DNA from: Sporomusaceae bacterium
Lineage (GTDB): Bacteria > Bacillota > Negativicutes > UBA1444
Length of the DNA stretch: 63,896 nucleotides
NCBI GenBank assembly: GCA_018434355.1
Contig: JAHDPL010000026.1
Span: 1 to 63,896, forward strand
Direction of reading: 5' to 3'
Shown: piece by piece, positions 1 through 63,896 of the stretch
Position numbering within the stretch: the first letter of the stretch is position 1
Layout: every line of letters begins with the position of its first letter
Notes under the pieces: model-generated
The model's input: the letters and a program-made list of their open reading frames with translations, nothing else
Told to the model about the DNA's origin: nothing
Databases searched by the model: none
Program-made: the position numbers and the translations under genes

Positions 1-25
1 CGCATTGATGAAATCCGGCGAACAT

Positions 26-57
26 GGGACAGACCGATTCAAAATTGGGGACAGGTC
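26..57. repeat. REP/MITE-like end motif
   Basis: Two related motifs, GGGACAGACC (26-35) and ATTGGGGACAGGTC (44-57), lie directly beside the stop codon of the next gene. The reverse complement of the second closely matches the left end of the hairpin element at 3253-3329. Motifs of this kind often flank small REP-like elements in bacteria. No transposase is visible, and the element may continue outside the window. Confidence 0.45.
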
Positions 58-1365
58 TTAAATCAACTGGTGGTTCTTTTCGGCGAGAGAGTGTCCAGGC
101 ATATCCGGTTTTAGTTTACACAAATTTCTTGACAGGTCCAACAATTGTGTTGTTGTCATCAAACAGTGCCCTCGGCAAGTTGAATAACTTAACATTTGGC
201 TCGGAAATGAGACTTCGGTTCGCTCAACTAAAGGGGTGTCCTTATAAGCGTTAACAATTAGAATGGCTTTCGGGTTAGCTCCCTTTTCTGCATAATATTC
301 GCTAACCCATTTTTCCAATTGAGCAGCATGCTTTTCGGCTGCACTCTTCGCAGAACTTTTTACTTCAACAACAACGGGCGTACCTTGATACTCTAGAATC
401 AAATCGCCTCGTCCAGGTAGTCCTTCAGCAACCGTAAATCCCAAATTCTCAAAAACACGAGCCACTTGCATTTCTAAAGCTCTTCCAGTACCAGTAACCA
501 GCAACTTAAACTCATTCATGGTTGCTAATACTTCTTTTTGCTCGCTAATCTTCGTTAACAGCTCTGCAAGAGAAGATTCTATGTCGATCAAAACTTTCTT
601 TTCATGCTCCTCGTTCGGCAATAGATATTTTTCTGCCCAAGATGGTAACGAAAAATTTCCAGTATCTCTTTTTAAGTCTTCGGAAAGCCGAACGACAGAC
701 TGAATCAAGGAGCGTTGGGCGTTCTGATAGTCTTTAGTCGTTTTAAAAAACTGGTCATAAGCAAATGAGGGTAAAAAAAGCAAGTTCCCTTTTTCCATAC
801 TCATGTAAGCCCCGACGACTCTATTGGTACCTTTAATATAAAATAGACCATTTCCTATAGGCACTTGAAAATATGCTTCGTAAAACAAAAATCTCCCTTG
901 ACTTGCCCAGAAATTATTAAATGGTTCTTGCCCACGAAACTCTATACTTTCTCCACTAGCTTCAACAGTATGAACAGCAACCGGAAGTACCGTTAACAGG
1001 TCTATCGTGTTCACGATTCGTGTTGCTCGACTATTCTTACCTGTACCAGAATACTTCGTTTCTCCGGTAGCAGCAAAAACTGCTTGTGACGCTGGAGTAA
1101 ATACGATGACCGTACGTCCAAGCTTCAACATGTCGAGGATTTCACTTTTTCTCCTAGGGATATCCCGTCGTATAGCTGCGGAAGAAGTGTCGTTAAGGCT
1201 CGGTAGCCCCTGATAAACCGGACTTGTCAAGTTGGTATTATACTCATGTTTAGCATGTCCTAGATCTAATACCAATAAATCATAATCCAAGAATGATTGG
1301 GTAGAGCTAAACTGAAAATTATCGGTTGATCCTTCAAACGCTCGCCCCACGGCAGCAATCCGCAT
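58..1365 (-). CDS. Putative PD-(D/E)XK nuclease-domain protein
   Basis: This 435-residue protein has two parts. The N-terminal ~250 residues look like a soluble alpha/beta domain (hydrophobic strand DLLVLDLG near residue 30) that I do not recognise. The C-terminal ~120 residues contain GRGDLIL followed by VVVEVKSS. That is the D...ExK signature of Mrr/restriction-like nucleases and suggests DNA cleavage. The ATG is preceded by GGAGGTGAG at good spacing. The DNA is AT-rich, unlike the genes beyond 3.7 kb, and the gene lies next to the rlmH integration hotspot, so horizontal acquisition and a defence role are plausible. The nuclease fold is reasonably supported; the defence role is inference from context. 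Confidence 0.6.
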   Translation of the reverse strand: MRIAAVGRAFEGSTDNFQFSSTQSFLDYDLLVLDLGHAKHEYNTNLTSPVYQGLPSLNDTSSAAIRRDIPRRKSEILDMLKLGRTVIVFTPASQAVFAATGETKYSGTGKNSRATRIVNTIDLLTVLPVAVHTVEASGESIEFRGQEPFNNFWASQGRFLFYEAYFQVPIGNGLFYIKGTNRVVGAYMSMEKGNLLFLPSFAYDQFFKTTKDYQNAQRSLIQSVVRLSEDLKRDTGNFSLPSWAEKYLLPNEEHEKKVLIDIESSLAELLTKISEQKEVLATMNEFKLLVTGTGRALEMQVARVFENLGFTVAEGLPGRGDLILEYQGTPVVVEVKSSAKSAAEKHAAQLEKWVSEYYAEKGANPKAILIVNAYKDTPLVERTEVSFPSQMLSYSTCRGHCLMTTTQLLDLSRNLCKLKPDMPGHSLAEKNHQLI

Positions 1366-1415
1366 TATGCCTCACCTCCAAAACTAAAAACAATCTATAA
1401 ACAATCTATATATAA

Positions 1416-1491
1416 TCTTAATTTTGCCGATAGACGTGATACGGACATCACATCTGCTCTATCGGCAAAGTCATTTGTGGTAGTTCTCTCC
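1416..1491. repeat. Direct repeat, left att-like copy
   Basis: This 76-bp sequence matches 3674-3749 except at positions 1425 and 1468. On the minus strand it begins with codons for GENYHK and a stop, identical to the end of rlmH. It continues with an imperfect palindrome whose outer arms are GCCGATAG and CTATCGGC and whose inner arms are GTGAT and ATCAC. It is not attached to any rlmH reading frame and so is a displaced copy of the gene end. Confidence 0.85.
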
Positions 1492-1615
1492 GTATCGCCT
1501 ACAACGGCGAAAAGCATGTAAATAGATCCGCCTCATTACCTTGCAAAATATCTCTTACTGTTCCAAACTTTAGAACTGAATTCAGTTAGTATTCAACCTA
1601 TTCTTCTAATCACTA

Positions 1616-3148
1616 TTAAAATGCTGGAGAAAACTCATTATATAACCATTTTTCACTTGCTGACTTATGTTTCCAAACTATCGTTGCACCTGGATCAAAA
1701 AATTCAACATTATTAGTTTTTAACATACTAAAAAAGGGGTCAGCAGATATATAATCTACACCACTTACAGACGGAAGCCATCCCTTGATATATGCTTCGT
1801 ATGCCAAAAGCCAATTATCATCATATAATTCTTCTGTTTTCATTAAAGAGGACCACCGGCTCAGATCTAACCCATCATTAATCAATCCCTGATCTTTTAA
1901 TTTTAATGCTGTTAATGCGACAATAGAATTGTCTATTAGTGAAATCTTTTCCGCCACCTCTTTCTTAACACTAATACTAAGTGTACTACAAAGCCACAAT
2001 AGCCAGCTTAATTCAAACTCATATCCATATTCCGCATTGAATAGCATCGCTTGATTAATTACTTCAATTTCTCCGTCATTAGGCCTTATTAATAATTCCA
2101 CTAGCATTTCTACAGCAAGTGGAATCGCAGATGGTTCATGCAACATTACGTGGAGCACGAAGGACTTTACTATTTCCAACATTTTAGTCCCTAGTCTAAC
2201 ATTTCTAATCTTAGTTAGCCCGTATTTTAAAACCTCCTCTTCTGGATATTTTTTAGCATATTCATACAAATGGCTTACATAGCTTATCATCTTACTTTTA
2301 TTGGTTGGAGAAATGTTTAATGCCGAAACCCATTCCGGCTCAATTGGTTCTGGAAGCTTTACTATCTTAGTTTTATAAGGATTGAGTTCTAGTTCATATT
2401 CTCTTATGATTTTATGTAATTCATAGAACGCCTTTTCTGCATCAGCAATATTGTCAAAAAACAAAAAGTAATCATCTATATACCTAAATGCCGCCTTATA
2501 CCTTACCCTTGTTCTAACTTCTTCATCCATCGATGCACATAAAATTTCAGATATTAAAAGCGAGGTATCAGGCCCAACGAGAATCCCATTTGTTTGTCCA
2601 TCCTGACAACTTTGTACTGCGCTGTCAATTTTGTTCCCTATAAGTGTAGAGTCACGTCTGCGTGCTTTAGCAACCTCTTTTGTATGCATAGCCCAGGGAA
2701 TACTATGAGTATATATAGTCGCATAATATCGAGAAATATCTGTCCGCAACATATACTTTGCACTAGTTGAGCTATGAATAATTTTTTCCGATATCTCTTC
2801 AAAACTAAACTTTCTTGATAATGCCCTAAGTGATCTAGCTCTCACACTAGGTATTGTTAAAGACATTCTTGAGCGAGCAATTATCCCTCTAATATTACCC
2901 CAATCATCATCAATTACTTTGCACAGCTTTATCTGATGCAGCGGGTTAGGTATGGAAAGCAACCTCCGGCGCTGTTTACCTTTAGGGATAGAATATTTGC
3001 ATGGTTTGCTTGTTTTCTGCGGAAAAATACCAATATTCGTTAAAATAGCATCTAGAACAGGTACAAGGTTACTCGTCGTAAACCAAGGAGTAATTTCTTG
3101 AGGAAAATATCCTTTCTCAACTAAGCTGTTCATAAAATCAGATGCCAT
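1616..3148 (-). CDS. Reverse transcriptase, defence-associated type
   Basis: A 510-residue RNA-directed DNA polymerase. Visible RT motifs are LRTDISRYY (catalytic Asp137), QDGQTNGILVGPDTS near residue 182, and the catalytic FRYIDDY box (Y223-D226), followed by a thumb-like segment. The C-terminal ~230 residues look alpha-helical and match no maturase or HNH domain that I can see, which argues against a group II intron. This layout fits the Abi/unknown-group RTs that act in antiphage defence (DRT systems); the exact class cannot be set by eye. The gene is the main cargo of the islet between the rlmH repeats. It is AT-rich, with a weak ribosome site before the ATG. A non-coding RNA partner in the flanks is possible but unproven. 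Confidence 0.8.
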   Translation of the reverse strand: MASDFMNSLVEKGYFPQEITPWFTTSNLVPVLDAILTNIGIFPQKTSKPCKYSIPKGKQRRRLLSIPNPLHQIKLCKVIDDDWGNIRGIIARSRMSLTIPSVRARSLRALSRKFSFEEISEKIIHSSTSAKYMLRTDISRYYATIYTHSIPWAMHTKEVAKARRRDSTLIGNKIDSAVQSCQDGQTNGILVGPDTSLLISEILCASMDEEVRTRVRYKAAFRYIDDYFLFFDNIADAEKAFYELHKIIREYELELNPYKTKIVKLPEPIEPEWVSALNISPTNKSKMISYVSHLYEYAKKYPEEEVLKYGLTKIRNVRLGTKMLEIVKSFVLHVMLHEPSAIPLAVEMLVELLIRPNDGEIEVINQAMLFNAEYGYEFELSWLLWLCSTLSISVKKEVAEKISLIDNSIVALTALKLKDQGLINDGLDLSRWSSLMKTEELYDDNWLLAYEAYIKGWLPSVSGVDYISADPFFSMLKTNNVEFFDPGATIVWKHKSASEKWLYNEFSPAF

Positions 3149-3252
3149 TTTTTACTCTCCATCCTAGAAATTCTATTTCTTTATATATCTTCAAATAACT
3201 ATTCTATCCTGTATATTTTGACGCTATATGTCCCTTATACATAAGAGATACT

Positions 3253-3329
3253 GACCTGCCCCAAATTTCTAATCCAAGTTTTAAGTTAGGCTTTCCCAAC
3301 TTAAAATTCGGATTGAGTCCGTGGGGGCA
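3253..3329. repeat. Imperfect palindrome, MITE/REP-like
   Basis: Outer arms TGCCCC (3257-3262) and GGGGCA (3324-3329) enclose inner arms reading AATCC...TTTTAAGTT and AACTTAAAA...GGATT around a loop near 3290. The left edge GACCTGCCCCAAATTT resembles the reverse complement of the motif at 43-57. It could fold into a long hairpin in DNA or RNA. It lies between the reverse transcriptase gene and the 61-codon gene and touches the latter's stop codon. Confidence 0.6.
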
Positions 3330-3331
3330 TA

Positions 3332-3517
3332 TCACCAAACCACATAAGTTCCAGCTTCCTGTGGAAATATTTGATTAATTTTATCCCGGTTTAGTATAAT
3401 CTGCTTTACTCGGGTTCGGTCTAGAATTTTCTCCTCAAGCCTTTTCAGATAGAGATCAACATCTACAAAATTATCGTCTAAAACTATACCAGCTTCATTA
3501 ATTGATGTATTTGGCAT
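3332..3517 (-). CDS. Small protein of 61 residues, possibly truncated
   Basis: The ATG is preceded by AGGAGGGAGCAA, a near-perfect ribosome site, so translation is likely. The sequence is charged and helical in the middle (YLKRLEEKILDRTR), then ends abruptly with AGTYVVW. A strand of the type GxYxxW is often the first strand of a larger domain, for example GIY-YIG nucleases. The stop lies immediately beside the palindromic element at 3253-3329. It may therefore be the N-terminal stump of a longer gene cut by that element. I do not recognise the product and cannot exclude a complete small protein or RT accessory factor. Confidence 0.45.
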   Translation of the reverse strand: MPNTSINEAGIVLDDNFVDVDLYLKRLEEKILDRTRVKQIILNRDKINQIFPQEAGTYVVW

Positions 3518-3587
3518 TTGCTCCCTCCTATAATTAAATTTATAATGCTTCTTTATTTAAAGCAACGACCGATAATGCACATTGAGT

Positions 3588-3628
3588 AAAGCATCCACAG
3601 CCTACCAAAAGTAGGTCATGGATGCTTT
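3588..3628. other. Strong hairpin (nested inverted repeat)
   Basis: Outer arms AAAGCATCC and GGATGCTTT and inner arms CCTAC and GTAGG form a nearly continuous stem around a four-A loop. Neither side carries a long T run, so it is not a textbook terminator. It lies between the 61-codon gene and the right att-like repeat and could belong to the islet's end structure or to a small RNA. Confidence 0.5.
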
Positions 3629-3673
3629 CTCTATAAAAGTCGCGATTCCCTGCTGTTTTTAAACATTATAAAG

Positions 3674-3749
3674 TCTTAATTTCGCCGATAGACGTGATAC
3701 GGACATCACATCTGCTCTATCGGCAGAGTCATTTGTGGTAGTTCTCTCC
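3674..3749. repeat. Direct repeat, right att-like copy at end of rlmH
   Basis: Seventy-six bp repeated at 1416-1491. The first 55 bp lie just beyond the rlmH stop codon and form an imperfect palindrome (arms GCCGATAG/CTATCGGC). The last 21 bp are the rlmH codons for GENYHK plus stop. The coding part parallels the EAYHK-stop end of staphylococcal orfX that CcrAB recombinases recognise. Confidence 0.85.
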
Positions 3750-4211
3750 CCGGGCAATCTTGAACGCCCGGTAAATCTGCTCGACCAGCAGCAGGCGAAT
3801 CATCTGGTGGGTAAAGGTCATGCGGGAAAACGACAGGCGCTCCCGCGCCGCCCCGGTCACTGCAGGCGACAGCCCGAACGCGCCGCCGATGATAAAAGTA
3901 ATGTCACCATGCCCGGCTGTGCCGAGCATGGTGATTTTTTCCGCCAGTTGTTCCGAGGACGCGGCTTGCCCCGCCACATCCAGCACGATCAGATAGCTGG
4001 ACTGCGGCACTTTTTTTAGCAGGCGTTCGCCTTCCGCCGCCAGCGCTTTGGTTTTTTCCGCCGGCGAGGGGTCGTCCGGCATCCGTTCTTCGTCCACTTC
4101 CAGGATTTCCAGTTTGCACAACGGCCCCAGGCGTTTGACGAATTCACGAATCCCTTCGGTCAGATATTTTTCTTTGATTTTGCCGACTGCAACGATACGA
4201 ATCCGGTTCAC
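3729..4211 (-). CDS. rlmH: 23S rRNA (pseudouridine1915-N3)-methyltransferase
   Basis: This 160-residue SPOUT methyltransferase matches the usual RlmH length. It shows the family's FIIGGAFGLS segment (SAM-binding knot) and the C-terminal signature FTHQMIRLLLVEQIYRAFKI followed by GENYHK. RlmH methylates the pseudouridine at 1915 in helix 69 of 23S rRNA on assembled ribosomes. It starts three bases beyond the htrA stop, so the two are probably co-transcribed in the order walJ-htrA-rlmH. Its final codons are duplicated at 1416-1491, marking an integration site. The reading frame is intact, so the insertion preserved the protein. Confidence 0.95.
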   Translation of the reverse strand: MNRIRIVAVGKIKEKYLTEGIREFVKRLGPLCKLEILEVDEERMPDDPSPAEKTKALAAEGERLLKKVPQSSYLIVLDVAGQAASSEQLAEKITMLGTAGHGDITFIIGGAFGLSPAVTGAARERLSFSRMTFTHQMIRLLLVEQIYRAFKIARGENYHK

Positions 4212-4214
4212 GGC

Positions 4215-5336
4215 TTATTCATTCGGCACTTCGCTCAGTTTGACCTGTACCGTGAATTGCTCGCCGTTGCGACCGATCAGCACCGGCACCGTCGCCCCGA
4301 CTCCCTGCGCTTCAATCAGCGATCGCAGCTCCGCCAGGCTGTTCGTTTCCGAACCGGCCAGCTTGAGCAGGATGTCGCCGACCCGAATATCGGCGCGGGC
4401 CGCTGGCGAATTCAACACAATGCGGAACACATACAGGCCTTTGTCGATATTCAGCTGATAGCCGTAGCGTTGGGCCGTATTCTTGTCAAATGCGACTACG
4501 CCAAGATAGGGGCGCACAACCCGGCCTTTCTCAATCAACGATTGTACGATCGGTTTTGCCGTGTTCCAGGGAATAGCAAAGCCGATTCCTTCCACGCCGC
4601 CCACAGCAATTTTGATGCTGTTGATGCCGACCACTTCGCCATCCGCATTAGCCAGAGCGCCGCCGCTATTGCCGGGGTTGATCGCTGCATCAGTCTGAAT
4701 CAGGCGGAATCTGCGTTCACCGATGTCGAGCGTCCGGTTCAGGGCGCTGATCACACCGGCTGTCACACTGCCTTTCAGTTCCAGGCCGAGTGGGTTGCCG
4801 ACCGCAATCGCCGGTTCACCCACCTGCAGGCTGTCCGAATCACCGAACCGGGCCGGTTGGATGCCACCGGCTTCAATTTTGACGACTGCCAGATCGGTCG
4901 CGGGGTCTATCCCCTGCACCCGTCCGGGAACCGTTCGCCCGTCCGCCAGCGATACCACGATTTCCTGGGCCTCGGCCACCACATGGTAGTTGGTGATGAT
5001 GTGGCCGCTGGCGTCAAAAATGACGCCGGAACCGCTGCCGCGCTCGACCAGCATCCGCCGGTTGAACATGTCGCTGACATAGGCCTTGTTGGTGATGCCG
5101 ACCACCGAGGGACCCACGATCTGGGCCGCACGCACAATCGGCGTATTTCTGGCTGCTGACAACGCCGCATTGGCTGTTTTCGGCAGTTCCACTTCCTTAT
5201 TGAGTTGCGAGACGGCTTCCGGCAATGACTTGCCCAGGAAGAACGGGCCATAGCCAAGAACCAGGCCGCCGCCAATGACCGCGCCAAGCACGGCGACAAT
5301 AAATATCGGGGCAAATTTTCGCAGAATAAATCTCAT
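4215..5336 (-). CDS. htrA: HtrA/DegP-family membrane-anchored serine protease
   Basis: A 373-residue trypsin-like protease with one PDZ domain. A membrane anchor (residues ~8-30) is followed by the protease domain, with catalytic His118 (NYHVVA), Asp148 (PATDLAVV) and Ser224 (NPGNSGG), and a PDZ domain from about residue 275. The family degrades or refolds damaged envelope proteins. I chose the ATG at 5336 because TAGGAGGAACGAAA precedes it and the anchor follows directly; an upstream in-frame start would add 34 unlikely residues. It lies 40 bp after walJ, the order known from the Bacillus wal region, but no walR/walK genes are present here. Confidence 0.93.
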   Translation of the reverse strand: MRFILRKFAPIFIVAVLGAVIGGGLVLGYGPFFLGKSLPEAVSQLNKEVELPKTANAALSAARNTPIVRAAQIVGPSVVGITNKAYVSDMFNRRMLVERGSGSGVIFDASGHIITNYHVVAEAQEIVVSLADGRTVPGRVQGIDPATDLAVVKIEAGGIQPARFGDSDSLQVGEPAIAVGNPLGLELKGSVTAGVISALNRTLDIGERRFRLIQTDAAINPGNSGGALANADGEVVGINSIKIAVGGVEGIGFAIPWNTAKPIVQSLIEKGRVVRPYLGVVAFDKNTAQRYGYQLNIDKGLYVFRIVLNSPAARADIRVGDILLKLAGSETNSLAELRSLIEAQGVGATVPVLIGRNGEQFTVQVKLSEVPNE

Positions 5337-5376
5337 TTTCGTTCCTCCTATCTGAAATGATGTCTTGGATTTGCAA

Positions 5377-6153
5377 TTACAGGGAAAAGCTGACCGTGTC
5401 GCTGGGATGCGCCAGATGCAGGAACAAGTCCTGATCAAGCCGCGTGCCTTGTTGCTCCAGCACCTTTTCCACCGTGGACAGGGCCAGATCAGGGCAATTG
5501 TTGTGCTGACTCAGGTGAGCCAAAAACACATGCATGCCGCACTTTTTGTCCATCCGGGCCAGACAGCGGGCAGTTTCCAGATTCGACAAATGACCCCGCG
5601 TCCCCAGAATGCGTTTTTTCAAATATTCCGGGTAGGGCCCGTTTCGCAGCATCGCCACGTCATGATTGGATTCAAACACCATCACGTCGGCCAGCGCGAT
5701 ATCTTGTTCAACCCGTTCCGACACGCAGCCCATGTCGGTAGCCACCACGCATTTCAGATCGCCATGGTAAAAAGAATATCCCACCGGTTCGGCCGCATCG
5801 TGCGAAATGGCGAACGGCTCGATGCGTACGCCGCCGATTTCGAGACGAGCGCCCAGTTCGCGCCGATAGTCGGCTTCTACATGATGCGCCGGCTGAAACG
5901 CGTCCCAGGTCCGCCGACGAGCATAAACAGGCGCTTTGAACTTGCGGGTGAAAACAGGCAGTCCGCTAACATGGTCGCTGTGTTCATGCGTCACCAAAAT
6001 CGCATCCAGTTCCGCCGGATCAACGCCTACGGCGCGCAGTCCCTTTTCGATTCGCCGGGCCGAAATCCCGGCGTCCACCAAAATGCTCGCGCCGCCGATT
6101 TTCAGATAGATCGCATTGCCGGTGCTGCCACTGGCCAAAATGTGTAATTGCAT
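5377..6153 (-). CDS. walJ: Metallo-beta-lactamase-fold hydrolase, WalJ/YycJ type
   Basis: This 258-residue protein begins with LHILASGSTGN and carries the metal-binding motif THEHSDH near residue 55, plus the later His and Asp ligands expected for this fold. It matches the YycJ/WalJ group of cytoplasmic metallo-hydrolases linked to cell-wall and DNA-repair homeostasis. The downstream htrA and rlmH genes support this assignment. Upstream lies the perR-like gene with a terminator in between, so walJ may rely on read-through or its own promoter. AGGAAG precedes the ATG. Confidence 0.9.
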   Translation of the reverse strand: MQLHILASGSTGNAIYLKIGGASILVDAGISARRIEKGLRAVGVDPAELDAILVTHEHSDHVSGLPVFTRKFKAPVYARRRTWDAFQPAHHVEADYRRELGARLEIGGVRIEPFAISHDAAEPVGYSFYHGDLKCVVATDMGCVSERVEQDIALADVMVFESNHDVAMLRNGPYPEYLKKRILGTRGHLSNLETARCLARMDKKCGMHVFLAHLSQHNNCPDLALSTVEKVLEQQGTRLDQDLFLHLAHPSDTVSFSL

Positions 6154-6200
6154 AATGGTATCAATTCTTCCTATCCGTTGTTTTTTCCTGCAACAAGAAA

Positions 6201-6222
6201 GGACCCGGCAGCGCCGGGCCCC
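6201..6222 (-). terminator. Terminator after the perR-like gene
   Basis: On the minus strand a GC-rich stem GGGCCCGGC / GCCGGGTCC with a very short loop is followed by TTTCTTG. It lies just past the perR-like stop and before walJ. Confidence 0.7.
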
Positions 6223-6236
6223 AAAATAGAGAAGGC

Positions 6237-6665
6237 TTAGTGGGTTTCGCTTGTTTTTTGGCAGTCAGCGCAAACACCATAGAAATAGAACTGCTGACCA
6301 ACCAAACGGTACTTGGTGTTTTGCTGGATCTGCTCATTGAACTTGGCGGTGTCGAGGTCAAACACATCATCAACCCGGCCGCATTCGACGCAGCGGATGT
6401 GCGCATGCTCGGATACATCCGCGTCATAGCGGAAGCTGTCTTCGCCGGCGTTCAGGATTTGAACCAGGCCGATCTCGTGCAAGATATCGATGGTCTTGTA
6501 GACAGTGGCCAGGCTCATCGTGGGGTAGGTCGCCTGCAGGCCGTTGAAGATCATTTCGGCGTTAGGATGTTCCTTGGTGTTGGCCAACGCCTCATAAACG
6601 GCCAGTCGTTGCGGTGTCACCTTGAACCCATTGCTGCGGAGTAGCTCAGTAATATTCTGTACCAT
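6237..6665 (-). CDS. perR: Fur-family regulator, PerR-like
   Basis: A 142-residue Fur-family repressor. The N-terminal winged helix includes VTPQRLAVYEAL and SLATVYKTI. The C-terminal part has two CxxC zinc sites (CVECG, CADCQ). The sensing-site residues typical of PerR are visible: His in EHPNAE, Asp in FRYDAD, and two His in EHAHIRC. PerR uses Fe/Mn at this site to sense peroxide, which suits an anaerobe. Fur or Zur cannot be excluded from sequence alone. It has its own strong promoter (6738-6766) and terminator and so is a single-gene unit. Confidence 0.85.
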   Translation of the reverse strand: MVQNITELLRSNGFKVTPQRLAVYEALANTKEHPNAEMIFNGLQATYPTMSLATVYKTIDILHEIGLVQILNAGEDSFRYDADVSEHAHIRCVECGRVDDVFDLDTAKFNEQIQQNTKYRLVGQQFYFYGVCADCQKTSETH

Positions 6666-6737
6666 ATTACGCTCCTTTATAAAAATCTAGTACCCGCAAT
6701 TAATGCGGAAAATATCTATCCATTAGTTCTTGATTTG

Positions 6738-6766
6738 ATTGTATAGTCTAGTCCCGGCGCTGTCAA
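6738..6766 (-). promoter_or_regulatory. Sigma-A type promoter for the perR-like gene
   Basis: Minus-strand TTGACA, a 17-bp spacer and TACAAT, about 70 bp before the perR-like start. A short palindrome CCGCAATTAATGCGG lies between promoter and gene (6693-6707) and could be an operator. Confidence 0.75.
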
Positions 6767-6771
6767 AACAA

Positions 6772-8097
6772 TTATTTCCAACCACCACCAGCAAACCGCC
6801 GCCACAGGATCAGACTGCGCAGCAGAAAATCGAGCGCCGTTACGACCCACACACTGACAATGCCATACTGCCAGACATGGACGCAGAGATACACCAGCGG
6901 CATACGAAAAATCCACACGCCTAATATTGTAACATACATTGGCCAACGTGTGTCACCCGAACCGCGCAATGCCCCGGCAAACACATAGGCTAGCGCCAGG
7001 GTCGGTTGTTCAAATGCCGCGACCATCACACACAGGCTGCCCCAGTAGATGACCTGCGGTTCGGCAATAAACAGCCGGGTCAGCGATTCCGCAAACAGAA
7101 AAAAGACTCCGCCCATCAGCGACATCGCGACAAATGCCAGGCCGGCGGTAATTTTGGTGAAGCGCTCCGCACGGTCGGGCTTGCCCTGTCCCAACGACCG
7201 GGCGACAATCGTCATCACCGCGACAGAAAAGCCGAACCCTGGCAAAAACGAGACCGATTCGATCTGTACCGCGATCTGGTGCGCCGCAAACTGCACTGCA
7301 CCGACGCTGGCGATCATAAACGTAAAGAAGACGCGGCCGCCCTGCAGCGCAGCCTGTTCCACCGCCGCCGGCAGGCTGATTTCCAGAATGCGGCGAATCG
7401 TCACGGCATCCCAACGAAAAATATCGCGCCAGTGCAGACGAATCTGCGGGTCCCTGGAAATGACCCGCATAGCGATAATCCCGCCGCACAGCTGGGCGCT
7501 CACCATGCCCCAGGCAGCCCCCATAGGGCCAACTGCCGGGACGCCCACGCCAAAAATAAACAGATACGCAAGTGTGATCGACAGCAGATTGCTAAAAGTT
7601 CCGATATAAAAAGCGGTCTTTGTCTTGGACAAGCCCCGTAGCACCGCATTGCTGATCACCATCAGCAAATACACCGGCGTGACCAGAAACAGCACTTTCA
7701 GCATTTTGCCGGCAAGTTCCACGACGGCCGGTTCCGCGCCAATCAACAAAAATAGACTTTCGGCGCCGACATAGCCGATGATGGCAAGCAAGAGCCCCAG
7801 CAACAGACCAATCAATAGCGCTTGCCCGGTTGTCCGGCGCACCTGTTGCCACTGCCCGGCGCCGCTTTCCTTGCCGACCAGCGCCGAAGCCCCGGTGCCA
7901 AAGGCGGCAATCACCATCGCACTGGCAAACTGCACCATCGTGGCAATTCCCACCGCAGTCAGCGCCACCGCGCCCAACCGGCCAACCATTGCCGTTGTCA
8001 CGACACCGGTGATCATCACGCCGGACATTTCCAGCACCACCGGCCAAGCCAGGGAAATAACCTGCCAACGCATCACTTTTCGCAATGAATTTCGCAT
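6772..8097 (-). CDS. MATE-family efflux protein
   Basis: A 441-residue integral membrane protein with about 12 hydrophobic segments arranged in two similar halves. It carries MATE-type segments such as LAWPVVLEMSGVMITGVVTTAMVGRLG at the start of the first half and LEISLPAAVEQAALQGGRVFF at the start of the second. MATE proteins export cationic drugs or metabolites using Na+ or H+ gradients. The ATG at 8097 was preferred because GAGAGG precedes it and the N-terminal amphipathic stretch then begins normally. An upstream start would overlap an inverted-repeat region. The gene diverges from the FtsA-like gene and ends right next to the perR promoter. Confidence 0.85.
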   Translation of the reverse strand: MRNSLRKVMRWQVISLAWPVVLEMSGVMITGVVTTAMVGRLGAVALTAVGIATMVQFASAMVIAAFGTGASALVGKESGAGQWQQVRRTTGQALLIGLLLGLLLAIIGYVGAESLFLLIGAEPAVVELAGKMLKVLFLVTPVYLLMVISNAVLRGLSKTKTAFYIGTFSNLLSITLAYLFIFGVGVPAVGPMGAAWGMVSAQLCGGIIAMRVISRDPQIRLHWRDIFRWDAVTIRRILEISLPAAVEQAALQGGRVFFTFMIASVGAVQFAAHQIAVQIESVSFLPGFGFSVAVMTIVARSLGQGKPDRAERFTKITAGLAFVAMSLMGGVFFLFAESLTRLFIAEPQVIYWGSLCVMVAAFEQPTLALAYVFAGALRGSGDTRWPMYVTILGVWIFRMPLVYLCVHVWQYGIVSVWVVTALDFLLRSLILWRRFAGGGWK

Positions 8098-8118
8098 GAA
8101 CAGCCTCTCTCGGCGCAG

Positions 8119-8147
8119 GTCCGAATCGGATTCAGAATAATTCGGAC
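8119..8147. promoter_or_regulatory. Operator-like inverted repeat upstream of the MATE gene
   Basis: Arms GTCCGAAT and ATTCGGAC are separated by 13 bp. Smaller palindromes (TCCGAATCGGA, GAATCGGATTC) are nested in the left half. It is 22 bp upstream of the MATE start and could bind a dimeric repressor. No regulator gene is adjacent apart from the perR-like gene. Confidence 0.4.
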
Positions 8148-8159
8148 GCGACGATAAAA

Positions 8160-8189
8160 TTGTAACAAATTTTTCGGTGCATTTATACA
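8160..8189 (+). promoter_or_regulatory. Putative promoter of the FtsA-like gene
   Basis: TTGTAA, an 18-bp spacer and TATACA on the plus strand, ~50 bp before the start codon. The match to consensus is moderate. Confidence 0.4.
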
Positions 8190-8241
8190 CTTTTCAGATT
8201 ATCGAAAGGAAATCGGCAATCCATGCCGAAAAGAACTAAAC

Positions 8242-10383
8242 ATGGAAAAGAATTTATTATTTGCCCTGGATATCGGAACCCGCAGCATCGTCGGCATGGT
8301 CGGCGAAAAAACCGAGGCCGGCATTCGCGTGCTTGGCGCGATTCGCCATGAGCATACGACCCGGGCCATGCTGGACGGGCAGATTCACGACGTACCGGAA
8401 GTCGCCAAAGTCATCCGGTCGGTCAAGGCGAAACTGGAGTCCGAATTCGGTCCGCTAAAGCAAGTGGCTATCGCCGCCGCCGGTCGCGCCCTTTCCACCC
8501 TAAACGCAAACGCCGAGCTGGATGTCCACAGCAAAGGCTATCTGACGCTGCAGGAAGAGCGCACGCTGGAACTGACAGCGATCCAAGCCGCGCAAAAACA
8601 GCTGGCAACGACCCGCGTGGTCAATGATCCGGCCAGTTATTACTGCGTCGGCCACAGCATCGTAAGGTTCGCTCTTGACGGGACCACGATGAAAACCCTG
8701 GTCGGGCAGCGCGGTCAAAAAGCCACGGTGGAGATCATCTCCACTTTTCTGCCCCGTCAGGTCATCGATTCGCTGCAAGCCGCCGTGATGGCCGCAGGCT
8801 TGGAGATCGGCACCCTGACGCTGGAACCGATCGCCGCAATCAATGTGCTGATTCCGCCAACGATGCGCCACCTGAATCTGGTACTGGTCGATGTAGGAGC
8901 CGGAACTTCCGACGTGGCGGTCACCCGCAACGGCTCGGTGATCGGCTACGGCATGGTTCCGACTGCCGGCGATGAAATCACCGAAGAGCTGTCGGCGCAG
9001 CTGCTGCTGGACTTCAAAGTGGCGGAAGCGCTGAAGCGCAGGCTTGGCCGCAATGTAAAGAACCTTCACTACGTCGACATCCTCGGCCTGAAACACACGG
9101 CGCCGCCGGCCGATATCATCCGCAACATCACTCCGGTTGTCACGGAACTGGCGCAGGCGATTGCAACTCAGATCATGCAACTGAACAATACGGTGCCGCA
9201 AGCGATCCTATTGGTCGGCGGCGGTGCGCTCACGCCGCTGCTGCCGGAAATCCTGGCGCAAATTATGGACATGCCAAAGGACCGGGTCGCGGTACGCCGG
9301 CCCGACGCCATCGAAGACGTTTATGGAGTCACCGCAGACTTCTGCACGCCAGACGCGGTTACGCCGCTTGGCATTTTAAAGATCGCCGGCGCGGAAACGT
9401 TGAACTTCCTTAACGTTACGCTAAACGGACAATCGCTGCGCCTGTTCAACCTAGGCGGCCTGACTGTCGGCGACGCCCTGCTGGCAGCCGGCATTGATGC
9501 ACGCAGCTTGAGTGGTCGTCCCGGCATGGGCATCACGCTTAACATCAACGGCGAACGAAAATTCATTGCCGGCACGCACGGGCAAACCGGTCAACTCACT
9601 GTCAACGGGAAGCCGGCGCTATTCAGCGATACAATCAACGAAGGCGACCTGATTCAAGTGGAAAAAGGCCAGGACGGGGTCAGTCCCGCCCCCTGCCTCG
9701 CCGAACTGGTCGAGCTGCCTGCCGCTTATCCCGTCCGCATCGAAGGCAAGCCTTACCAGATTCGCCCGCTGATTTTTGTCAACGAGCGCCCTGCCACAGC
9801 CGAGCAAAAACTGTGCGACCGCGACCAGGTCGTCTGGAGTCCGGCGGATAATATCGACCGGGTGTTCCGTTCCATCCGGTTCGAGCTGGAAGCAAAACGG
9901 TTTCAGTATATCGTGAACGAAACAGAGCGCACTCATTCAGTCTGGCCAACCTTTGTCCTGAATGGCCAGCCTGCAGACCCGACTACGCCGGTTCACGCTG
10001 ATGACGAAATCACGCTGATTCCGCCGACCACGCCGGAAATCGGCAAAGTCATCGGCTTCTGCGAGCAGGATATCGAGCCGATCGAAGTCAGTTTCAACGG
10101 CATCAGCTGCACGGTTCCCACCCGGCGCTATACCCTGAGCCTAGGCGGCGCGGCGGCCAGTCTGAACGACCCGGCGCCGGACGGAAGCATCATCGAGTTC
10201 ACGCTGTCCCAGGCCAGCCAGCCTACGTTGGCTGATGTCCTGCTGGCGGCGGAATTCAACCCTTGCGACCTGCCCTCGGCAGGCGGCATTACCGTTGTCG
10301 TCAATAATAAAGTCGCGGAATACACTGCCATCATCAAGAATGGCGATAAAATCGATATTTTGACCAAAGATCCTACCAAATGA
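8242..10383 (+). CDS. FtsA-like actin-fold ATPase with long C-terminal extension
   Basis: This protein has 713 residues, against about 420 for ordinary FtsA. The first ~370 residues follow the FtsA/PilM plan: phosphate-1 LDIGTRSIVGMV, an SHS2-like insert, phosphate-2 LVDVGAGTSDVAV near residue 215 and adenosine motif LLVGGGALTPLLPEIL. The remaining ~340 residues contain repeated segments of the form VNG-x-A-x-F...GD-x-I, at about 453-475 and 685-705, each preceded by LxDxLLAAxx. They resemble small beta-grasp (ThiS/TGS-like) domains. The C-terminal membrane helix of true FtsA is absent. It stands alone between a promoter and a terminator, away from ftsZ. The exact role is unknown; a cytoskeletal or pilus-type ATPase is possible. 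Confidence 0.75.
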   Translation: MEKNLLFALDIGTRSIVGMVGEKTEAGIRVLGAIRHEHTTRAMLDGQIHDVPEVAKVIRSVKAKLESEFGPLKQVAIAAAGRALSTLNANAELDVHSKGYLTLQEERTLELTAIQAAQKQLATTRVVNDPASYYCVGHSIVRFALDGTTMKTLVGQRGQKATVEIISTFLPRQVIDSLQAAVMAAGLEIGTLTLEPIAAINVLIPPTMRHLNLVLVDVGAGTSDVAVTRNGSVIGYGMVPTAGDEITEELSAQLLLDFKVAEALKRRLGRNVKNLHYVDILGLKHTAPPADIIRNITPVVTELAQAIATQIMQLNNTVPQAILLVGGGALTPLLPEILAQIMDMPKDRVAVRRPDAIEDVYGVTADFCTPDAVTPLGILKIAGAETLNFLNVTLNGQSLRLFNLGGLTVGDALLAAGIDARSLSGRPGMGITLNINGERKFIAGTHGQTGQLTVNGKPALFSDTINEGDLIQVEKGQDGVSPAPCLAELVELPAAYPVRIEGKPYQIRPLIFVNERPATAEQKLCDRDQVVWSPADNIDRVFRSIRFELEAKRFQYIVNETERTHSVWPTFVLNGQPADPTTPVHADDEITLIPPTTPEIGKVIGFCEQDIEPIEVSFNGISCTVPTRRYTLSLGGAAASLNDPAPDGSIIEFTLSQASQPTLADVLLAAEFNPCDLPSAGGITVVVNNKVAEYTAIIKNGDKIDILTKDPTK

Positions 10384-10400
10384 CAACAAAAAATGGACGA

Positions 10401-10433
10401 AAAAAAGCAGGCCTTTTATTGACCTGCTTTTTT
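10401..10433 (+). terminator. Terminator after the FtsA-like gene
   Basis: AAAAAAGCAGG ... CCTGCTTTTTT forms a stem with T run on both strands, 18 bp past the stop codon. Confidence 0.85.
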
Positions 10434-10614
10434 CGCCCGGTCTTGCCGGGTCAGGTCGCAAGGATACCGACAGAGACCTAGCACAGGGTCTGCAGAACAT
10501 CGGCATCTGGTTGCTTCCTCATTTGTATTTATTATACCATAAACATTCGCAATTGCGCTGTAAACTTTGAATTAAAATAGTTATTTTTTTATTTTTGATG
10601 TAAAGGTGGAATGA

Positions 10615-11364
10615 ATGATGCAACAAACAGGCTCGCGCAAAGTTGCGCTGGTAACCGGCGGCGGCACCGGCATCGGTCGCGCCGTATCGCTCGCCCTGGC
10701 CGCTTTGTCAATCGACGTGGCTGTCAACTATTCCCGCTCGCAGCAGGAAGCGCTGGATACGGTCGCAGCGATTGAAAAACTCGGCGGCAAAGCGCTCACG
10801 GTGCAGGCGAATGTCGCCAAGGATGCAGAAGTCCGCACGATGGTGCAGACGGTTGTCGAGCAGTTCGGCCAGCTGGACTATGTGGTCAATTGCGCCGGCA
10901 CGACCGTCTATGTGGATATGCCGGACCTGGAAGGGCTGAAGCCGGAGTATTGGGACGAGATCATGGATGTGAATGTGAAAGGCCTGTTCTCGGTCTGCCG
11001 GGCCGCCGCGCCACACCTAAAGCAAACGCACGGCAGCATCGTCAACATCACATCTGTAGCAGGCATCACCGGCATGGGCAGCTCGATCGCCTACGCCGCC
11101 TCAAAGGCCGCCGCAATCAGCGTGACCAAGTCGCTGGCGCGGGTTTTGGCGCCGGAAGTACGCGTCAACAGCGTAGCGCCGGGAATCGTGCTGACCCGCT
11201 GGGTAGAGGGTCGGGAAGCGCACGTCAAAAAACTGGGCGAACACACGCCGCTGGGCCGCTGCTGCAACGCCGAGGATGTCGCCGATGTGGCGGTGCCGCT
11301 CTTGGTCAACGCGACGATGATGACCGGGCAGACTGTCGTGGTGGATGGTGGCGCGTTCCTGTAG
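10615..11364 (+). CDS. Short-chain dehydrogenase/reductase, FabG-like
   Basis: A 249-residue classical SDR. The cofactor motif TGGGTGIG near residue 15, the NCAG-like segment YVVNCAGT near residue 92, the catalytic Ser in NITSVAG and the YAASK active-site pair are all present. Together they indicate an NAD(P)H-dependent oxidoreductase with a Rossmann fold. The substrate cannot be predicted. It resembles 3-oxoacyl-ACP reductase, but no other fatty-acid genes are near. AAGGTGG precedes the ATG. It is monocistronic, with a shared terminator that also ends the convergent trpB2 operon. Confidence 0.85.
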   Translation: MMQQTGSRKVALVTGGGTGIGRAVSLALAALSIDVAVNYSRSQQEALDTVAAIEKLGGKALTVQANVAKDAEVRTMVQTVVEQFGQLDYVVNCAGTTVYVDMPDLEGLKPEYWDEIMDVNVKGLFSVCRAAAPHLKQTHGSIVNITSVAGITGMGSSIAYAASKAAAISVTKSLARVLAPEVRVNSVAPGIVLTRWVEGREAHVKKLGEHTPLGRCCNAEDVADVAVPLLVNATMMTGQTVVVDGGAFL

Positions 11365-11395
11365 GAAAATCATCAATTGGTTATTAGGAAGCATA

Positions 11396-11435
11396 AAGCC
11401 TGCGACGGACTCACAGAGAGTCGCCGCAGGCTTTT
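11396..11435. terminator. Bidirectional terminator between SDR and trpB2
   Basis: A long perfect-type stem AAGCCTGCG...CGCAGGCTT with inner arms GGACTC/GAGTC. It lies between two convergent genes and can serve both. Confidence 0.85.
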
Positions 11436-11469
11436 GTTCATTATTGGAACCGCCTAAAATCCTGCCGCC

Positions 11470-12825
11470 TTACACTTTCGGCAGGCACTGCAAGCCTTCG
11501 GTCAGTTCGGACTGCGGACAGGGCACGTCGACCAGCTTGCCGGCCAGATAATTGTCGTAGGCCGCAAGGTCGAGATATCCATTGCCGGACAGGGTAAACA
11601 GAATCGTGCGGGACTTGCCTTCTTCCCGCGCCGCCAGCGCTTCGTCGATCGCACCCTTAATTGCGTGGGAAGACTCCGGCGCAGGTACAATCCCTTCGGT
11701 GCGAGCGAACAGGATCGCCGATTCAAAGCATTCCCGCTGGTTGTAAGATCGCGCTTCGATATGCTTGTGATGGTACAGTGCGCTGACCAACGGCGAGTCG
11801 CCGTGATAACGCAGTCCGCCGGCGTGAATGCCAGCTGGCATGAATTCATGCCCCAGAGTGTACATTTTCATGATTGGCGTTAACTTGGCCAAGTCGCCGA
11901 AGTCATAGGCGAATACGCCGCGGGTCAGCGTCGGGCAGGCCGATGGTTCGACCGCCACCGCCCGGACCTTTTTGCCCTGGAACCGGTCGGCGACAAACGG
12001 GAACGCCATGCCGCCAAAATTGCTGCCGCCGCCATTGCAGGCCACCACCACATCCGGGTAGTCGCCGGCTTTCTCCAGTTGCGCCCTGGCTTCCAGCCCG
12101 ATTACGGTCTGGTGCAATAACACGTGGTTCAGCACGCTGCCCAGCGCATAATTCGTATCACTGCGTGCTGCCGCATCTTCGACCGCTTCGGATATCGCAA
12201 TCGCCAGACTGCCGTTCGAATCGGGATGCTGCGCCAGCACGGCCCGGCCGGACGCTGTCATTTCGGAGGGGCTGGGAATGACTGAGCCGCCGAACACTTC
12301 CATGAAGGAGCGCCGGTAGGGTTTTTGCTGGTAGCTGACTTTTACCATGTAAACCATGCATTCCAGGCCAAAAAAGCTGCAGGCCATGCTGAGCGCGCTG
12401 CCCCACTGGCCGGCGCCGGTCTCGGTGGCCAGCCGTTTGATGCCAGCCTGTTTGTTGTAATACGCCTGGGCTAGTGCGGTATTCAGTTTATGGCTGCCGA
12501 CCGGGCTGGCGCCTTCATATTTATAGTAAATTTTCGCCGGCGTATCGAGCGCTTTTTCCAGTTCAACAGCGCGGATGAGCGGCGACGGACGCCAGGACAG
12601 GTATTTGTCGCGCACTTCTTCGGGAATGCCGATCCAGCGTTCCTGGCTCACTTCTTGCTTGATCAGCTCCATCGGGAAAATCGGCGCCAAATCCTGCGGG
12701 CCGATCGGCTGCAGAGTCCCTGGATGCAAGGCCGGATCAAGTGGCTCCGGCAAATCGGCCTGAATGTTGTACCAGGCTTCGGGCATCTCGCTCTCGCTCA
12801 GAAAAATTTTGCGTTCTTTTTGCAT
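11470..12825 (-). CDS. trpB2: Tryptophan synthase beta chain, TrpB2 type
   Basis: A 451-residue PLP enzyme of the TrpB2 branch, which has the longer N-terminus seen here. The cofactor lysine is in SHKLNTA (K113). The ETGAGQWG loop and the GGGSNFGG phosphate-binding loop are intact. It makes L-tryptophan from indole and serine. No trpA or other trp gene is nearby; instead it is the last gene of an operon with an ECF transporter under a Trp-specific T-box. That points to salvage of indole or to auxiliary tryptophan synthesis, which is inference. It lies 27 bp downstream of ecfT. Confidence 0.92.
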
Positions 12826-12852
12826 CCCGTCGTCCCCCTCAAATTTTTTCGT

Positions 12853-13521
12853 TTAGCGATATAAAACTACAACCGCCGTCATCGCTGCCAACAACGTCAG
12901 CACCAGATAGTCGCGGCCATGAAACTCGATCTGCTGGGAAAAAGTACGGCGCGCGCTGCCGAAACCACGCAACTCCAGGCTCATCGCCATCGTTTCCGAC
13001 CGGCTGATCGCCCGCAACACCATCGGCTCCACCAGGGCAGCGTAAGAAATCAACCGTTTGACCGGGTTGCGGCTCGGCACATAACCGCGGCAAGTCTGCG
13101 CCTCGCGCACAGCCTGGCTTTCGGCCAAAAAATCCGGCACAAACCGCAGGGCTGAAGTGAACAAGAAAGCATATTCATAGGGAATCCGCGCCTGCTTGAC
13201 CAACGCCGCGGTCAGTCCCGGCAGCTTGGTCGTAGCAAACAGCAGCAAAAAAGCGACTGTCATGACCATCATTTTCAGGCCGCTGGCAATCGCCGTCGGT
13301 ATGGCGACATCAAACGGCAACTGAATGACCGCAAAAAATCCAGCGACCAGACTCAGGCCCAGGACGGGTCTGGCAAGTTTGCCTGCCTGTCCGGCATAAC
13401 CGATCAGGATCAGTTCCAGCGCCAGCAAGGCCGCCAGTGGCAGCGGGTTCCACAGCAGTACCGTCCAGACGGAAAGCATGATGGTAAGCAGCAAGTTACA
13501 TAGGGGCGCCAGGTTTTTCAC
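12853..13521 (-). CDS. ecfT: ECF transporter transmembrane subunit (EcfT)
   Basis: A 222-residue membrane protein with several N-terminal hydrophobic helices. It carries an EcfT-type coupling region with SQAVREAQTCRG and ELRGFGSARR, which matches the two conserved A-R-G-like motifs that contact the ATPases. The GTG at 13521 was chosen because GAGGTGA lies five bases upstream. Longer starts would read through the upstream ATPase gene, which overlaps by 26 bp. It forms the membrane scaffold that couples ATP hydrolysis to the TrpP-like S component encoded at the operon start. Confidence 0.88.
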   Translation of the reverse strand: MKNLAPLCNLLLTIMLSVWTVLLWNPLPLAALLALELILIGYAGQAGKLARPVLGLSLVAGFFAVIQLPFDVAIPTAIASGLKMMVMTVAFLLLFATTKLPGLTAALVKQARIPYEYAFLFTSALRFVPDFLAESQAVREAQTCRGYVPSRNPVKRLISYAALVEPMVLRAISRSETMAMSLELRGFGSARRTFSQQIEFHGRDYLVLTLLAAMTAVVVLYR

Positions 13522-14341
13522 GTTCGTCACCTCGCAATCGTCCTTCGATCCGGTCGGCCAGCTCTTCCACCGTGCGCACCGCGCCAAGCGGTTTCTCCAG
13601 TTTAGCAGCCACCGCAGCAACATCAGGAACCCGCAGGCCCCATTCAGAAACCTTTGTCGCAGTAGTGGCGGCAAATAATTCCTCGGTCTGGCCGTCAAAC
13701 ACTTTTTCTCCCTGATGCAGCACCACCGCGCGGCGGGTATGCGCCAGCAGCAGTTCCATATCGTGGGTGACCAGAATGATGCCGATTCCCTGCTGATTCA
13801 GCTCGTCAAGCAAACTCATCAGCTGGGCTTTTTCCTCTGCATCCTGGCCGCTGGTCGGTTCATCCAGGATTAGCAGTCGCGGTTTCAGCGCCAGGGCCGA
13901 AGCGATAGCGATCCGTTGGCGAAAGCTGCGGGTCAGGCCCCGCGGATACGCGGCGGCGACCGATTCCAGACCGGTCATTCGCAACGCATCTGCGACGGCC
14001 TGCGTCCGCTCATTGTCGCTCCAGTCCATTTGCTCGGGGCCAAACGCCACTTCCTGGGCGACGGTGTCACGGAAAATCTGCCGATCCGGGTTTTGAAACA
14101 CATAGCCGATCGCCCGGGCCATGACGGCCGGTCCGCATTGCAGCGTATTCCGTCCATCCAGCAACACCTGACCGGATACCGGTTTCGCCAATCCCACCAT
14201 GATCCGCGTCAAGGTTGTCTTGCCGCTGCCATTGCGCCCGGCCAGACCGATAAAATCGCCTGCGGCAACGGTTAACGATAATTCCTTCAAAGCGGGCGCA
14301 TGGCCCGGATAAGCGAATGAAACCTGTTGAATATCAAGCAC
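13496..14341 (-). CDS. ecfA: ECF transporter ATPase with degenerate signature motif
   Basis: A 281-residue ABC ATPase. Walker A is GRNGSGKTT near residue 36, the Q-loop is FQNPDRQ, Walker B is LLILDEPTSGQD and the switch His is in LVTHDM. The expected LSGGQ signature reads LTRSFRQR instead, an unusual loss of the Ser-Gly-Gly core. The partner ATPase upstream has a normal LSGGQKQR, so the heterodimer would have one canonical and one degenerate ATP site. It overlaps the previous gene by 8 bp and ecfT by 26 bp. Confidence 0.9.
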   Translation of the reverse strand: MLDIQQVSFAYPGHAPALKELSLTVAAGDFIGLAGRNGSGKTTLTRIMVGLAKPVSGQVLLDGRNTLQCGPAVMARAIGYVFQNPDRQIFRDTVAQEVAFGPEQMDWSDNERTQAVADALRMTGLESVAAAYPRGLTRSFRQRIAIASALALKPRLLILDEPTSGQDAEEKAQLMSLLDELNQQGIGIILVTHDMELLLAHTRRAVVLHQGEKVFDGQTEELFAATTATKVSEWGLRVPDVAAVAAKLEKPLGAVRTVEELADRIEGRLRGDEREKPGAPM

Positions 14342-15200
14342 TCAGTGACAGCCTCCTCTTGGGTGACAACAACGCATTGATCTCGCTAGCCGCGGCATCG
14401 ACATTCAGCCAGTCCGACAGCGCCGGATGCTCTTTTTCCAGTCTGCCCTTGAGTTGGCGCAGCGCCGGTACGGCAGCGGCATAAACCTGATCGGTCAACA
14501 TCTTGGTAAAAACGTCGGTCGGCTTTCCCTGCAAGGCAACCCGGCCCTGTTCCATCACAATGACCGTATCGGCATAAGGCAGGGCGCGGGCCAGATCATG
14601 ATCGGCCACGATCACGGTAATTCCCTGCTCGCGGTTCAGTTTTGCCAATAACGCATACAATTCTTCGGCCCCTTCCGGGTCCAGCGCCGAGGCTGGTTCA
14701 TCCAGAACCAGGATTTTCGGCTGGGAGGCAATCACCGAAGCAACTGCCAGACGCTGCTTCTGTCCGCCGGACAAGGCCGACAGCTCACGTTGCTCGAGGC
14801 CGTCGAGTCCCACGGCGGATAGCGCCTCAGACACCCGCGTCTGGATCAGCGCCGCCGGCAATCCTTGATTTTCCAGGGCAAAAGCGATTTCTTCAAATAC
14901 GGTCAGCGAAACTAGCTGACTTTCATAGTCTTCCATCACGATTCCTACGCCACCGGCGGTTTCCGCCACACTGCGACCAGCGGTCGACTGTCCTTCGACC
15001 AGCACCTGACCGGACAGGCTGCCGCCGAAGAAATGCGGCACCAGACCTGTCATCGCCAGACAAAGCGTGGTTTTGCCGCCACCGTTGGCGCCGGTCAGAA
15101 CCGTGAAAGAACCGAAGGGAATCTCTAGCGATACCCGGTCCAGCCCGGTACCGGTCTTGGGATAATGATACGAAAAATCCTCAAACTGGATTGCTTGCAT
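14334..15200 (-). CDS. ecfA: ECF transporter ATPase
   Basis: A 288-residue ABC ATPase with Walker A GANGGGKTT near residue 35, Q-loop MEDYESQ, signature LSGGQKQRLA, Walker B ILVLDEPASALDP and switch His in VADHDL. It pairs with the next gene product to drive the ECF transporter. The C-terminal ~60 residues extend past the core as in other EcfA proteins. Its start codon overlaps the S-component stop by one base (TAATG), suggesting translational coupling. Confidence 0.92.
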   Translation of the reverse strand: MQAIQFEDFSYHYPKTGTGLDRVSLEIPFGSFTVLTGANGGGKTTLCLAMTGLVPHFFGGSLSGQVLVEGQSTAGRSVAETAGGVGIVMEDYESQLVSLTVFEEIAFALENQGLPAALIQTRVSEALSAVGLDGLEQRELSALSGGQKQRLAVASVIASQPKILVLDEPASALDPEGAEELYALLAKLNREQGITVIVADHDLARALPYADTVIVMEQGRVALQGKPTDVFTKMLTDQVYAAAVPALRQLKGRLEKEHPALSDWLNVDAAASEINALLSPKRRLSLSA

Positions 15201-15763
15201 TAGCGGTCATCCTCTTGGCCGAGCAACTTGCGGGCCGGGTAATAGAGAATCTGGGTCAGCACCGTATTGGCGGCGGCGGTGAACAGTACCACCGGCATCA
15301 TGCCGTAGAGATATACCTGCATCGGCACGCCCATGATCAGTTTAAAGGTCGTGATAAAGGTGAAGCCGCTGGCCAGCGTGGTGAGCAGTGCGATTACTGC
15401 TGGGCGGAAACTGACCGGACCGACTTTGAATGCGAAGGGCAGGCTCATCAGTAGCACGCAGACCAGCGCGCCGATGGGTTCGGACAACAGGCCGATATGC
15501 GGCAGCGGCGATTTTGAGGTGAAGGTGTTGATCGCGCCCGCCACCAGGCCAATGGCAACGGCTTTCGAAATATTCGGCTTTATGATTAGCAGCGTGATTA
15601 CATACATCGTAATGACCCAGTTGGGGGAAACTCCGGCAAAGCTGGGGCTGACGATCCGCATGATCGAACCTATGGCAAGCAGAAGCGCTGCGATGGCCAC
15701 CCAACGATATTTGCCCCCTTGCGACGCGACTTGGACCATTTCGACCGGTTTGTTGATTTCCAT
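15200..15763 (-). CDS. trpP: TrpP-like tryptophan transporter S component
   Basis: A 187-residue membrane protein with about five to six helices. The segment running from AIGSIMRIVSP through IGLVAGAINTF strongly resembles Bacillus TrpP, which has the same spacing of a Pro-Gly-type loop and the IGLVAG helix. It is followed by two ATPases and EcfT, which makes it the substrate-binding part of an ECF transporter. The Trp-specific T-box just upstream supports tryptophan as substrate. GGAGGAGTC precedes the ATG at 15763; a longer reading would translate the T-box itself and is rejected. Substrate assignment is inferred but has two independent lines of support. Confidence 0.82.
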   Translation of the reverse strand: MEINKPVEMVQVASQGGKYRWVAIAALLLAIGSIMRIVSPSFAGVSPNWVITMYVITLLIIKPNISKAVAIGLVAGAINTFTSKSPLPHIGLLSEPIGALVCVLLMSLPFAFKVGPVSFRPAVIALLTTLASGFTFITTFKLIMGVPMQVYLYGMMPVVLFTAAANTVLTQILYYPARKLLGQEDDR

Positions 15764-16080
15764 CGTTGACTCCTCCTTTTTTCTTCGGCTAAAAATATAT
15801 AAACCCCTCGCCACTACTATTTGTAGGGACGAGGGGTTAACCCGCGGTACCACCCTGCTTGGCTCTTGCGAGCCCGACTTGGTCACGGTACGGGACATGA
15901 AACATATCCGATACCTGCTTCCCTTGATAACGGAGGAAGTTTGCCGGCAGCGCCTACCCCGCGATAGCGGCTCGGACTGCATCTCTCAGGCCCATTCGTC
16001 GCATTGAGTCACGCCGGTCTTCCACTGCCACCGGCTCGCTGAGGCTCTCTCACACGAGTACTCTTCCTGATCATTGACAT
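15764..16080 (-). promoter_or_regulatory. T-box riboswitch leader, specifier UGG (tryptophan)
   Basis: The minus strand carries the conserved T-box element AGGGTGGTACCGCG (15843-15856), an AGAGAG-type stem I motif (near 16045) and the intrinsic terminator at 15801-15838. In the specifier loop the sequence GAATGGGCC places a TGG codon at 15992-15994, which would pair with tRNA-Trp. Uncharged tRNA-Trp is expected to stabilise the antiterminator and switch on the trpP-ecfAA-ecfT-trpB2 operon when tryptophan is scarce. The specifier was assigned by position and not by a folded model. Confidence 0.9.
15801..15838 (-). terminator. T-box attenuator hairpin
   Basis: Minus-strand AACCCCTCG ... CGAGGGG followed by TTTATATATTTTT. 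It is the terminator that uncharged tRNA would prevent, ending ~37 bp before the trpP-like start. Confidence 0.9.
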
Positions 16081-16097
16081 TGTAGATATTCATTATT

Positions 16098-16126
16098 CGT
16101 ATACTGGTTTTGATTTTAGCAGTCAA
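16098..16126 (-). promoter_or_regulatory. Promoter of the T-box operon
   Basis: Minus-strand TTGACT, a 17-bp spacer and TATACG, just upstream of the leader RNA. Transcription would begin near 16090. Confidence 0.6.
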
Positions 16127-16151
16127 ACAATCGTTTGTCAAGCGATCGACG

Positions 16152-16190
16152 CAAAACGACGAGTTCGATTAAACCGACGTCGTCGTTTTG
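16152..16190 (-). terminator. Terminator after cheR
   Basis: Arms CAAAACGACGA and TCGTCGTTTTG form a stem downstream of the cheR stop, ending the long trmB-to-cheR operon. Confidence 0.7.
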
Positions 16191-16213
16191 GGTAGTGCTA
16201 CTGAGCCAGCTGT

Positions 16214-17011
16214 TTATTTGAATGGTTTTTGATAGAAGAACGGCAGATAATGCTGGAAACCGATGTCGCGGAAATTGAGGATCGCCTCGGTGCCGCCGAC
16301 GAACAGCACGCCGCCCGGTCTTAGCGCTTCCAGGAACCGCCGATACAGTTTGTCTTTGGCTTCCTCGGTGAAATAGATGACCACGTTGCGGCAGGAGATC
16401 AGGTCAAAGCCGCTGTCGTACTTGTCCAGCAGCAGGTTGTGATGCTGGAACGTGATGCCTTCCTTGACTTCCGGCAGCACCGCGCAGCGGTCGGCATCGA
16501 CCTGGCGGAAGTATTTCGCCATCCGGGCCGGCGAGACGTTTTTCAGTTCGTTCATCTGATAGATGCCTTCTTTGGCCTTGGCCAGCATTTTCAAATCGAT
16601 ATCGCTGGCCAGGATCTGATGTTTGGTCCGGGGCGTCAGGTCCGACATCATGATCGACATCGAATACGGCTCGGCGCCGGTAGAACAGCCGGCGCTCCAG
16701 ATCTTCAGCCGCGGACTCTGTTTCATCAAATCGGGAATGACTTTTTGCTCCAGTTCGACAAACTTCTCCGGCGTACGGAAAAACTCGGTCACGTTGATCG
16801 TCAGATAATCGATGAAATAGCGGAACAAAGCTTCGTCCTTGTCGATCAGCTGGAAAAAGTCCATGTACTTGCTGACATTGTGACGGGCCATCAGGTTGGT
16901 GATCCGACGCTGCATCTGGGCCGGTTTGTATTGATTGAGGTCGATTTGGGATTTGGTGTTGAATTTGGTCTTGAACTCTTCCCAATCGCGGTCGATTACT
17001 TCTGCTGCCAT
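16214..17011 (-). CDS. cheR: CheR-type protein-glutamate methyltransferase
   Basis: A 265-residue protein with the CheR layout: an N-terminal helical domain (to about residue 75) and a SAM methyltransferase domain with VTEFFRTPEKF, IWSAGCSTGAEPYS and DLISCRNVVIYF. CheR methylates glutamates on chemoreceptors for adaptation. No other chemotaxis gene is in the window. The start at 17011 has GGAG seven bases upstream and overlaps the amidohydrolase by 16 bp, so the gene is firmly part of a metabolic operon. Its targets cannot be told from the sequence. Confidence 0.9.
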   Translation of the reverse strand: MAAEVIDRDWEEFKTKFNTKSQIDLNQYKPAQMQRRITNLMARHNVSKYMDFFQLIDKDEALFRYFIDYLTINVTEFFRTPEKFVELEQKVIPDLMKQSPRLKIWSAGCSTGAEPYSMSIMMSDLTPRTKHQILASDIDLKMLAKAKEGIYQMNELKNVSPARMAKYFRQVDADRCAVLPEVKEGITFQHHNLLLDKYDSGFDLISCRNVVIYFTEEAKDKLYRRFLEALRPGGVLFVGGTEAILNFRDIGFQHYLPFFYQKPFK

Positions 17012-18201
17012 GTTGCCGCTCCTCCATTGTCGGCCGACAAATCCCTTGCGGAACCGCCAACCCATATTTTTTCCACGCGTGAAGCTATTTCCAGCGGCTC
17101 GCCGCTCCAGACGACGATATCGGCATCGCGCCCCGGCGCCAACATCCCAACTTTATCGGCAATCCCCATCATTTCAGCCGGGTCGCGGGTGACGGCCCGC
17201 AGCGCCGCCAGCGGCGACAGACCAAACCGAACGGCTAGCCCGGCGTAAACCGACAAAAACATGTTCGGCACCACCGGATGGTCGCTGATCAGGGCGAACT
17301 TCACGCCGTGCGCGTCCAGCACCGCCGGGGTGCGATAGCTCTTGTCCTTCAGTTCCATCTTGGCCCGGGTGATCAGTTGCGGCCCGATCGCCGCCTTGGC
17401 CTCGCGACGGGCCAGTTCCCCGGCAATCAGATGCCCCTCAGTGCAATGGTCCAAAACGATATCAACGTCGAACTCGCGGGCTATCCGCAGTGCGGTCATG
17501 ATGTCGTCAGCCCTGTGGGCATGGGCCCGCAGCGGCATCTCATGGCGCAGCACCTTCAGCACCGCATCCATGCCGAAGTCCGGCGTAAATTCTTTTGTGC
17601 CCTTCTTTTTCAGATAGTCGCGCGCCTTTTGCAAGGTTTCGCGAATCAGATACGCCGTCGCCATCCGGGTGACCGGCGCTTTTTGTTTGTCGCCATACAC
17701 CCGGCGCGGGTTCTCGCCAAAAGCGATTTTCAGGCCGGCATGCCGTTTCAGCAGCATCGATTCCACGGTTGCCTGACGGACTGTTTTTAGAACTACGCAT
17801 TGACCACCGATGGCGTTCGCGCTGCCTGGTGCGATCATCACCGTGGTCACGCCGCCAGCCAGCGCATCATCAAAAGCGATGTCCGCCGGATTGATCGCGT
17901 CCAGCGCATCCATCGCCGGAGTCACCGGTCCGCTGGTCTCGTTGCCGTCTTCCGCCGACCATTCCGTCGGTTCGGCATACACGCCGAGATGGGTATGCGC
18001 GTCAATCAGGCCCGGCGTTACGACCTTGCCTGTCGCATCAAACACTTCGCAACCATCAGGAATCGGCAACGACTGGCCGACCGCCACGATTTTGCCTTTT
18101 TCGATCAAAACGCAACCGCGCTCCAGCGGCGCGCCGTTCATCGTATATACTTTGCCGCCGCATATCGCCAGCATTTTGCCTGTGTTGTCTAATCGGGCCA
18201 T
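16996..18201 (-). CDS. Amidohydrolase, imidazolonepropionase-like
   Basis: A 401-residue metal-dependent hydrolase of the amidohydrolase superfamily. The N-terminal beta-sandwich is followed by the first metal motif DAHTHLG near residue 68. Further His ligands are in RAHAHR and DHCTEGH, and the catalytic Asp is in LISDHP. The C-terminus returns to the beta domain (GRDADIVVWSG). Relatives act on cyclic amides, dipeptides or imidazolones; the substrate is unknown. It overlaps folD by 13 bp and cheR by 16 bp, so the three are co-transcribed. Confidence 0.85.
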   Translation of the reverse strand: MARLDNTGKMLAICGGKVYTMNGAPLERGCVLIEKGKIVAVGQSLPIPDGCEVFDATGKVVTPGLIDAHTHLGVYAEPTEWSAEDGNETSGPVTPAMDALDAINPADIAFDDALAGGVTTVMIAPGSANAIGGQCVVLKTVRQATVESMLLKRHAGLKIAFGENPRRVYGDKQKAPVTRMATAYLIRETLQKARDYLKKKGTKEFTPDFGMDAVLKVLRHEMPLRAHAHRADDIMTALRIAREFDVDIVLDHCTEGHLIAGELARREAKAAIGPQLITRAKMELKDKSYRTPAVLDAHGVKFALISDHPVVPNMFLSVYAGLAVRFGLSPLAALRAVTRDPAEMMGIADKVGMLAPGRDADIVVWSGEPLEIASRVEKIWVGGSARDLSADNGGAATWQQK

Positions 18202-19025
18202 TTTCGCAGCACCGCCTCCAGCACCATCACGGTGCTTACTGTACCGATCCCGCCCGGCACCGGCGTAATCGCCGCCGCCAGCGGCTCCACCGCGGCATAA
18301 TCGACATCGCCGACAATGCGCCCATCTAGCTCATTAATCCCCACATCGACAACCACCGCTCCCGGTCTGATCATCGACGCCTGAATCATCTGAGGCTTGC
18401 CGACCGCCGCCACCACCAAGTCGGCCTGCCGCAAAAACGCGGCCAGGTCCGGCGTTTTGGAGTGACAGACCGTCACCGTCGTATCGCGACCGAGCAGCAG
18501 CTGGGCCAGCGGTTTGCCGACCACATTGCTGCGGCCGACGATCACGGCATGTTTACCTGCCAGTTCAATGCCGTAGTGTTCGAGCACCGTCATCACCGCC
18601 CGCGGCGTGCAGGGCGCCCAGGGGCTTTTGCCTGCCGCCACCAGACCCACGTTGAGCGGATGCATCGCATCTACGTCCTTTTCCGGGTCAAGGCTGCGCG
18701 CGATGACGTCCGGATTGATCTGCGCCGGTAACGGCATCATCGGCAAAATGCCGCTGACTTCCGGATTGGCGTTCAGTTGGTTGATCAGCGCCAACAATTC
18801 GTTTTGGGTCGTTTCCGCCGACAACGCGGCCAGGTGGTAGCGGATGCCGAGATTGCTGCACAGCTTGCCCAGCCATTCCGCATAGATGATTGACGCGTGA
18901 TCGTCGCCAACCAGGACTACCGCCAGTCCGCAGACTACGCCCTGGTCACGCAGTTTACCGGCTTTTTCCGTCAGGCGGGCCCGAATCGCAGCCGCCGCCG
19001 GCTTTCCCTCCATAATCAGAGCCAT
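18189..19025 (-). CDS. folD: Methylenetetrahydrofolate dehydrogenase/cyclohydrolase
   Basis: A 278-residue bifunctional folate enzyme. It shows the FolD tetrahydrofolate site with the Tyr and Lys of YAEWLGK, the PLPAQI segment, DPEKDVDAMHPLN and the NADP-binding GRSNVVGKPLA. It interconverts 5,10-methylene-THF and 10-formyl-THF. It follows fhs by 16 bp, giving two consecutive steps of the methyl branch of one-carbon metabolism. GGGAGGATTT precedes the chosen ATG; an upstream start would overlap fhs without a ribosome site. Confidence 0.95.
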   Translation of the reverse strand: MALIMEGKPAAAAIRARLTEKAGKLRDQGVVCGLAVVLVGDDHASIIYAEWLGKLCSNLGIRYHLAALSAETTQNELLALINQLNANPEVSGILPMMPLPAQINPDVIARSLDPEKDVDAMHPLNVGLVAAGKSPWAPCTPRAVMTVLEHYGIELAGKHAVIVGRSNVVGKPLAQLLLGRDTTVTVCHSKTPDLAAFLRQADLVVAAVGKPQMIQASMIRPGAVVVDVGINELDGRIVGDVDYAAVEPLAAAITPVPGGIGTVSTVMVLEAVLRKWPD

Positions 19026-19041
19026 GTGAATAAAATCCTCC

Positions 19042-20775
19042 CTAAAACAACCCGGATATCCGGCCTTCATTATCGATGTCTATCTTTTCGGCGGCCGGCA
19101 GTTTCGGCAGCCCCGGCATAGTCATGATCTCGCCGGTCAGCATGACGACAAACCCGGCGCCTGCCGACAGTTTGGCCTGTCGCACCGTCACGTTGAAGCC
19201 TTGCGGCCTGCCAAGCAAACTGGGGTCGTCGGACAGCGAGTACTGCGTCTTGGCCATGCAGATTGGCAGTTCGCCGTAGCCCATGCTGGTCAGTTTCTCG
19301 ATGCTCTGCTCCGCTTCTTTGGTGAAAACCGCATCGTCCGCACCATATATTTCCCGGGCAATAATCCGCACTTTTTCCGTCAGCGGCGCTGACAGGGGAT
19401 AGATTGGTTGATATTTTGACGGAGTCCGCTCCAGCAACGCGAGCAGTTTTTCCGCTACCGCGACGCCGCCATTGCCGCCTGCGCCAAACACCTGCGAGAT
19501 GGCCGCCTCGACGCCGTGCCGACCGCAGATTTCCAGCACCGCCGCCAACTCGGCCGGCGTGTCGGTGGGGAATTCATTCACGGCTACCACAATCGGCAGA
19601 CCGAATTTCTGCAGATTTTCGATATGTTTTTCCAGGTTGCCTGCGCCGCGTACCACCGCCGGCACATCTTCGCCGCTCAGGTTGGCTTTGGCCACCCCGC
19701 CGTGCATCTTCAGCGCCCGCACCGTCGCGACCAACACGACCGCCGCCGGTTTGAGACCGCCCATCCGGCACTTGATGTCAAGGAATTTCTCCGCGCCCAG
19801 ATCGGCGCCGAATCCGGCTTCGGTCACTGCATAATCTGCCAGTTTCAGTCCCATCCGGGTTGCGGTCAGGCTGTTGCAGCCATGGGCGATATTGGCGAAC
19901 GGGCCGCCGTGGATGATCGCCGGCACATTTTCCAGCGTCTGCACCAGGTTCGGCTTGATCGCTTCCTTCAGCAACGCCGCCATCGCCCCATGCACCTTCA
20001 GCGCGCCGGCTGTCACCGGATCGCCGCTATAAGTGTAGCCGACAACGATTTTTGACAGGCGTTGTTTCAAATCATTGATGTCTTTAGCCAGACAGAGCAC
20101 TGCCATGACTTCCGAGGCCACGGTGATGTCGAATCCGTCTTCGCGCGGTACGCCGTGAGCTTTGCCGCCCAGGCCGACCACGATATTGCGCAGGGCCCGG
20201 TCATTCATGTCCACCGCCCGCCGCCAGACGATGCGGCGCGGGTCGATTCCCAGCGCATTGCCCTGTTGCAGGTGGTTGTCGAGCGCCGCCGACAGCAGCG
20301 CGTGAGCCGTGGAAACGGCGTGAAAATCACCGGTGAAATGCAGGTTGATCTCTTCCATCGGCACGACTTGGGAGTAGCCGCCACCGGCTGCGCCGCCCTT
20401 GACGCCCATGCAGGGACCGAGCGACGGTTCGCGCAACATGCAGATCGCCTTTTTGCCCAGCTTGGCCAGCGCCTGGGTCACGCCGATCGTAGTGGTGGTC
20501 TTGCCTTCGCCGGCCGGCGTCGGTGTGATTGCGGTCACCAGGATCAGCTTGCCGTCCGGTTTCGCATCAAGGTCCTTCCATGCATCCAGCGATATCTTCG
20601 CCTTGTAATGTCCGTAGTTTTCCACATGTCGCGCGTCAATTCCGAGAGCGGCGGCTATTTCGCCAATCGGTTTCATGGAAGCGGCCTGGGCAATTTCAAT
20701 ATCGCTGAGCACCGGTTGATCCCTCCCCACAAATCCTCGTAAATCGTACTGGACTGATTCGCGAAAAACATTCAT
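19042..20775 (-). CDS. fhs: Formate-tetrahydrofolate ligase
   Basis: A 577-residue enzyme that makes 10-formyl-THF from formate, THF and ATP. The P-loop [11 protein letters not shown] near residue 87 and the blocks [19 protein letters not shown] and NLHFTGD are diagnostic. The length is close to the family's ~560, with some 15 extra N-terminal residues; a start a little downstream is possible. In acetogens Fhs belongs to the Wood-Ljungdahl pathway, otherwise to purine and formate metabolism. Its pairing with folD fits both. It lies 24 bp after the PBP gene. Confidence 0.96.
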
Positions 20776-20799
20776 TTTTCCTGCCGACCGTGGTCACTG

Positions 20800-22785
20800 T
20801 CACCTGGGTTCAAAGTATACGGTAATTTCGGCGCTCTTCGCTACCGGCGCGTTAGCCGGCGGATTCTGCCTCACCGCGACGCCGCTGCCTTCCGGAATCA
20901 GATACAGTCCGGCTTTTTGCAAGATGGCGGCCGCTTCGCGAATCGTCTTGCCGCGCACGTCCGGCGTTGCGAACTTGCCAGGCGGCATCACTGCCGGCTG
21001 GGCTGGCGGTGCGGCCTGAACCGGCTTTGGCGGCGCAGGCTTGGGCGCTACCGGTTTCGGCGGTTGAAACGCTTTAATGTCCTGTGATGGACGCAATCCC
21101 ATGATTCTGACGATCTGCGTCATCGCTTCGGCAAAAACCGGCGCAGCGATCTCGCCGCCGTAGTATAGGCCACGCGGACTATCAATGACCACCAGACCCG
21201 CCAGCTGGATGTCTTCCAGCGGACCGAAGCCGACGAACGAGGCGATGTAGCGTCCCGGATCATAGCCGGCCCCATTGTCGCGCAACCGTTCGGCCGTACC
21301 TGTCTTGCCGGCGAACCGATAACCCTCGACGTTGGCGCGTTTGCCGCCGCCCTCGGTCAGCACCTTTTCCATCAGGCCGACCATTTCCTGAGCCACATCC
21401 GGCGCAACGACCTGGCGGACCAGCTGCGGCGCTGAATAACTGACCAACAATCCGTCGCCGTCACGGATTTCCTTGATGATATGGGGTTTCAGCAACTTGC
21501 CCTCATTGGCCAGCGCCGATACCGCCGTAAGCAGTTGCAGCGGCGTCACCGCCACCGCCTGGCCGATGCCCATCGTCGCCACGTCGGACGGCTGCATGGC
21601 TTTCAGGCTGAGCAGCAGCCCGTCTTCTTCGCCCGGCAGCTCGACGCCGGTCGGTTTGCCGAAGCCGAATGCTTCCGAGTATTTCAGCATCCGCTCGCCG
21701 CCCATCCGCTGAGCCACTTCAGCGAAACCGGTATTGATCGAATACTTGATGATGTCGGAAAACGGCATCTTGCCATAACTGCCGCCATCCCAGTTCTTGA
21801 TCACCCGGCCGCCGACGTCGATTGCGCCGGTGTCGTTGAATATTTCTTTTGCGGTAACCACTTTTTCATGAATCGCAGCCGCCGCCACCAGCGATTTGAA
21901 GGTGGATCCGGGTTCATAAATGCCTGATATCGCTCGGTTGCGCCAAATTTGCTCCGAATAACGATAGAACGCATTGGGATTGTAGGCCGGTCGGCTGGCC
22001 ATCGCCAAAATCTCGCCGGTCTTGGGATTCATCACGATCATCGTCGCCGCCTGGGCCTTGGTCCGGGCCAGCGAATGGTCGAGCGCCTGCTCCACAGCGA
22101 ACTGAATCGCGCTGTCAATTGTCAGATGGATCGAATGGCCGGGCTTGGGTTTGGTGAAAGCGAAAATCGACTGGAAAATCGGCGTGCCTTTGCTATCGGT
22201 GTCGAGGATCTGTTTGTGGGTCTGCCCCTTGATCGTGGTGTCCATCCCCATCTCGATGCCGGTCAGGCCCTTGTCATCGGTGCCGACGAAACCGAGTATG
22301 TGAGCTGCCAACTGGTCGTTGGGGTACACGCGGCGACTCTCTTCGAGAAAATCCAGTCCACGGACTTTTTCTTTGGCGATGAATTCGAATACTCGCGTGT
22401 ATTCGGCCGGTTCCAGCGTCCGTTTCAGCCAGATGAAGGCGCCTTTGACTTTTAAGCGGTCGCGCAGCGTAGCTTCCGGCAGCTGGAGCAACGGGGCCAG
22501 TTTTTTGGCCAGAGCGTCTGCGTCCTGCACCTCACGCGGATTCGCATACAGCGACTTGGCCATGTGGCTGATCGCCAGTTCCTTGCCATTGCGGTCATAA
22601 ATCGAACCGCGCGGCGTCTGCAGACTGCGGGTCTCTTGCAGCTGCTCCCGGGCCCGGTCTGACCAGAGTTTGCCGTCGATGATCTGCAGCCAGGCGAGCC
22701 GGCCGGTCAAAACAACCAACAGCAACAGCAGCAACAGGCAAAATATTTTTAGATTACGCGCCGATTTAAGTTGTTGCTCAGCCAA
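20800..22785 (-). CDS. Class B penicillin-binding protein with PASTA domain (FtsI/SpoVD type)
   Basis: A 661-residue peptidoglycan transpeptidase. It has an N-terminal membrane anchor (residues ~10-33), a dimerisation domain starting at RGSIYDRNG, and a transpeptidase domain with the active-site serine in STFK (S294), the SxN motif (S349-N351) and KTGT (K494). A Pro/Ala-rich linker (~575-595) is followed by one PASTA domain. It cross-links septal or spore cortex peptidoglycan. The nearby FtsW/RodA-type glycosyltransferase two genes upstream is a plausible partner, with mutY lying between. The choice between FtsI and SpoVD is open. Confidence 0.92.
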   Translation of the reverse strand: MAEQQLKSARNLKIFCLLLLLLLVVLTGRLAWLQIIDGKLWSDRAREQLQETRSLQTPRGSIYDRNGKELAISHMAKSLYANPREVQDADALAKKLAPLLQLPEATLRDRLKVKGAFIWLKRTLEPAEYTRVFEFIAKEKVRGLDFLEESRRVYPNDQLAAHILGFVGTDDKGLTGIEMGMDTTIKGQTHKQILDTDSKGTPIFQSIFAFTKPKPGHSIHLTIDSAIQFAVEQALDHSLARTKAQAATMIVMNPKTGEILAMASRPAYNPNAFYRYSEQIWRNRAISGIYEPGSTFKSLVAAAAIHEKVVTAKEIFNDTGAIDVGGRVIKNWDGGSYGKMPFSDIIKYSINTGFAEVAQRMGGERMLKYSEAFGFGKPTGVELPGEEDGLLLSLKAMQPSDVATMGIGQAVAVTPLQLLTAVSALANEGKLLKPHIIKEIRDGDGLLVSYSAPQLVRQVVAPDVAQEMVGLMEKVLTEGGGKRANVEGYRFAGKTGTAERLRDNGAGYDPGRYIASFVGFGPLEDIQLAGLVVIDSPRGLYYGGEIAAPVFAEAMTQIVRIMGLRPSQDIKAFQPPKPVAPKPAPPKPVQAAPPAQPAVMPPGKFATPDVRGKTIREAAAILQKAGLYLIPEGSGVAVRQNPPANAPVAKSAEITVYFEPR

Positions 22786-22807
22786 GTGTTCAACTTACCT
22801 TTCTTGT

Positions 22808-23896
22808 TCAACTCTCCAGCAGTTCCGTCTGAACGCGGTCCGCCAGTTTTCGGTACGGTCCTGCCCAATTCAGGGTTTTGAGCTCTGCGCCGGTCAGCCA
22901 GCGGGCATCGGGCCGGTGAGAAAAGTCTACCGCGTCGGCATCGCAGAGAAACGCACGCAAGTCCCACTGCCGGTGACTAAAAACGTGATTCAGTCTTTGC
23001 CATTCACAGCGCAGCAGCACGGTCTGTCCAAGTTGCTGAAATCGCTGCCGCAACGCCGACGCCAATTCTGCCTCCGATAGCTGCTGTTCGGGCAGCAAAA
23101 CCTCTACCGACGGAAACTGCCACATGCCGGCCAAGAGACCGGTCTTGGGCCGCTGCACCGCCAGTACGCGCTGATCGGCCACCAATATCCCCGTATGCAC
23201 CTGCACTTGTCGCGGCGGTTCTGCCGCCTTCTTTTTCGGCAACTCGGCCTGCACCTGGTCGCGGACCGCGATGCAGTCGGCCTGCCAGGGACATGCGCCG
23301 CAGCGGGGCGAACGCGGCGTACAAACGAGCGCGCCGAGCTCCATCAGCGCCTGGGTAAAATCGCCGTAACGCTCGGTCTGTTCCATCATATCACGGACGA
23401 TCTGTTCAATCTGTTTCCTGGTCCGGGACTGCTCGACCGGCTCCTCGATCCGCTGCAACCGGCTGATCACCCGCAGCACATTGCCATCCACCGCCGGTTC
23501 CGGCTTGTTGTGGGCGATGCTGAGAATCGCACCGGCGGTATAGTCGCCCACTCCCGGCAACTTCCTCACGTCTTGCGGCGAATCCGGCACTTGCCCGCCA
23601 TAGCTGGCCACCACTTCACGCACGCCTTGCTGCAGATTGCGGACCCGCGAATAATAGCCGAGTCCCTGCCAGTACGACAGCACTTCTTCTTCCGGCGCTG
23701 CTGCCAAATCCTGCAGGCGGGGAAAGCGTTGCATAAACTTATTAAAGTAGGGGATCACCGCATCCACCCGCGTCTGTTGCAGCATGATCTCGGAAACCCA
23801 AACCCGGTAAGGGTCGCTGTCCTGTCGCCATGGCAGCTGCCGCCGGTTGCGATCATACCAGTCCAGCAGGCGCTGCGTCAACTGCTGCCGCTTCAT
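22808..23896 (-). CDS. mutY: A/G-specific adenine glycosylase
   Basis: A 362-residue DNA repair glycosylase. It has a helix-hairpin-helix LPGVGDYTAGAI, a catalytic Glu in SEIMLQQT, an Asp in VDGNVLRV, and the iron-sulfur loop C-x6-C-x2-C-x5-C (residues near 195-210). The C-terminal ~130 residues form a NUDIX-like domain that recognises 8-oxoguanine. It removes adenine mispaired with oxidised guanine. Start and ftsW stop overlap as ATGA, so it is translationally coupled. Confidence 0.95.
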   Translation of the reverse strand: MKRQQLTQRLLDWYDRNRRQLPWRQDSDPYRVWVSEIMLQQTRVDAVIPYFNKFMQRFPRLQDLAAAPEEEVLSYWQGLGYYSRVRNLQQGVREVVASYGGQVPDSPQDVRKLPGVGDYTAGAILSIAHNKPEPAVDGNVLRVISRLQRIEEPVEQSRTRKQIEQIVRDMMEQTERYGDFTQALMELGALVCTPRSPRCGACPWQADCIAVRDQVQAELPKKKAAEPPRQVQVHTGILVADQRVLAVQRPKTGLLAGMWQFPSVEVLLPEQQLSEAELASALRQRFQQLGQTVLLRCEWQRLNHVFSHRQWDLRAFLCDADAVDFSHRPDARWLTGAELKTLNWAGPYRKLADRVQTELLES

Positions 23897-25110
23897 CGGC
23901 CGTGCTGCGCCAATCGTTCACTGAGCCGCAGCCGGGAACGCCGCAGCGGTTCGGCTTGCGCCGGCTGGGATGCCTTTTTGCCGCGCCGGGCCGATTCCAC
24001 CGCCACACTGAACAATAACCCCATCGACCAGATGTTGACAATCAAAGCCGAGCCGCCATAACTGAAAAACGGCATCGGCACACCTGTCACCGGCAGCAGG
24101 CTGAGCACCATCGCTACGTTGCCGATCGCTTGACCGACAATCAGAAACAACATCCCGACAGCAACGCTGCGGCCCCGGCCATCGGTAGAGTCCAGAGCAA
24201 TCCGGACCCCATAGCAAAGCAAGGCGCCGATTAAAAGCAGTACGATCAATGACCCGACAAAGCCTGTCTCCTGAGCCCAGACGGCAAAGGCAAAATCAGT
24301 GTGGGCTTCCGGCAGATAATAAAACTTGCTTGCACCCATGCCCAGCCCTGTCCCTTTCATCCCGCCCGAGCCGATTGCCAGGAGCGACTGCAGCGGTTGA
24401 TAGCCGCTGGTCTGCGAATAGCTGTCCGGATTGAACCAGGCCAGGATGCGTTCGGCCCGGTATGCGGCGTGAAAAATCAGCCAGACCACCCCAATGCCGC
24501 CGCCGATGATCAAAAGCGCCCATTCGCGCAGCGGAATGCCGGCCACCAGGTATGGCACCAGGCACATGCCGAGAATAATCATGCCTGTCCCCATGTCCGG
24601 CTGGATGGTGACAAGCGCAGCCAGCGCCGCCGCGATCAGCAGCGGATAGGAAAACAACGAAACCGAGCGGCGGTCAAGCCTCGGTCCGATGTAAGCGGCG
24701 GCGGCCAGGACCGCGACCAGTTTGGCCAGCTCCGACGGTTGAAACGTGGTGATCCCGCCGATTGACAGCCAACGCCTGGCGCCGTTCGCCTCGACGCCGA
24801 TAAAAAAGACCGCGATCAAAAGCACCAGCGTAATCAACGACCAGATGGTGATCCGTTTCAAAAACCAGCTATAGCCCTGCCTGATGATAAAAGCCATTCC
24901 GGCCAGCCCGATCATGGCGGCGACAAAATGGCGCTTCAAAAAATATAAATTGTCGCCGAGCAGTTGGGAGCCCATGACAAAGCTGGAGCTGAACACATTG
25001 ATCGAACCGATCAGAAACAATAGGATCGTCACGAAGCCCAGTCCTTCAAGCGGGCTGGCCCAAAGCCGTGCACCCACCTTGGCCCGGGCAGATTTCGTTT
25101 GTTCAGGCAA
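23893..25110 (-). CDS. FtsW/RodA/SpoVE-family peptidoglycan polymerase
   Basis: A polytopic SEDS protein of about 405 residues with roughly ten helices. Characteristic blocks are GANGARRWL with QPSELAKL, QPDMGTG, EAHTDFAFAVWAQETGF and the C-terminal PVTGVPMPFFSYGGSAL. SEDS proteins polymerise lipid II and work with a class B PBP, here probably the one encoded at 20800-22785. The start is uncertain: TTG at 25110 has GGAGG at suitable distance and overlaps trmB by 8 bp, while another TTG 18 bp upstream is possible. The C-terminus is basic. Confidence 0.9.
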   Translation of the reverse strand: MPEQTKSARAKVGARLWASPLEGLGFVTILLFLIGSINVFSSSFVMGSQLLGDNLYFLKRHFVAAMIGLAGMAFIIRQGYSWFLKRITIWSLITLVLLIAVFFIGVEANGARRWLSIGGITTFQPSELAKLVAVLAAAAYIGPRLDRRSVSLFSYPLLIAAALAALVTIQPDMGTGMIILGMCLVPYLVAGIPLREWALLIIGGGIGVVWLIFHAAYRAERILAWFNPDSYSQTSGYQPLQSLLAIGSGGMKGTGLGMGASKFYYLPEAHTDFAFAVWAQETGFVGSLIVLLLIGALLCYGVRIALDSTDGRGRSVAVGMLFLIVGQAIGNVAMVLSLLPVTGVPMPFFSYGGSALIVNIWSMGLLFSVAVESARRGKKASQPAQAEPLRRSRLRLSERLAQHGR

Positions 25111-25783
25111 TGCCGCCGCCCTCCTCAATGGCCGGACCGAATCGGGCTTCGCAGTAGTGGATCGGCAAGCCGGCCGCAGCGAACTTGGCCTCGTACTCGG
25201 TCATGATCAGCGGCGAAACAACCGGCTCGGCGTGCAAATCGTATGACAACGCCGTCAATGCCATGCCGCAGCCTTGAAACGATTCCAACGAATAATCGAA
25301 CAACGGGCGGTTGTCAGTCTTGAACCGCACCGCACCGTCAGCAGCCAACACGGTCCGGTAAATGGCGATAAATCCCGGATGGGTCAGCCGGCGCTTATCA
25401 TGCCGGCTTTTCGGCCAGGGATCGCAAAAATGGATATACAACCCGTCGATTTCGCCCGGAGCAAATATCTGCGGCAAATATTGCACATCAGCCAGCACGA
25501 ATTGCAGGTTGGCCAATCCCAACTGCCGGGTTTTCCTTACGGCTTGCAGCAATACTCCCGGTTCGCGTTCCATGCCGATAAAACACTGCGTCGGATTCTG
25601 CTCGGCAGCCTGTCGCAAATACTGCCCCTTGCCTGTGCCCAACTCCACGAACAGCGGTCCGTCAGCCGGAAAACGGGTCTTCCACTGGCCGCGGCCAGAA
25701 AACGAATCGTCAAACACGGTCACTAGATCGGAAAATTCCCGGAGCGCATCCACCATGCCGGGTCTTCTGCGCAAACGTCCCAT
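25103..25783 (-). CDS. trmB: tRNA (guanine-N7-)-methyltransferase
   Basis: A 226-residue SAM methyltransferase. It has the SAM motif VELGTGKGQYL, the acidic loop IGMEREPGVL and the TrmB hallmark IHFCDPWPKSRHDKRRLTHP. It forms m7G46 in tRNA. It lies 13 bp after the AAA+ regulator gene and overlaps the SEDS gene. That places a housekeeping tRNA enzyme at the head of the wall and one-carbon operon. Confidence 0.95.
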   Translation of the reverse strand: MGRLRRRPGMVDALREFSDLVTVFDDSFSGRGQWKTRFPADGPLFVELGTGKGQYLRQAAEQNPTQCFIGMEREPGVLLQAVRKTRQLGLANLQFVLADVQYLPQIFAPGEIDGLYIHFCDPWPKSRHDKRRLTHPGFIAIYRTVLAADGAVRFKTDNRPLFDYSLESFQGCGMALTALSYDLHAEPVVSPLIMTEYEAKFAAAGLPIHYCEARFGPAIEEGGGIA

Positions 25784-25796
25784 GCGGGGGAAACAC

Positions 25797-27683
25797 CTAC
25801 TTTCGATTTCTCTCGAGGCCGTATTTTTCGAGATAGCGGTACAAAGTGACGCGGCTGACTCCCAGATTGGCGGCCAAACGGCTGATATTGCCGCCGCAGG
25901 CCTTCCATGCCTCCATGAAGACGTTGCGGTCGCGTTTCCAGGCCTTGCCCCAACCGCTGCCGCCTGGCAAAACCAGGTCTGTAGGCAGGATCACCGAGGA
26001 CTGGGCCTTGAAGAACCCTTGTTCAAGAACGCCTTGCAATTGCTTGACATTGCCTGGCCAGTCATAGCCTGTCAGCAGGTCCATCGCCGCCGGCGACAGC
26101 CGTTTCGATTCCAGCGGGTTCTGTTCAGCCAGTTCGCGCAGGATATCGGCGGCAATCTGCGGAATATCGGTTTGGCGGTGCCGCAGCGACGGCGTGCGCA
26201 GCACCGATTGGGATATCAGCACGTACAGGTTGTCTGAGAAGATACCTTTTGCCACCAGCCGTTTGGGGTCGACATCGGCGGCGGCGATGATCCGGATGCT
26301 CTTTTCCGGTTTCAACGCGGCAAATAGCTGCTCGCCAAGTTCGGGCGACAGTTTGTCGATCTCATCGATGAACAGGGTGCCGCCGCGGGCCAGTTCGATC
26401 TTGCCCGGCGTATCGGCGGCGCCGGCGCCGGTTTGCCCGAACAGTTCGATCGGCAACAATTCCGGCGAAACATCGCCGCAACGGATCGTGATCAGCGGTC
26501 CGGCCGCGACCGGGCTGGCCTGGTGAATGCCATGAGCCAGACGTTGTTTGCCGGTGCCGGGCTCGCCGATGACCAGCAAATGGTTTAGGTTCCGCGCACA
26601 GCGGGTCGCCTTGTCCTTCATCGCCGAGAAACGCGGCGAACCGCCAACCAGGCTGGACAGGCTGTACCGCGCTTTGTACTGCGACGCATAGGCCAGCAGC
26701 GTTTTGAGCTCTTCGATCGGCGCCGATACGACATTGGCGCTGTGGACCTCACCATCGCGATACACCGGCCAGACATCGGCCAAATCTTCATACGTTTTTG
26801 AACCGACGATCCAGACCAGTTCGCGGTTATGCGACGGAATCCCCAAGAACGCCTTGGGAATCTGGGTGTGACGATAGTTGAGCACCGCCTCCGGCAAGGC
26901 CGGCAACGGACCGGTAAGCATCTTTTCCGGTTTTCCCCGGAGCAGTCGATCGGCGCCCGGCCTGTTGGCATACAGCAGCTCGCCGTTTGGCGCGACCTGA
27001 TAAACGACCATCGGCAGGTTGTCGAGAATTTCGTGCCGCGCCGTCAGCATTTCTTCAAGCTTCAACGCCTGTTCCAGCGAATACTTGATCGAAAGCAACA
27101 ACGCAATCAAGCTGTCCATCGGCAAACCATGCTTCTCCGCGCCATCCACCATCACCATCGACAATAGATAGCGGACTTCGCCTCCCTGCAGGATCGGCGC
27201 CGCCGCCGCATCCGACTCATGGCATTCTTCCAGCCAGATCTCGGGGCCGTACAAAAAGAACGGCGTTTTGTGCGACATTGCGATGCCGATGCTGGAAGCG
27301 CCGATATCCTTGTCGGTCAGACGCACCCCTTCCACTTCGCCGGGAGTCTTCTGGTAGTAAGGCATCGCATAGCTCTTGAGCGCATAGCTGTCACGATCCA
27401 GCAGCAACAGACTGATATTGTTCAGACTGAAAAAGTCGCGCAGATTTTCATATAAGCCATCCATCTGGCGGATCAACGACCGGGCCTGCGTCAGCCGGTA
27501 TTCCCTTTCGCTGCTGGATAACCGGACAAGCGACCCGAACGATTTCGACGGTACCCCGGCGGCGCGGCTTCTTTGCCAAGCTTCCGCCACCCATGGATGG
27601 ACATTGGGATCAAGCACGCCTTGCTCGAAAAACTTTCGATAGTACCCCTGCAGTTTTTCCCGGGTCCGACGCTCACGGATCAT
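25797..27683 (-). CDS. AcoR-like AAA+ transcriptional regulator lacking GAFTGA
   Basis: A 628-residue regulator with the domain order of AcoR-type enhancer-binding proteins. There is a GAF-like sensor (to ~200), a PAS-like domain (~220-330), an AAA+ domain with Walker A GEPGTGK and Walker B GGTLFIDEI, and a Fis-type helix-turn-helix ending RVTLYRYLEKYGL. Between them, where the sigma-54-contacting GAFTGA loop belongs, the sequence reads ELFGQTGAGAADTPGK. Contact with sigma-54 is therefore doubtful; it may act on sigma-A promoters as TyrR does. The ATG at 27683 was chosen over a longer start that would overlap the divergent promoter region. The signal is unknown. Confidence 0.85.
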   Translation of the reverse strand: MIRERRTREKLQGYYRKFFEQGVLDPNVHPWVAEAWQRSRAAGVPSKSFGSLVRLSSSEREYRLTQARSLIRQMDGLYENLRDFFSLNNISLLLLDRDSYALKSYAMPYYQKTPGEVEGVRLTDKDIGASSIGIAMSHKTPFFLYGPEIWLEECHESDAAAAPILQGGEVRYLLSMVMVDGAEKHGLPMDSLIALLLSIKYSLEQALKLEEMLTARHEILDNLPMVVYQVAPNGELLYANRPGADRLLRGKPEKMLTGPLPALPEAVLNYRHTQIPKAFLGIPSHNRELVWIVGSKTYEDLADVWPVYRDGEVHSANVVSAPIEELKTLLAYASQYKARYSLSSLVGGSPRFSAMKDKATRCARNLNHLLVIGEPGTGKQRLAHGIHQASPVAAGPLITIRCGDVSPELLPIELFGQTGAGAADTPGKIELARGGTLFIDEIDKLSPELGEQLFAALKPEKSIRIIAAADVDPKRLVAKGIFSDNLYVLISQSVLRTPSLRHRQTDIPQIAADILRELAEQNPLESKRLSPAAMDLLTGYDWPGNVKQLQGVLEQGFFKAQSSVILPTDLVLPGGSGWGKAWKRDRNVFMEAWKACGGNISRLAANLGVSRVTLYRYLEKYGLERNRK

Positions 27684-27804
27684 CGTGCATCCCTGCCCTT
27701 GTGATAAATTTTGATATATTTTCGAAAAACAACAATATGTAGAAGGAATATTAATTATCCCGTAGAATTCTAATAAAAGCAAATCATCGAGTGGGAGGCG
27801 CCGC

Positions 27805-28083
27805 ATGGTAGTAAACGGAGTTCAGGTCATCGCCGACCCCCGGCTGAGTCGGGAAGAAATCAATCATTTCATCGCCGAGGAACAGCAACTCTGGCGTAGT
27901 CGCAACAAAAGGCTGGGGCAAATCGAACTCAGCATCGATCAGGAAGAAGTCATCGTCAAGGCGACGGAGAAATCGCCGATCCGTCGCGTGCGCCGCATCA
28001 CCGGCTATCTGAGTTCGATCGACAATTTCAATGACGCCAAAGTCGCCGAGTGCAGCGACCGCGCCAAACATAACCTGCAATAA
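27805..28083 (+). CDS. Small NrdD C-terminus-like protein
   Basis: A 92-residue protein. The C-terminal third reads RRITGYLSS, then NFNDAK, then a D-R-x-K-H ending. This is the pattern of the glycyl-radical loop of anaerobic ribonucleotide reductase (R-V-x-G-Y-L ... FN ... R-x-x-H). The N-terminal part is polar and helical, followed by a short strand region. It lacks the large NrdD barrel, so it cannot be a complete reductase. It could be a stand-alone spare radical domain, as YfiD is for pyruvate formate-lyase, or a regulator of unknown role. GGGAGG precedes the ATG. It diverges from the AAA+ regulator and has its own terminator. Confidence 0.7.
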   Translation: MVVNGVQVIADPRLSREEINHFIAEEQQLWRSRNKRLGQIELSIDQEEVIVKATEKSPIRRVRRITGYLSSIDNFNDAKVAECSDRAKHNLQ

Positions 28084-28111
28084 CGCAAGCTGCTTCATTG
28101 TGAAGCCGAAA

Positions 28112-28139
28112 CCCCGGAGCTGGACTCCGGGCTTTTTTT
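28112..28139 (+). terminator. Terminator after the NrdD-like gene
   Basis: CCCGGAG, five-base loop, CTCCGGG, then seven T. Confidence 0.9.
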
Positions 28140-29190
28140 ATTGAATCACCAAGTGATTGTTTAACAGCAGGTCGATGTCTGAGGCGGTCGCAACCGGATT
28201 GCCTGTGGCATCCTGAATCACCCGCACCACCGGCCTGGTGGGAAATCCTTCGTTCTGGGAAACCACAATGGCGCAACGCCCGTCGTTCAGCCGCACGGTG
28301 GCGCCGGTGGGGCACAGCGGAATCCGATTGGTGAACGATTTGACCAGTGAAGCTTCAAACCACTTTTCCGCCTGGACCGATAGTAACTCCACCGCTTCCT
28401 GGATATGCATTTCCTGCGACAGCGGATGACCGCCGGCCAGCTCTTCGAAGCAATCCGCCAGACCGACGATGCGGGCAAACTCGTGAATATCGCCCCGCAA
28501 AAGCCGCCGTGGGTAACCGGAGCCGTCGGAACGCTCATGGTGCGACAGGATGATGCCGCGCGCCTGCGGCGAGATGTCCCAGCTGTCACGCACCGCATGA
28601 TAGCCAAGCACCGGATGCTGCTCGTACAACAGTTTTTCTTCGAGCGTGAAATTCCGACGACGGTGGAGCAAACTCACCGGCAGGCTGACTACGCCGATGT
28701 CGTGCAACAGCGCGCCCACGCCGAGAATTTTCAGTTTGCTGTCGTCATATTGGCGGCTTTGTCCGATCAACAGCGACATGAACGCAACATTCACCGAATG
28801 GCCCAAAAAATCGCCGCCGCGGCAGCGCAGCTCATACACGTTGACCAACAGTTCGGGATTGGCAAGAACCTCACGGATCAGCTCCTGGGTGAGATGAACC
28901 ATCGACAGGTATTGTGGCTGCCGATCGAGCTGCAACGAGGCAAAAATCGCCTGCAGCGAGGCTTCGGCCTGGTCGGCCAGCTCTTGCCGCAAAGCCGGCT
29001 TGATTTCAATGCCGGCGGAAACCGCGTCCTCGACATACAGCCAACGTACCCCGATGCCGCTCAAGCGCTCGGCGTATTGCGGCAGGTTGACCGTTCCCTT
29101 GCCAAGCAGCACCCTGGCATTCTCCCCGTCAATGATCTCCCGCGCCAATACCATATCTTCGTTCAGGTCTTCCAATGCAACGACTCGCAA
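28138..29190 (-). CDS. HD-GYP domain phosphodiesterase
   Basis: A protein of about 350 residues. The N-terminal ~100 residues form a small sensor-like domain beginning RVVALEDLNEDMVLAREI, as in many HD-GYP proteins. The HD-GYP domain follows, with HSVNVAF, LLHDIG, the HP...GY segment and HHERSDGSGYP. These proteins hydrolyse cyclic di-GMP. The TTG at 29190 was chosen because it follows AAGGGGAATCGG and matches the usual family start; an upstream GTG would add 14 residues. It may counteract the GGDEF protein at 53-55 kb, which is inference. Confidence 0.88.
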   Translation of the reverse strand: MRVVALEDLNEDMVLAREIIDGENARVLLGKGTVNLPQYAERLSGIGVRWLYVEDAVSAGIEIKPALRQELADQAEASLQAIFASLQLDRQPQYLSMVHLTQELIREVLANPELLVNVYELRCRGGDFLGHSVNVAFMSLLIGQSRQYDDSKLKILGVGALLHDIGVVSLPVSLLHRRRNFTLEEKLLYEQHPVLGYHAVRDSWDISPQARGIILSHHERSDGSGYPRRLLRGDIHEFARIVGLADCFEELAGGHPLSQEMHIQEAVELLSVQAEKWFEASLVKSFTNRIPLCPTGATVRLNDGRCAIVVSQNEGFPTRPVVRVIQDATGNPVATASDIDLLLNNHLVIQ

Positions 29191-29297
29191 ACCGATTCCC
29201 CTTCTTCGCGTCAGGTGACGGTCACACCGCACCAGACATCATTCGCCTCTAATAAATATTTTAATTCGACACCTGTTAGATTATCCCTGCGCCGTTG

Positions 29298-30233
29298 CTA
29301 CCATAAAAAGATCGTCGGAAAGACCAGGCTTAGATAAACCGCCGTCGACAGGACAAACGCTGCGACCGACAGATGCAGGTTCAGCCCGAACAGTTTCATC
29401 GCGATGACCGCGTTCACTGCAGTCGGTTGGGCGGCCAACAGGATCAGTGTGCGGAACGCGACAGCATCGCCGATGACGCTGCCTGCGATCGCCAATGTCA
29501 ACAGTGGCGTGATGATGCACTTGATCACGGTGATATCCAGCGCATCGCGCCAGAAATGGCGGACCTCGTCAAAATCCATCGAATAGCCGACCGGCAGCAA
29601 AAACGTCCAGGCGGAAAAATGAATCATCATGTCAAACACCGGCAAAAAACCGGCCGGCCTGTCCACTCCCTGCCAGTTCAGCCAAATCCCGATGATCATT
29701 CCCACCAGCGGCATCTGGTTGCGGTTGAACAGAATCTGCTGCAAGTCGATCTTCAAGCCGGCTCCGTGGTCATGTTGCTTGCGGAAGTATTGGGCCAGCG
29801 GATAGGCGAAGCCAAACATCAGCAGACTGTTGAACAACAGCGTCATCTGCGTATAGGCGTAGCCGGTCTCGCCGTATAAGATATACGCCGACAACGATCC
29901 CAACGTCACATGGTTCGACAAAAAGCCCGAAATCGCATAACTGCCGTAATCCAGGCTGCTTGAGTATTTTCGCCGGCCCCAGATCCAGGCCAGACCGCCG
30001 GGGATGATGTGCAGCAGTACGCCGAACGCCGGCAGCCAAACCAGGTCGAACACCGGGACCAGGCCCCAGATGCTGAAGGCAGTGAGGACCGGGAACAGCA
30101 AAATGATCCCGACCGTGATCATGTGCCGGAACAACGTTTCACAGCGCCAATCAAGCCGCTTAAGTCCGTAGCCGACCAAGAGCGGCAAAATCATGTCAAC
30201 GAACAGCGTGGTGAATTTAGCGGCGATATCCAT
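29298..30233 (-). CDS. AEC-family (auxin efflux carrier-like) transporter
   Basis: A 311-residue membrane protein with about ten helices in two five-helix halves. The MILPLLVGYGLKR start, the middle PLVGMIIGIWLNW and the final AAQPTAVNAVIAMKLFG are typical of bacterial AEC carriers, often malonate, malate or amino-acid permeases. The substrate is not predictable. It stands between the DUF2225 gene and the HD-GYP gene without tight overlaps. Confidence 0.82.
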   Translation of the reverse strand: MDIAAKFTTLFVDMILPLLVGYGLKRLDWRCETLFRHMITVGIILLFPVLTAFSIWGLVPVFDLVWLPAFGVLLHIIPGGLAWIWGRRKYSSSLDYGSYAISGFLSNHVTLGSLSAYILYGETGYAYTQMTLLFNSLLMFGFAYPLAQYFRKQHDHGAGLKIDLQQILFNRNQMPLVGMIIGIWLNWQGVDRPAGFLPVFDMMIHFSAWTFLLPVGYSMDFDEVRHFWRDALDITVIKCIITPLLTLAIAGSVIGDAVAFRTLILLAAQPTAVNAVIAMKLFGLNLHLSVAAFVLSTAVYLSLVFPTIFLW

Positions 30234-30335
30234 CTGAAATCAACTAAGCCCTTTCCGCATCCAATACATAAATATATATCACGAGATTCGTTTTCCGTCC
30301 ATAGCAAGCGCAGGGTCCGCCCAACAGAAAAGGGT

Positions 30336-30374
30336 CGCCTGCCCTCCGGTCAGCGACTCACCGAAAAGCAGGCG
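30336..30374 (-). terminator. Possible terminator after the DUF2225 gene
   Basis: Minus-strand CGCCTGC ... GCAGGCG with an inner CGGT/ACCG pairing, followed by ACCCTTTTC. The T run is short. Confidence 0.45.
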
Positions 30375-30419
30375 TTCTCCATTCCGGTCTGAAGACTCGA
30401 CGAATCTCGGCGGGTCTGC

Positions 30420-31121
30420 TCATTCCGCCAAATCTTGCCCTGCATCCGGCGTTTTTTTTGCATCGCGCGCCGCATGCCAGGCTTCGCGCGCCAGATCCAG
30501 GATCCGCTTCTCGTTCTTCGCCTGGGGATTGCTGACGACCCGGCCCAAATATGACAATGCCTCTTCATAATTGCCGACTCGACGCAGCAATTCGCCTATC
30601 AGATAGGTCAACGTGACTTCGCTCAGATTTCCGCCGATCGGCATTTTTTCCTTCAAGAATGCCGCCTTGTATGCGTCGATCGCCTTTTGCAGCATTTCCT
30701 GCTCTTCGGCGGCCAGCTCCTTTTCGCGGTACAGCCAGGCCAGTCGCAGCGTCAGGCTGGCGACATGACTGGCCGGCAAGGATACCATGGTGGCGTAATA
30801 AATCGCCAGTTTATGTGATGTCACGGCCTGTTCCCATGTGCGATCGCCGCTGAAATCGAGGTTAACCTGCCGCCCGGACAAGAACTGCTTCAACTTTTCA
30901 CGTTGCGACTCCAACAGCGTGAAAAAGCGGTCTTCGTGCGCAGCGAACCCGCAGTGAGGGCACAGCCAGATCGCATAGTAATAGGGGTTGAGATCGGTGT
31001 AGTGCGTGCAAAAATCAGTATCCGTCTTGACCGGAATCATCTGCCCGCGCGTTTTCGTCACGGTGAATGCTTTTTCACAAATCGGGCAAGTTTTTTCCAC
31101 CTGATATAACGGAGATGCCAT
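30420..31121 (-). CDS. DUF2225 protein with zinc-ribbon N-terminus
   Basis: A 233-residue cytoplasmic protein. The N-terminus carries CPICEKAF and a second pair in WLCPHCGF, a zinc-binding arrangement typical of DUF2225. The rest is helical with TPR-like repeats (AYRLAWLYREKE-type segments). The function of the family is unknown. AGGAGGGAATTTTG precedes the ATG at 31121. It lies 20 bp past the glucanotransferase fusion gene and is probably the last gene of that transcript. Confidence 0.85.
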   Translation of the reverse strand: MASPLYQVEKTCPICEKAFTVTKTRGQMIPVKTDTDFCTHYTDLNPYYYAIWLCPHCGFAAHEDRFFTLLESQREKLKQFLSGRQVNLDFSGDRTWEQAVTSHKLAIYYATMVSLPASHVASLTLRLAWLYREKELAAEEQEMLQKAIDAYKAAFLKEKMPIGGNLSEVTLTYLIGELLRRVGNYEEALSYLGRVVSNPQAKNEKRILDLAREAWHAARDAKKTPDAGQDLAE

Positions 31122-31141
31122 CAAAATTCCCTCCTGTCTGT

Positions 31142-34100
31142 TCAGTCGCGGCCGCTGGCCTCGACTTGGGCGGCGATCCGCGCCGCCAGTTCTGTCGTCA
31201 ATTCATCGCCGGTCAGCCGCCAGGCCCAGTTGCCACTGGCCGTCGAAGGCATGTTCATCCGGGCGTCGGTGTCCAGACCCAGCCAGTCCTGCAGCGGCAC
31301 AATCGCAATGCGGGCCTGGCTCTGCATCAGTTGCTGCAGTAGTGGTCCGACCAGGCTGGTTGCTGCGGTCGTCGGCCTGCGCCCGGCATAAGCCGCCGCG
31401 CCGGCGAACAGCTCCGGTTCGTTCTTGCGTACCTGACGCAGCCAGCCAAGCAAAGTATCGTTGTCATGGGTGCCGCTGTAAAAAATCGAGTTGGGCGAGG
31501 GCGACGGCAAATGAAACCCGGTCGCCTCCGGCCAGATCTCAAACTGCAAAATCACCATACCCGGCAAAAAGAACGCGTCTTTCATCTGAACCACTTCCGG
31601 TGTGATCACGCCGAGGTCTTCGGCGATAATCGGCGTCGGGCCGAGCTGCCGCCACAGGGCGTGGAAGAACGCTTCGCCTGGCCCCTTGACCCAGCGCCCG
31701 GTTACAGCCGTCTTGGCGCGGGCAGGAATTTCCCAAAATGCTTCAAAGCCGCGGAAATGGTCGATACGAACGGCATCGACCGCCTTGAACAGCCAACGCA
31801 GACGGCTTACCCACCAAGCGTAATCGGTTTTGGCGTGCCGCTTCCAGTTGTAGTGCGGATTGCCCCACAACTGCCCCGTCTCGCTGAAATAGTCAGGCGG
31901 CACTCCGGCGCGGGTCTTCGTCCTACCGTTCGCATCCAGGGCGAACAATTCGGGGCAGGCCCACACATCGGCGCTGTCATGCGCGACAAAAATCGGCAGG
32001 TCGCCGATAATCCGGATTCCCTGCTTGTTGGCTCGCTGGCGCAGTTGTTGCCATTGGCTGAAGAACAGATACTGACAGAACCGGTAAAACTCGATCTCGG
32101 CGGCCAGTTCCTGCCGGACCCGTTCCAGCGCCGCCGGTTCCCGCCTGGCGACATCTGGCATCCACTCGGTCCAGGCAACCCCGCCGTGGCGGTCCTTCAG
32201 CGCCATGAACAGGGCGTAGTCGTCCAGCCAGAAAGCCGCTTCCCGGCAGAACTGCCGATACGGCTCTTCCGCCGGTTGCTTGCGGAAACTGACAAACGCC
32301 TGTTGCAAAAGCTGCTGTTTTATCGCGACTACCTTTTCGTATTCCACCTTGGCAGGACAAAGTCCTGCTTCTGCTTGCTGCTTCGTTAACAGTCCCTGCT
32401 CCACCAGCAGCTGCGGTGAAATGAGCAGCGGGTTGCCGGCGAAGGCCGAAGCGCTCTGATACGGCGAGCCGGTCGAATCGACCGGCGTAAGCGGCAGTAT
32501 CTGCCACAGCGACTGTTTCGCTGCGGCCAACCAATCGACGAACGCATGCGCGCCGGGGCCCAGATCGCCAATGCCATAGGGGCCTGGCAGCGAAGTCGGA
32601 TGCAGCAGGATGCCTGCCTGCCGCTGGGAAAACATCGGATGCAGTCCGGCCTTCAGCACCACTGCCGACAGCGGTGGCAACCGCAGCCGCAGGCGTCCGT
32701 CGGCGTCAGGAATCTGCAGTTCGTCTGCCGCCGGCAGGACCGACCGCATCGGCCCGCGGCAAACCTGTGAAATATCGAGGCAACAATCGACCGGGCGGTC
32801 GCTGCGGTTGACCATCACCACCATGGCGGCGTCATCAATCAAATCGCCGAGCGCATCACGACCTTCATCACTGCGCCGGCCAAAGGCGAACACTTCTTCG
32901 CCGCCATCCATCGGAATCCAGCGGCCGGTCCGCAGCACCGGCTCGCTTTGCCGCAATTGCGCGAGTTGCCGGTACCATTCGACCAGTTCGACATTTTCGT
33001 CGCCCCAGGGGTAGGTCCGGCGGTTCTGTGGATCGCTGTGTCCTTCGACGCCTGCCTCATCGCCGTAATAAACGCAAGGAACGCCAGGTGAAGTAAATTG
33101 GATCAGGGCGGCGAGTTTCAAACGTGCCAGCGCCAGTATGCGACGCGCTTCCGGCAGCTGATAGCGGGCCTGTTCCAGCTTGGTCAGCGCGGTCTCCGGC
33201 GGTGCTTCGCCGAGTACCGTCAGCGCCCGGGGAACGTCATGCGTACCCAGCACATTCATCGTCGCATAGAAGTAGGGGGCCGGATAATTTTCGCTCAGAC
33301 TGGCCAGCTGGCGCAGCGCCGCCGCTGCCGTCAACCTGCCGGTCAAAAAGTCGAGCACCGCCGAGCGGAACGGATAGTTGATCACCGAGTCCAGCTCATG
33401 CCCCCACAGGTACTCGCGCAACTTGCCGTAGCTTTCCTTGCGCGAAGCGTCTTCCCATACCTCGCCGATCAGCACGGCGTCAGGCTTGGCCCGCTTCAGT
33501 TCGCGGTACATCTCCTGGACAAACTCGCCCGGCAATTCGTCGACCACGTCCAGCCGCCAACCGGCGGCGCCTTTGTTCAGCCAGTGCTTGATCACACTGT
33601 CTTTGCCGCTGTTGATGAACCGGCGGTAGGACGGTTCCATTTCGTTGACATTCGGCAGGGTAGTCACGCCCCACCAGCAATCATACTTGTCCGGGTACTC
33701 ACTGAACCGGTACCAGGGGAAATACGGCGATTTCCTGGAACGGATCGCCGACTGGAAATACAGGCTGTCCACGCCGTTGTGGCTGAACACGCCGTCCAGA
33801 ATCAACCGGATGCCGACTGCCGCCGCCGCGGTCTGCAGACGGGCAAAGCCCTCGTTGCCGCCGAACTGGGCATCGACGGTCTTGTAATCGCCGGTGTCGT
33901 ATTTATGATTGGACACCGACTGAAAAATCGGGTTCAGATACAGGATGCTGACGCCGAGGCTTTTTAGGTAGGTCAGCTTGTCAATGACGCCGTCCAGCGT
34001 GCCGCCATAAAAATCGTAGGCGGCAAGGTTGCCGGTTTGCGGATCTTTGGCATAAAAAGGCCAGTCGTTCCAATGCGGATGATACAGGGCCTGCCGCGGC

Positions 34101-34585
34101 AGATCCGGCAGCGGCGGCGGCGAATCGCCGCGATAGAAGCGATCGGGGAAGATCTGATACATGATGCCATGCGTGTACCAGTCCGGCACCCGGGTCTTTG
34201 CCGCATAGACGGTGATCTGCCAGTCGGCTGGAACCGCTTCGTACTCGGCCCCGGCGCCGCCCAGGCCATCGGCGGGCGCGCCGAACCGCAGCGTATGTTC
34301 ATCGTAACTGACAATGAAATGATACCAAAGCAGCCCCGGCTGCTCCGGTGCGCAAAACTCAAATTCATAGACGATCCTGTCCGCTACGCCCTCAACCGGC
34401 GCAAGCCTCACCGGTTCCAGGACCTGTTCGCCCAGGCTGGTCGACCAGGTGCGCAGGCGGACGTTTGCCGGCGCCTCGCGGCGCATCGCCTGAAATGACA
34501 AAGCAACCGCCGACCCGCAGGGGACGGCCCCGTACGGACGGCGGTACATCGGATCGCGGGAATCATGAAATAGGCGTTGGCTCAT
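31142..34585 (-). CDS. GH13 alpha-glucan hydrolase / GH77 4-alpha-glucanotransferase fusion
   Basis: A 1147-residue bifunctional glucan enzyme. An N-terminal beta-sandwich (~1-115) is followed by a GH13 barrel with the neopullulanase-like regions DGVFSHNG, GWRLDVVDEL (nucleophile Asp), LIGEVWED (acid/base Glu) and LGTHDVPR. From about residue 660 a full GH77 domain follows, with HPTSLPGPYGIGDLG, RIDHFRGFEAFW, AEDLGVITPEV and SGTHDNDT. The fusion would debranch or hydrolyse glycogen and rearrange the released maltodextrins. Similar fusions are known in Firmicutes. GGAGG precedes the ATG at 34585. It is separated from the other glycogen genes by the pga operon and follows pgaD by 38 bp. Confidence 0.93.
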   Translation of the reverse strand: MSQRLFHDSRDPMYRRPYGAVPCGSAVALSFQAMRREAPANVRLRTWSTSLGEQVLEPVRLAPVEGVADRIVYEFEFCAPEQPGLLWYHFIVSYDEHTLRFGAPADGLGGAGAEYEAVPADWQITVYAAKTRVPDWYTHGIMYQIFPDRFYRGDSPPPLPDLPRQALYHPHWNDWPFYAKDPQTGNLAAYDFYGGTLDGVIDKLTYLKSLGVSILYLNPIFQSVSNHKYDTGDYKTVDAQFGGNEGFARLQTAAAAVGIRLILDGVFSHNGVDSLYFQSAIRSRKSPYFPWYRFSEYPDKYDCWWGVTTLPNVNEMEPSYRRFINSGKDSVIKHWLNKGAAGWRLDVVDELPGEFVQEMYRELKRAKPDAVLIGEVWEDASRKESYGKLREYLWGHELDSVINYPFRSAVLDFLTGRLTAAAALRQLASLSENYPAPYFYATMNVLGTHDVPRALTVLGEAPPETALTKLEQARYQLPEARRILALARLKLAALIQFTSPGVPCVYYGDEAGVEGHSDPQNRRTYPWGDENVELVEWYRQLAQLRQSEPVLRTGRWIPMDGGEEVFAFGRRSDEGRDALGDLIDDAAMVVMVNRSDRPVDCCLDISQVCRGPMRSVLPAADELQIPDADGRLRLRLPPLSAVVLKAGLHPMFSQRQAGILLHPTSLPGPYGIGDLGPGAHAFVDWLAAAKQSLWQILPLTPVDSTGSPYQSASAFAGNPLLISPQLLVEQGLLTKQQAEAGLCPAKVEYEKVVAIKQQLLQQAFVSFRKQPAEEPYRQFCREAAFWLDDYALFMALKDRHGGVAWTEWMPDVARREPAALERVRQELAAEIEFYRFCQYLFFSQWQQLRQRANKQGIRIIGDLPIFVAHDSADVWACPELFALDANGRTKTRAGVPPDYFSETGQLWGNPHYNWKRHAKTDYAWWVSRLRWLFKAVDAVRIDHFRGFEAFWEIPARAKTAVTGRWVKGPGEAFFHALWRQLGPTPIIAEDLGVITPEVVQMKDAFFLPGMVILQFEIWPEATGFHLPSPSPNSIFYSGTHDNDTLLGWLRQVRKNEPELFAGAAAYAGRRPTTAATSLVGPLLQQLMQSQARIAIVPLQDWLGLDTDARMNMPSTASGNWAWRLTGDELTTELAARIAAQVEASGRD

Positions 34586-34623
34586 GTCAGCCTCCTTGTA
34601 ACAGTTATTTTGCATCCGCAGGA

Positions 34624-35100
34624 TTAGCTTGCTTCCTCGCCAAATTTCCGGATCAGCATGCAGCCCTGATCCGAGTCGCAAATGAGGTGTTTATCATCCT
34701 CCACATGAAACGCCATAAACTTGCTGGCTTGCGCCAGTGCAATCACTTCCTCGTTCATGTCAAACAGCTCGGCCATCTCGGTGATACTGACGACTTCCGG
34801 AGTTTTGCGGCGGCTTAAATGGGCATAGGTTCGAAAATTGTATTCCCCCCAGCCAACAAACACTATGGCAGACATCAACGCGACCACCAACAGCCGCAAC
34901 AGGATATCTACAGTAGCTTCCACATGCTCCCAGGAAAGCACAGTGTCTACGAAGTAAATCCCGGCAAAATACCACGCCACCAGCGTAACCATCAAAAAGA
35001 AATATAGAATTAGGCCCGATCCGGCAATAATCAGGCTTCTTTCTGCTATGCCCCGCTGCGGCTTGATTCGCTTCGGATCGTCAATAATATGCTGCGACAT
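34624..35100 (-). CDS. pgaD: PgaD-like accessory subunit of PNAG synthase
   Basis: A 158-residue protein with two transmembrane helices (about 22-50 and 65-90). A cytoplasmic tail follows, with GEYNFRTYAHLSRRK and an AQASKFMAFHVEDD segment, closely following the pattern of E. coli PgaD. PgaD forms the inner-membrane synthase with PgaC and takes part in cyclic di-GMP activation. The ATG at 35100 follows GGAG. The pgaC stop lies two bases upstream. Confidence 0.82.
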   Translation of the reverse strand: MSQHIIDDPKRIKPQRGIAERSLIIAGSGLILYFFLMVTLVAWYFAGIYFVDTVLSWEHVEATVDILLRLLVVALMSAIVFVGWGEYNFRTYAHLSRRKTPEVVSITEMAELFDMNEEVIALAQASKFMAFHVEDDKHLICDSDQGCMLIRKFGEEAS

Positions 35101-35102
35101 CT

Positions 35103-36407
35103 TCAATCTCCTGATGCTTGGGCCTTCAGCCCACGATCCGGACTTTTCCAGACCGCTCGAATGCCTTTTTTCTTCAGTAGCGCCTTTGGCGTGGCGTAAA
35201 CTGTGGCCAGCGCACTAAAAATCCAATAGAACAAGGGATACCAAATCACCCAGATATAGTACCGCGGCAGCGATTTGTCATACTTGCTGTCAAGATATAA
35301 GCTGACCGCGAACTGGAACAGACATACGATGGCAGCAACGGAACCGTTCCACTGGGGAAAGGGGCTGGCCATCAATTCGGCAGGCAGGTCAAGATCCAGC
35401 AGTCTGGCAACCAACCAAGCGCCCGTCAATCCAACAAATGTGAACGCCCAGACCACGCTCATGCCATAGTCGAGATACAGCGGCCACAATCTTCGCATTC
35501 TCCAATCAGTCAAAATGCCTATATGACGCCGCAAAACCTCAACGCCACCCTGGGCCCAGCGAACCCGTTGCCGCCAGAAACCGCGCAGCGTCTCCGGCAC
35601 CAGGATCCAGCCCACTGCGTTCAGTTCATAATGAATCGCCCAAAATCGACGCTCTATCTTCCAGGACACGTTGATATCCTCTGTCACCATATCGGTGTCC
35701 CACAGACCGACATCCAGCAACGCCCGCCGCCGGAAAGCGGCAATCACGCCGGAGATGGTCATGACTTTGCCGAGCAGTCGTTGGGTCCGTTTGATCAGAC
35801 CAATGACGCTGGCATATTCAGCCGTCTGCACCTTCGCCAGCAACGACGTCCGGTTTTTGACGCGGGGATTGCCGGTCACAGCCCCCACCCGGGGATTCTG
35901 AACGAAGTGCATAACCATCCAGGACACCGCCTGCGGCTCCAGAATACAGTCTGCATCGATACAGACAATGACTTCGCCGCGCGACATGACAAAAGCATAG
36001 TTCAGCGCATAGGCCTTGCCCATATTTTCCTGCAATGACAGATAACGCACCTTTTCGTGACGGGCAGCGAGGTCCTCGATCACTTCAAGCGTCCGGTCGG
36101 TACTGGCATCGTTGATCACGATGACTTCCAGGTTGGGATACGTCTGAGCCAGCACACCTTCCACCGTTTCACGGATGCTCTCTTCTTCGTTGCGTCCCGG
36201 AATCAGGACCGAAACAAGCGGCGTTTCCGTCAACACAGGCTCCGGAATTTTTTCCCGCTCGTAGCGCCAGTAGAAGATAGCCGCCCCCACCATCCAGACA
36301 ACGCTCATCACAATCGGGTACAGAAAGACAAAGTTGGCGCCGATCAACCAAACCAGCAAAAAGACCGGCGGATAAAACAGCACGAATTCGCGCAATAAAT
36401 CAAACAT
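35103..36407 (-). CDS. pgaC: Poly-N-acetylglucosamine synthase, GT2 family
   Basis: A 434-residue processive glycosyltransferase, close to the 441 residues of E. coli PgaC. It has two N-terminal helices, a GT2 catalytic domain with D100 (VINDAS), DxD (D151-D153), TED (242-244) and QRVRW (280-284), and two or more C-terminal helices. It polymerises UDP-GlcNAc into beta-1,6-GlcNAc while extruding the chain. The neighbours pgaB, pgaA and pgaD support PNAG over cellulose, though a BcsB-like gene heads the operon. Confidence 0.92.
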   Translation of the reverse strand: MFDLLREFVLFYPPVFLLVWLIGANFVFLYPIVMSVVWMVGAAIFYWRYEREKIPEPVLTETPLVSVLIPGRNEEESIRETVEGVLAQTYPNLEVIVINDASTDRTLEVIEDLAARHEKVRYLSLQENMGKAYALNYAFVMSRGEVIVCIDADCILEPQAVSWMVMHFVQNPRVGAVTGNPRVKNRTSLLAKVQTAEYASVIGLIKRTQRLLGKVMTISGVIAAFRRRALLDVGLWDTDMVTEDINVSWKIERRFWAIHYELNAVGWILVPETLRGFWRQRVRWAQGGVEVLRRHIGILTDWRMRRLWPLYLDYGMSVVWAFTFVGLTGAWLVARLLDLDLPAELMASPFPQWNGSVAAIVCLFQFAVSLYLDSKYDKSLPRYYIWVIWYPLFYWIFSALATVYATPKALLKKKGIRAVWKSPDRGLKAQASGD

Positions 36408-36426
36408 CAGCAGCCTCTTTTCCTAT

Positions 36427-38313
36427 TTAAAACGGCGAATCGTCACGTTGGTTGGAAAACAGGTTTTCCGGATAATACCCGATATGCAGGGCGCCCCGCC
36501 CATAGAGGGCGCGGACCTGGCGACTCAGTTCGTCACGCGGCACCCAGCGCTTCTGCGCCCAGTCATAATTTTGCAGCTTGAACAGCACCCTGTCGGCAGC
36601 GCCCTTTTCCTTTAGCGCCTTTTCTGCAAGTTTTTCCAGCCAGGCCGTCGCCTGATGGCCCTGTTTCTCCATGTAAGGATAGGCCATGATTACTGTAAAA
36701 TCATAGGTTTTCAGATATTGTTCATAGTCCTGGGCAAACCACTCGATCGCATTGGGGTTCAACACCGCCTCGGCGTAAATGTTGCGAGCTGAAGGCGAAT
36801 TGGGTCGATAGGTCCGGATAATGCCGATCAGTTCTTCGGTCAGTTGATTCATGACCGTAGATTTCATGCGCGTCCATTCCTGTCGAATCGCTGGTTGGCG
36901 CAAAATTTCCGGCGTCAGTTCTTCGCCGAAACGTTCTTTGAACACCTGTTTTGCCGCCGGCGAGAAATCTTCATAATCGTTCATGAACAGATCGTCCTGA
37001 AACAAAACGCCGTTGATCGGCGCATACATCGCCAGTTCCCGGGCCATCTGCCGGAGTTGATCCCGCACCCGCGGACTGAACGGAGTGGCCCGGTTGTACC
37101 AACCCAAGTTCTTGGGGTCATAAGCAACGATCCGGTCTTCCGGATGGTCCTGGGTCAGCCACTGCCCCGACAAGGTAGGGATCCATGCGTACACCATCAC
37201 CCGCGCATTGCGCAACCGGTTGACAACGTGGGAAAACACATCGACTTTCACCGGCGCCACGCTGTTGGTAAAATAGACGCTGCTGGTTTTGCCATCACCC
37301 TGACTGTCAGAAAAGGTCTGCAAATAGACGGCTGTGGCATTGGTCCGGGCAATTCGCTCAAGTAACATCCGGATATTGGCGTTCATCTGAACAGGATCAG
37401 TGTCGTAGAGAGAGTCGATATCGACCTGCACCACCCGGACATTTTTCAGCTCGAAGCCGCCATCGGCAACGAACTTGCTAAATCGACCGATGTCAGGGTT
37501 TCCCCAGATCAGTCCGCGTTTACCAGCCCGGAGGCTGCTGTTTCCGGCGTAATTGACGCCGCCCTCCAGGCCGAAGGTGACCTCATAACCGGCCTCCATG
37601 GCTGCCTCGATAGTGAAGTCATTGTATTCGCCGTACGGCCAGACCATGGCCCTAACCTTATGTCCCAGTTCACGCTCGAACAGTTCCTGCCCTTTGCGCA
37701 TATCCGTGCGGATCCTTTGCTGGTAATCCGCCAACGTTTCATAGCGACCATTGGCATATTCCAGCGTCGACGCCGCATGGCCAGGATCACCGTAGGCATT
37801 GGAAATCACCGAATAATGCAGGTTGTAGGAATGGGAAACCACTTCCACCAGCCCTGATTTATCCAGTTCACGCAGCTGATCCCAGGTCATGATTTTATCA
37901 GGCGTTGGTGCGGGCGCAACGGCCCAGATGCCTACCATTGCGACCGTCGCCGGATATTTGTACTCCTTCAGCAAAGGAAAAACCTGGGTATAAAACGATA
38001 CGTAGGAATCATCGAAGGTCAGCAGCACGCTTTTGGCCGGCAGCTGTTTCTCGCCCCGGTTGAAGCGGATATAATCATCGAGGCTGACAACGCTATAGCC
38101 GTTCTGGCGCAGGTATTCAAAATGGGCCCGTAGTACCTGCGGCGTAACGGTGAATGTATTCGCCTCGCGACCGGTGGTGTAAAACGGCCCCACATGATGA
38201 TAGCAAAGCACGGTGACTCCGGGCTTCGTCGCAGTCTGCGCCGCGGCAGTCGGCCCGCTCGCAACGCCGGTGCCAAAAATAAGCGCCAGTATCAGGATCA
38301 GCATTTTTCTCAT
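36427..38313 (-). CDS. pgaB: PNAG N-deacetylase/hydrolase
   Basis: A 628-residue secreted protein. A signal peptide (~1-25) is followed by a NodB-type deacetylase domain with LTFDDSY (metal Asp) and the HSYNLH metal motif. A C-terminal glycoside-hydrolase-like domain has VQVDIDSLYDTDP and GVLFQDDLF. This is the full two-domain PgaB plan (E. coli protein 672 residues). It partly deacetylates PNAG in the periplasm so that it can pass the outer-membrane porin. No lipobox Cys was seen near the cleavage site. Confidence 0.93.
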   Translation of the reverse strand: MRKMLILILALIFGTGVASGPTAAAQTATKPGVTVLCYHHVGPFYTTGREANTFTVTPQVLRAHFEYLRQNGYSVVSLDDYIRFNRGEKQLPAKSVLLTFDDSYVSFYTQVFPLLKEYKYPATVAMVGIWAVAPAPTPDKIMTWDQLRELDKSGLVEVVSHSYNLHYSVISNAYGDPGHAASTLEYANGRYETLADYQQRIRTDMRKGQELFERELGHKVRAMVWPYGEYNDFTIEAAMEAGYEVTFGLEGGVNYAGNSSLRAGKRGLIWGNPDIGRFSKFVADGGFELKNVRVVQVDIDSLYDTDPVQMNANIRMLLERIARTNATAVYLQTFSDSQGDGKTSSVYFTNSVAPVKVDVFSHVVNRLRNARVMVYAWIPTLSGQWLTQDHPEDRIVAYDPKNLGWYNRATPFSPRVRDQLRQMARELAMYAPINGVLFQDDLFMNDYEDFSPAAKQVFKERFGEELTPEILRQPAIRQEWTRMKSTVMNQLTEELIGIIRTYRPNSPSARNIYAEAVLNPNAIEWFAQDYEQYLKTYDFTVIMAYPYMEKQGHQATAWLEKLAEKALKEKGAADRVLFKLQNYDWAQKRWVPRDELSRQVRALYGRGALHIGYYPENLFSNQRDDSPF

Positions 38314-38325
38314 CGTTACTCCCCC

Positions 38326-40656
38326 TTACCAGCTGAGATTCACATTCAGGTCACACTGGAACTTGCTGAAATCAATCGACGAACTCCCCCTTGCGTTCTT
38401 GGACGTTAGGCCATATTCGCAGCCTGTCGTCAGATAAAACAAAGAAGTGAAGTAATGTCCATACTCCAACCGCAGATAGGGGCTGAAATCCCAGGCAAAC
38501 GGGTGATCGCCGCCATATTCGACAAAGGCCTTCCATTCCCAATAGCCTCGTTTCATTTTTAAGCGGTTGGCCAAACCGGTGCCGAAAGTCTGCCTGAGCG
38601 CCGGACTGTCATAGAGGTTGCTGGTAAATGCGTAGCCAGAACGGCGAAAATAACTTGACCAAATCAGCCGCCGCTGTGGATCGTCCCGCAACGTCCGGCT
38701 CCATTCGATGCTTTGGCTGTTATTTTTGTTTCCGTCCGTGAAATTCCCCTCAGAGTATGCGACAGTAAAGCTGTCCCGCTCGCGCGGTCGGCTTCCGTCC
38801 GGGGACGGAACCATGGTTCGCCAGGTATAATAAGCGCCATAATTGCGGGCCATGATCCGCTGACGGACGGCATCGGCCTCATCGACGGGGCGGTAGTTTG
38901 TATATAATGTCAACGAACTGATATCGTTGGGATAAAGGCTGAAATCGATCCGGTGCCCGTCGAGTCCTGTTAAGTTGGCAAAATCCCACCAGGCACGCAG
39001 GTCATATTTCATGCCCCGGATCCACAAACCGGAGGAAAGAGTGGTATAGTCGGCAACGTCGCCGTTATCGGTGTTGCGAAGATGAATTCGCCTGGTCTGC
39101 CCCATCAGTCTGACATTGCCTGCTATGTGCTGCCAGAAACTGGCCTCTGCGATTGTGTTTTCCTTGCCCTTATAGTCGCGATAATAGACAAAGCTACTGC
39201 CAAGCGCACCTTTTTCCCGTTCCTCATACTCCCGCACCGCCTGCGCCGCCACCGGATTCTTCAGTTGCTGCCGGTCCAGTGTATTTAGGACAGAGCGGGC
39301 CTGCCCATAGTCGCCGACTGCTGTCGCCGCCTTAGCTATTCCGGCCTTCCCCGCCGTTTCGCCGCCCGGCAATCCCCGTAGCACCAGATAATTCTTATAG
39401 GCCTCGCGCGGTAATCCGCTGAGCAGCAACTTATCGGAATAATGCCGGTAAAAAGCAGCATTGGGCGGCACCTTCTGGTTGAGCAAAGCAAATACTCTTT
39501 GGGCGGTCCATAACTTGCCCTGGGAGACAAAGAACAGACAGTCGTCCAGGACCACTTCTGCCAGTCGCTTGTCCTGGCTCAGCACCCGGTCATACAGCTG
39601 CAATGACTCAGCGACCTGCCCTAACAATCCTTTAGCCACTGCCGTACCCAGCATCGCCAGCTGGTTTTTCGGCTCTGCCGCCAGCACGATCGCATAGGCG
39701 CCGATGGCCTCCTGCAAGTTTCCGTTCTTGAGGAACACGTCCCCCAACACTCTGACTCCGTATACCGGCGCCTTTTTCAAGTCCGGCCAGAAACCAGCGG
39801 CAGCGGCAATCGCCTCGGCAAACTTTCCGTTTAGGCGCAGTGCATAAATATAATCGGCCTGCATCACCGGGTCAGCTTGTTTGGTATCAATATAGGGCTT
39901 TAAAATCGCAATCGCCTGAGCGATATCGTTTGAGCGCAGACTTGCCGCAGACCATAGCGAATCCGCCTGGCGCTTTCGTTCTGCATCGCCTTTTTTGTCG
40001 GCAATTTTCGACGCCAACTCCAGGTCCTCGGCCGCCTTACGGTTGTCGCCATTGATCAGTCTCGCCTGCCCGCGTGAAATCAATACTTCCAGATCTTCCG
40101 GGTTCATCGCCAGATACGCCTCATAGATTCTTTGCGCCTCCGCCGGGTTCTGTGTCCGAATCAGCAACTCTGCCGTGCGGATGCGGTACCGCCGCTCGCC
40201 TCCGGCAGAAAGTTCCTGCAGCAACGGCAGCGCTTCGGCGAAACGTTCCTGGCGACTGTAGGCATTGGCCATCGCTTCCTTCAGATACACCGGCAGATCG
40301 CGGCGAATGCGCAACTTGGCCTCATAAAAATCAGTCGCACCCTTGTCATCGCCGGACCAGTGCAGCACCATCGCCGAATCGATCCAGACTGGCGCCGCAT
40401 TCGGATAACGGCTGCGCAAATCGGCAAAAATAACCAGCGCCTGCTTAAAATCGCCGGCGCGGGCCAGTTCGATCCCTTTGTCATGCGAAGCCTGCCAAGG
40501 CTCTGCCGCCAACGCACCGGCCGGAAACACAGAAAAGACAATAACCAGGACCAACAACCAGGAAACGCAGGACAGGAAGCGGTTCCTGAGGAACCGCTTC
40601 CTGTCCTGATTTTGACTCTTTGACAAATCAATCCGCATTGAATTATTCATCTGCAT
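38326..40656 (-). CDS. pgaA: Outer-membrane PNAG export porin, TPR plus beta-barrel
   Basis: A 776-residue protein with a long signal peptide ending AGALAA (~residue 51). About 430 residues of tetratricopeptide-like repeats follow (e.g. LELARAGDF, LRSRYPNAAP). The C-terminal ~280 residues are rich in alternating polar/aromatic strands and end in DLNVNLSW, a terminal aromatic residue typical of outer-membrane barrels. This is the PgaA architecture. A porin of this type in a Firmicute-like genome implies a diderm envelope. Confidence 0.87.
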   Translation of the reverse strand: MQMNNSMRIDLSKSQNQDRKRFLRNRFLSCVSWLLVLVIVFSVFPAGALAAEPWQASHDKGIELARAGDFKQALVIFADLRSRYPNAAPVWIDSAMVLHWSGDDKGATDFYEAKLRIRRDLPVYLKEAMANAYSRQERFAEALPLLQELSAGGERRYRIRTAELLIRTQNPAEAQRIYEAYLAMNPEDLEVLISRGQARLINGDNRKAAEDLELASKIADKKGDAERKRQADSLWSAASLRSNDIAQAIAILKPYIDTKQADPVMQADYIYALRLNGKFAEAIAAAAGFWPDLKKAPVYGVRVLGDVFLKNGNLQEAIGAYAIVLAAEPKNQLAMLGTAVAKGLLGQVAESLQLYDRVLSQDKRLAEVVLDDCLFFVSQGKLWTAQRVFALLNQKVPPNAAFYRHYSDKLLLSGLPREAYKNYLVLRGLPGGETAGKAGIAKAATAVGDYGQARSVLNTLDRQQLKNPVAAQAVREYEEREKGALGSSFVYYRDYKGKENTIAEASFWQHIAGNVRLMGQTRRIHLRNTDNGDVADYTTLSSGLWIRGMKYDLRAWWDFANLTGLDGHRIDFSLYPNDISSLTLYTNYRPVDEADAVRQRIMARNYGAYYTWRTMVPSPDGSRPRERDSFTVAYSEGNFTDGNKNNSQSIEWSRTLRDDPQRRLIWSSYFRRSGYAFTSNLYDSPALRQTFGTGLANRLKMKRGYWEWKAFVEYGGDHPFAWDFSPYLRLEYGHYFTSLFYLTTGCEYGLTSKNARGSSSIDFSKFQCDLNVNLSW

Positions 40657-40660
40657 TGCC

Positions 40661-42691
40661 TCATGAAATCAGATCGGGAGGATCTTTTTTAGGAGCAACA
40701 GGCTGCGGCGGCGCCGGTTGGTTCGTCTGACTTCGTCGACGCCGCATAGTCCGCGAGAACAGGATCAACAGCAGTAATAGGGCAAACAGCGCCGCCGCCG
40801 TCAAAATCAAATTGCGGTTCTTGTCCCAAATCCCAACTAGCAACCCTTTTGCCGCCGGCCGCTCGACTCGCACGCTCTTGTCTCTGACATCAAAGGAGTA
40901 GATTCGGTCCGGAGAGCGATATACCATTACGTTGCCGCTCATCTCGCCATAATTGCCGGAGCGGTTCAAAAAGCGCAAAGCATCGCCCAACATCGAGCCA
41001 TCAATGTTGGCGCTGAGAACGACCAGCGGATGATTTCCGTTTTTCCCGATCCTGCCAACGACAGCGTTGACATTAGCTTGATACTCAAACAAGGTGGTTT
41101 GAGTTTCTTTGCGAAACAGCGTAAAATCGCGGCCCAGAGCGATGGGCATTTTATCTTGGAAAATCGGCGGTACGTTGCCGGTAACGGCCAGCACCATAAC
41201 ATACTGCTCTGCAGGCACCGAAGTCTGAACCGATAATGGCTGGGACAAAGGATAAGCGTACACTCCGACCGGCAACTGTCGATTCATCAGCCATACAGTT
41301 TCAGAAACCAGTCGCAGCGTTGTGTTGCCGAGTTTCTCATCCACCAATAGTGTGCCTGGACCGGCAAAGAATAGCCCGATATTTTGCCAAGTGAAGTCCC
41401 TGTTTTTGTATTGCCCGGCGCCCCACAGATAACTGTTGGGAAATATCTGCGCCGACTGCACCTTGCCGCGGACCCGGCAAACCCCGGGCTCCTCGGGATA
41501 GTTGAACTGAACGTTCAGATTGTTGCGGGCAAACAGCTCCAGCCCTGCCGGCAACAAAATGTCGCGACTGAAACGCCCTGTCTGATCCAGCACGGAACTG
41601 TGCACCAAATTGCTGTTAAAAAAGACATCTAGACGAACCGGACGCGCCGGCTCAAAAGATACGGTATGAGCCCCCTCCAGGTGCAGCCCCATCCGCTCGG
41701 GGATCTTGGACAAAAGGGCCGGATAAAGTGAAAAATCTGCCGGTACTAGCAATATGCCTTCCTGGACGGCAGCATTGCCGAAGGATACTGCTTCGGCGGC
41801 CTTGCCGACCGGGGTATCGACTGGTTGGATCGTGATTCGCTGACTAGCCGCCGGATTGACCGGAAATACAGGAAGATCGGCCAACTGTTTGACCAACTTG
41901 CCAAGCGCCGGCGTATCGGCGGCAGAAATCAGCAGGGTATTGGAATCGGCGAGCGCGATACCGGCCTGGGTTTTATTAAAATAAGCAGGCAGCTGGTTGC
42001 GCAGCCCGACCCAGATTCTCGGCGCCGGCGGTTTTCCTGCCAGCTCGGAGGCCTTGAAAACCTGGATGTCCAGATGAGGATAAATCCGGCGTAGAATACC
42101 ATACGTCCAAGCGGCCGGCATCGTTTCCGGCAATACAGCGCTATCGGGTACGACTACGTATAGCGATTGCTGAAAACTGCCAAAGAAATCCGCCACGGTC
42201 TGCACTGGCAACATGTCATAGTTCAGACTGATTCGGCTGTCCTTGTGCAGCGTGAAAAACAGACCGCCGGAGTAGTAGTCGCGGCACAAATCATCGGTAA
42301 TGAACATATTGGACTTGATTTGCAGCCGCAAGGTTTCGTGATACTCCCGCGTCAACGGCAAATTGAGCGTGAATGTACGGCGCTGTCTCAATTCTTTGAC
42401 AGTCCGCGTTTCCACCAGTTTGTCATTAAAATAGAAGAAAAAGATCGTTTCTGCATTAAGTTGCGAATTGGGCGTCAGGGAAATAGTCGCCGTGGCTGAC
42501 TTTATCCTGGCCAGGCGGGGAGTCGGGACCTCCAGTGTCAGTGAAGAATACGGCGCGCTGACTGGAATATCGGCCTCATAGCCAAGAACATCAAGTCCAA
42601 TATTCCGGCTGATTGCTTCTCCTTGGGGCATCTGGAAAAGCAGCATGAGGAAACTTACCAAGAGAGCAGCAAAAATGTTTTGAACCTTCAT
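40661..42691 (-). CDS. BcsB-like periplasmic membrane-anchored subunit
   Basis: A protein of about 676 residues with a signal peptide (ending QGEA) and jelly-roll-like beta segments (SATATISLTPNSQLN, VEVP-type strands). A C-terminal transmembrane helix (~640-660) is followed by a basic, Pro-rich tail. This matches BcsB, the subunit that guides cellulose out of BcsA, and is not a standard Pga protein. It lies five bases before pgaA and is the first gene of the operon. The start is uncertain: the ATG at 42691 gives a clean signal peptide, but GAGGAG lies ~15 bases upstream; ATG at 42706 or TTG at 42721 are alternatives. Confidence 0.75.
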   Translation of the reverse strand: MKVQNIFAALLVSFLMLLFQMPQGEAISRNIGLDVLGYEADIPVSAPYSSLTLEVPTPRLARIKSATATISLTPNSQLNAETIFFFYFNDKLVETRTVKELRQRRTFTLNLPLTREYHETLRLQIKSNMFITDDLCRDYYSGGLFFTLHKDSRISLNYDMLPVQTVADFFGSFQQSLYVVVPDSAVLPETMPAAWTYGILRRIYPHLDIQVFKASELAGKPPAPRIWVGLRNQLPAYFNKTQAGIALADSNTLLISAADTPALGKLVKQLADLPVFPVNPAASQRITIQPVDTPVGKAAEAVSFGNAAVQEGILLVPADFSLYPALLSKIPERMGLHLEGAHTVSFEPARPVRLDVFFNSNLVHSSVLDQTGRFSRDILLPAGLELFARNNLNVQFNYPEEPGVCRVRGKVQSAQIFPNSYLWGAGQYKNRDFTWQNIGLFFAGPGTLLVDEKLGNTTLRLVSETVWLMNRQLPVGVYAYPLSQPLSVQTSVPAEQYVMVLAVTGNVPPIFQDKMPIALGRDFTLFRKETQTTLFEYQANVNAVVGRIGKNGNHPLVVLSANIDGSMLGDALRFLNRSGNYGEMSGNVMVYRSPDRIYSFDVRDKSVRVERPAAKGLLVGIWDKNRNLILTAAALFALLLLLILFSRTMRRRRSQTNQPAPPQPVAPKKDPPDLIS

Positions 42692-42775
42692 ATGAATATA
42701 ATTCATCTCCTCACGCAACAAGTCTGACGCCCACTTAAGTTAGTGCAATAAAATGAATATTCCACACGCGACAAC

Positions 42776-42820
42776 GGATTCCCTTTATCCACAAACTATC
42801 TTTGTGCAATCCGGGAATCC
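42776..42820. promoter_or_regulatory. Inverted repeat between glgP and the pga operon
   Basis: Arms GGATTCCC (42776-42783) and GGGAATCC (42813-42820) flank 29 bp in the 174-bp gap between the two operons. It could be an operator or part of a terminator for the glycogen operon. No clear sigma-A promoter was identified in the gap. Confidence 0.35.
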
Positions 42821-42865
42821 ATCGTCAAGCCTCTGAAAAAAGTATTTGCCCGCTTATAAGGCGTC

Positions 42866-45289
42866 TTAGAAAATCACCGGTTTCACCTGCCAGATGCCGA
42901 CCGCATACTCCCAGATCGTGTTATCGCTGGAAAATTCACCGCTGTGAGCGATGTTCTCGATGCACATCTTGCGCCAGCGCGCCTTGTCTTTGTATAGTCG
43001 GTCGATCTGTTCCTGCGCCGCCACATAAGGAACAAAATCCTCCAGCAGGAAAAACTCGTCATTATAGTGGAGGAAACCATCATGTAGCTCGCGGAACTCT
43101 TCGCGGCCCGCCGGCAGTTCGCCGCTGACCAACTGGTCGACCACCTTGCGCAGACGCGGATTGGCGTCGTAAACGGCCCGCGCATTGTAGCCGCCACGCT
43201 TTTGGAAATCAATGACTTCATCGGCGGTCAGGCCGAAGGCGACGAAGTTTTCGGTGCCGACTTCGTTGCGAATCTCGATGTTGGCCCCATCATGCGTGCC
43301 GATCGTCACCGCGCCGTTCATCATGAACTTCATGTTGCCGGTGCCGGAGGCTTCCTTGGATGCGGTGGAAATCTGTTCGCTAACATCGGCGGCCGGAATG
43401 ATGATTTCGGCCAAAGATACGCGGTAGTTCTCCAAGAACACGACCTTCAGCTTTTCCCGCAGCAGCGGGTCGGCATCGATCATCGCCGCCACCGTGTTGA
43501 TCAGCTTGATCGTCCGTTTGGCCTGGTAATAGGCAGGCGCCGCTTTGCCGGCAAAGAAGAAGGTGCGCGGCGTAATGTCGAGCGAGGGGTTCTCGCGGAT
43601 CCGGTTGGCCAGGTCCATGATGTGCATCACATTAAGGTTCTGCCGCTTGTAGTTGTGAATCCGTTTGATGTGACAGTCAAAAATCGAATCGATATTGATC
43701 GTGTGTCCGGTGGTTCGCTTGACGTAGGCCGCCAGTCGCTCCTTGTTGCAGGCCTTGACCATAGCCAGTTTCTCGCCGAGCAGCGGATCGTCTGCATAGG
43801 CCGAAAGCTTGTGCAGGTCGGTCGCATGCGCCATCCAGCCCTGCCCGATCGTTTCCGAGATCAGTTCGCACAGGTCTGGGTTCGCCTTCATCAGCCAACG
43901 GCGGTGGGTGATGCCGTTGGTCTTGTTGTTGAACTTGCTGGGGAAATATTCATAGAAGGGACGCAGCACCGATTTTTTGAGGATCTCGGTGTGGATCTTG
44001 GCCACGCCGTTGACGCTGTGGCTGCCTACCACCGCCAGGTGGGCCATGTGGACAAAGCCATCGGCGATGATCGCCATCTGGCGGATCTTGTCCCACTCAC
44101 CGGGGTAACGGTTCCACAGGTCGGCGCACCAGCGCTCGTTGATCTCGTTCACGATCATAAAAATGCGCGGCATCAGGTCGCGGAACACTTCCACCGGCCA
44201 CTTCTCGAACGCTTCCGGCATTACCGTGTGGTTGGTGTAGGAAACGGCGTTCAGGGTAATCCGCCAGGCATCTTCCCAGCTCAGGCCTTCTTCGTCCAGC
44301 AGGATCCGCATCAGCTCCGGCACGACCACCACCGGGTGCGTGTCGTTGATATGGATCGAATTCTTCTCATGGAAGTCCATTAGCGAGCCGTGCTTTTTCT
44401 TAAACCGGCGCACAATGCTCTGCAAACCGGCCGACACCATGAAATACTGCTGTTTCAAGCGCAGCACGCGGCCTTCATAGCGCGAGTCGTCGGGGTAGAG
44501 GATCTCGGTGATCGACTCGACCGAGCGACGGTACTCCATTGCCTTGATATAGTCGCTGTCGGAAATCGGCCCCTCGTCGGTCGACGGCATCACTTCGGCG
44601 CTCCACAGCCGCAGCGTGTTCACGGTATTGTTGCGGAATCCGGCCACCGGCATGTCGTAGGGCACCGCCAGGATCGCTTCATAGCCATCGTGCACGAAGC
44701 GACGGACCCCGTCGACTTCCTCTTCCCGGATATGGCCGCCGAACTTGACAACCACCGCCTTGTCAGCCTTGCGAAACTCCCAGGCATTGCCGTCGCGCAG
44801 CCAAGGGTCGGGCAGCTCAGCCTGGTAGCCGTCGACGATCTTTTGCTTGAACATGCCGTTGCGGTAACGGATGCCGCAGCCATGCCCCGGCAGATGCAGC
44901 GAGGCGATCGAGTCGAGGAAACAGGAGGCCAGACGGCCAAGTCCGCCGCTACCCAGACCCGCTTCCGGCTCCTGCTCGGTCAGCTCAGCCAGGTTGATGC
45001 CCAGGTCGTCCAGTCCTTCGGTGCAGGTTTCCAGCAGGTCGAGATTCAACAGATTGGTAATCAGTATCCGTCCCTGCAGGTATTCGATCGAAAAATAATA
45101 GACCTGTTTGACGCCGCGTTCCAGATACTGTTTGTTGGTGCGAGCCCACTTCTGGGCGATCAGGTCTCGGACCAGACCGGCCAGCGCCTCATAGCGCTCG
45201 CGGGTCGATCCCTCGTCGACGCCTTTGCCGTGGAGGCTCTGGAACTTTTGCAGATAGGCGCTGATAAATTCCGCTTTGTTATGATACAT
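42866..45289 (-). CDS. glgP: Glycogen/maltodextrin phosphorylase
   Basis: An 807-residue GT35 enzyme. The PLP-binding segment EASGTGNMKFMMNGAVTIG (Lys in GNMKF) and the following THDGANIEI, with the N-terminal GNGGLGRLA-type loop seen as GSGGLGRLASC, are diagnostic. It releases glucose-1-phosphate from glycogen. It overlaps glgA by 11 bp, so degradation and synthesis enzymes are made from one transcript. Confidence 0.96.
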   Translation of the reverse strand: MYHNKAEFISAYLQKFQSLHGKGVDEGSTRERYEALAGLVRDLIAQKWARTNKQYLERGVKQVYYFSIEYLQGRILITNLLNLDLLETCTEGLDDLGINLAELTEQEPEAGLGSGGLGRLASCFLDSIASLHLPGHGCGIRYRNGMFKQKIVDGYQAELPDPWLRDGNAWEFRKADKAVVVKFGGHIREEEVDGVRRFVHDGYEAILAVPYDMPVAGFRNNTVNTLRLWSAEVMPSTDEGPISDSDYIKAMEYRRSVESITEILYPDDSRYEGRVLRLKQQYFMVSAGLQSIVRRFKKKHGSLMDFHEKNSIHINDTHPVVVVPELMRILLDEEGLSWEDAWRITLNAVSYTNHTVMPEAFEKWPVEVFRDLMPRIFMIVNEINERWCADLWNRYPGEWDKIRQMAIIADGFVHMAHLAVVGSHSVNGVAKIHTEILKKSVLRPFYEYFPSKFNNKTNGITHRRWLMKANPDLCELISETIGQGWMAHATDLHKLSAYADDPLLGEKLAMVKACNKERLAAYVKRTTGHTINIDSIFDCHIKRIHNYKRQNLNVMHIMDLANRIRENPSLDITPRTFFFAGKAAPAYYQAKRTIKLINTVAAMIDADPLLREKLKVVFLENYRVSLAEIIIPAADVSEQISTASKEASGTGNMKFMMNGAVTIGTHDGANIEIRNEVGTENFVAFGLTADEVIDFQKRGGYNARAVYDANPRLRKVVDQLVSGELPAGREEFRELHDGFLHYNDEFFLLEDFVPYVAAQEQIDRLYKDKARWRKMCIENIAHSGEFSSDNTIWEYAVGIWQVKPVIF

Positions 45290-46730
45290 GAAAATCCTCC
45301 TTTATCATCCGGCTATATAAGGCAACATAGTCTTTCGCCGAAGTTTTCCAGGAATGATCCGCCTTCATCGCGCTCTTCATCAACAGGGACCAGCGTTTCT
45401 TGTCCTGGAAGATGGAGCAGGCCAGTTTGATCACATGCAGCATATCGTGGGCGTTGTAGTTGGTGAAGGAGAAGCCGGTCCCTTCGTAAGTCTCGGGGTT
45501 GAACGTCTCCACCGTATCGACCAGTCCGCCGATCTCGCGCACCAACGGGATGCAGCCATAACGCATCGCAATCAGCTGGCTGATACCGCAGGGCTCCTTC
45601 TGCGACGGCATCAGCAATAGGTCCGCGCCGGCGTAGATCCGCCGGGCCAACGTATCATCGTAACCGATGTGGACGGCGATCCGCCCCGGATAGCGCTGCG
45701 CCGCGTCGCGGAAGAAGTCCTCCTGCTGCGGTTCGCCGGAGCCGAGTACCGCCAGTTGTGCGCCTTCGGCCATGATTTCGTCCAGCACGCGATGCACCAG
45801 CTCAAAGCCTTTGGCTTTCACCAACCGCGAAACAATCCCGAACAAGGGAGCGTCCGACCGGACCTCAAGTCCCAGTTGTTGCTGCAGGCGCAGCTTGTTT
45901 TCCTGCTTTCCTTTAAAGCTGCGGGTCGAGTAGTTAGCGAACAGAGCCTCGTCTTTGGCCGGATCGTACAGCTCCGGGTCGATTCCGTTGACGATGCCGA
46001 CCAGCCGGTCGCTGCGCCGGGAGAGCACGCCGTCGAGCCGCTCGCCCCAATAACGGGTCTGGATCTCGCGGGCGTAACTGGCGCTGACCGTACTGATAAA
46101 GTCGGCGTACTCGAGGCCGCCTTTCAAAAAATTCACCATGCCGTAGAATTCCAGCGCCGCCACCGCTTTAGCGTCATGCTCCAGATTGAACATGTCGCCA
46201 AGGATGCTGGTCGGGAAAATTCCCTGGTACTCCAGGTTGTGGATCGTGCAGAGCGTTTTCAGCGTGGAACACCAGGGAGCCTTGCAGTAATGCGAGCGCA
46301 GCAGCACCGGAATCATGCCGACATGCCAGTCGTGGCAATGCAGGATGTCCGGCGTCCAGTTCAATCGCGGCAGCACATCGAGCACCGCTTTGCTGAAAAA
46401 GCCGAATCGCTCTGCTTCGTCATAGAAGTTGTAGAGGCCCTTGCGACGGAAGTAATATTCGTTGTCGATGAAATACACCGTCACACCTTCGTACTGCAGC
46501 TCGAACAGGCCGCAGTGCTGCCTCCGCCAGCCCAGCTGGACCGTTTCGGTCGACACCAGTTTCATCTGACTGCGGAAACTTTCCGGCACATCGCCGTACA
46601 AAGGAACAATCACCCGGGCGTCGACCTTCAGTTTTTTCAGCGCCCGCGGCAACGTGCCGACAATATCGGCCAGTCCGCCGGTCTTGGCAAAAGGCACCGC
46701 TTCGGCAGCGGCAAACAAAACTTTGATCAT
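45279..46730 (-). CDS. glgA: Glycogen synthase (ADP-glucose)
   Basis: A 483-residue GT5 enzyme with the N-terminal KTGGLADIVG motif (ADP-glucose binding), the HCHDWH segment, and the C-terminal MPSQKEPCGISQL motif of retaining GT-B transferases. It extends alpha-1,4-glucan chains. The start codon shares one base with the glgD stop (TGATG). Confidence 0.96.
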   Translation of the reverse strand: MIKVLFAAAEAVPFAKTGGLADIVGTLPRALKKLKVDARVIVPLYGDVPESFRSQMKLVSTETVQLGWRRQHCGLFELQYEGVTVYFIDNEYYFRRKGLYNFYDEAERFGFFSKAVLDVLPRLNWTPDILHCHDWHVGMIPVLLRSHYCKAPWCSTLKTLCTIHNLEYQGIFPTSILGDMFNLEHDAKAVAALEFYGMVNFLKGGLEYADFISTVSASYAREIQTRYWGERLDGVLSRRSDRLVGIVNGIDPELYDPAKDEALFANYSTRSFKGKQENKLRLQQQLGLEVRSDAPLFGIVSRLVKAKGFELVHRVLDEIMAEGAQLAVLGSGEPQQEDFFRDAAQRYPGRIAVHIGYDDTLARRIYAGADLLLMPSQKEPCGISQLIAMRYGCIPLVREIGGLVDTVETFNPETYEGTGFSFTNYNAHDMLHVIKLACSIFQDKKRWSLLMKSAMKADHSWKTSAKDYVALYSRMIKEDFHVS

Positions 46731-47830
46731 CACACCACAGCTCCTTTTCTGACGATAAACGGATTATGAAGCGCGCCGGTCAGGCAGCGACCGGCGGAAA
46801 CCGCCGAGTCCTTGTCGCACAGCACATGGCTGAGCCGGGCCTGCGAACCGATCCGCACATTCTGGCTGATGATCGAGTTGCGAACCACCGCGTCCTTTTC
46901 GATCACCACCGAACGGGACAGGATGCAGTTCTCCACCGTGCCTTCGATGATGCAGCCGTTGGCGACCAGCGAATTCCTCACCACCGCCTGCTCCTTGTAC
47001 TTGGCGGGCGCTTCGTCCTTGACCTTGGTATAGACAATTCCATAGCGGAAGAATAATTCCTGCCAGACCGAGGGATTCAGCAGCTCCAGCTGGTGCTGGA
47101 AATAGGCGGCGATTGAATCGATTCGGGCGACGTAGCCGGTATGACGGAACACGCAGACTTTGAGCGAGGTCAGGTTCTTGACGACCCCGTCAACGAAAAG
47201 GTCATGGCCGCCCTCGGCGGCGCAGCGCCTGACCAGCTCGGCCATCAGGCTCTTGGACATGATGTAAAAGCCGAGCGGCTGGATATCATAAGGCGACGGT
47301 TCCTCCGGCCGGCAGAGCGCGGACACCTGGCCATCCTCATCGGTGGTCAGGCAAGGTCCTTGCCAGTCGTCCGGGCAGTCGCGGCCGATCACCGTCACGT
47401 CGGCCCCCACCGAAAGATGGTAGTGGAATGCCTGGTCCAGCGGCAGGTTGCAGACGGTCTGACTGCCGCAGAGCACCACGAAATCCTCCGAGCTGGCATA
47501 GATATAGTCCAGGTTGAAGTAGAGGTTGCCGATATCGCCGCCGTTTGCGGCCGCAGGGCTGTGCGCCGGCGGCAGGATATACAGGCCATCGCGTTTGCGG
47601 GCCAAATCCCACTCCTTGCCGGAACGCAGATGGTCGATCAGCGAGCGATACTTGTCGCGCACCAGCACGCCCACTGTCCGCACATCGGCATTGACCAGAT
47701 TGGACAGGGTGAAGTCGATCAGCCGATAGCGCCCGGCATACGGCATCGCGGCCAGCGGGCGATGTCCGGCCAGCGGCCCCAACGCCGATTCATCCTCATA
47801 CAGGTTGATCAGTCCAAGCAACGCTTTCAT
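46730..47830 (-). CDS. glgD: Glucose-1-phosphate adenylyltransferase subunit GlgD
   Basis: A 366-residue paralogue of GlgC, with the Rossmann N-terminus degraded ([23 protein letters not shown] in place of the Gly-rich nucleotide loop) and a C-terminal left-handed helix domain. In Firmicutes GlgD is a mostly regulatory partner that modifies GlgC activity. It overlaps both glgC (4 bp) and glgA. Confidence 0.93.
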
Positions 47831-48972
47831 GGTCTCACCCCTTTGCGGGCAGGCTTCGTGTCCTGAACCACCAACGCGATACTGCCGTCGCCGCCGATCC
47901 GGGCGTTTTCCTGCACCACCGCGTCCGGCCCGATGATCGCCCGACTGATCACGGCATGCGGCGCGACCGTCACCCCCGGCATCAGCACCGAATCGGTGAC
48001 CTGAGCGCCCTCACCGATCATCACGTTGGGGAAAATCACGCAACGCTTGACCTGGCCGAAAATCTGGCAGCCTTCGCTGACCATCGACTGGTTGATCCGC
48101 GAGTTCGGCCCGGCGTAATGCGGCGGTCGGACCGGGTTCACGGAGTAAATCCTCCATTCGGGGTCGTGCAGGTCCAGTTGCGGCCGGTCGGACAAAAGGT
48201 CCATGTTCGCTTCCCACAGGCTCTCGACGGTGCCGACATCCCGCCAGTAATCCTTGAACCGGTAGGCGTAGACGCTCTGGCCGCTATCAATCATGCCGGG
48301 GATGATGTTGCGGCCGAAATCGTGGGCCGAATCGGCGACTTGCGCATCGCGGACCAGATAATACTTCAGATACTGCCAACGGAATATATACACGCCCATC
48401 GAAGCCAGGTTGCTTTTGGCCTTGGCGGGTTTTTCCTCAAACTCGATGATCCGGTCGTCGGCGTCGGTGTTCATGATGCCGAAGCGGCGGGTGTCCTCCC
48501 AGGGCACCTCGATCACCGCCAACGTCGCGTCGGCCTCCTTGGCCTCGTGATACTCCAGCATCCGGCTGTAATCCATCTTGTAGATGTGGTCGCCGGACAG
48601 GATGACGATCCAGACCGGGTCGTGCTGGTCGATGAATTCGACGTTCTGGTAGATCGCATCGGCGGTTCCCTTGTACCATTCGCCGCCGGTGTCATGCGTA
48701 TAGGGCGGCAGGATGAACACGCCGCCATCCTTGCGGTCGAGGTCCCAGGGACTGCCGATCCCGACATAGCTATGCAGGAAGAAAGGCTTGTATTGCGTGA
48801 GGATGCCGACGGTGTCGATGCCGGAGTTGCTGCAGTTGGAAAGCGGAAAATCGATGATCCGATACTTGCCGCCGAACGGCACCGCCGGTTTGGCGATGTT
48901 CTTCGTCAGCGCGCCCAGTCGGGTTCCTTGCCCACCGGCCAGAATCATCGCGATCGTTTTCTTTTTGCGCAT
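47827..48972 (-). CDS. glgC: Glucose-1-phosphate adenylyltransferase
   Basis: A 381-residue enzyme making ADP-glucose. It has the intact nucleotide loop [12 protein letters not shown], the [19 protein letters not shown] stretch, [12 protein letters not shown] and a C-terminal beta-helix domain. GGAGGAGCAGT precedes the ATG. It follows glgB by 68 bp and is the catalytic partner of GlgD. Confidence 0.96.
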
Positions 48973-49040
48973 ACTGCTCCTCCTTTATGGTATTTCATTT
49001 ACTCTATAGAAACGCTGAGTAATTCCGAAGTCTTATTTGC

Positions 49041-50930
49041 TCAGGCCTTTTTGAAACAGACGAATCCCAGCGGCGGTACGCCGACCGCCAGCGAATGCGG
49101 CCAGCCGTTCCAGCCCTTTTTGCCGCTGAGCAGCGGCATAGCATGCGTCTTGTCGCTGCCGCCGAACTCGGCCCGGTCGCTGTTGAATACCTCGCGATAC
49201 TCGTCCGGCTCTGGTACGCCGATGATGTATCCCTCGCGGCCCATCGGCGTAAAGTTGCAGATGACGATCAGATAATCGGCCGGGTCCTTCGCATAGCGGA
49301 CAAAGCTGACGATTCCGGTATTGCTGTCGTCGGCGTTGATCCAGCGGAAACCGGCCCGTTGATGATCCTGCTGCCACAGACAGGGCTCTGACCGGTAAAA
49401 ATGGTTGAGCGCCTTCACATAGCCGTGCAGCTTGCCGTGCATTTCATAGTCCAGCAGATGCCAGTCCAGGCTCTGCGCTTCGTCCCATTCGATGAACTGA
49501 CCGAACTCGCCGCCCATGAACAGCAGCTTCTTGCCGGGGTGGGTCAAAGTGAAACCTAGGAAACCGCGCAGGCCGGCGAACTTCTGCCAGTAATCGCCCG
49601 GCATCTTGTCCAGCAGCGAGTGCTTGCCGTGCACCACCTCGTCATGCGACAGCGGCAACACGAAGTTTTCCGAGTAGATGTACATCATCGCGAACGTCAC
49701 CAGGTTGTGCGACCCCTTGCGGAACAGCGGGTCGATCTTCATATAGCGCAGCATGTCGTTCATCCAGCCCATGTTCCATTTGTAGTTGAAGCCGAGCCCG
49801 CCCTGATGGGCCGGTCGGGTCACGCCGGTCCAGGTCGTCGATTCTTCGGCGATCATCAGCACTGCAGGGTAGCTGGCGAAAATCGCTGCGTTCAGCTTGC
49901 GCAGGAAATCGACTGCTTCCAGGTTTTCCCGGCCGCCATGCTTGTTGGGCCGCCAATGACCGGGGCGGCGGGCAAAGTCCAGATACAGCAGGTTGGCGAC
50001 CGCGTCGACCCGCAGCCCGTCCAGATGATAGACATCAAACCAGAACATCGCGTTGGAAATCAGGAAACTGCGGACTTCCGTGCGGCCCAGGTCAAAGTTG
50101 AGCGTGCCCCATTCGATGTTTTCCGCCTGCAGCTGGTCCTGCGGTTCAAACAGGTTTTCCCCGTCGAAGCGGGCCAGGCCGTGATCGTCCTTGCAAAAGT
50201 GCCCCGGCACCCAGTCCAGCAACACGCCCAGGCCGCGCTCGTGGGCCCGGTTGACAAAATACATGAAATCCTCCGGCGAACCGTAGCGGCTGGTCACCGC
50301 GTAGTAACCGGTCTGTTGGTAGCCCCAGGACATGTCGAGCGGATGCTCCGCCACCGGCAGCAGCTCCAGGTGGGTATAGCCCATCTCCACCGCGTAATCG
50401 ACCAGAGAATGCGCCAGTTCGCGGTAGCCGAGGAATGAGCCGTCCGCGCCGCGCCGCCAGGAACCCAAATGCACCTCGTAAATGTTGAGCGGTCTTGAAT
50501 AAATCGGATTGTCACGCTGCGCCGCCAACCAGGCGTCATCGGTCCACTGAAAATCGCTGGCGTCCACCACTCTCGATGCGGTGCTTGGCCGCAGTTCGGC
50601 CGCAAATGCAAACGGATCGGCTTTGACCCGGATCTCGCCGGACTCGTGCTGAATCGCGTATTTGTAAAGCGCGCCGGCCCCTACGCCCGGCACAAACAAA
50701 GCCCACACGCCCGAATCGTCGATCCTTTCCATGCGGAAGCCGTTGCCGCACCATTGGTTGAAATCGCCTTCAATCCAGACATTGGTCGCATGTGGCGCCC
50801 AGACGGCGAAGCGGGTGCCCCACCGGCCGTCCTGCTCGAGCGGATGCGCACCAAACAAAGCATAGGCCTGGGTCTGGGTCCCTTCGTGAAACAGGTACAG
50901 GTTGGATTGATCCAGCGGTTCCGTGCGCAA
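49041..50930 (-). CDS. glgB: 1,4-alpha-glucan branching enzyme
   Basis: A 629-residue GH13 branching enzyme. It has an N-terminal CBM48-like domain (FAVWAPHATNVWIEGDFN) and a catalytic barrel with DGLRVDAVANLLY (nucleophile), MIAEESTTW (acid/base) and LPLSHDEVVHGK. It introduces alpha-1,6 branches into glycogen. The start is TTG, preceded by GGGGAGGGAACGC at good distance. It is the first gene of glgB-C-D-A-P. Confidence 0.96.
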   Translation of the reverse strand: MRTEPLDQSNLYLFHEGTQTQAYALFGAHPLEQDGRWGTRFAVWAPHATNVWIEGDFNQWCGNGFRMERIDDSGVWALFVPGVGAGALYKYAIQHESGEIRVKADPFAFAAELRPSTASRVVDASDFQWTDDAWLAAQRDNPIYSRPLNIYEVHLGSWRRGADGSFLGYRELAHSLVDYAVEMGYTHLELLPVAEHPLDMSWGYQQTGYYAVTSRYGSPEDFMYFVNRAHERGLGVLLDWVPGHFCKDDHGLARFDGENLFEPQDQLQAENIEWGTLNFDLGRTEVRSFLISNAMFWFDVYHLDGLRVDAVANLLYLDFARRPGHWRPNKHGGRENLEAVDFLRKLNAAIFASYPAVLMIAEESTTWTGVTRPAHQGGLGFNYKWNMGWMNDMLRYMKIDPLFRKGSHNLVTFAMMYIYSENFVLPLSHDEVVHGKHSLLDKMPGDYWQKFAGLRGFLGFTLTHPGKKLLFMGGEFGQFIEWDEAQSLDWHLLDYEMHGKLHGYVKALNHFYRSEPCLWQQDHQRAGFRWINADDSNTGIVSFVRYAKDPADYLIVICNFTPMGREGYIIGVPEPDEYREVFNSDRAEFGGSDKTHAMPLLSGKKGWNGWPHSLAVGVPPLGFVCFKKA

Positions 50931-50956
50931 AGCGTTCCCTCCCCAAATTACAAAGA

Positions 50957-50976
50957 AAGTCCGACCGAAGCCGGAC
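50957..50976 (-). terminator. Terminator after the Kre9-like gene
   Basis: Minus-strand GTCCG, loop, CGGAC followed by TTTCTTTG, directly after the stop codon and before glgB. Confidence 0.65.
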
Positions 50977-51693
50977 CTACTTGGTCGCAGAAATGACGAC
51001 CGGTGTTTTGCTCATGTCTTGATAAAACGCATTGGTCGTGCTGGCGATCGCCAGGTAGTAATCGCCGCCCGGTTTCAATTTGGGCACAGTCCAGTCATAG
51101 CGGCCTTTTCCGTCAATACCGATCGGAATCGACGCCACGATCGGAATCAAATCACTGTCCGCTTTATTGATCAGCGCCAGTTGCACCATCTGGCCGGGAT
51201 TGCCGCTGTAGGTCCAGCGCAAGGAAACCGGCGCACCGACCGTCCATTTTTCAGCCCCTTTCGGCAATGCTTCGAGGCTGATCTGGGTCAGCGGCGATTT
51301 GCCCGCCACCAGCGAAAATTCGCCGGAAGTTTCGTTAAATCCGTTTTCAGCAGTTATTTTGACGGTGTAGTTGCCGCCTGGCGGCAGACTGTCCGGCGCC
51401 GTCCATTTGAAGCTACCGGAACGCTCCGGCCCGATCGGCGCAGCCTCGGCGATGGTCAGCCGGGCATTCTGCCAGCCGACCCGTTGCAGCGTGATTTTGA
51501 TGGTCGGACCGAGTTCGCCACGATACGACCATTTTATCGTGTTGTCGGCGCCGATCTTCCACTCCGCCGCCTGACCTGGTTCGTTCAGCTTCAGTTTCAT
51601 TTCTTTGGACGCGGCCAGCCCGACCGCCGAAGTCAGCAGCAAACCCATCAGCCCCGCGCAGACTATTTTCGTCATAAAATCAAATCGTTTCAT
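50977..51693 (-). CDS. Secreted protein with two Kre9-like Ig domains
   Basis: A 238-residue protein with a signal peptide (cleavage near VGLAAS). Two similar ~95-residue domains follow. Each has a W-x-V/I-G-x-x-x-x-L/I-x-W-S/T-Y strand pair (EWKIGADNTIKWSY, KWTVGAPVSLRWTY) and a closing G-x-Y-x-W-T/K-x-P...PGG-x-Y segment. This is the pattern of Kre9/Knh1-like Ser-Thr-rich surface domains. No enzymatic motif is visible. It starts five bases after the M48 protease stop and is probably co-expressed. Role in the cell envelope is inferred. Confidence 0.75.
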   Translation of the reverse strand: MKRFDFMTKIVCAGLMGLLLTSAVGLAASKEMKLKLNEPGQAAEWKIGADNTIKWSYRGELGPTIKITLQRVGWQNARLTIAEAAPIGPERSGSFKWTAPDSLPPGGNYTVKITAENGFNETSGEFSLVAGKSPLTQISLEALPKGAEKWTVGAPVSLRWTYSGNPGQMVQLALINKADSDLIPIVASIPIGIDGKGRYDWTVPKLKPGGDYYLAIASTTNAFYQDMSKTPVVISATK

Positions 51694-51697
51694 CAAA

Positions 51698-52756
51698 TTA
51701 CCGCCCCGCTCTTTCCCGAATTCGCATCACGATCAGCTGCGCCATGTCGTTCATGCCGCCCAGCCCGTTAGCCGAGGCATCCTGCGGCGTCACCACCGCC
51801 ACCGGCTCGCGGTCTTCATCGTAATAGACCGCCATCGCATTCTCCAAATCGTTGACATATAGCTTGTCGCTGGAGTAGTCGGGCAGGCTGGTCACCCGGT
51901 ATATCTTGCCGGCAGCCAGATGGGCCCGCATCCGCGGCGTATATCCGGCGTATTTGACATGGAACGCCGGCAGGCTCCAGGCGCCGTCGACGACCTGGGC
52001 CGTCTTGTCTTTCTCCGTCACCATCGGCCGGACTTTGAAATCGTTGTTGATTTGACTACGAATCGCGTTGACCCGGTTCACCGTGTCCGGGTGAGTGGAG
52101 AACAGGCCGTAATTGGATTTGCCGCTCATCGCTTCCAGTTTCTCCATGCCGACCAGCATGCTGTAGGGATTGTAGCCGGCCCGCATCGTGTGGACCACTC
52201 CCAGGTTATCGGCCTCGCGCTCCGCCTCGCGGCTGTAGCCCGCCATCAGGGCGCTGCCGATCAAATCGCCCAGGATGGCGCTGTTGCTGTTGCCGAACAG
52301 GATGGCGAACAACACTCCCACCGCCAGGCTGCGTTCGATCTGCACCACCGTGTGGCGCTTGACGATATGGCCGACCTCGTGGCCGATGATGCCGGCCAGT
52401 TCATGGTCGGACGGCATGTAGTCGACCAGGCCCTTGAACAGGTAGATGTAGCCGCCCGGCACCGCCAGGGCATTGACCTCCTTGGAGTTCAGCACTTTGA
52501 ACTGATAGGGGATATCTTTGCGATCGGACACTGCGGCGATCGCCGCGCCGATCCGGGCCACCCGGGCCTGCAGTTCGGGGTCATTGACCACGCCGTATTT
52601 CTTTTCCAGGTCGGCGGCGACGCCCTTGCCCAGCTCGATTTCCTGCTTGGTCCCGATCAGCAGCGCTTCCGCCGCCGGCGGCGCGCAAAGATTGGCGAAG
52701 AACAGCAGCCCCAGGGCCAGCAGCAACGTGCGGATCATTTTACTCGCAAAGTTCAT
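51698..52756 (-). CDS. M48-family metalloprotease, BepA/LoiP-like
   Basis: A 352-residue secreted or membrane-attached protease. A signal peptide (~1-32) is followed by the HEVGH zinc motif near residue 130 and the downstream ligand in SREAEREADNLG. Such proteases handle quality control of envelope or outer-membrane proteins. The ATG at 52756 has GAGGTGAGC just upstream; a GTG nine bases earlier is an alternative. It is paired with the Kre9-like gene and diverges from the Asp23 gene. Confidence 0.9.
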   Translation of the reverse strand: MNFASKMIRTLLLALGLLFFANLCAPPAAEALLIGTKQEIELGKGVAADLEKKYGVVNDPELQARVARIGAAIAAVSDRKDIPYQFKVLNSKEVNALAVPGGYIYLFKGLVDYMPSDHELAGIIGHEVGHIVKRHTVVQIERSLAVGVLFAILFGNSNSAILGDLIGSALMAGYSREAEREADNLGVVHTMRAGYNPYSMLVGMEKLEAMSGKSNYGLFSTHPDTVNRVNAIRSQINNDFKVRPMVTEKDKTAQVVDGAWSLPAFHVKYAGYTPRMRAHLAAGKIYRVTSLPDYSSDKLYVNDLENAMAVYYDEDREPVAVVTPQDASANGLGGMNDMAQLIVMRIRERAGR

Positions 52757-52859
52757 CTTGCTCACCTCACATCCTTGATATCATCTTATCATCATTGCAA
52801 GGAGTTTGAACACTTATGTCGAAAGCAACAGTCAGAAACATATTTCTGGAGGGATTGCC

Positions 52860-53243
52860 ATGGACGAACAGGATCGCACCCAGGTGACTGACGAGGTATT
52901 TTTAGAAATCGCCCGTTCGGCCATGCAGGCCGTCAATGAGGTGGCCCGGCAGGAAAAGAAAAGCGCCCTGGCGGAGCTGACCCAGCTATTTTCCGAGCGG
53001 ATCGCGCCGCAGATCGTTGTCAGGCGGCCGGAACCCGACGTAGCGGCAGTCGCGTTTGAGATCAAGCTGACGCTGATTTATGGCGTACGGATTCCCGATG
53101 TGGTTGAAAAAGTCCGCGCCGCCGTGAAAACCGAGGTCGAGAACCTGACCGGCTATACCGTGCAACGGATCGACATTCTGGTCGAGAAACTGGTTCGTCC
53201 GGAGCCGGCGGCTGAGTCCGAATCAGTCAATAAAGAAATTTAG
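52860..53243 (+). CDS. Asp23/Gls24-family protein
   Basis: A 127-residue cytoplasmic protein. An N-terminal helix (TDEVFLEIARSAMQAVNEV) is followed by an alternating alpha/beta domain ending NLTGYTVQRIDILVE, the family hallmark. Asp23 proteins associate with the membrane or are linked to envelope stress in Gram-positives; their biochemical role is unclear. CTGGAGGGATTGCC precedes the ATG. It is monocistronic, with a terminator shared with the GGDEF gene. Confidence 0.82.
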   Translation: MDEQDRTQVTDEVFLEIARSAMQAVNEVARQEKKSALAELTQLFSERIAPQIVVRRPEPDVAAVAFEIKLTLIYGVRIPDVVEKVRAAVKTEVENLTGYTVQRIDILVEKLVRPEPAAESESVNKEI

Positions 53244-53297
53244 ATCGTCTTTTATTTATTCTAGCCGCGACCGCTTAACCCCTGCTTGCAACGCAGC

Positions 53298-53330
53298 AAA
53301 AAAACGGGTCCTGATTCAGGACCCGTTTTT
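53298..53330. terminator. Bidirectional terminator (Asp23 / GGDEF genes)
   Basis: AAAAAACGGGTCCTGA ... TCAGGACCCGTTTTT between convergent genes, with T runs on both strands. Confidence 0.9.
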
Positions 53331-53338
53331 GCATGTTG

Positions 53339-55465
53339 TCAGCCGGCCGGTTTGCGGGTCAGGGTAAAGTAATCGGCGTCCGCTTTGATCATGTGACCGA
53401 TGATCACATCGTCCACAAGGAACGAAAGGAATGCAGACGGTTTGATTTCAGCTTGTTGATACGCCGTTTTCAACCGTAGCGCCTTGGCAACCAGCTGCCG
53501 ATGCTCGGTCGCATGTTCATCCGCTTGGGCAAAGCCGAGTTCCTGCAATACGGATTCTTCAAAAACAAAGTGCTGCACCAGATGCTCTAGCAGACGGTCC
53601 AGGCGGGGTAAAATTTCCGCCGGGTCCTGCCGGCGCAGCAGCGCCACTCCCATCAACCGATTGGCATCTTCCACCAGCGCCTTGTGCTGCGCGTCGATTT
53701 CGGCATGGCCGCTTTCCCAGTCCGACAGCCACTCCACATGCACCGACGCAACTGGCAGGCTTTCCTCAGTACAAGCCGTCACCCGGTTGCGCCCGGCCTG
53801 CTTGGCTTGATACATCGCCGCATCGCAGCGTTTATACCAGTTTTTGAACGACTCGGCCCGGTTGCGTTCGGCAACGCCAAAACTGGCAGTCACGACACCA
53901 GCAATGGGATGTGGTGAAATTTCCAATACCGTTCGGATTTTTTCCGCCGTGATCACTGCGGCGGTCACTCCGGTACGCGGCAATACGGCGAGAAACTCTT
54001 CGCCGCCAAGGCGTATCAACAAATCCGATTTGCGGACCTGCTCTCTAGACAGTCGGGCCGTTCGCTGCAAAACCTCATCGCCGACCAGATGCCCCCACTT
54101 ATCATTCACCGTTTTGAATCGGTCCAAATCAAAGATAATCATCGAAACCGGCTCCTGATAACGGTCAGACAGCTCCATCACCGAATCAATCTCCCGATCC
54201 AGCAACTGGCGGTTGTTCAGCCCGGTCAGCCGGTCGGTCATTGCCATGTCGGCATGGATATCTTTTAACCGGCGTTCTTCCAGCATGCTTTCCTGCAACC
54301 GGATTACGCCACGGGCCAGCAAGCCGATTTCATCGTTACGGTCGGATTCGGCCTGCAAGAACGGCGTTGTCTCACCGGCACTCACGCTTTTTTGCGCCAG
54401 GACGATTTTTTGCAGCGGCTGAAACAAACGGAAATGGAAGTAACCCAGGATAAGCACAACAAACCCCACAGCCAGGGAAAATTGCAATACAGCAATTTGC
54501 AGACTGGTCGCCGCCCGTTCCTTTTCACGCATTGCCTGACTGCGGGCTTCGGCATTGGCCTGTTTAATCAAACCAAAGATGGAATCCATCGCCGGAACTG
54601 AAAGTGCAGCCAGCTGCTCCACCAGAATCCCCGGCGACTGGCCGGCCATCACCAGTTCCAGCATTTTTTCCTGTACCGAGCGATAATCCCGGTAATACAG
54701 CTCTTCGATCCGGTTTTTTTGTGCGAGCAAGGCAGGACTGGCAAAAGCATACGTGTCCGCCGCAATCCTTGACCATATGTAGTCAGCCTGGGCGCGCAGC
54801 TCGATATAGGACTGATACTCCGCCGCGGTGACCGGACCGGCTTTATTCAGCGCAGACGTCACGACACTGGCGCTTTTTCCGGCAATCAACCGAAACTCGA
54901 TTCCATTGAACTGGTATTTGTGATAGAGATCGAACTGTCCGGCAGCGACTTCGCTATGGCCCAACTGGGCGAACGCATCGCGCAACTGCTCAATAAAATG
55001 GCTTGCCTGTTCGAACCATTCGTTGCGCAACTTTGGCTCTCTCACCTTCCCCGGCAGGTTGAACGCAACATCGACCCGTTCGCGTAGTTGGCGGAATTTC
55101 GCGTACTCCGCCTGCAGCGGCCCTACCAGCTGCGGTTCAATTTCCGCCAGCATTTTCAGGCTGGCCGCAATTTCTGCGTCGGCAAGTTGGCGGCGCGATT
55201 GAATGAACGCCAGGTTTGGCAAATCAACCGGTTGATTTGCCGCCAAGATCACATTGGTTCTGCCGCGCTCAAACGCCAGATTTTCAATGGCTAGGATCAG
55301 ACGGTCATCGCAATGGTGGATCGCCTCGATCCGTTCCATGCTGGCGTAGTCGCCGCGCGCCTGCTGGAGCAGCATGACAGAAAAGCCGACCAGCACCAGA
55401 CTGATCAACAAAATGCAACTTACCAGTTTCGTTTGCAGCGATATCGCACTGATCCGGCTATTCAA
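53339..55465 (-). CDS. Diguanylate cyclase with C-terminal hemerythrin domain
   Basis: A protein of about 708 residues. It has a first transmembrane helix, a ~280-residue extracytoplasmic helical sensor, a second helix (~330-350), a HAMP-like stretch, a GGDEF domain with intact active site GGEEF (near residue 485), and a C-terminal bacteriohemerythrin domain. The di-iron ligands are all visible (HAEIDAQH, HFVFEE, EHATEH, IGHMIKAD). It should make cyclic di-GMP under control of an external signal and oxygen or redox state. The TTG at 55465 follows AGAAGGA; a TTG 24 bp upstream is possible. Confidence 0.9.
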   Translation of the reverse strand: MNSRISAISLQTKLVSCILLISLVLVGFSVMLLQQARGDYASMERIEAIHHCDDRLILAIENLAFERGRTNVILAANQPVDLPNLAFIQSRRQLADAEIAASLKMLAEIEPQLVGPLQAEYAKFRQLRERVDVAFNLPGKVREPKLRNEWFEQASHFIEQLRDAFAQLGHSEVAAGQFDLYHKYQFNGIEFRLIAGKSASVVTSALNKAGPVTAAEYQSYIELRAQADYIWSRIAADTYAFASPALLAQKNRIEELYYRDYRSVQEKMLELVMAGQSPGILVEQLAALSVPAMDSIFGLIKQANAEARSQAMREKERAATSLQIAVLQFSLAVGFVVLILGYFHFRLFQPLQKIVLAQKSVSAGETTPFLQAESDRNDEIGLLARGVIRLQESMLEERRLKDIHADMAMTDRLTGLNNRQLLDREIDSVMELSDRYQEPVSMIIFDLDRFKTVNDKWGHLVGDEVLQRTARLSREQVRKSDLLIRLGGEEFLAVLPRTGVTAAVITAEKIRTVLEISPHPIAGVVTASFGVAERNRAESFKNWYKRCDAAMYQAKQAGRNRVTACTEESLPVASVHVEWLSDWESGHAEIDAQHKALVEDANRLMGVALLRRQDPAEILPRLDRLLEHLVQHFVFEESVLQELGFAQADEHATEHRQLVAKALRLKTAYQQAEIKPSAFLSFLVDDVIIGHMIKADADYFTLTRKPAG

Positions 55466-55567
55466 ACAAAAGTTCCTTCTTTCCCGCAAATTTGCGCGCC
55501 GGCCTTATTGCATATCGTTCCACTTTTAAGGTAACAACTCCTGCAATGTCAGACGAATTGGGGAACA

Positions 55568-55598
55568 AAAAACGGGCCCCTGCATCAGGACCCGTTAA
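55568..55598 (-). terminator. Terminator after the aminotransferase
   Basis: Minus-strand ACGGGTCCTG, loop, CAGGGGCCCGT followed by TTTTTTG, shortly after the stop codon. Confidence 0.85.
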
Positions 55599-55626
55599 AA
55601 ACAAAGGAAATACTGAAAAACGTCGC

Positions 55627-56793
55627 CTATTTCTGTTTCAGTCTCTGCAATTTTTCCACGGCGGCTTGCAAGGTCGACATCTCTTTGCAGAAGCAGAAGC
55701 GGATGAATTTCTTGGCATCGGGATGGCCCGGTCGGTAGAAACTGGAGCCGGGCACCGTGGCCACGCCGATTTCCGAGGCCAGATAAAACGCGAACGCCAC
55801 ATCGTCGTCCCAGCCGAACGGTTCGATCTCGGCCATGATGTAGTAGGCGCCGCCGGGACGCACGCAGCGGAAGCCGACGTCTGTCAGCGCCTGCAGCAAG
55901 TAGTCGCGCCGCTCGCGGTAAAAATCGCTCAGTTCCTGATAGTAGCTGTCGGGGAAGGCGAACGCCTCGGCGCAGGCTTCCTGAAGCGGGGCAGACGCGC
56001 CGACAGTAAGGAAGTCGTGCACTTTGCGGATCGAAGCGGTCAACTCGGCCGACGCCATGATGAAGCCGATCCGCCAGCCGGTCACGCTGTAAGTCTTGGA
56101 GACGCTGTTGACGGCAATCGTCCGCTCGGCCATGCCGGGAAGCGTCCACAGCGGAATATGCTCGGCCCCGTCATAGAGGATGTGCTCATAAATCTCGTCG
56201 GTGATTGCCAGGACATCATATTTTTTGCACAGCTCGGCGATGAATTCCAGGTCGCTGCGCGAGAACACCCGGCCGGTCGGGTTGTTCGGCGAGTTGATGA
56301 TGATGGCGCGGGTCTTTTCGTTAAATGCCGCTGCCAGCTCAGCCCGGTCAAACGAGAACTCGGGCGGGTTCAGGCTGACGAAGCGCGGCGTTGCGCCGCA
56401 CAGGATGGCGTCCGGCCCGTAGTTTTCATAAAACGGCTCGAATACAACGACTTCTTCACCCGGGTTGACGGTCGCCATCAACGAGGCGATCATCCCTTCG
56501 GTCGCGCCGCAACATACGGTCAGATTGGTTTCCGGGTCGAGCTGCACGCCGTAATCGCGGAAGGTCTTGGCGACAATCCCGTCGCGCAGGCTCTTGGTGC
56601 CCCATGTGATCGCATACTGGTTGTGGTTGTTCATGATCGCCCGGCAGGCGGCGTCCTTGATCTCAGGCGGCGCAGGGAAATCGGGGAAACCCTGGGCCAG
56701 GTTCACCGCTTTATGTTTGGCAGCGACGCGGGACATCTCCCGGATCACCGATTCCTTGAACTGGGCTGCCTTGTGGGAAACAAACTCTCTCAC
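55627..56793 (-). CDS. Class I/II pyridoxal-phosphate aminotransferase
   Basis: A 388-residue fold-type I aminotransferase. The PLP lysine is in SVSKTYSVTGWR (K233). NSPNNPTG and TDEIYEH are also typical, and the N-terminal NLAQGFPDFP resembles the glutamine/methionine/kynurenine transaminase branch. The substrate is uncertain. GTG start with AGGAGG upstream; it overlaps the preceding gene by four bases (GTGA). Confidence 0.92.
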   Translation of the reverse strand: MREFVSHKAAQFKESVIREMSRVAAKHKAVNLAQGFPDFPAPPEIKDAACRAIMNNHNQYAITWGTKSLRDGIVAKTFRDYGVQLDPETNLTVCCGATEGMIASLMATVNPGEEVVVFEPFYENYGPDAILCGATPRFVSLNPPEFSFDRAELAAAFNEKTRAIIINSPNNPTGRVFSRSDLEFIAELCKKYDVLAITDEIYEHILYDGAEHIPLWTLPGMAERTIAVNSVSKTYSVTGWRIGFIMASAELTASIRKVHDFLTVGASAPLQEACAEAFAFPDSYYQELSDFYRERRDYLLQALTDVGFRCVRPGGAYYIMAEIEPFGWDDDVAFAFYLASEIGVATVPGSSFYRPGHPDAKKFIRFCFCKEMSTLQAAVEKLQRLKQK

Positions 56794-57458
56794 TGATTCG
56801 GGCCTCCTTGTGTTTTGGTTTTATCTGGCACTGCCGGTTTGACCGGCGGCGGTGGATAACAGCCGTTGAAAATTCCATCCTCATCAAACGCGATCAATCC
56901 GCCGGCCTGACAGGTGCTGGCCACTTTCTTCTTGGTTTTCAGCGCGCTGACGAACAGGCTTTCCTGATCGAGAATGCAGGTGGCGACGTTGCCGTCGGTG
57001 CGGAACGAGATCGGCGCATCACCGCGGCAGGGTACGGCGGCGTCCTTTTTATAAGGCAGCAGTTGCGTGTCCTTGAGTTTGGCGACCTCCAGCGTGCCTG
57101 CCGGATAAAAAGCCACCCGGCCGCCGGCCTTCACTGCGACCGTTTCGGTCATCGTACGGCGATATTTTGCATCAGCAGTCAGCGTGCAATACTCGACCTT
57201 GCCCTGCGGCGTGAACGCCGCTGCATGCTTGGCCGCACAGGAAATCGGCTGTCCGCCCACTGCAGTAAACTCAGTCGCTTTTTCCAGCAAACAGGATTTC
57301 ACCTGCTTGCCGTCACGCATCTCGATGCCGTAGGGCAGGCAAGCCGCAGTCACGTCGCCGCCCGCCGGCAGGTTTTTTGCCGCCGCACCGCTCAGGTCCG
57401 CCATCAATACGACAGTTGCCGCCACTATAGCAACGAGCATGCAGTTCATCTTTTTCAT
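56790..57458 (-). CDS. Secreted protein with four Cys-pair repeats
   Basis: A 222-residue protein with a signal peptide (~1-26). The mature part shows four repeats of the form C, five to ten residues, then a strand ending G-x-V and a second C (e.g. ACLPYGIEMRDG...SC, PCRGDAPISFRTDG...TC, TCQAGGLIAFDEDG...GC). The pairs could form disulfides in small beta hairpins. The C-terminus is a Pro/Lys-rich tail. I do not recognise the family. It starts with GAGGTG upstream and overlaps the aminotransferase by four bases, but a functional link is unclear. Confidence 0.65.
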   Translation of the reverse strand: MKKMNCMLVAIVAATVVLMADLSGAAAKNLPAGGDVTAACLPYGIEMRDGKQVKSCLLEKATEFTAVGGQPISCAAKHAAAFTPQGKVEYCTLTADAKYRRTMTETVAVKAGGRVAFYPAGTLEVAKLKDTQLLPYKKDAAVPCRGDAPISFRTDGNVATCILDQESLFVSALKTKKKVASTCQAGGLIAFDEDGIFNGCYPPPPVKPAVPDKTKTQGGPNQ

Positions 57459-57532
57459 TTCGCACACCTCAATCTATTGTGATTCGACTGCCAAAATGCA
57501 GCCGCCGTTCATTTTCATTGACCCATATTGTA

Positions 57533-58846
57533 TTATACCGGCGGGCGAATGTCCACCCCGTCCTCAGCCTCCGCCGCCTCAGCCAGCAGGGTTTCCGCGC
57601 CTGCGGACGGCAGCAGCTGCACCCCTTTGAGCTTGCGTTCGATCGTGCGGCTTTTGCGCGCCGCATCATCCATCACGTTGCTGGCTTCCTGCAGTTTTTT
57701 GTTGGTTTTCTCCAAAATGTCGCCAAATTTGCCAAATTCGGTCTTGACCGCGCTGAGCAGCATCCAGACTTCCGAGGAACGCTTCTCGATCGCCAGCGTG
57801 CGGAAGCCCATCTGCAGACTGCTGAGAATCGCCGACAAGGTCGTCGGGCCGGCCACCGTCACATGATATTCGCGCATCAGCGTTTCATACAGGCCGGTTC
57901 GGCGCAGCACCTCCGCATACAGCCCCTCCACCGGCAGGAACAGAATGCCGAAATCGGTGGTGTGCGGCGGCGACAGGTATTTGTCGCGGATATCCTTCGC
58001 TTCCGCCTTGATCCGCAGTTCCAGCGCTTTGGCCGCCGCTTCGGCCCCGGCCGCATCGGCCAGTTCCTGCGCTTCCAACAGGCGTTGGTAGTCCTCCTGG
58101 GGGAACTTGGCGTCGATCGGCAGGTGCACGACGGCCTCGCCGCCCTGCCCCGGCAGGATGATCGCAAACTCGACCCGCGCGTCGCTGCCCGGCTTGGTCG
58201 CCACATTGGCCGCGTACTGGCCCGGCGCGAGCAGTTGTTCCAGCAATGCGCCCAGTTGCAGTTCGCCCCAGGTTCCGCGCGTCTTCACATTGGTCAGCAC
58301 TTTCTTCAGATCGCCCACGCCGACCGCCAGCGCCTGCATCTCGCCCAGTCCTTTGTGCACCTGCTCCAGCCGCTCGTTGACCAGCTGGAACGACTCGCCG
58401 AGCCGCTTTTCCAGCGTGGCGTGCAGCTTTTCATCCACCGTCTGCCGCATCGCCTCCAGCTTTTGGCTGTTGTCGGCCTGCAGCGCCTGGACCTGGGTTT
58501 CCAGCGTCTGGCGCATCCGTTCCAGCCGCAGCTCATTGCCCTGGGTCAGAAACTGCAGTTGTTTGGCGAAGCTGGCCAGTTGCTCGCCCTGCTGGCCAGC
58601 GTTTTCCGCCAGCCGGCGCAGTATTGCTTCATTATAATGGTTGGCGGTCGTTGACACTTCTTCGCGCAGCGCCTTGGCCTGCCAAGCGTTTTCCTGCCGT
58701 GACCGTTCGGCCTCTTCGCGCAGCTGCCGCTCCAACCGGTCCAACCGAGCCGCGGTTTCCTTATCGCCGCCGGAAGAACGGCGCAGCAAAACCGCCGCCA
58801 AAATCAGCACATTAAGTCCCAGCGAAACCATCAGCAAATAATCCAC
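57533..58846 (-). CDS. rmuC: DNA recombination protein RmuC
   Basis: A 437-residue protein. A short N-terminal membrane helix is followed by a long coiled coil (to ~150). The RmuC nuclease-like domain includes GTWGELQLGALLEQLL, HLPIDAKFPQEDYQRL and LFLPVEGLYAEVLR. RmuC limits recombination at inverted repeats in E. coli. GTG start after AGGGGGTTCATT. Lies 12 bp after the MFS gene. Confidence 0.94.
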   Translation of the reverse strand: MDYLLMVSLGLNVLILAAVLLRRSSGGDKETAARLDRLERQLREEAERSRQENAWQAKALREEVSTTANHYNEAILRRLAENAGQQGEQLASFAKQLQFLTQGNELRLERMRQTLETQVQALQADNSQKLEAMRQTVDEKLHATLEKRLGESFQLVNERLEQVHKGLGEMQALAVGVGDLKKVLTNVKTRGTWGELQLGALLEQLLAPGQYAANVATKPGSDARVEFAIILPGQGGEAVVHLPIDAKFPQEDYQRLLEAQELADAAGAEAAAKALELRIKAEAKDIRDKYLSPPHTTDFGILFLPVEGLYAEVLRRTGLYETLMREYHVTVAGPTTLSAILSSLQMGFRTLAIEKRSSEVWMLLSAVKTEFGKFGDILEKTNKKLQEASNVMDDAARKSRTIERKLKGVQLLPSAGAETLLAEAAEAEDGVDIRPPV

Positions 58847-58858
58847 AATGAACCCCCT

Positions 58859-60004
58859 CTACTTCTCTGTCCCGACGAAGCGGCAGGCGATAAACAGTCC
58901 TAGCAGACCCGCGACGCCGCACAGCCAGAAGCCTGCGCCCAGGCCAGCCGTATCCGCCATAACGCCTACGACCACCGGCCCGGCAAACATCCCCAGTGCG
59001 TATAGCGACTGAAACACGCCCATCGCCGTTGCCTTGGCCCCCGGGGCCATCGTCGCCACGCTAAAACTCATCAGTAGCGGAAACACCAGTCCGCGGCCAA
59101 AGCCGCCGATCATCTGCGACACATATAGCTGCAACAGACTATCCAGAGCAGGAATCACCGCCGTCGCAGCGCCCATCAGCAGAAACCCCAGACAGATTGA
59201 GTGCCGCAGCCCCAGACGCCTGACGAACCAGCCTCCCGCCAGCACCGAAGCGACGATGCTGGGCGCCGAGGACAGCGTAGGCAGCAGGCCCAGCTCAAAG
59301 TTTGACGCACCGAGATTCTTCGCCGCCACCGGCACAAACCCGAACAGACCGCCGTAGGCGATCAGCTGTGCCAGGCTGGCCATCGCCGCCGCCATCAGCA
59401 GTTGCAGGTTTCGCATGATGGCCGGCGCTTCCGACAACCGCAGCGGGGCCGTACCGGTCGGCGTCGTCTCCCTGATCCCCAGCGACAGGCCAAACCCAAG
59501 CGCCGCGCCTGCCGCCGCCAGGATAAACGTAGCGCTCCAGCCGTGCCACTCCGCCACCAGGCCGCCGGCGAACATCCCGGCCATTTGGCCGGCGAACCCC
59601 AGTGAATTCAAAATGCCATAGGCGCGCGGCGCTTCAGTTTCAGAGAAATAACTGCTGAACAGCACCACCATCACGACCCAGGCTGTAGCCGAGACGCCGG
59701 ATAAACCGCGAAAAATCAGCAACGATTCCACATTCGGCGCCAGCCACATCCCCAGCGCGCTCGCGCAGGAAACCGCCATCGCCAGCAGGACGAACAACTT
59801 TCGTTTGCGCCAGCGGTCGGACAAAATCCCTTGCGGAATCCGCAGCAACAGTTGGGTGATGCCGTAAACCCCGATCACCAGCCCGACCATTTTGTAGGAA
59901 GCGCCGAGCGAAGCCGCATATAGCGGCAGAATCGGCACATAGGTGTACATGGAAAACCAATATAGCAACATCGCAACGCAAAACAGCGACTGCATCGCAT
60001 TCAT
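58859..60004 (-). CDS. MFS transporter
   Basis: A 381-residue transporter with about 12 helices. The loop after helix 2 reads GILSDRWRKRKLF, the conserved MFS G-x-x-x-D-R-x-x-R/K-R/K motif. The second half contains the matching GGWFVRRLGLRHSI. The substrate is unknown; it resembles small-molecule or drug exporters. The ATG at 60004 follows GGGGATGGG. The region from 60005 to 60356 has no gene and holds the promoter of the next plus-strand gene. Confidence 0.85.
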   Translation of the reverse strand: MNAMQSLFCVAMLLYWFSMYTYVPILPLYAASLGASYKMVGLVIGVYGITQLLLRIPQGILSDRWRKRKLFVLLAMAVSCASALGMWLAPNVESLLIFRGLSGVSATAWVVMVVLFSSYFSETEAPRAYGILNSLGFAGQMAGMFAGGLVAEWHGWSATFILAAAGAALGFGLSLGIRETTPTGTAPLRLSEAPAIMRNLQLLMAAAMASLAQLIAYGGLFGFVPVAAKNLGASNFELGLLPTLSSAPSIVASVLAGGWFVRRLGLRHSICLGFLLMGAATAVIPALDSLLQLYVSQMIGGFGRGLVFPLLMSFSVATMAPGAKATAMGVFQSLYALGMFAGPVVVGVMADTAGLGAGFWLCGVAGLLGLFIACRFVGTEK

Positions 60005-60155
60005 ACCGCAAACCCATCCCCTTGTTACTCCATCGCTTTGTTGTTCGCTGCGCCGGCGGATTCTCCTGCTGTGTTGGCGATAACCGCATCTTTCGTAAGC
60101 TATCACGAGCTAATCGAGAATTATTGGCCGTAATATCATTTTTTCTCAAGAATAT

Positions 60156-60198
60156 TGCGTTTTTTGTCCGTAATTGGTTATACTAAGATAGCCAATTT
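60156..60198 (+). promoter_or_regulatory. Promoter with overlapping inverted repeat upstream of yaaH-like gene
   Basis: TTGCGT (60156-60161), 18-bp spacer, TATACT (60180-60185). An inverted repeat AATTGG (60173-60178) / CCAATT (60193-60198) brackets the -10 box and could be an operator. The ~170-bp leader between here and the gene contains only a short CCGG hairpin. Confidence 0.5.
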
Positions 60199-60356
60199 TT
60201 TTCGCATTTTGTATGCACGATTTTTTTGCAAAAAGGAGCGTGAGCAAGCAGCATTTCAGCACTATTCGGCATAATTCCCCGGACACCGGGAGTACATTGC
60301 GCTCAGCGAAGCTTCGAACGAATCAAATCAAAAACAACCAGGAGGAATGAATTTTA

Positions 60357-60965
60357 ATGAGTGAAAAAGTAGTCAACAAACTTTCTGTCGCCAATCCTAC
60401 CGGTCTCGGCCTGTTTGGCCTGGCCATCGTGACCTTTGTGGCGGCCTCGCAAAAGCTGGGGATCACCACCGGACTTTCTTATGTTATCGTATACGCCATG
60501 TTCCTCGGCGCGACTGCGCAACTCGTCGCCTGCATCTTCGACTTCTTCCATGAAAACATCTGGGGCGCGACCGTGTTCGGCGCTTACGCCTTCTTCTGGT
60601 ACGGCATCGCTACTTGCTGGCTGATCAACATGGGCGCATTCGGCCCGGCGCTGCAAAAAGCGGTCGACGTCAAGCAAATCGGCTTTGCCTTCCTCGGCTA
60701 CCTGATTTTCTCGGTCCTGATGACCATCGGCGCGATGGAAGTCAACAAAGTCATTTTCGCCGACATGGTTGTCATCGACATCCTGCTGACCGCCCTGACC
60801 CTCAACGCGTTCGGCGTTGCCAAGGAATTGACCGGCCTGATCGGCGGCATCGCCGAAATGGTCACCGCGCTGATCTCCTTCTACGCCTGCGCCGCGGTCG
60901 TGCTCAATACCCACTTCGGCAAGCCGTTCATGCCGATGGGCAAACCGTTCGGCATCTTCAAATAA
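60357..60965 (+). CDS. GPR1/FUN34/YaaH-family acetate transporter
   Basis: A 202-residue membrane protein with six helices. It begins with the family motif NPTGLGLFGLA and continues with ATAQLVACIFDFFHENIWGAT, where the F-x-x-x-N-x-F/W block is typical. Bacterial relatives (SatP) take up acetate or succinate with protons. AGGAGG lies 11 bases upstream of the ATG. It is transcribed alone, in the opposite direction to its neighbours. Confidence 0.92.
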   Translation: MSEKVVNKLSVANPTGLGLFGLAIVTFVAASQKLGITTGLSYVIVYAMFLGATAQLVACIFDFFHENIWGATVFGAYAFFWYGIATCWLINMGAFGPALQKAVDVKQIGFAFLGYLIFSVLMTIGAMEVNKVIFADMVVIDILLTALTLNAFGVAKELTGLIGGIAEMVTALISFYACAAVVLNTHFGKPFMPMGKPFGIFK

Positions 60966-60993
60966 GCGCCTAGTCCTAGCAAAATTTCGTAGC

Positions 60994-61039
60994 AAAGCCG
61001 CGACCACCAGCCCGACAGGGGTGATGGTCGCGGCTTTTT
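60994..61039. terminator. Terminator after yaaH-like gene, probably bidirectional
   Basis: AAAGCCGCGACCA ... TGGTCGCGGCTTTTTC, a 13-bp stem. It also faces the end of the Cys-rich peptide gene from the other side. Confidence 0.85.
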
Positions 61040-61052
61040 CGTTGTCTGTAGC

Positions 61053-61298
61053 TTACTTGAAGCCCTGCACGCAAGTCGGCGGCGGTACTTCGGGCGGGCG
61101 CTGGTTCACGCAGGTGTTGGAGGTGCAGCTGGTGACGCAGAAACTGTTGCACTGCGTACACAGACGGCTCGGCTCGGCCGACGCGGCCGAAAACACCGAC
61201 AACACCTCGCAGGCCGCCGTCGCCACGATGGCTACGCCGCATTTCACGCAAAATTCACGCCTGGACAGAGCCTCTTTGCCTTGCTGTTCCGTTCCCAT
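61053..61298 (-). CDS. Cys-rich peptide with Tat-like leader, candidate RiPP precursor
   Basis: An 81-residue peptide. The N-terminus contains SRREFCVK (residues 12-19), close to the twin-arginine consensus. A hydrophobic stretch and an A-x-A site follow (SAASA, residue 41). The predicted 40-residue core has six cysteines spaced C-x2-C-x3-C-x3-C-x4-C-x12-C (C47 to C76), with Thr and Ser between them and a Pro-rich turn. Three more Cys are in the leader (17, 20, 30). AGGAGGGATTGAG precedes the ATG. It follows the radical SAM/SPASM gene by 48 bp. The Cys pattern recalls SCIFF-type thioether peptides, but those lack a Tat leader. Alternatively it could be a small Tat-exported metal-binding protein. 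Confidence 0.75.
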   Translation of the reverse strand: MGTEQQGKEALSRREFCVKCGVAIVATAACEVLSVFSAASAEPSRLCTQCNSFCVTSCTSNTCVNQRPPEVPPPTCVQGFK

Positions 61299-61346
61299 CT
61301 CAATCCCTCCTGTCTTGATTCATTGATCCACTCTGTGCTTTTCCTT

Positions 61347-62879
61347 TCAACAATACTTCGCTTCTGGTCCGTCGCTGCGGATTGGCGGGGTTTCGCAGCC
61401 GTCAGCGAGTCGCGCCGCCTGTTCGGCATATTCCCACAACAGTACTTCCAGCACTTTTTTCGTATATTCGCAGTTGATCCGTTCCGCGTAACTCTGAGCT
61501 TTGAGAGACAAATCCGTGCGGCCCGCCATCGCCAGCATCTGCACCGGACAGCCGCCACCGCACAGATAGCGCCATGCGCACGACTTGCAATCGGATCGCT
61601 GATCGACATGCAGTTCTTCCACCAGGGCCACCGCCACCGCAGGGTCGGGGTAACTGCCGCTCAGCACATTTCCCTGATTGTAACGCTTGATCCCCACCAG
61701 ATAGATGCAGGGATATACATCGCCGTTCACGTCCACCACCGGCGTATTGCCGAACGGTGCGCCGCAACCCAGTACGCAGTAATTGCCTGGCTGGATCTTG
61801 GACCGGAACGTGCTGAAGGGGAACAGTCGCTCCAGACCCCAGTCGCCGTTCGCCTGAATCTTGAGCAGCGAAGCCAGCAGTCGGTCAACATCGGGAATCA
61901 GTTCATCCGGCAGCAGTTCCTCGTCGGAGTTCACTGCATTCACCGGCACGAAGGCCGAGCCATTGCCGCCCAGAGCGAAGTGATGCCGGGCGGTTTCGGC
62001 CATCTGGTCCTGATTCAGCGCCGTCACGGTCGTGCGCAGGTTAACTGGGATTCCAGCCTCGGTCAGCTTTTTCACGTTGGCGGCGATCGCAGCATGTGAA
62101 CCGGCGCCGCCCTTGTAAGGACGGCAAGCGTCATGCACGCCGCCCACCCCGTCGATATCGCAAAGCACCGTGATGCTATGCGCCTTTACCCTGTCGATGA
62201 AGTCCTCCGGCAGAAAACTGAGATTGCTGGTCACATGGTAGCGGAATTCGATATCCGGATACTTCGGCTTCAGCGCCGCCTCGGCGTAATCGATCGTGCG
62301 TGTCGCCAACTCCCAGTTCAGCAGCGGCTCGCCGCCAAACATCGCGATTTCGAGAAACCCGCCCGGTTTGATGCGGGCCGCGCAACTCTCTACCGCCGTG
62401 AAAGCGACTTCCTCCGTCATCATCGGATGTTCGCTTTTCCGGTAGGTGCGCTTGCCGTTCAGGCAATAGATGCAGCCGAGATTGCAGTCTTGCGATAGCA
62501 ACAAATAGAGCGACATCCCCGGCGACAACGCCGTCAGTTCTTCTACTGTCGGCTTGGCGGAGGGCGGCGCCAACTCGTCCTCGCTGGTGGCGACCAGGAT
62601 ATGGTGGCTGATCAAAAAATCGATGACGGCAGTTTCTTCCGGCCACAGCGCAGCAAGTTCGTCGCGGCTGAGCAGTCCACAGTCGGCGCTTGCCAGCAAT
62701 GCATCGACAAACTCGCGACCACGCCGGAACAATAGCGGCCGGGGCTGCAGCGAGTTCAGCAGCAACAGGCGGCCTTCCCGTTCCAGACGAATCAGATTGG
62801 CGGTCACTTTCAGCGGGGTATCGCCCGCCACCAGTGCTGCTTTATCCATGCTCTCCATCCCATCGCCCTTATCGGTCAT
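61347..62879 (-). CDS. Radical SAM/SPASM peptide maturase with PqqD-like N-terminus
   Basis: A 510-residue enzyme. Residues ~20-100 look like a PqqD-like winged-helix (RRE) domain that binds leader peptides. The radical SAM cluster motif is C132-x3-C136-x2-C139, followed by FGGEPLL. A SPASM domain has cysteines 368, 372, 391, 431, 434, 440, 444 and 470, enough for two auxiliary Fe-S clusters. This is the typical layout of RiPP maturases that form thioether or C-C links. The likely substrate is the six-Cys peptide encoded next. The ATG at 62879 has only a weak ribosome site (GAGAAAGA); residues 8 and 11 are alternative starts. Confidence 0.9.
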   Translation of the reverse strand: MTDKGDGMESMDKAALVAGDTPLKVTANLIRLEREGRLLLLNSLQPRPLLFRRGREFVDALLASADCGLLSRDELAALWPEETAVIDFLISHHILVATSEDELAPPSAKPTVEELTALSPGMSLYLLLSQDCNLGCIYCLNGKRTYRKSEHPMMTEEVAFTAVESCAARIKPGGFLEIAMFGGEPLLNWELATRTIDYAEAALKPKYPDIEFRYHVTSNLSFLPEDFIDRVKAHSITVLCDIDGVGGVHDACRPYKGGAGSHAAIAANVKKLTEAGIPVNLRTTVTALNQDQMAETARHHFALGGNGSAFVPVNAVNSDEELLPDELIPDVDRLLASLLKIQANGDWGLERLFPFSTFRSKIQPGNYCVLGCGAPFGNTPVVDVNGDVYPCIYLVGIKRYNQGNVLSGSYPDPAVAVALVEELHVDQRSDCKSCAWRYLCGGGCPVQMLAMAGRTDLSLKAQSYAERINCEYTKKVLEVLLWEYAEQAARLADGCETPPIRSDGPEAKYC

Positions 62880-62892
62880 TCTTTCTCACAGT

Positions 62893-63453
62893 CTAAAAAT
62901 CGCGGTTTGTTGCGCGTTGTTTTTCTTTTTCCAGCAAAGTCTGGTTGTCATAGTTCACAAACACCCGACTGTTGTCGCCGCCTTTGTGCGGATAGTTTTT
63001 TCCCAGCTTGACCAGAATGCGGACGCCGTTCTCGTCAATCGTCCAGTAGTCGGAATCGTCATAGGGGCGCTTGGTCGGCTGGCCATACTTTTTGATCATT
63101 TGCGCTTCGATATCGCGGAAATAATAGTCGATCGTAGCATTGCTGACGTTGCCGTACGCATGGTAGGTATCGACAAACAGGGCCCCGCCGCTGTAGAACA
63201 CATTGTTGACAAAGCGGAATGTCAGATACGCCTTGCGAGCGGCAAACATCCCCTCGTAAATGTCTCTTTGAACATTCGATTCGGCGTCTTTGGGGAAATG
63301 CAATTCGGCCATTTTTTGCGCGACAGCACTGCGGCTGGTCCCCCAGGCAATGTCCATGAATCCGTCAGCACCGGTCGCCCCAGCCAAGGAAGCCCCTGAG
63401 AGCAACAGCACCAGCAATGCCCCCAGCAAGGCGCGTCTACATCGTTGCAGCAT
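62893..63453 (-). CDS. Secreted protein of unknown function
   Basis: A 186-residue protein with a clear signal peptide (LLGALLVLLLSGASLAGA). The mature part begins FMDIAWGTSRSAVAQKM, a pattern seen in several small secreted families where W-G-x-S/T starts a helix that tracks an alpha/beta domain. A Tyr-rich central stretch (FVNNVFYSGGALF, YYFRDIEAQMIKKYGQP) follows. There is no Cys in the mature part. It ends 13 bp before the radical SAM gene, so it is likely part of the same operon, perhaps as a partner in export or binding of the peptide; this is inference. Confidence 0.7.
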   Translation of the reverse strand: MLQRCRRALLGALLVLLLSGASLAGATGADGFMDIAWGTSRSAVAQKMAELHFPKDAESNVQRDIYEGMFAARKAYLTFRFVNNVFYSGGALFVDTYHAYGNVSNATIDYYFRDIEAQMIKKYGQPTKRPYDDSDYWTIDENGVRILVKLGKNYPHKGGDNSRVFVNYDNQTLLEKEKQRATNRDF

Positions 63454-63497
63454 CTTCCTGCCTCCTCTGATTTAACGTCGTGCTGTCATCACTGCGG

Positions 63498-63749
63498 TCA
63501 ATTGCCGGCTTGCCAATTGTGCGATCCGCCTCGCGAACAACTGCCTGGCGAAGGCTTATTGCCGCTTTTGGTCACGATGTGAAAGCCGCATTTGGAGCAG
63601 ACCCAGGACCCGGCCGCCTCAGCCACGCCGAGCACCTTGAGCCGGGCTTCGCCAAGCATGCTGTTTTCTGCGGGATTGTGAACGATCGCGCCTGCTAGGG
63701 CCAGAATGCCGATGACCGACAAAATACAGACCAATTTGAGTTTTTTCAT
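63498..63749 (-). CDS. Small secreted zinc-ribbon-like peptide
   Basis: An 83-residue protein with an N-terminal hydrophobic segment (LVCILSVIGILALAGAIV) that may be a signal peptide or anchor. The C-terminus reads WVCSKCGFH and, ~15 residues later, a third Cys and GGSHNW. The single CxxC plus Cys/His could bind a metal. GGGAGG precedes the ATG. It is the first gene of the putative four-gene peptide cluster; the ~150 bp upstream to the window end shows no gene and no clear promoter. Confidence 0.65.
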   Translation of the reverse strand: MKKLKLVCILSVIGILALAGAIVHNPAENSMLGEARLKVLGVAEAAGSWVCSKCGFHIVTKSGNKPSPGSCSRGGSHNWQAGN

Positions 63750-63896
63750 CGCAACTCGCCTCCCTTAATAATCAAACGTTTTTCTTCGTTTTCCTCGTTC
63801 TATCGCAGTTTTTCACATTAATCACGTTGGGCCATTTCTTCGGAAAGACTATGTCTACTGGTCGCGATGTGGATTTGGGGTACGGGAAATAAACCG

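Follow-up and report, generated by a model that had tools for sequence, protein, structure and literature searches.

A six-Cys peptide with a Tat-type leader, paired with an RRE-containing radical SAM/SPASM maturase, in a Sporomusaceae bacterium

The gene pair, its locus and its distribution

The window, by which we mean the whole 63,896-nucleotide stretch of Sporomusaceae DNA that was analyzed, carries on its minus strand a gene for a radical SAM/SPASM maturase and, 48 nt downstream of it, a gene for a short Cys-rich precursor peptide (Table 1). Both open reading frames had been called by the first-pass annotation; when checked against the sequence, their positions and the descriptions of peptide and maturase proved accurate. 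The precursor gene has its own Shine-Dalgarno sequence, and is convergent with an acetate transporter gene (60357-60965). The strong inverted repeat located between these two genes is likely, judging by its sequence, to be a terminator common to both. This repeat was read directly from the sequence; the repeat scan missed it, its loop exceeding the limit of that scan. Among the window ORFs, no ABC exporter or peptidase gene was found between or directly beside the members of the pair.

Table 1. Coordinates of the gene pair, its elements and related loci; positions refer to the window unless a locus is named
Feature	Position	Strand	Remarks
Maturase gene, 510 aa	61347..62879	-	N-terminal RRE, radical SAM core and SPASM domain
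RRE (PqqD-like winged-helix leader-binding) domain	62589..62822	-	About residues 20-97 of the maturase
Radical SAM CX3CX2C motif, C132/C136/C139	62463..62486	-	Pfam PF04055, 46 bits
SPASM auxiliary-cluster region, C372 to C470	61470..61766	-	TIGR04085, 51.4 bits (cutoff 27)
Shine-Dalgarno AGGAGG of precursor	61306..61311	-	7 nt before ATG, read from sequence
Precursor peptide gene, 81 aa	61053..61298	-	
Leader, residues 1-41, Tat-type signal	61176..61298	-	SRRxF, hydrophobic stretch and A-S-A kept in L033
Twin-arginine motif SRREF, residues 12-16	61251..61265	-	SRRSF in L033
Six-Cys core, C47 to C76	61071..61160	-	Spacing 2,3,3,4,12; all six Cys kept in L033
Inverted repeat AAAGCCGCGACCA...TGGTCGCGGCTTTTT	60994..61039	.	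Strong; between acetate transporter gene and precursor gene
Aminotransferase gene	55627..56793	-	Ortholog of the aminotransferase adjoining the cassette in L033
57-62-aa peptide loci	L034:7731-10868, L035:4761-6513, L036:7622-10926, L037:5942-6752		
G310 WG-repeat protein and maturase	L171:6303-9375		

Only one other genome, a Sporomusaceae MAG (genome G133, locus L033, both from the same record), was found to carry the two genes together, and their order there is the same. This MAG belongs to a different family of the class from the window host. The two enzymes are 64% identical and the aligned peptides 71%. Within the peptide, 30 of 35 residues of the core (L46-F80) are identical between the window and L033, along with 22 of 30 in the leader; conservation of the core exceeds that of the enzyme. 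The neighborhoods of the two cassettes are otherwise different, apart from an orthologous aminotransferase gene that adjoins the cassette in L033 and is located 4.3 kb from it in the window. The window aminotransferase is 57% identical to the L033 ortholog (472 bits; the second-best copy in the genome scores 221 bits). It is possible that this gene has a functional link to the cassette, or that it is a relic of an ancestral neighborhood. In L033, an ABC-transporter pair precedes the maturase gene by about 0.9 kb, with one unrelated gene in between. In the window, a gene on the same strand 14 nt upstream of the maturase gene (62893-63453) encodes a protein of 186 aa whose N-terminus resembles a signal peptide and which has no confident family, and an 83-aa membrane/Zn-ribbon-like protein is encoded further upstream (63498-63749); L033 has no conserved counterpart of either gene.

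The host genome has a single copy of the cassette. Conservation across the Negativicutes, to which the first-pass annotation had looked for support, did not materialize; the enzyme had only one other carrier (G133, peptide included) in a class sample of 300 genomes, so that the pair is very rare (2 of 300). The same annotation had held that a wide occurrence of peptide homologs without the enzyme would count against its reading. No such distribution was seen; searches of 150 class-level genomes and 398 phylum-level Bacillota genomes gave only the paired copies and weak, unrelated matches. Among the candidate homologs rejected, L043-L046 resemble flavin reductases and contain a CTQC motif by chance, and L047 and L048 have neither an RR nor a matching Cys motif. 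Neither maturase nor peptide was found in an incomplete genome of the same genus. Viral contigs yielded only generic SPASM enzymes (22-32% identity) and no peptide, plasmids searched for the enzyme with E up to 1e-30 gave no match, and relatives of G133 and of G310, a Bacillota genome considered below, had no further copies.

Features of the maturase and the precursor

A PqqD-like domain, a radical SAM motif and a Cys-rich SPASM domain had been attributed to the maturase, and each was recovered here. The radical SAM and SPASM regions were matched by PF04055 and TIGR04085 with the scores given in Table 1. The SPASM Cys residues follow the pattern C372x13Gx4C391, C431x2C434x5C440x3C444 and C470; all seven, together with the radical SAM Cys, are invariant among seven aligned homologs. 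A Pfam profile search found no PqqD domain in the maturase, but residues 16-108, when modeled alone with AlphaFold2 (pLDDT 88.5), take up an RRE fold. The best PDB matches of this model were PbtF-RRE (Z 8.8), TbiB1, McbB, ThcOx and MccB (Z 10.1), and it also matched TigE (Z 9.0); these top matches are known RREs. A model of the whole maturase, built from seven sequences, had a pLDDT of 76. Its best structural match was the SCIFF maturase CteB (5wgg; Z 28.8, 4.8 A, 408 residues), which spans maturase residues 26-488, from the RRE through the SPASM domain. Sequence comparison likewise places CteB nearest among solved structures (E 2.3e-42). With both sets of Cys, the RRE fold and an adjacent, co-conserved precursor, the maturase is an RRE-containing radical SAM/SPASM RiPP enzyme.

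The precursor peptide (MGTEQQGKEALSRREFCVKCGVAIVATAACEVLSVFSAASAEPSRLCTQCNSFCVTSCTSNTCVNQRPPEVPPPTCVQGFK) has nine Cys residues in total; C17, C20 and C30 are in the leader, and C47, C50, C54, C58, C63 and C76 form a core with the pattern C-x2-C-x3-C-x3-C-x4-C-x12-C. It should be noted that Cys count alone is no evidence for such a gene, the window having 16 further short ORFs, in any frame, that match the precursor in Cys-richness; a raw tally of Cys-rich ORFs was accordingly rejected as support. That the precursor is a real gene follows from its homolog in G133: of the 69 residues that align between the SRR motif and VQGF, 52 are identical, with synonymous differences in the codons for 23 of these 52.

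The leader (SRREFCVKCGVAIVATAACEVLSVFSAASA) has A39-S-A41 ahead of the core. The first-pass annotation had described it as twin-arginine-like. The L033 leader scored 19.0 bits on the curated Tat model TIGR01409 (cutoff 16.7) and was the best of two matches in its own genome, and TatC is encoded in both genomes (two copies in the host, G000, and one in G133). The window leader (SRREFCVKCG), in contrast, was not reported by this model at E up to 1. When peptides were shuffled and scored for [ST]RRx[FLMVI] with AxA at the right distance, this layout appeared 86 times for the window peptide and 6 times for the L033 homolog, with 200,000 shuffles of each. E31 interrupts the hydrophobic region of the window leader; acidic residues occur in this stretch in further Tat-type leaders of the host, one of which contains RRxFxxxCG. 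The sequences KCG and CExLSVFS, which are not Tat features, are likewise conserved between the window and L033 leaders. Because there are only two precursor sequences, a Tat constraint on the leader and a constraint from RRE recognition are inseparable, and by analogy the two may bear on a common set of residues. In bufferin and oxazolin, Sec and recognition constraints are reported to fall on the same leader residues (PMC13419390).

Relatives of the enzyme and comparison with known systems

In a tree of full enzymes, the window enzyme belongs to a new clade of eight sequences with support of 100/98, and SCIFF maturases fall outside it. Identity to the window enzyme is 42-46% for five relatives of full or near-full length and 38% for a fragment in L037. 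All of these come from MAGs labeled Alphaproteobacteria, Deltaproteobacteria, Planctomycetota and Bradyrhizobium. In these MAG relatives, a peptide of 57-62 aa ending in CxxCPxYTTVPCSC or similar is encoded directly upstream of the enzyme; these peptides have no RR leader and no match to an NCBIfam family. The G310 enzyme, also of this clade, is 39% identical to the window enzyme. Its gene lies 22 nt downstream of the gene for a WG-repeat protein of 546 aa, which has a lipobox-like LYGC and the C-terminal tail NPCDWSCTMGCTMGCTAVCTYV. In all seven clade loci, a Cys-rich peptide or tail is adjacent to the enzyme. These are of three unrelated types, and Cys-richness is the sole trait common to the substrates across the whole clade. 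Since a Cys-rich segment accompanies the enzyme at each clade locus examined, the window peptide would be the substrate of the window maturase. This is the strongest evidence for the pairing, which we regard as well supported. The WG-repeat protein, large and predicted to be exported, is likely a radical SAM substrate as well, and the substrates of both the G310 and window branches look to be exported. The three unrelated kinds of substrate, the tail of a large exported lipoprotein among them, suggest that the clade is a maturase family without a name.

The 57-62-aa peptides are themselves an unnamed family with a conserved E-x3-Y and SLC part and a core ending in YTTVPCSC. They are located upstream of one or two tandem radical SAM/SPASM maturases in MAGs of several phyla, and an ABC transporter gene comes next in L036. 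The tail of the G310 WG-repeat protein is CX3CX3CX3CX3C at its C-terminus.

For the window enzyme, all named NCBIfam maturase families were far below cutoff. The best score was to the ranthipeptide maturase family PapB (NF047865; 170.2 bits against a cutoff of 340, E 6.5e-50), followed by the nif11, SCIFF and QhpD models, again far below. Although PapB gives the best profile score, the window core lacks the Asp acceptor pattern of that family. SCIFF/CteB (TIGR03974) has in common with the window pair the RRE-radical SAM-SPASM architecture, a six-Cys peptide, a structural match over the full length and a spacing of 2,3,3 for the first four core Cys; this spacing may reflect convergence or remote kinship. 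However, the SCIFF enzyme is in another clade, and the SCIFF leaders compared here have no RR motif. The window enzyme scored 138.1 bits on TIGR03974 (cutoff 425) and is 31% identical to the SCIFF maturase of its own host. The window peptide had no match to TIGR03973, which in the whole host genome matched only on another contig (C51), where the genuine SCIFF of the host, MGKHIQTINNAPLTKTALTGGCGECQTSCQSACKTSCTVGNQSCQK, is found with its own maturase. The separation from SCIFF that had been drawn from the sequence at first reading is thus upheld.

The CXXX-repeat targets (TIGR04117/TIGR04115) resemble part of the window core in having Cys at every fourth residue. They differ in that the window pair is below the cutoffs of 50 (TIGR04117) and 350 (TIGR04115); the precursor match to TIGR04117 was weak (21.5 bits, E 1.8e-4), and this model was rejected as the parent family. 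No CXXX-repeat members were found in 398 sampled genomes for comparison of leaders. The MNIO RiPPs bufferin and oxazolin are, like the window peptide, Cys-rich, with an export signal that doubles as recognition leader (PMC12452194, PMC13419390), but their enzyme is an unrelated multinuclear iron oxidase and their signal is of the Sec type, as opposed to the radical SAM enzyme and Tat-type leader described here. The main text of PMC12452194 does not contain the word Tat. A search of open-access literature for radical SAM together with a twin-arginine leader returned nothing relevant. The window pair is within the radical-SAM Cys-rich RiPPs and makes no new category.

A proposed route and its alternatives

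The reading that we favor, at a probability of roughly 0.55, is that of a two-gene RiPP cassette with an RRE-bound leader, thioether-type crosslinks and Tat export of a pre-folded product. From the gene pair and its conservation, the domain architecture and the Tat-type leader, we infer a route that extends from leader binding by the RRE, through the crosslink type and the export route, to the site of action. In the cytoplasm, the RRE of the maturase would bind the precursor leader, as its predicted fold and the architecture suggest. The radical SAM and SPASM clusters would then crosslink some of the core Cys to neighboring residues in a stepwise manner. The leader would double as a Tat signal, with the crosslinked, pre-folded product crossing the membrane via the general Tat system, after which signal peptidase might cut at ASA, or the product might be anchored at C30. 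Export by the general Tat system would explain a cassette with no transporter or protease of its own. The crosslinks would probably be thioethers of the SCIFF/ranthipeptide type, by analogy with CteB and PapB; ranthipeptide thioethers are attached to a beta or gamma carbon (PMC8326336). Since the enzyme scores below cutoff for every family whose chemistry has been tested, the assignment of bond type rests on remote homology. Candidate roles for the product are signaling and, at the envelope, metal or redox binding. An antimicrobial role seems less likely, given a cassette without immunity or export genes. We propose more tentatively, and at somewhat less than even odds, that this would be the first radical-SAM RiPP with a Tat-signal leader, its peptide being pre-folded by cytoplasmic crosslinking and then exported by Tat, which requires folded cargo. 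The new maturase clade would, on this view, act more broadly on Cys-rich stretches in exported proteins, the C-terminal WG-repeat tail included.

The maturase might instead carry out other chemistry, such as a C-C or C-O crosslink, epimerization or partial use of the Cys, the remainder binding metal or forming disulfides after export. The scores of the curated maturase families, none of which reaches cutoff, are compatible with this, as are the chemical variety of RRE-bearing SPASM maturases and a core without the Asp typical of PapB-type acceptors. We nevertheless consider it rather unlikely, as CteB and PapB, which come closest in structure and profile, both form thioethers, the core Cys are fully conserved, and the clade substrates are alike only in their Cys-richness. 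A divergent SCIFF system, to which the 2,3,3 spacing and the closeness of the CteB structure might point, is highly improbable in view of the separate SCIFF and maturase of the host, the absence of a TIGR03973 match, the 138 of 425 bits on TIGR03974, the 31% identity to the host SCIFF maturase and the position of SCIFF maturases outside the 100/98 clade.

Other alternatives concern the leader. It could serve for RRE recognition only, the RR motif being coincidental in a basic leader and the product leaving by another way or staying inside the cell. The silence of the Tat model on the window leader, the acidic residue in its hydrophobic stretch and the conservation of KCG and CExLSVFS would agree with such a role. 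On the other hand, SRRxF and AxA are present in both copies and rare in shuffles, the homolog scores above the cutoff of the curated Tat model, with no better match in its genome, and the window pair has no dedicated exporter alongside; on balance this alternative appears unlikely. A Tat-dependent lipoprotein, in which C30 would be the lipobox Cys and the crosslinked peptide would be membrane-anchored and not released, appears distinctly unlikely. Here C30 is conserved within A-T-A-[A/S]-C-E, and the lipobox pattern fits both precursor copies at C30/C31. The G310 relative, moreover, has as its likely substrate a protein predicted to be exported, with a lipobox-like motif and a tail rich in Cys. 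However, the hydrophobic stretch that precedes C30 is short, at about 10 residues, Thr at -3 is atypical, the window copy has no K or R in its first seven residues, and the downstream ASA site is conserved too.

RiPP precursors with a general export signal are described as rare, and those known so far have Sec signals on MNIO substrates (PMC12452194). If Tat export of the crosslinked product is correct, the leader would link maturation by a radical SAM enzyme with export in the folded state, and would open the question of whether crosslinking acts as a folding check that licenses Tat transport. Tat has been suggested by engineers for lanthipeptide display, and preliminary attempts failed (PMC5686179); given those failures, a natural Tat-exported crosslinked peptide would be useful.

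Several other genes were noted in the window. The region 36427-42721 encodes a PgaB-like deacetylase/GHL13 protein with TPR and BcsB-like neighbors, and is probably an exopolysaccharide locus. A GGDEF diguanylate cyclase with a C-terminal hemerythrin domain (53339-55489) is possibly an oxygen- or redox-sensing c-di-GMP enzyme. A 713-aa protein (8242-10383) has matches to FtsA/MreB/PilM-like ATPases and a ThiS-like domain at its C-terminus.
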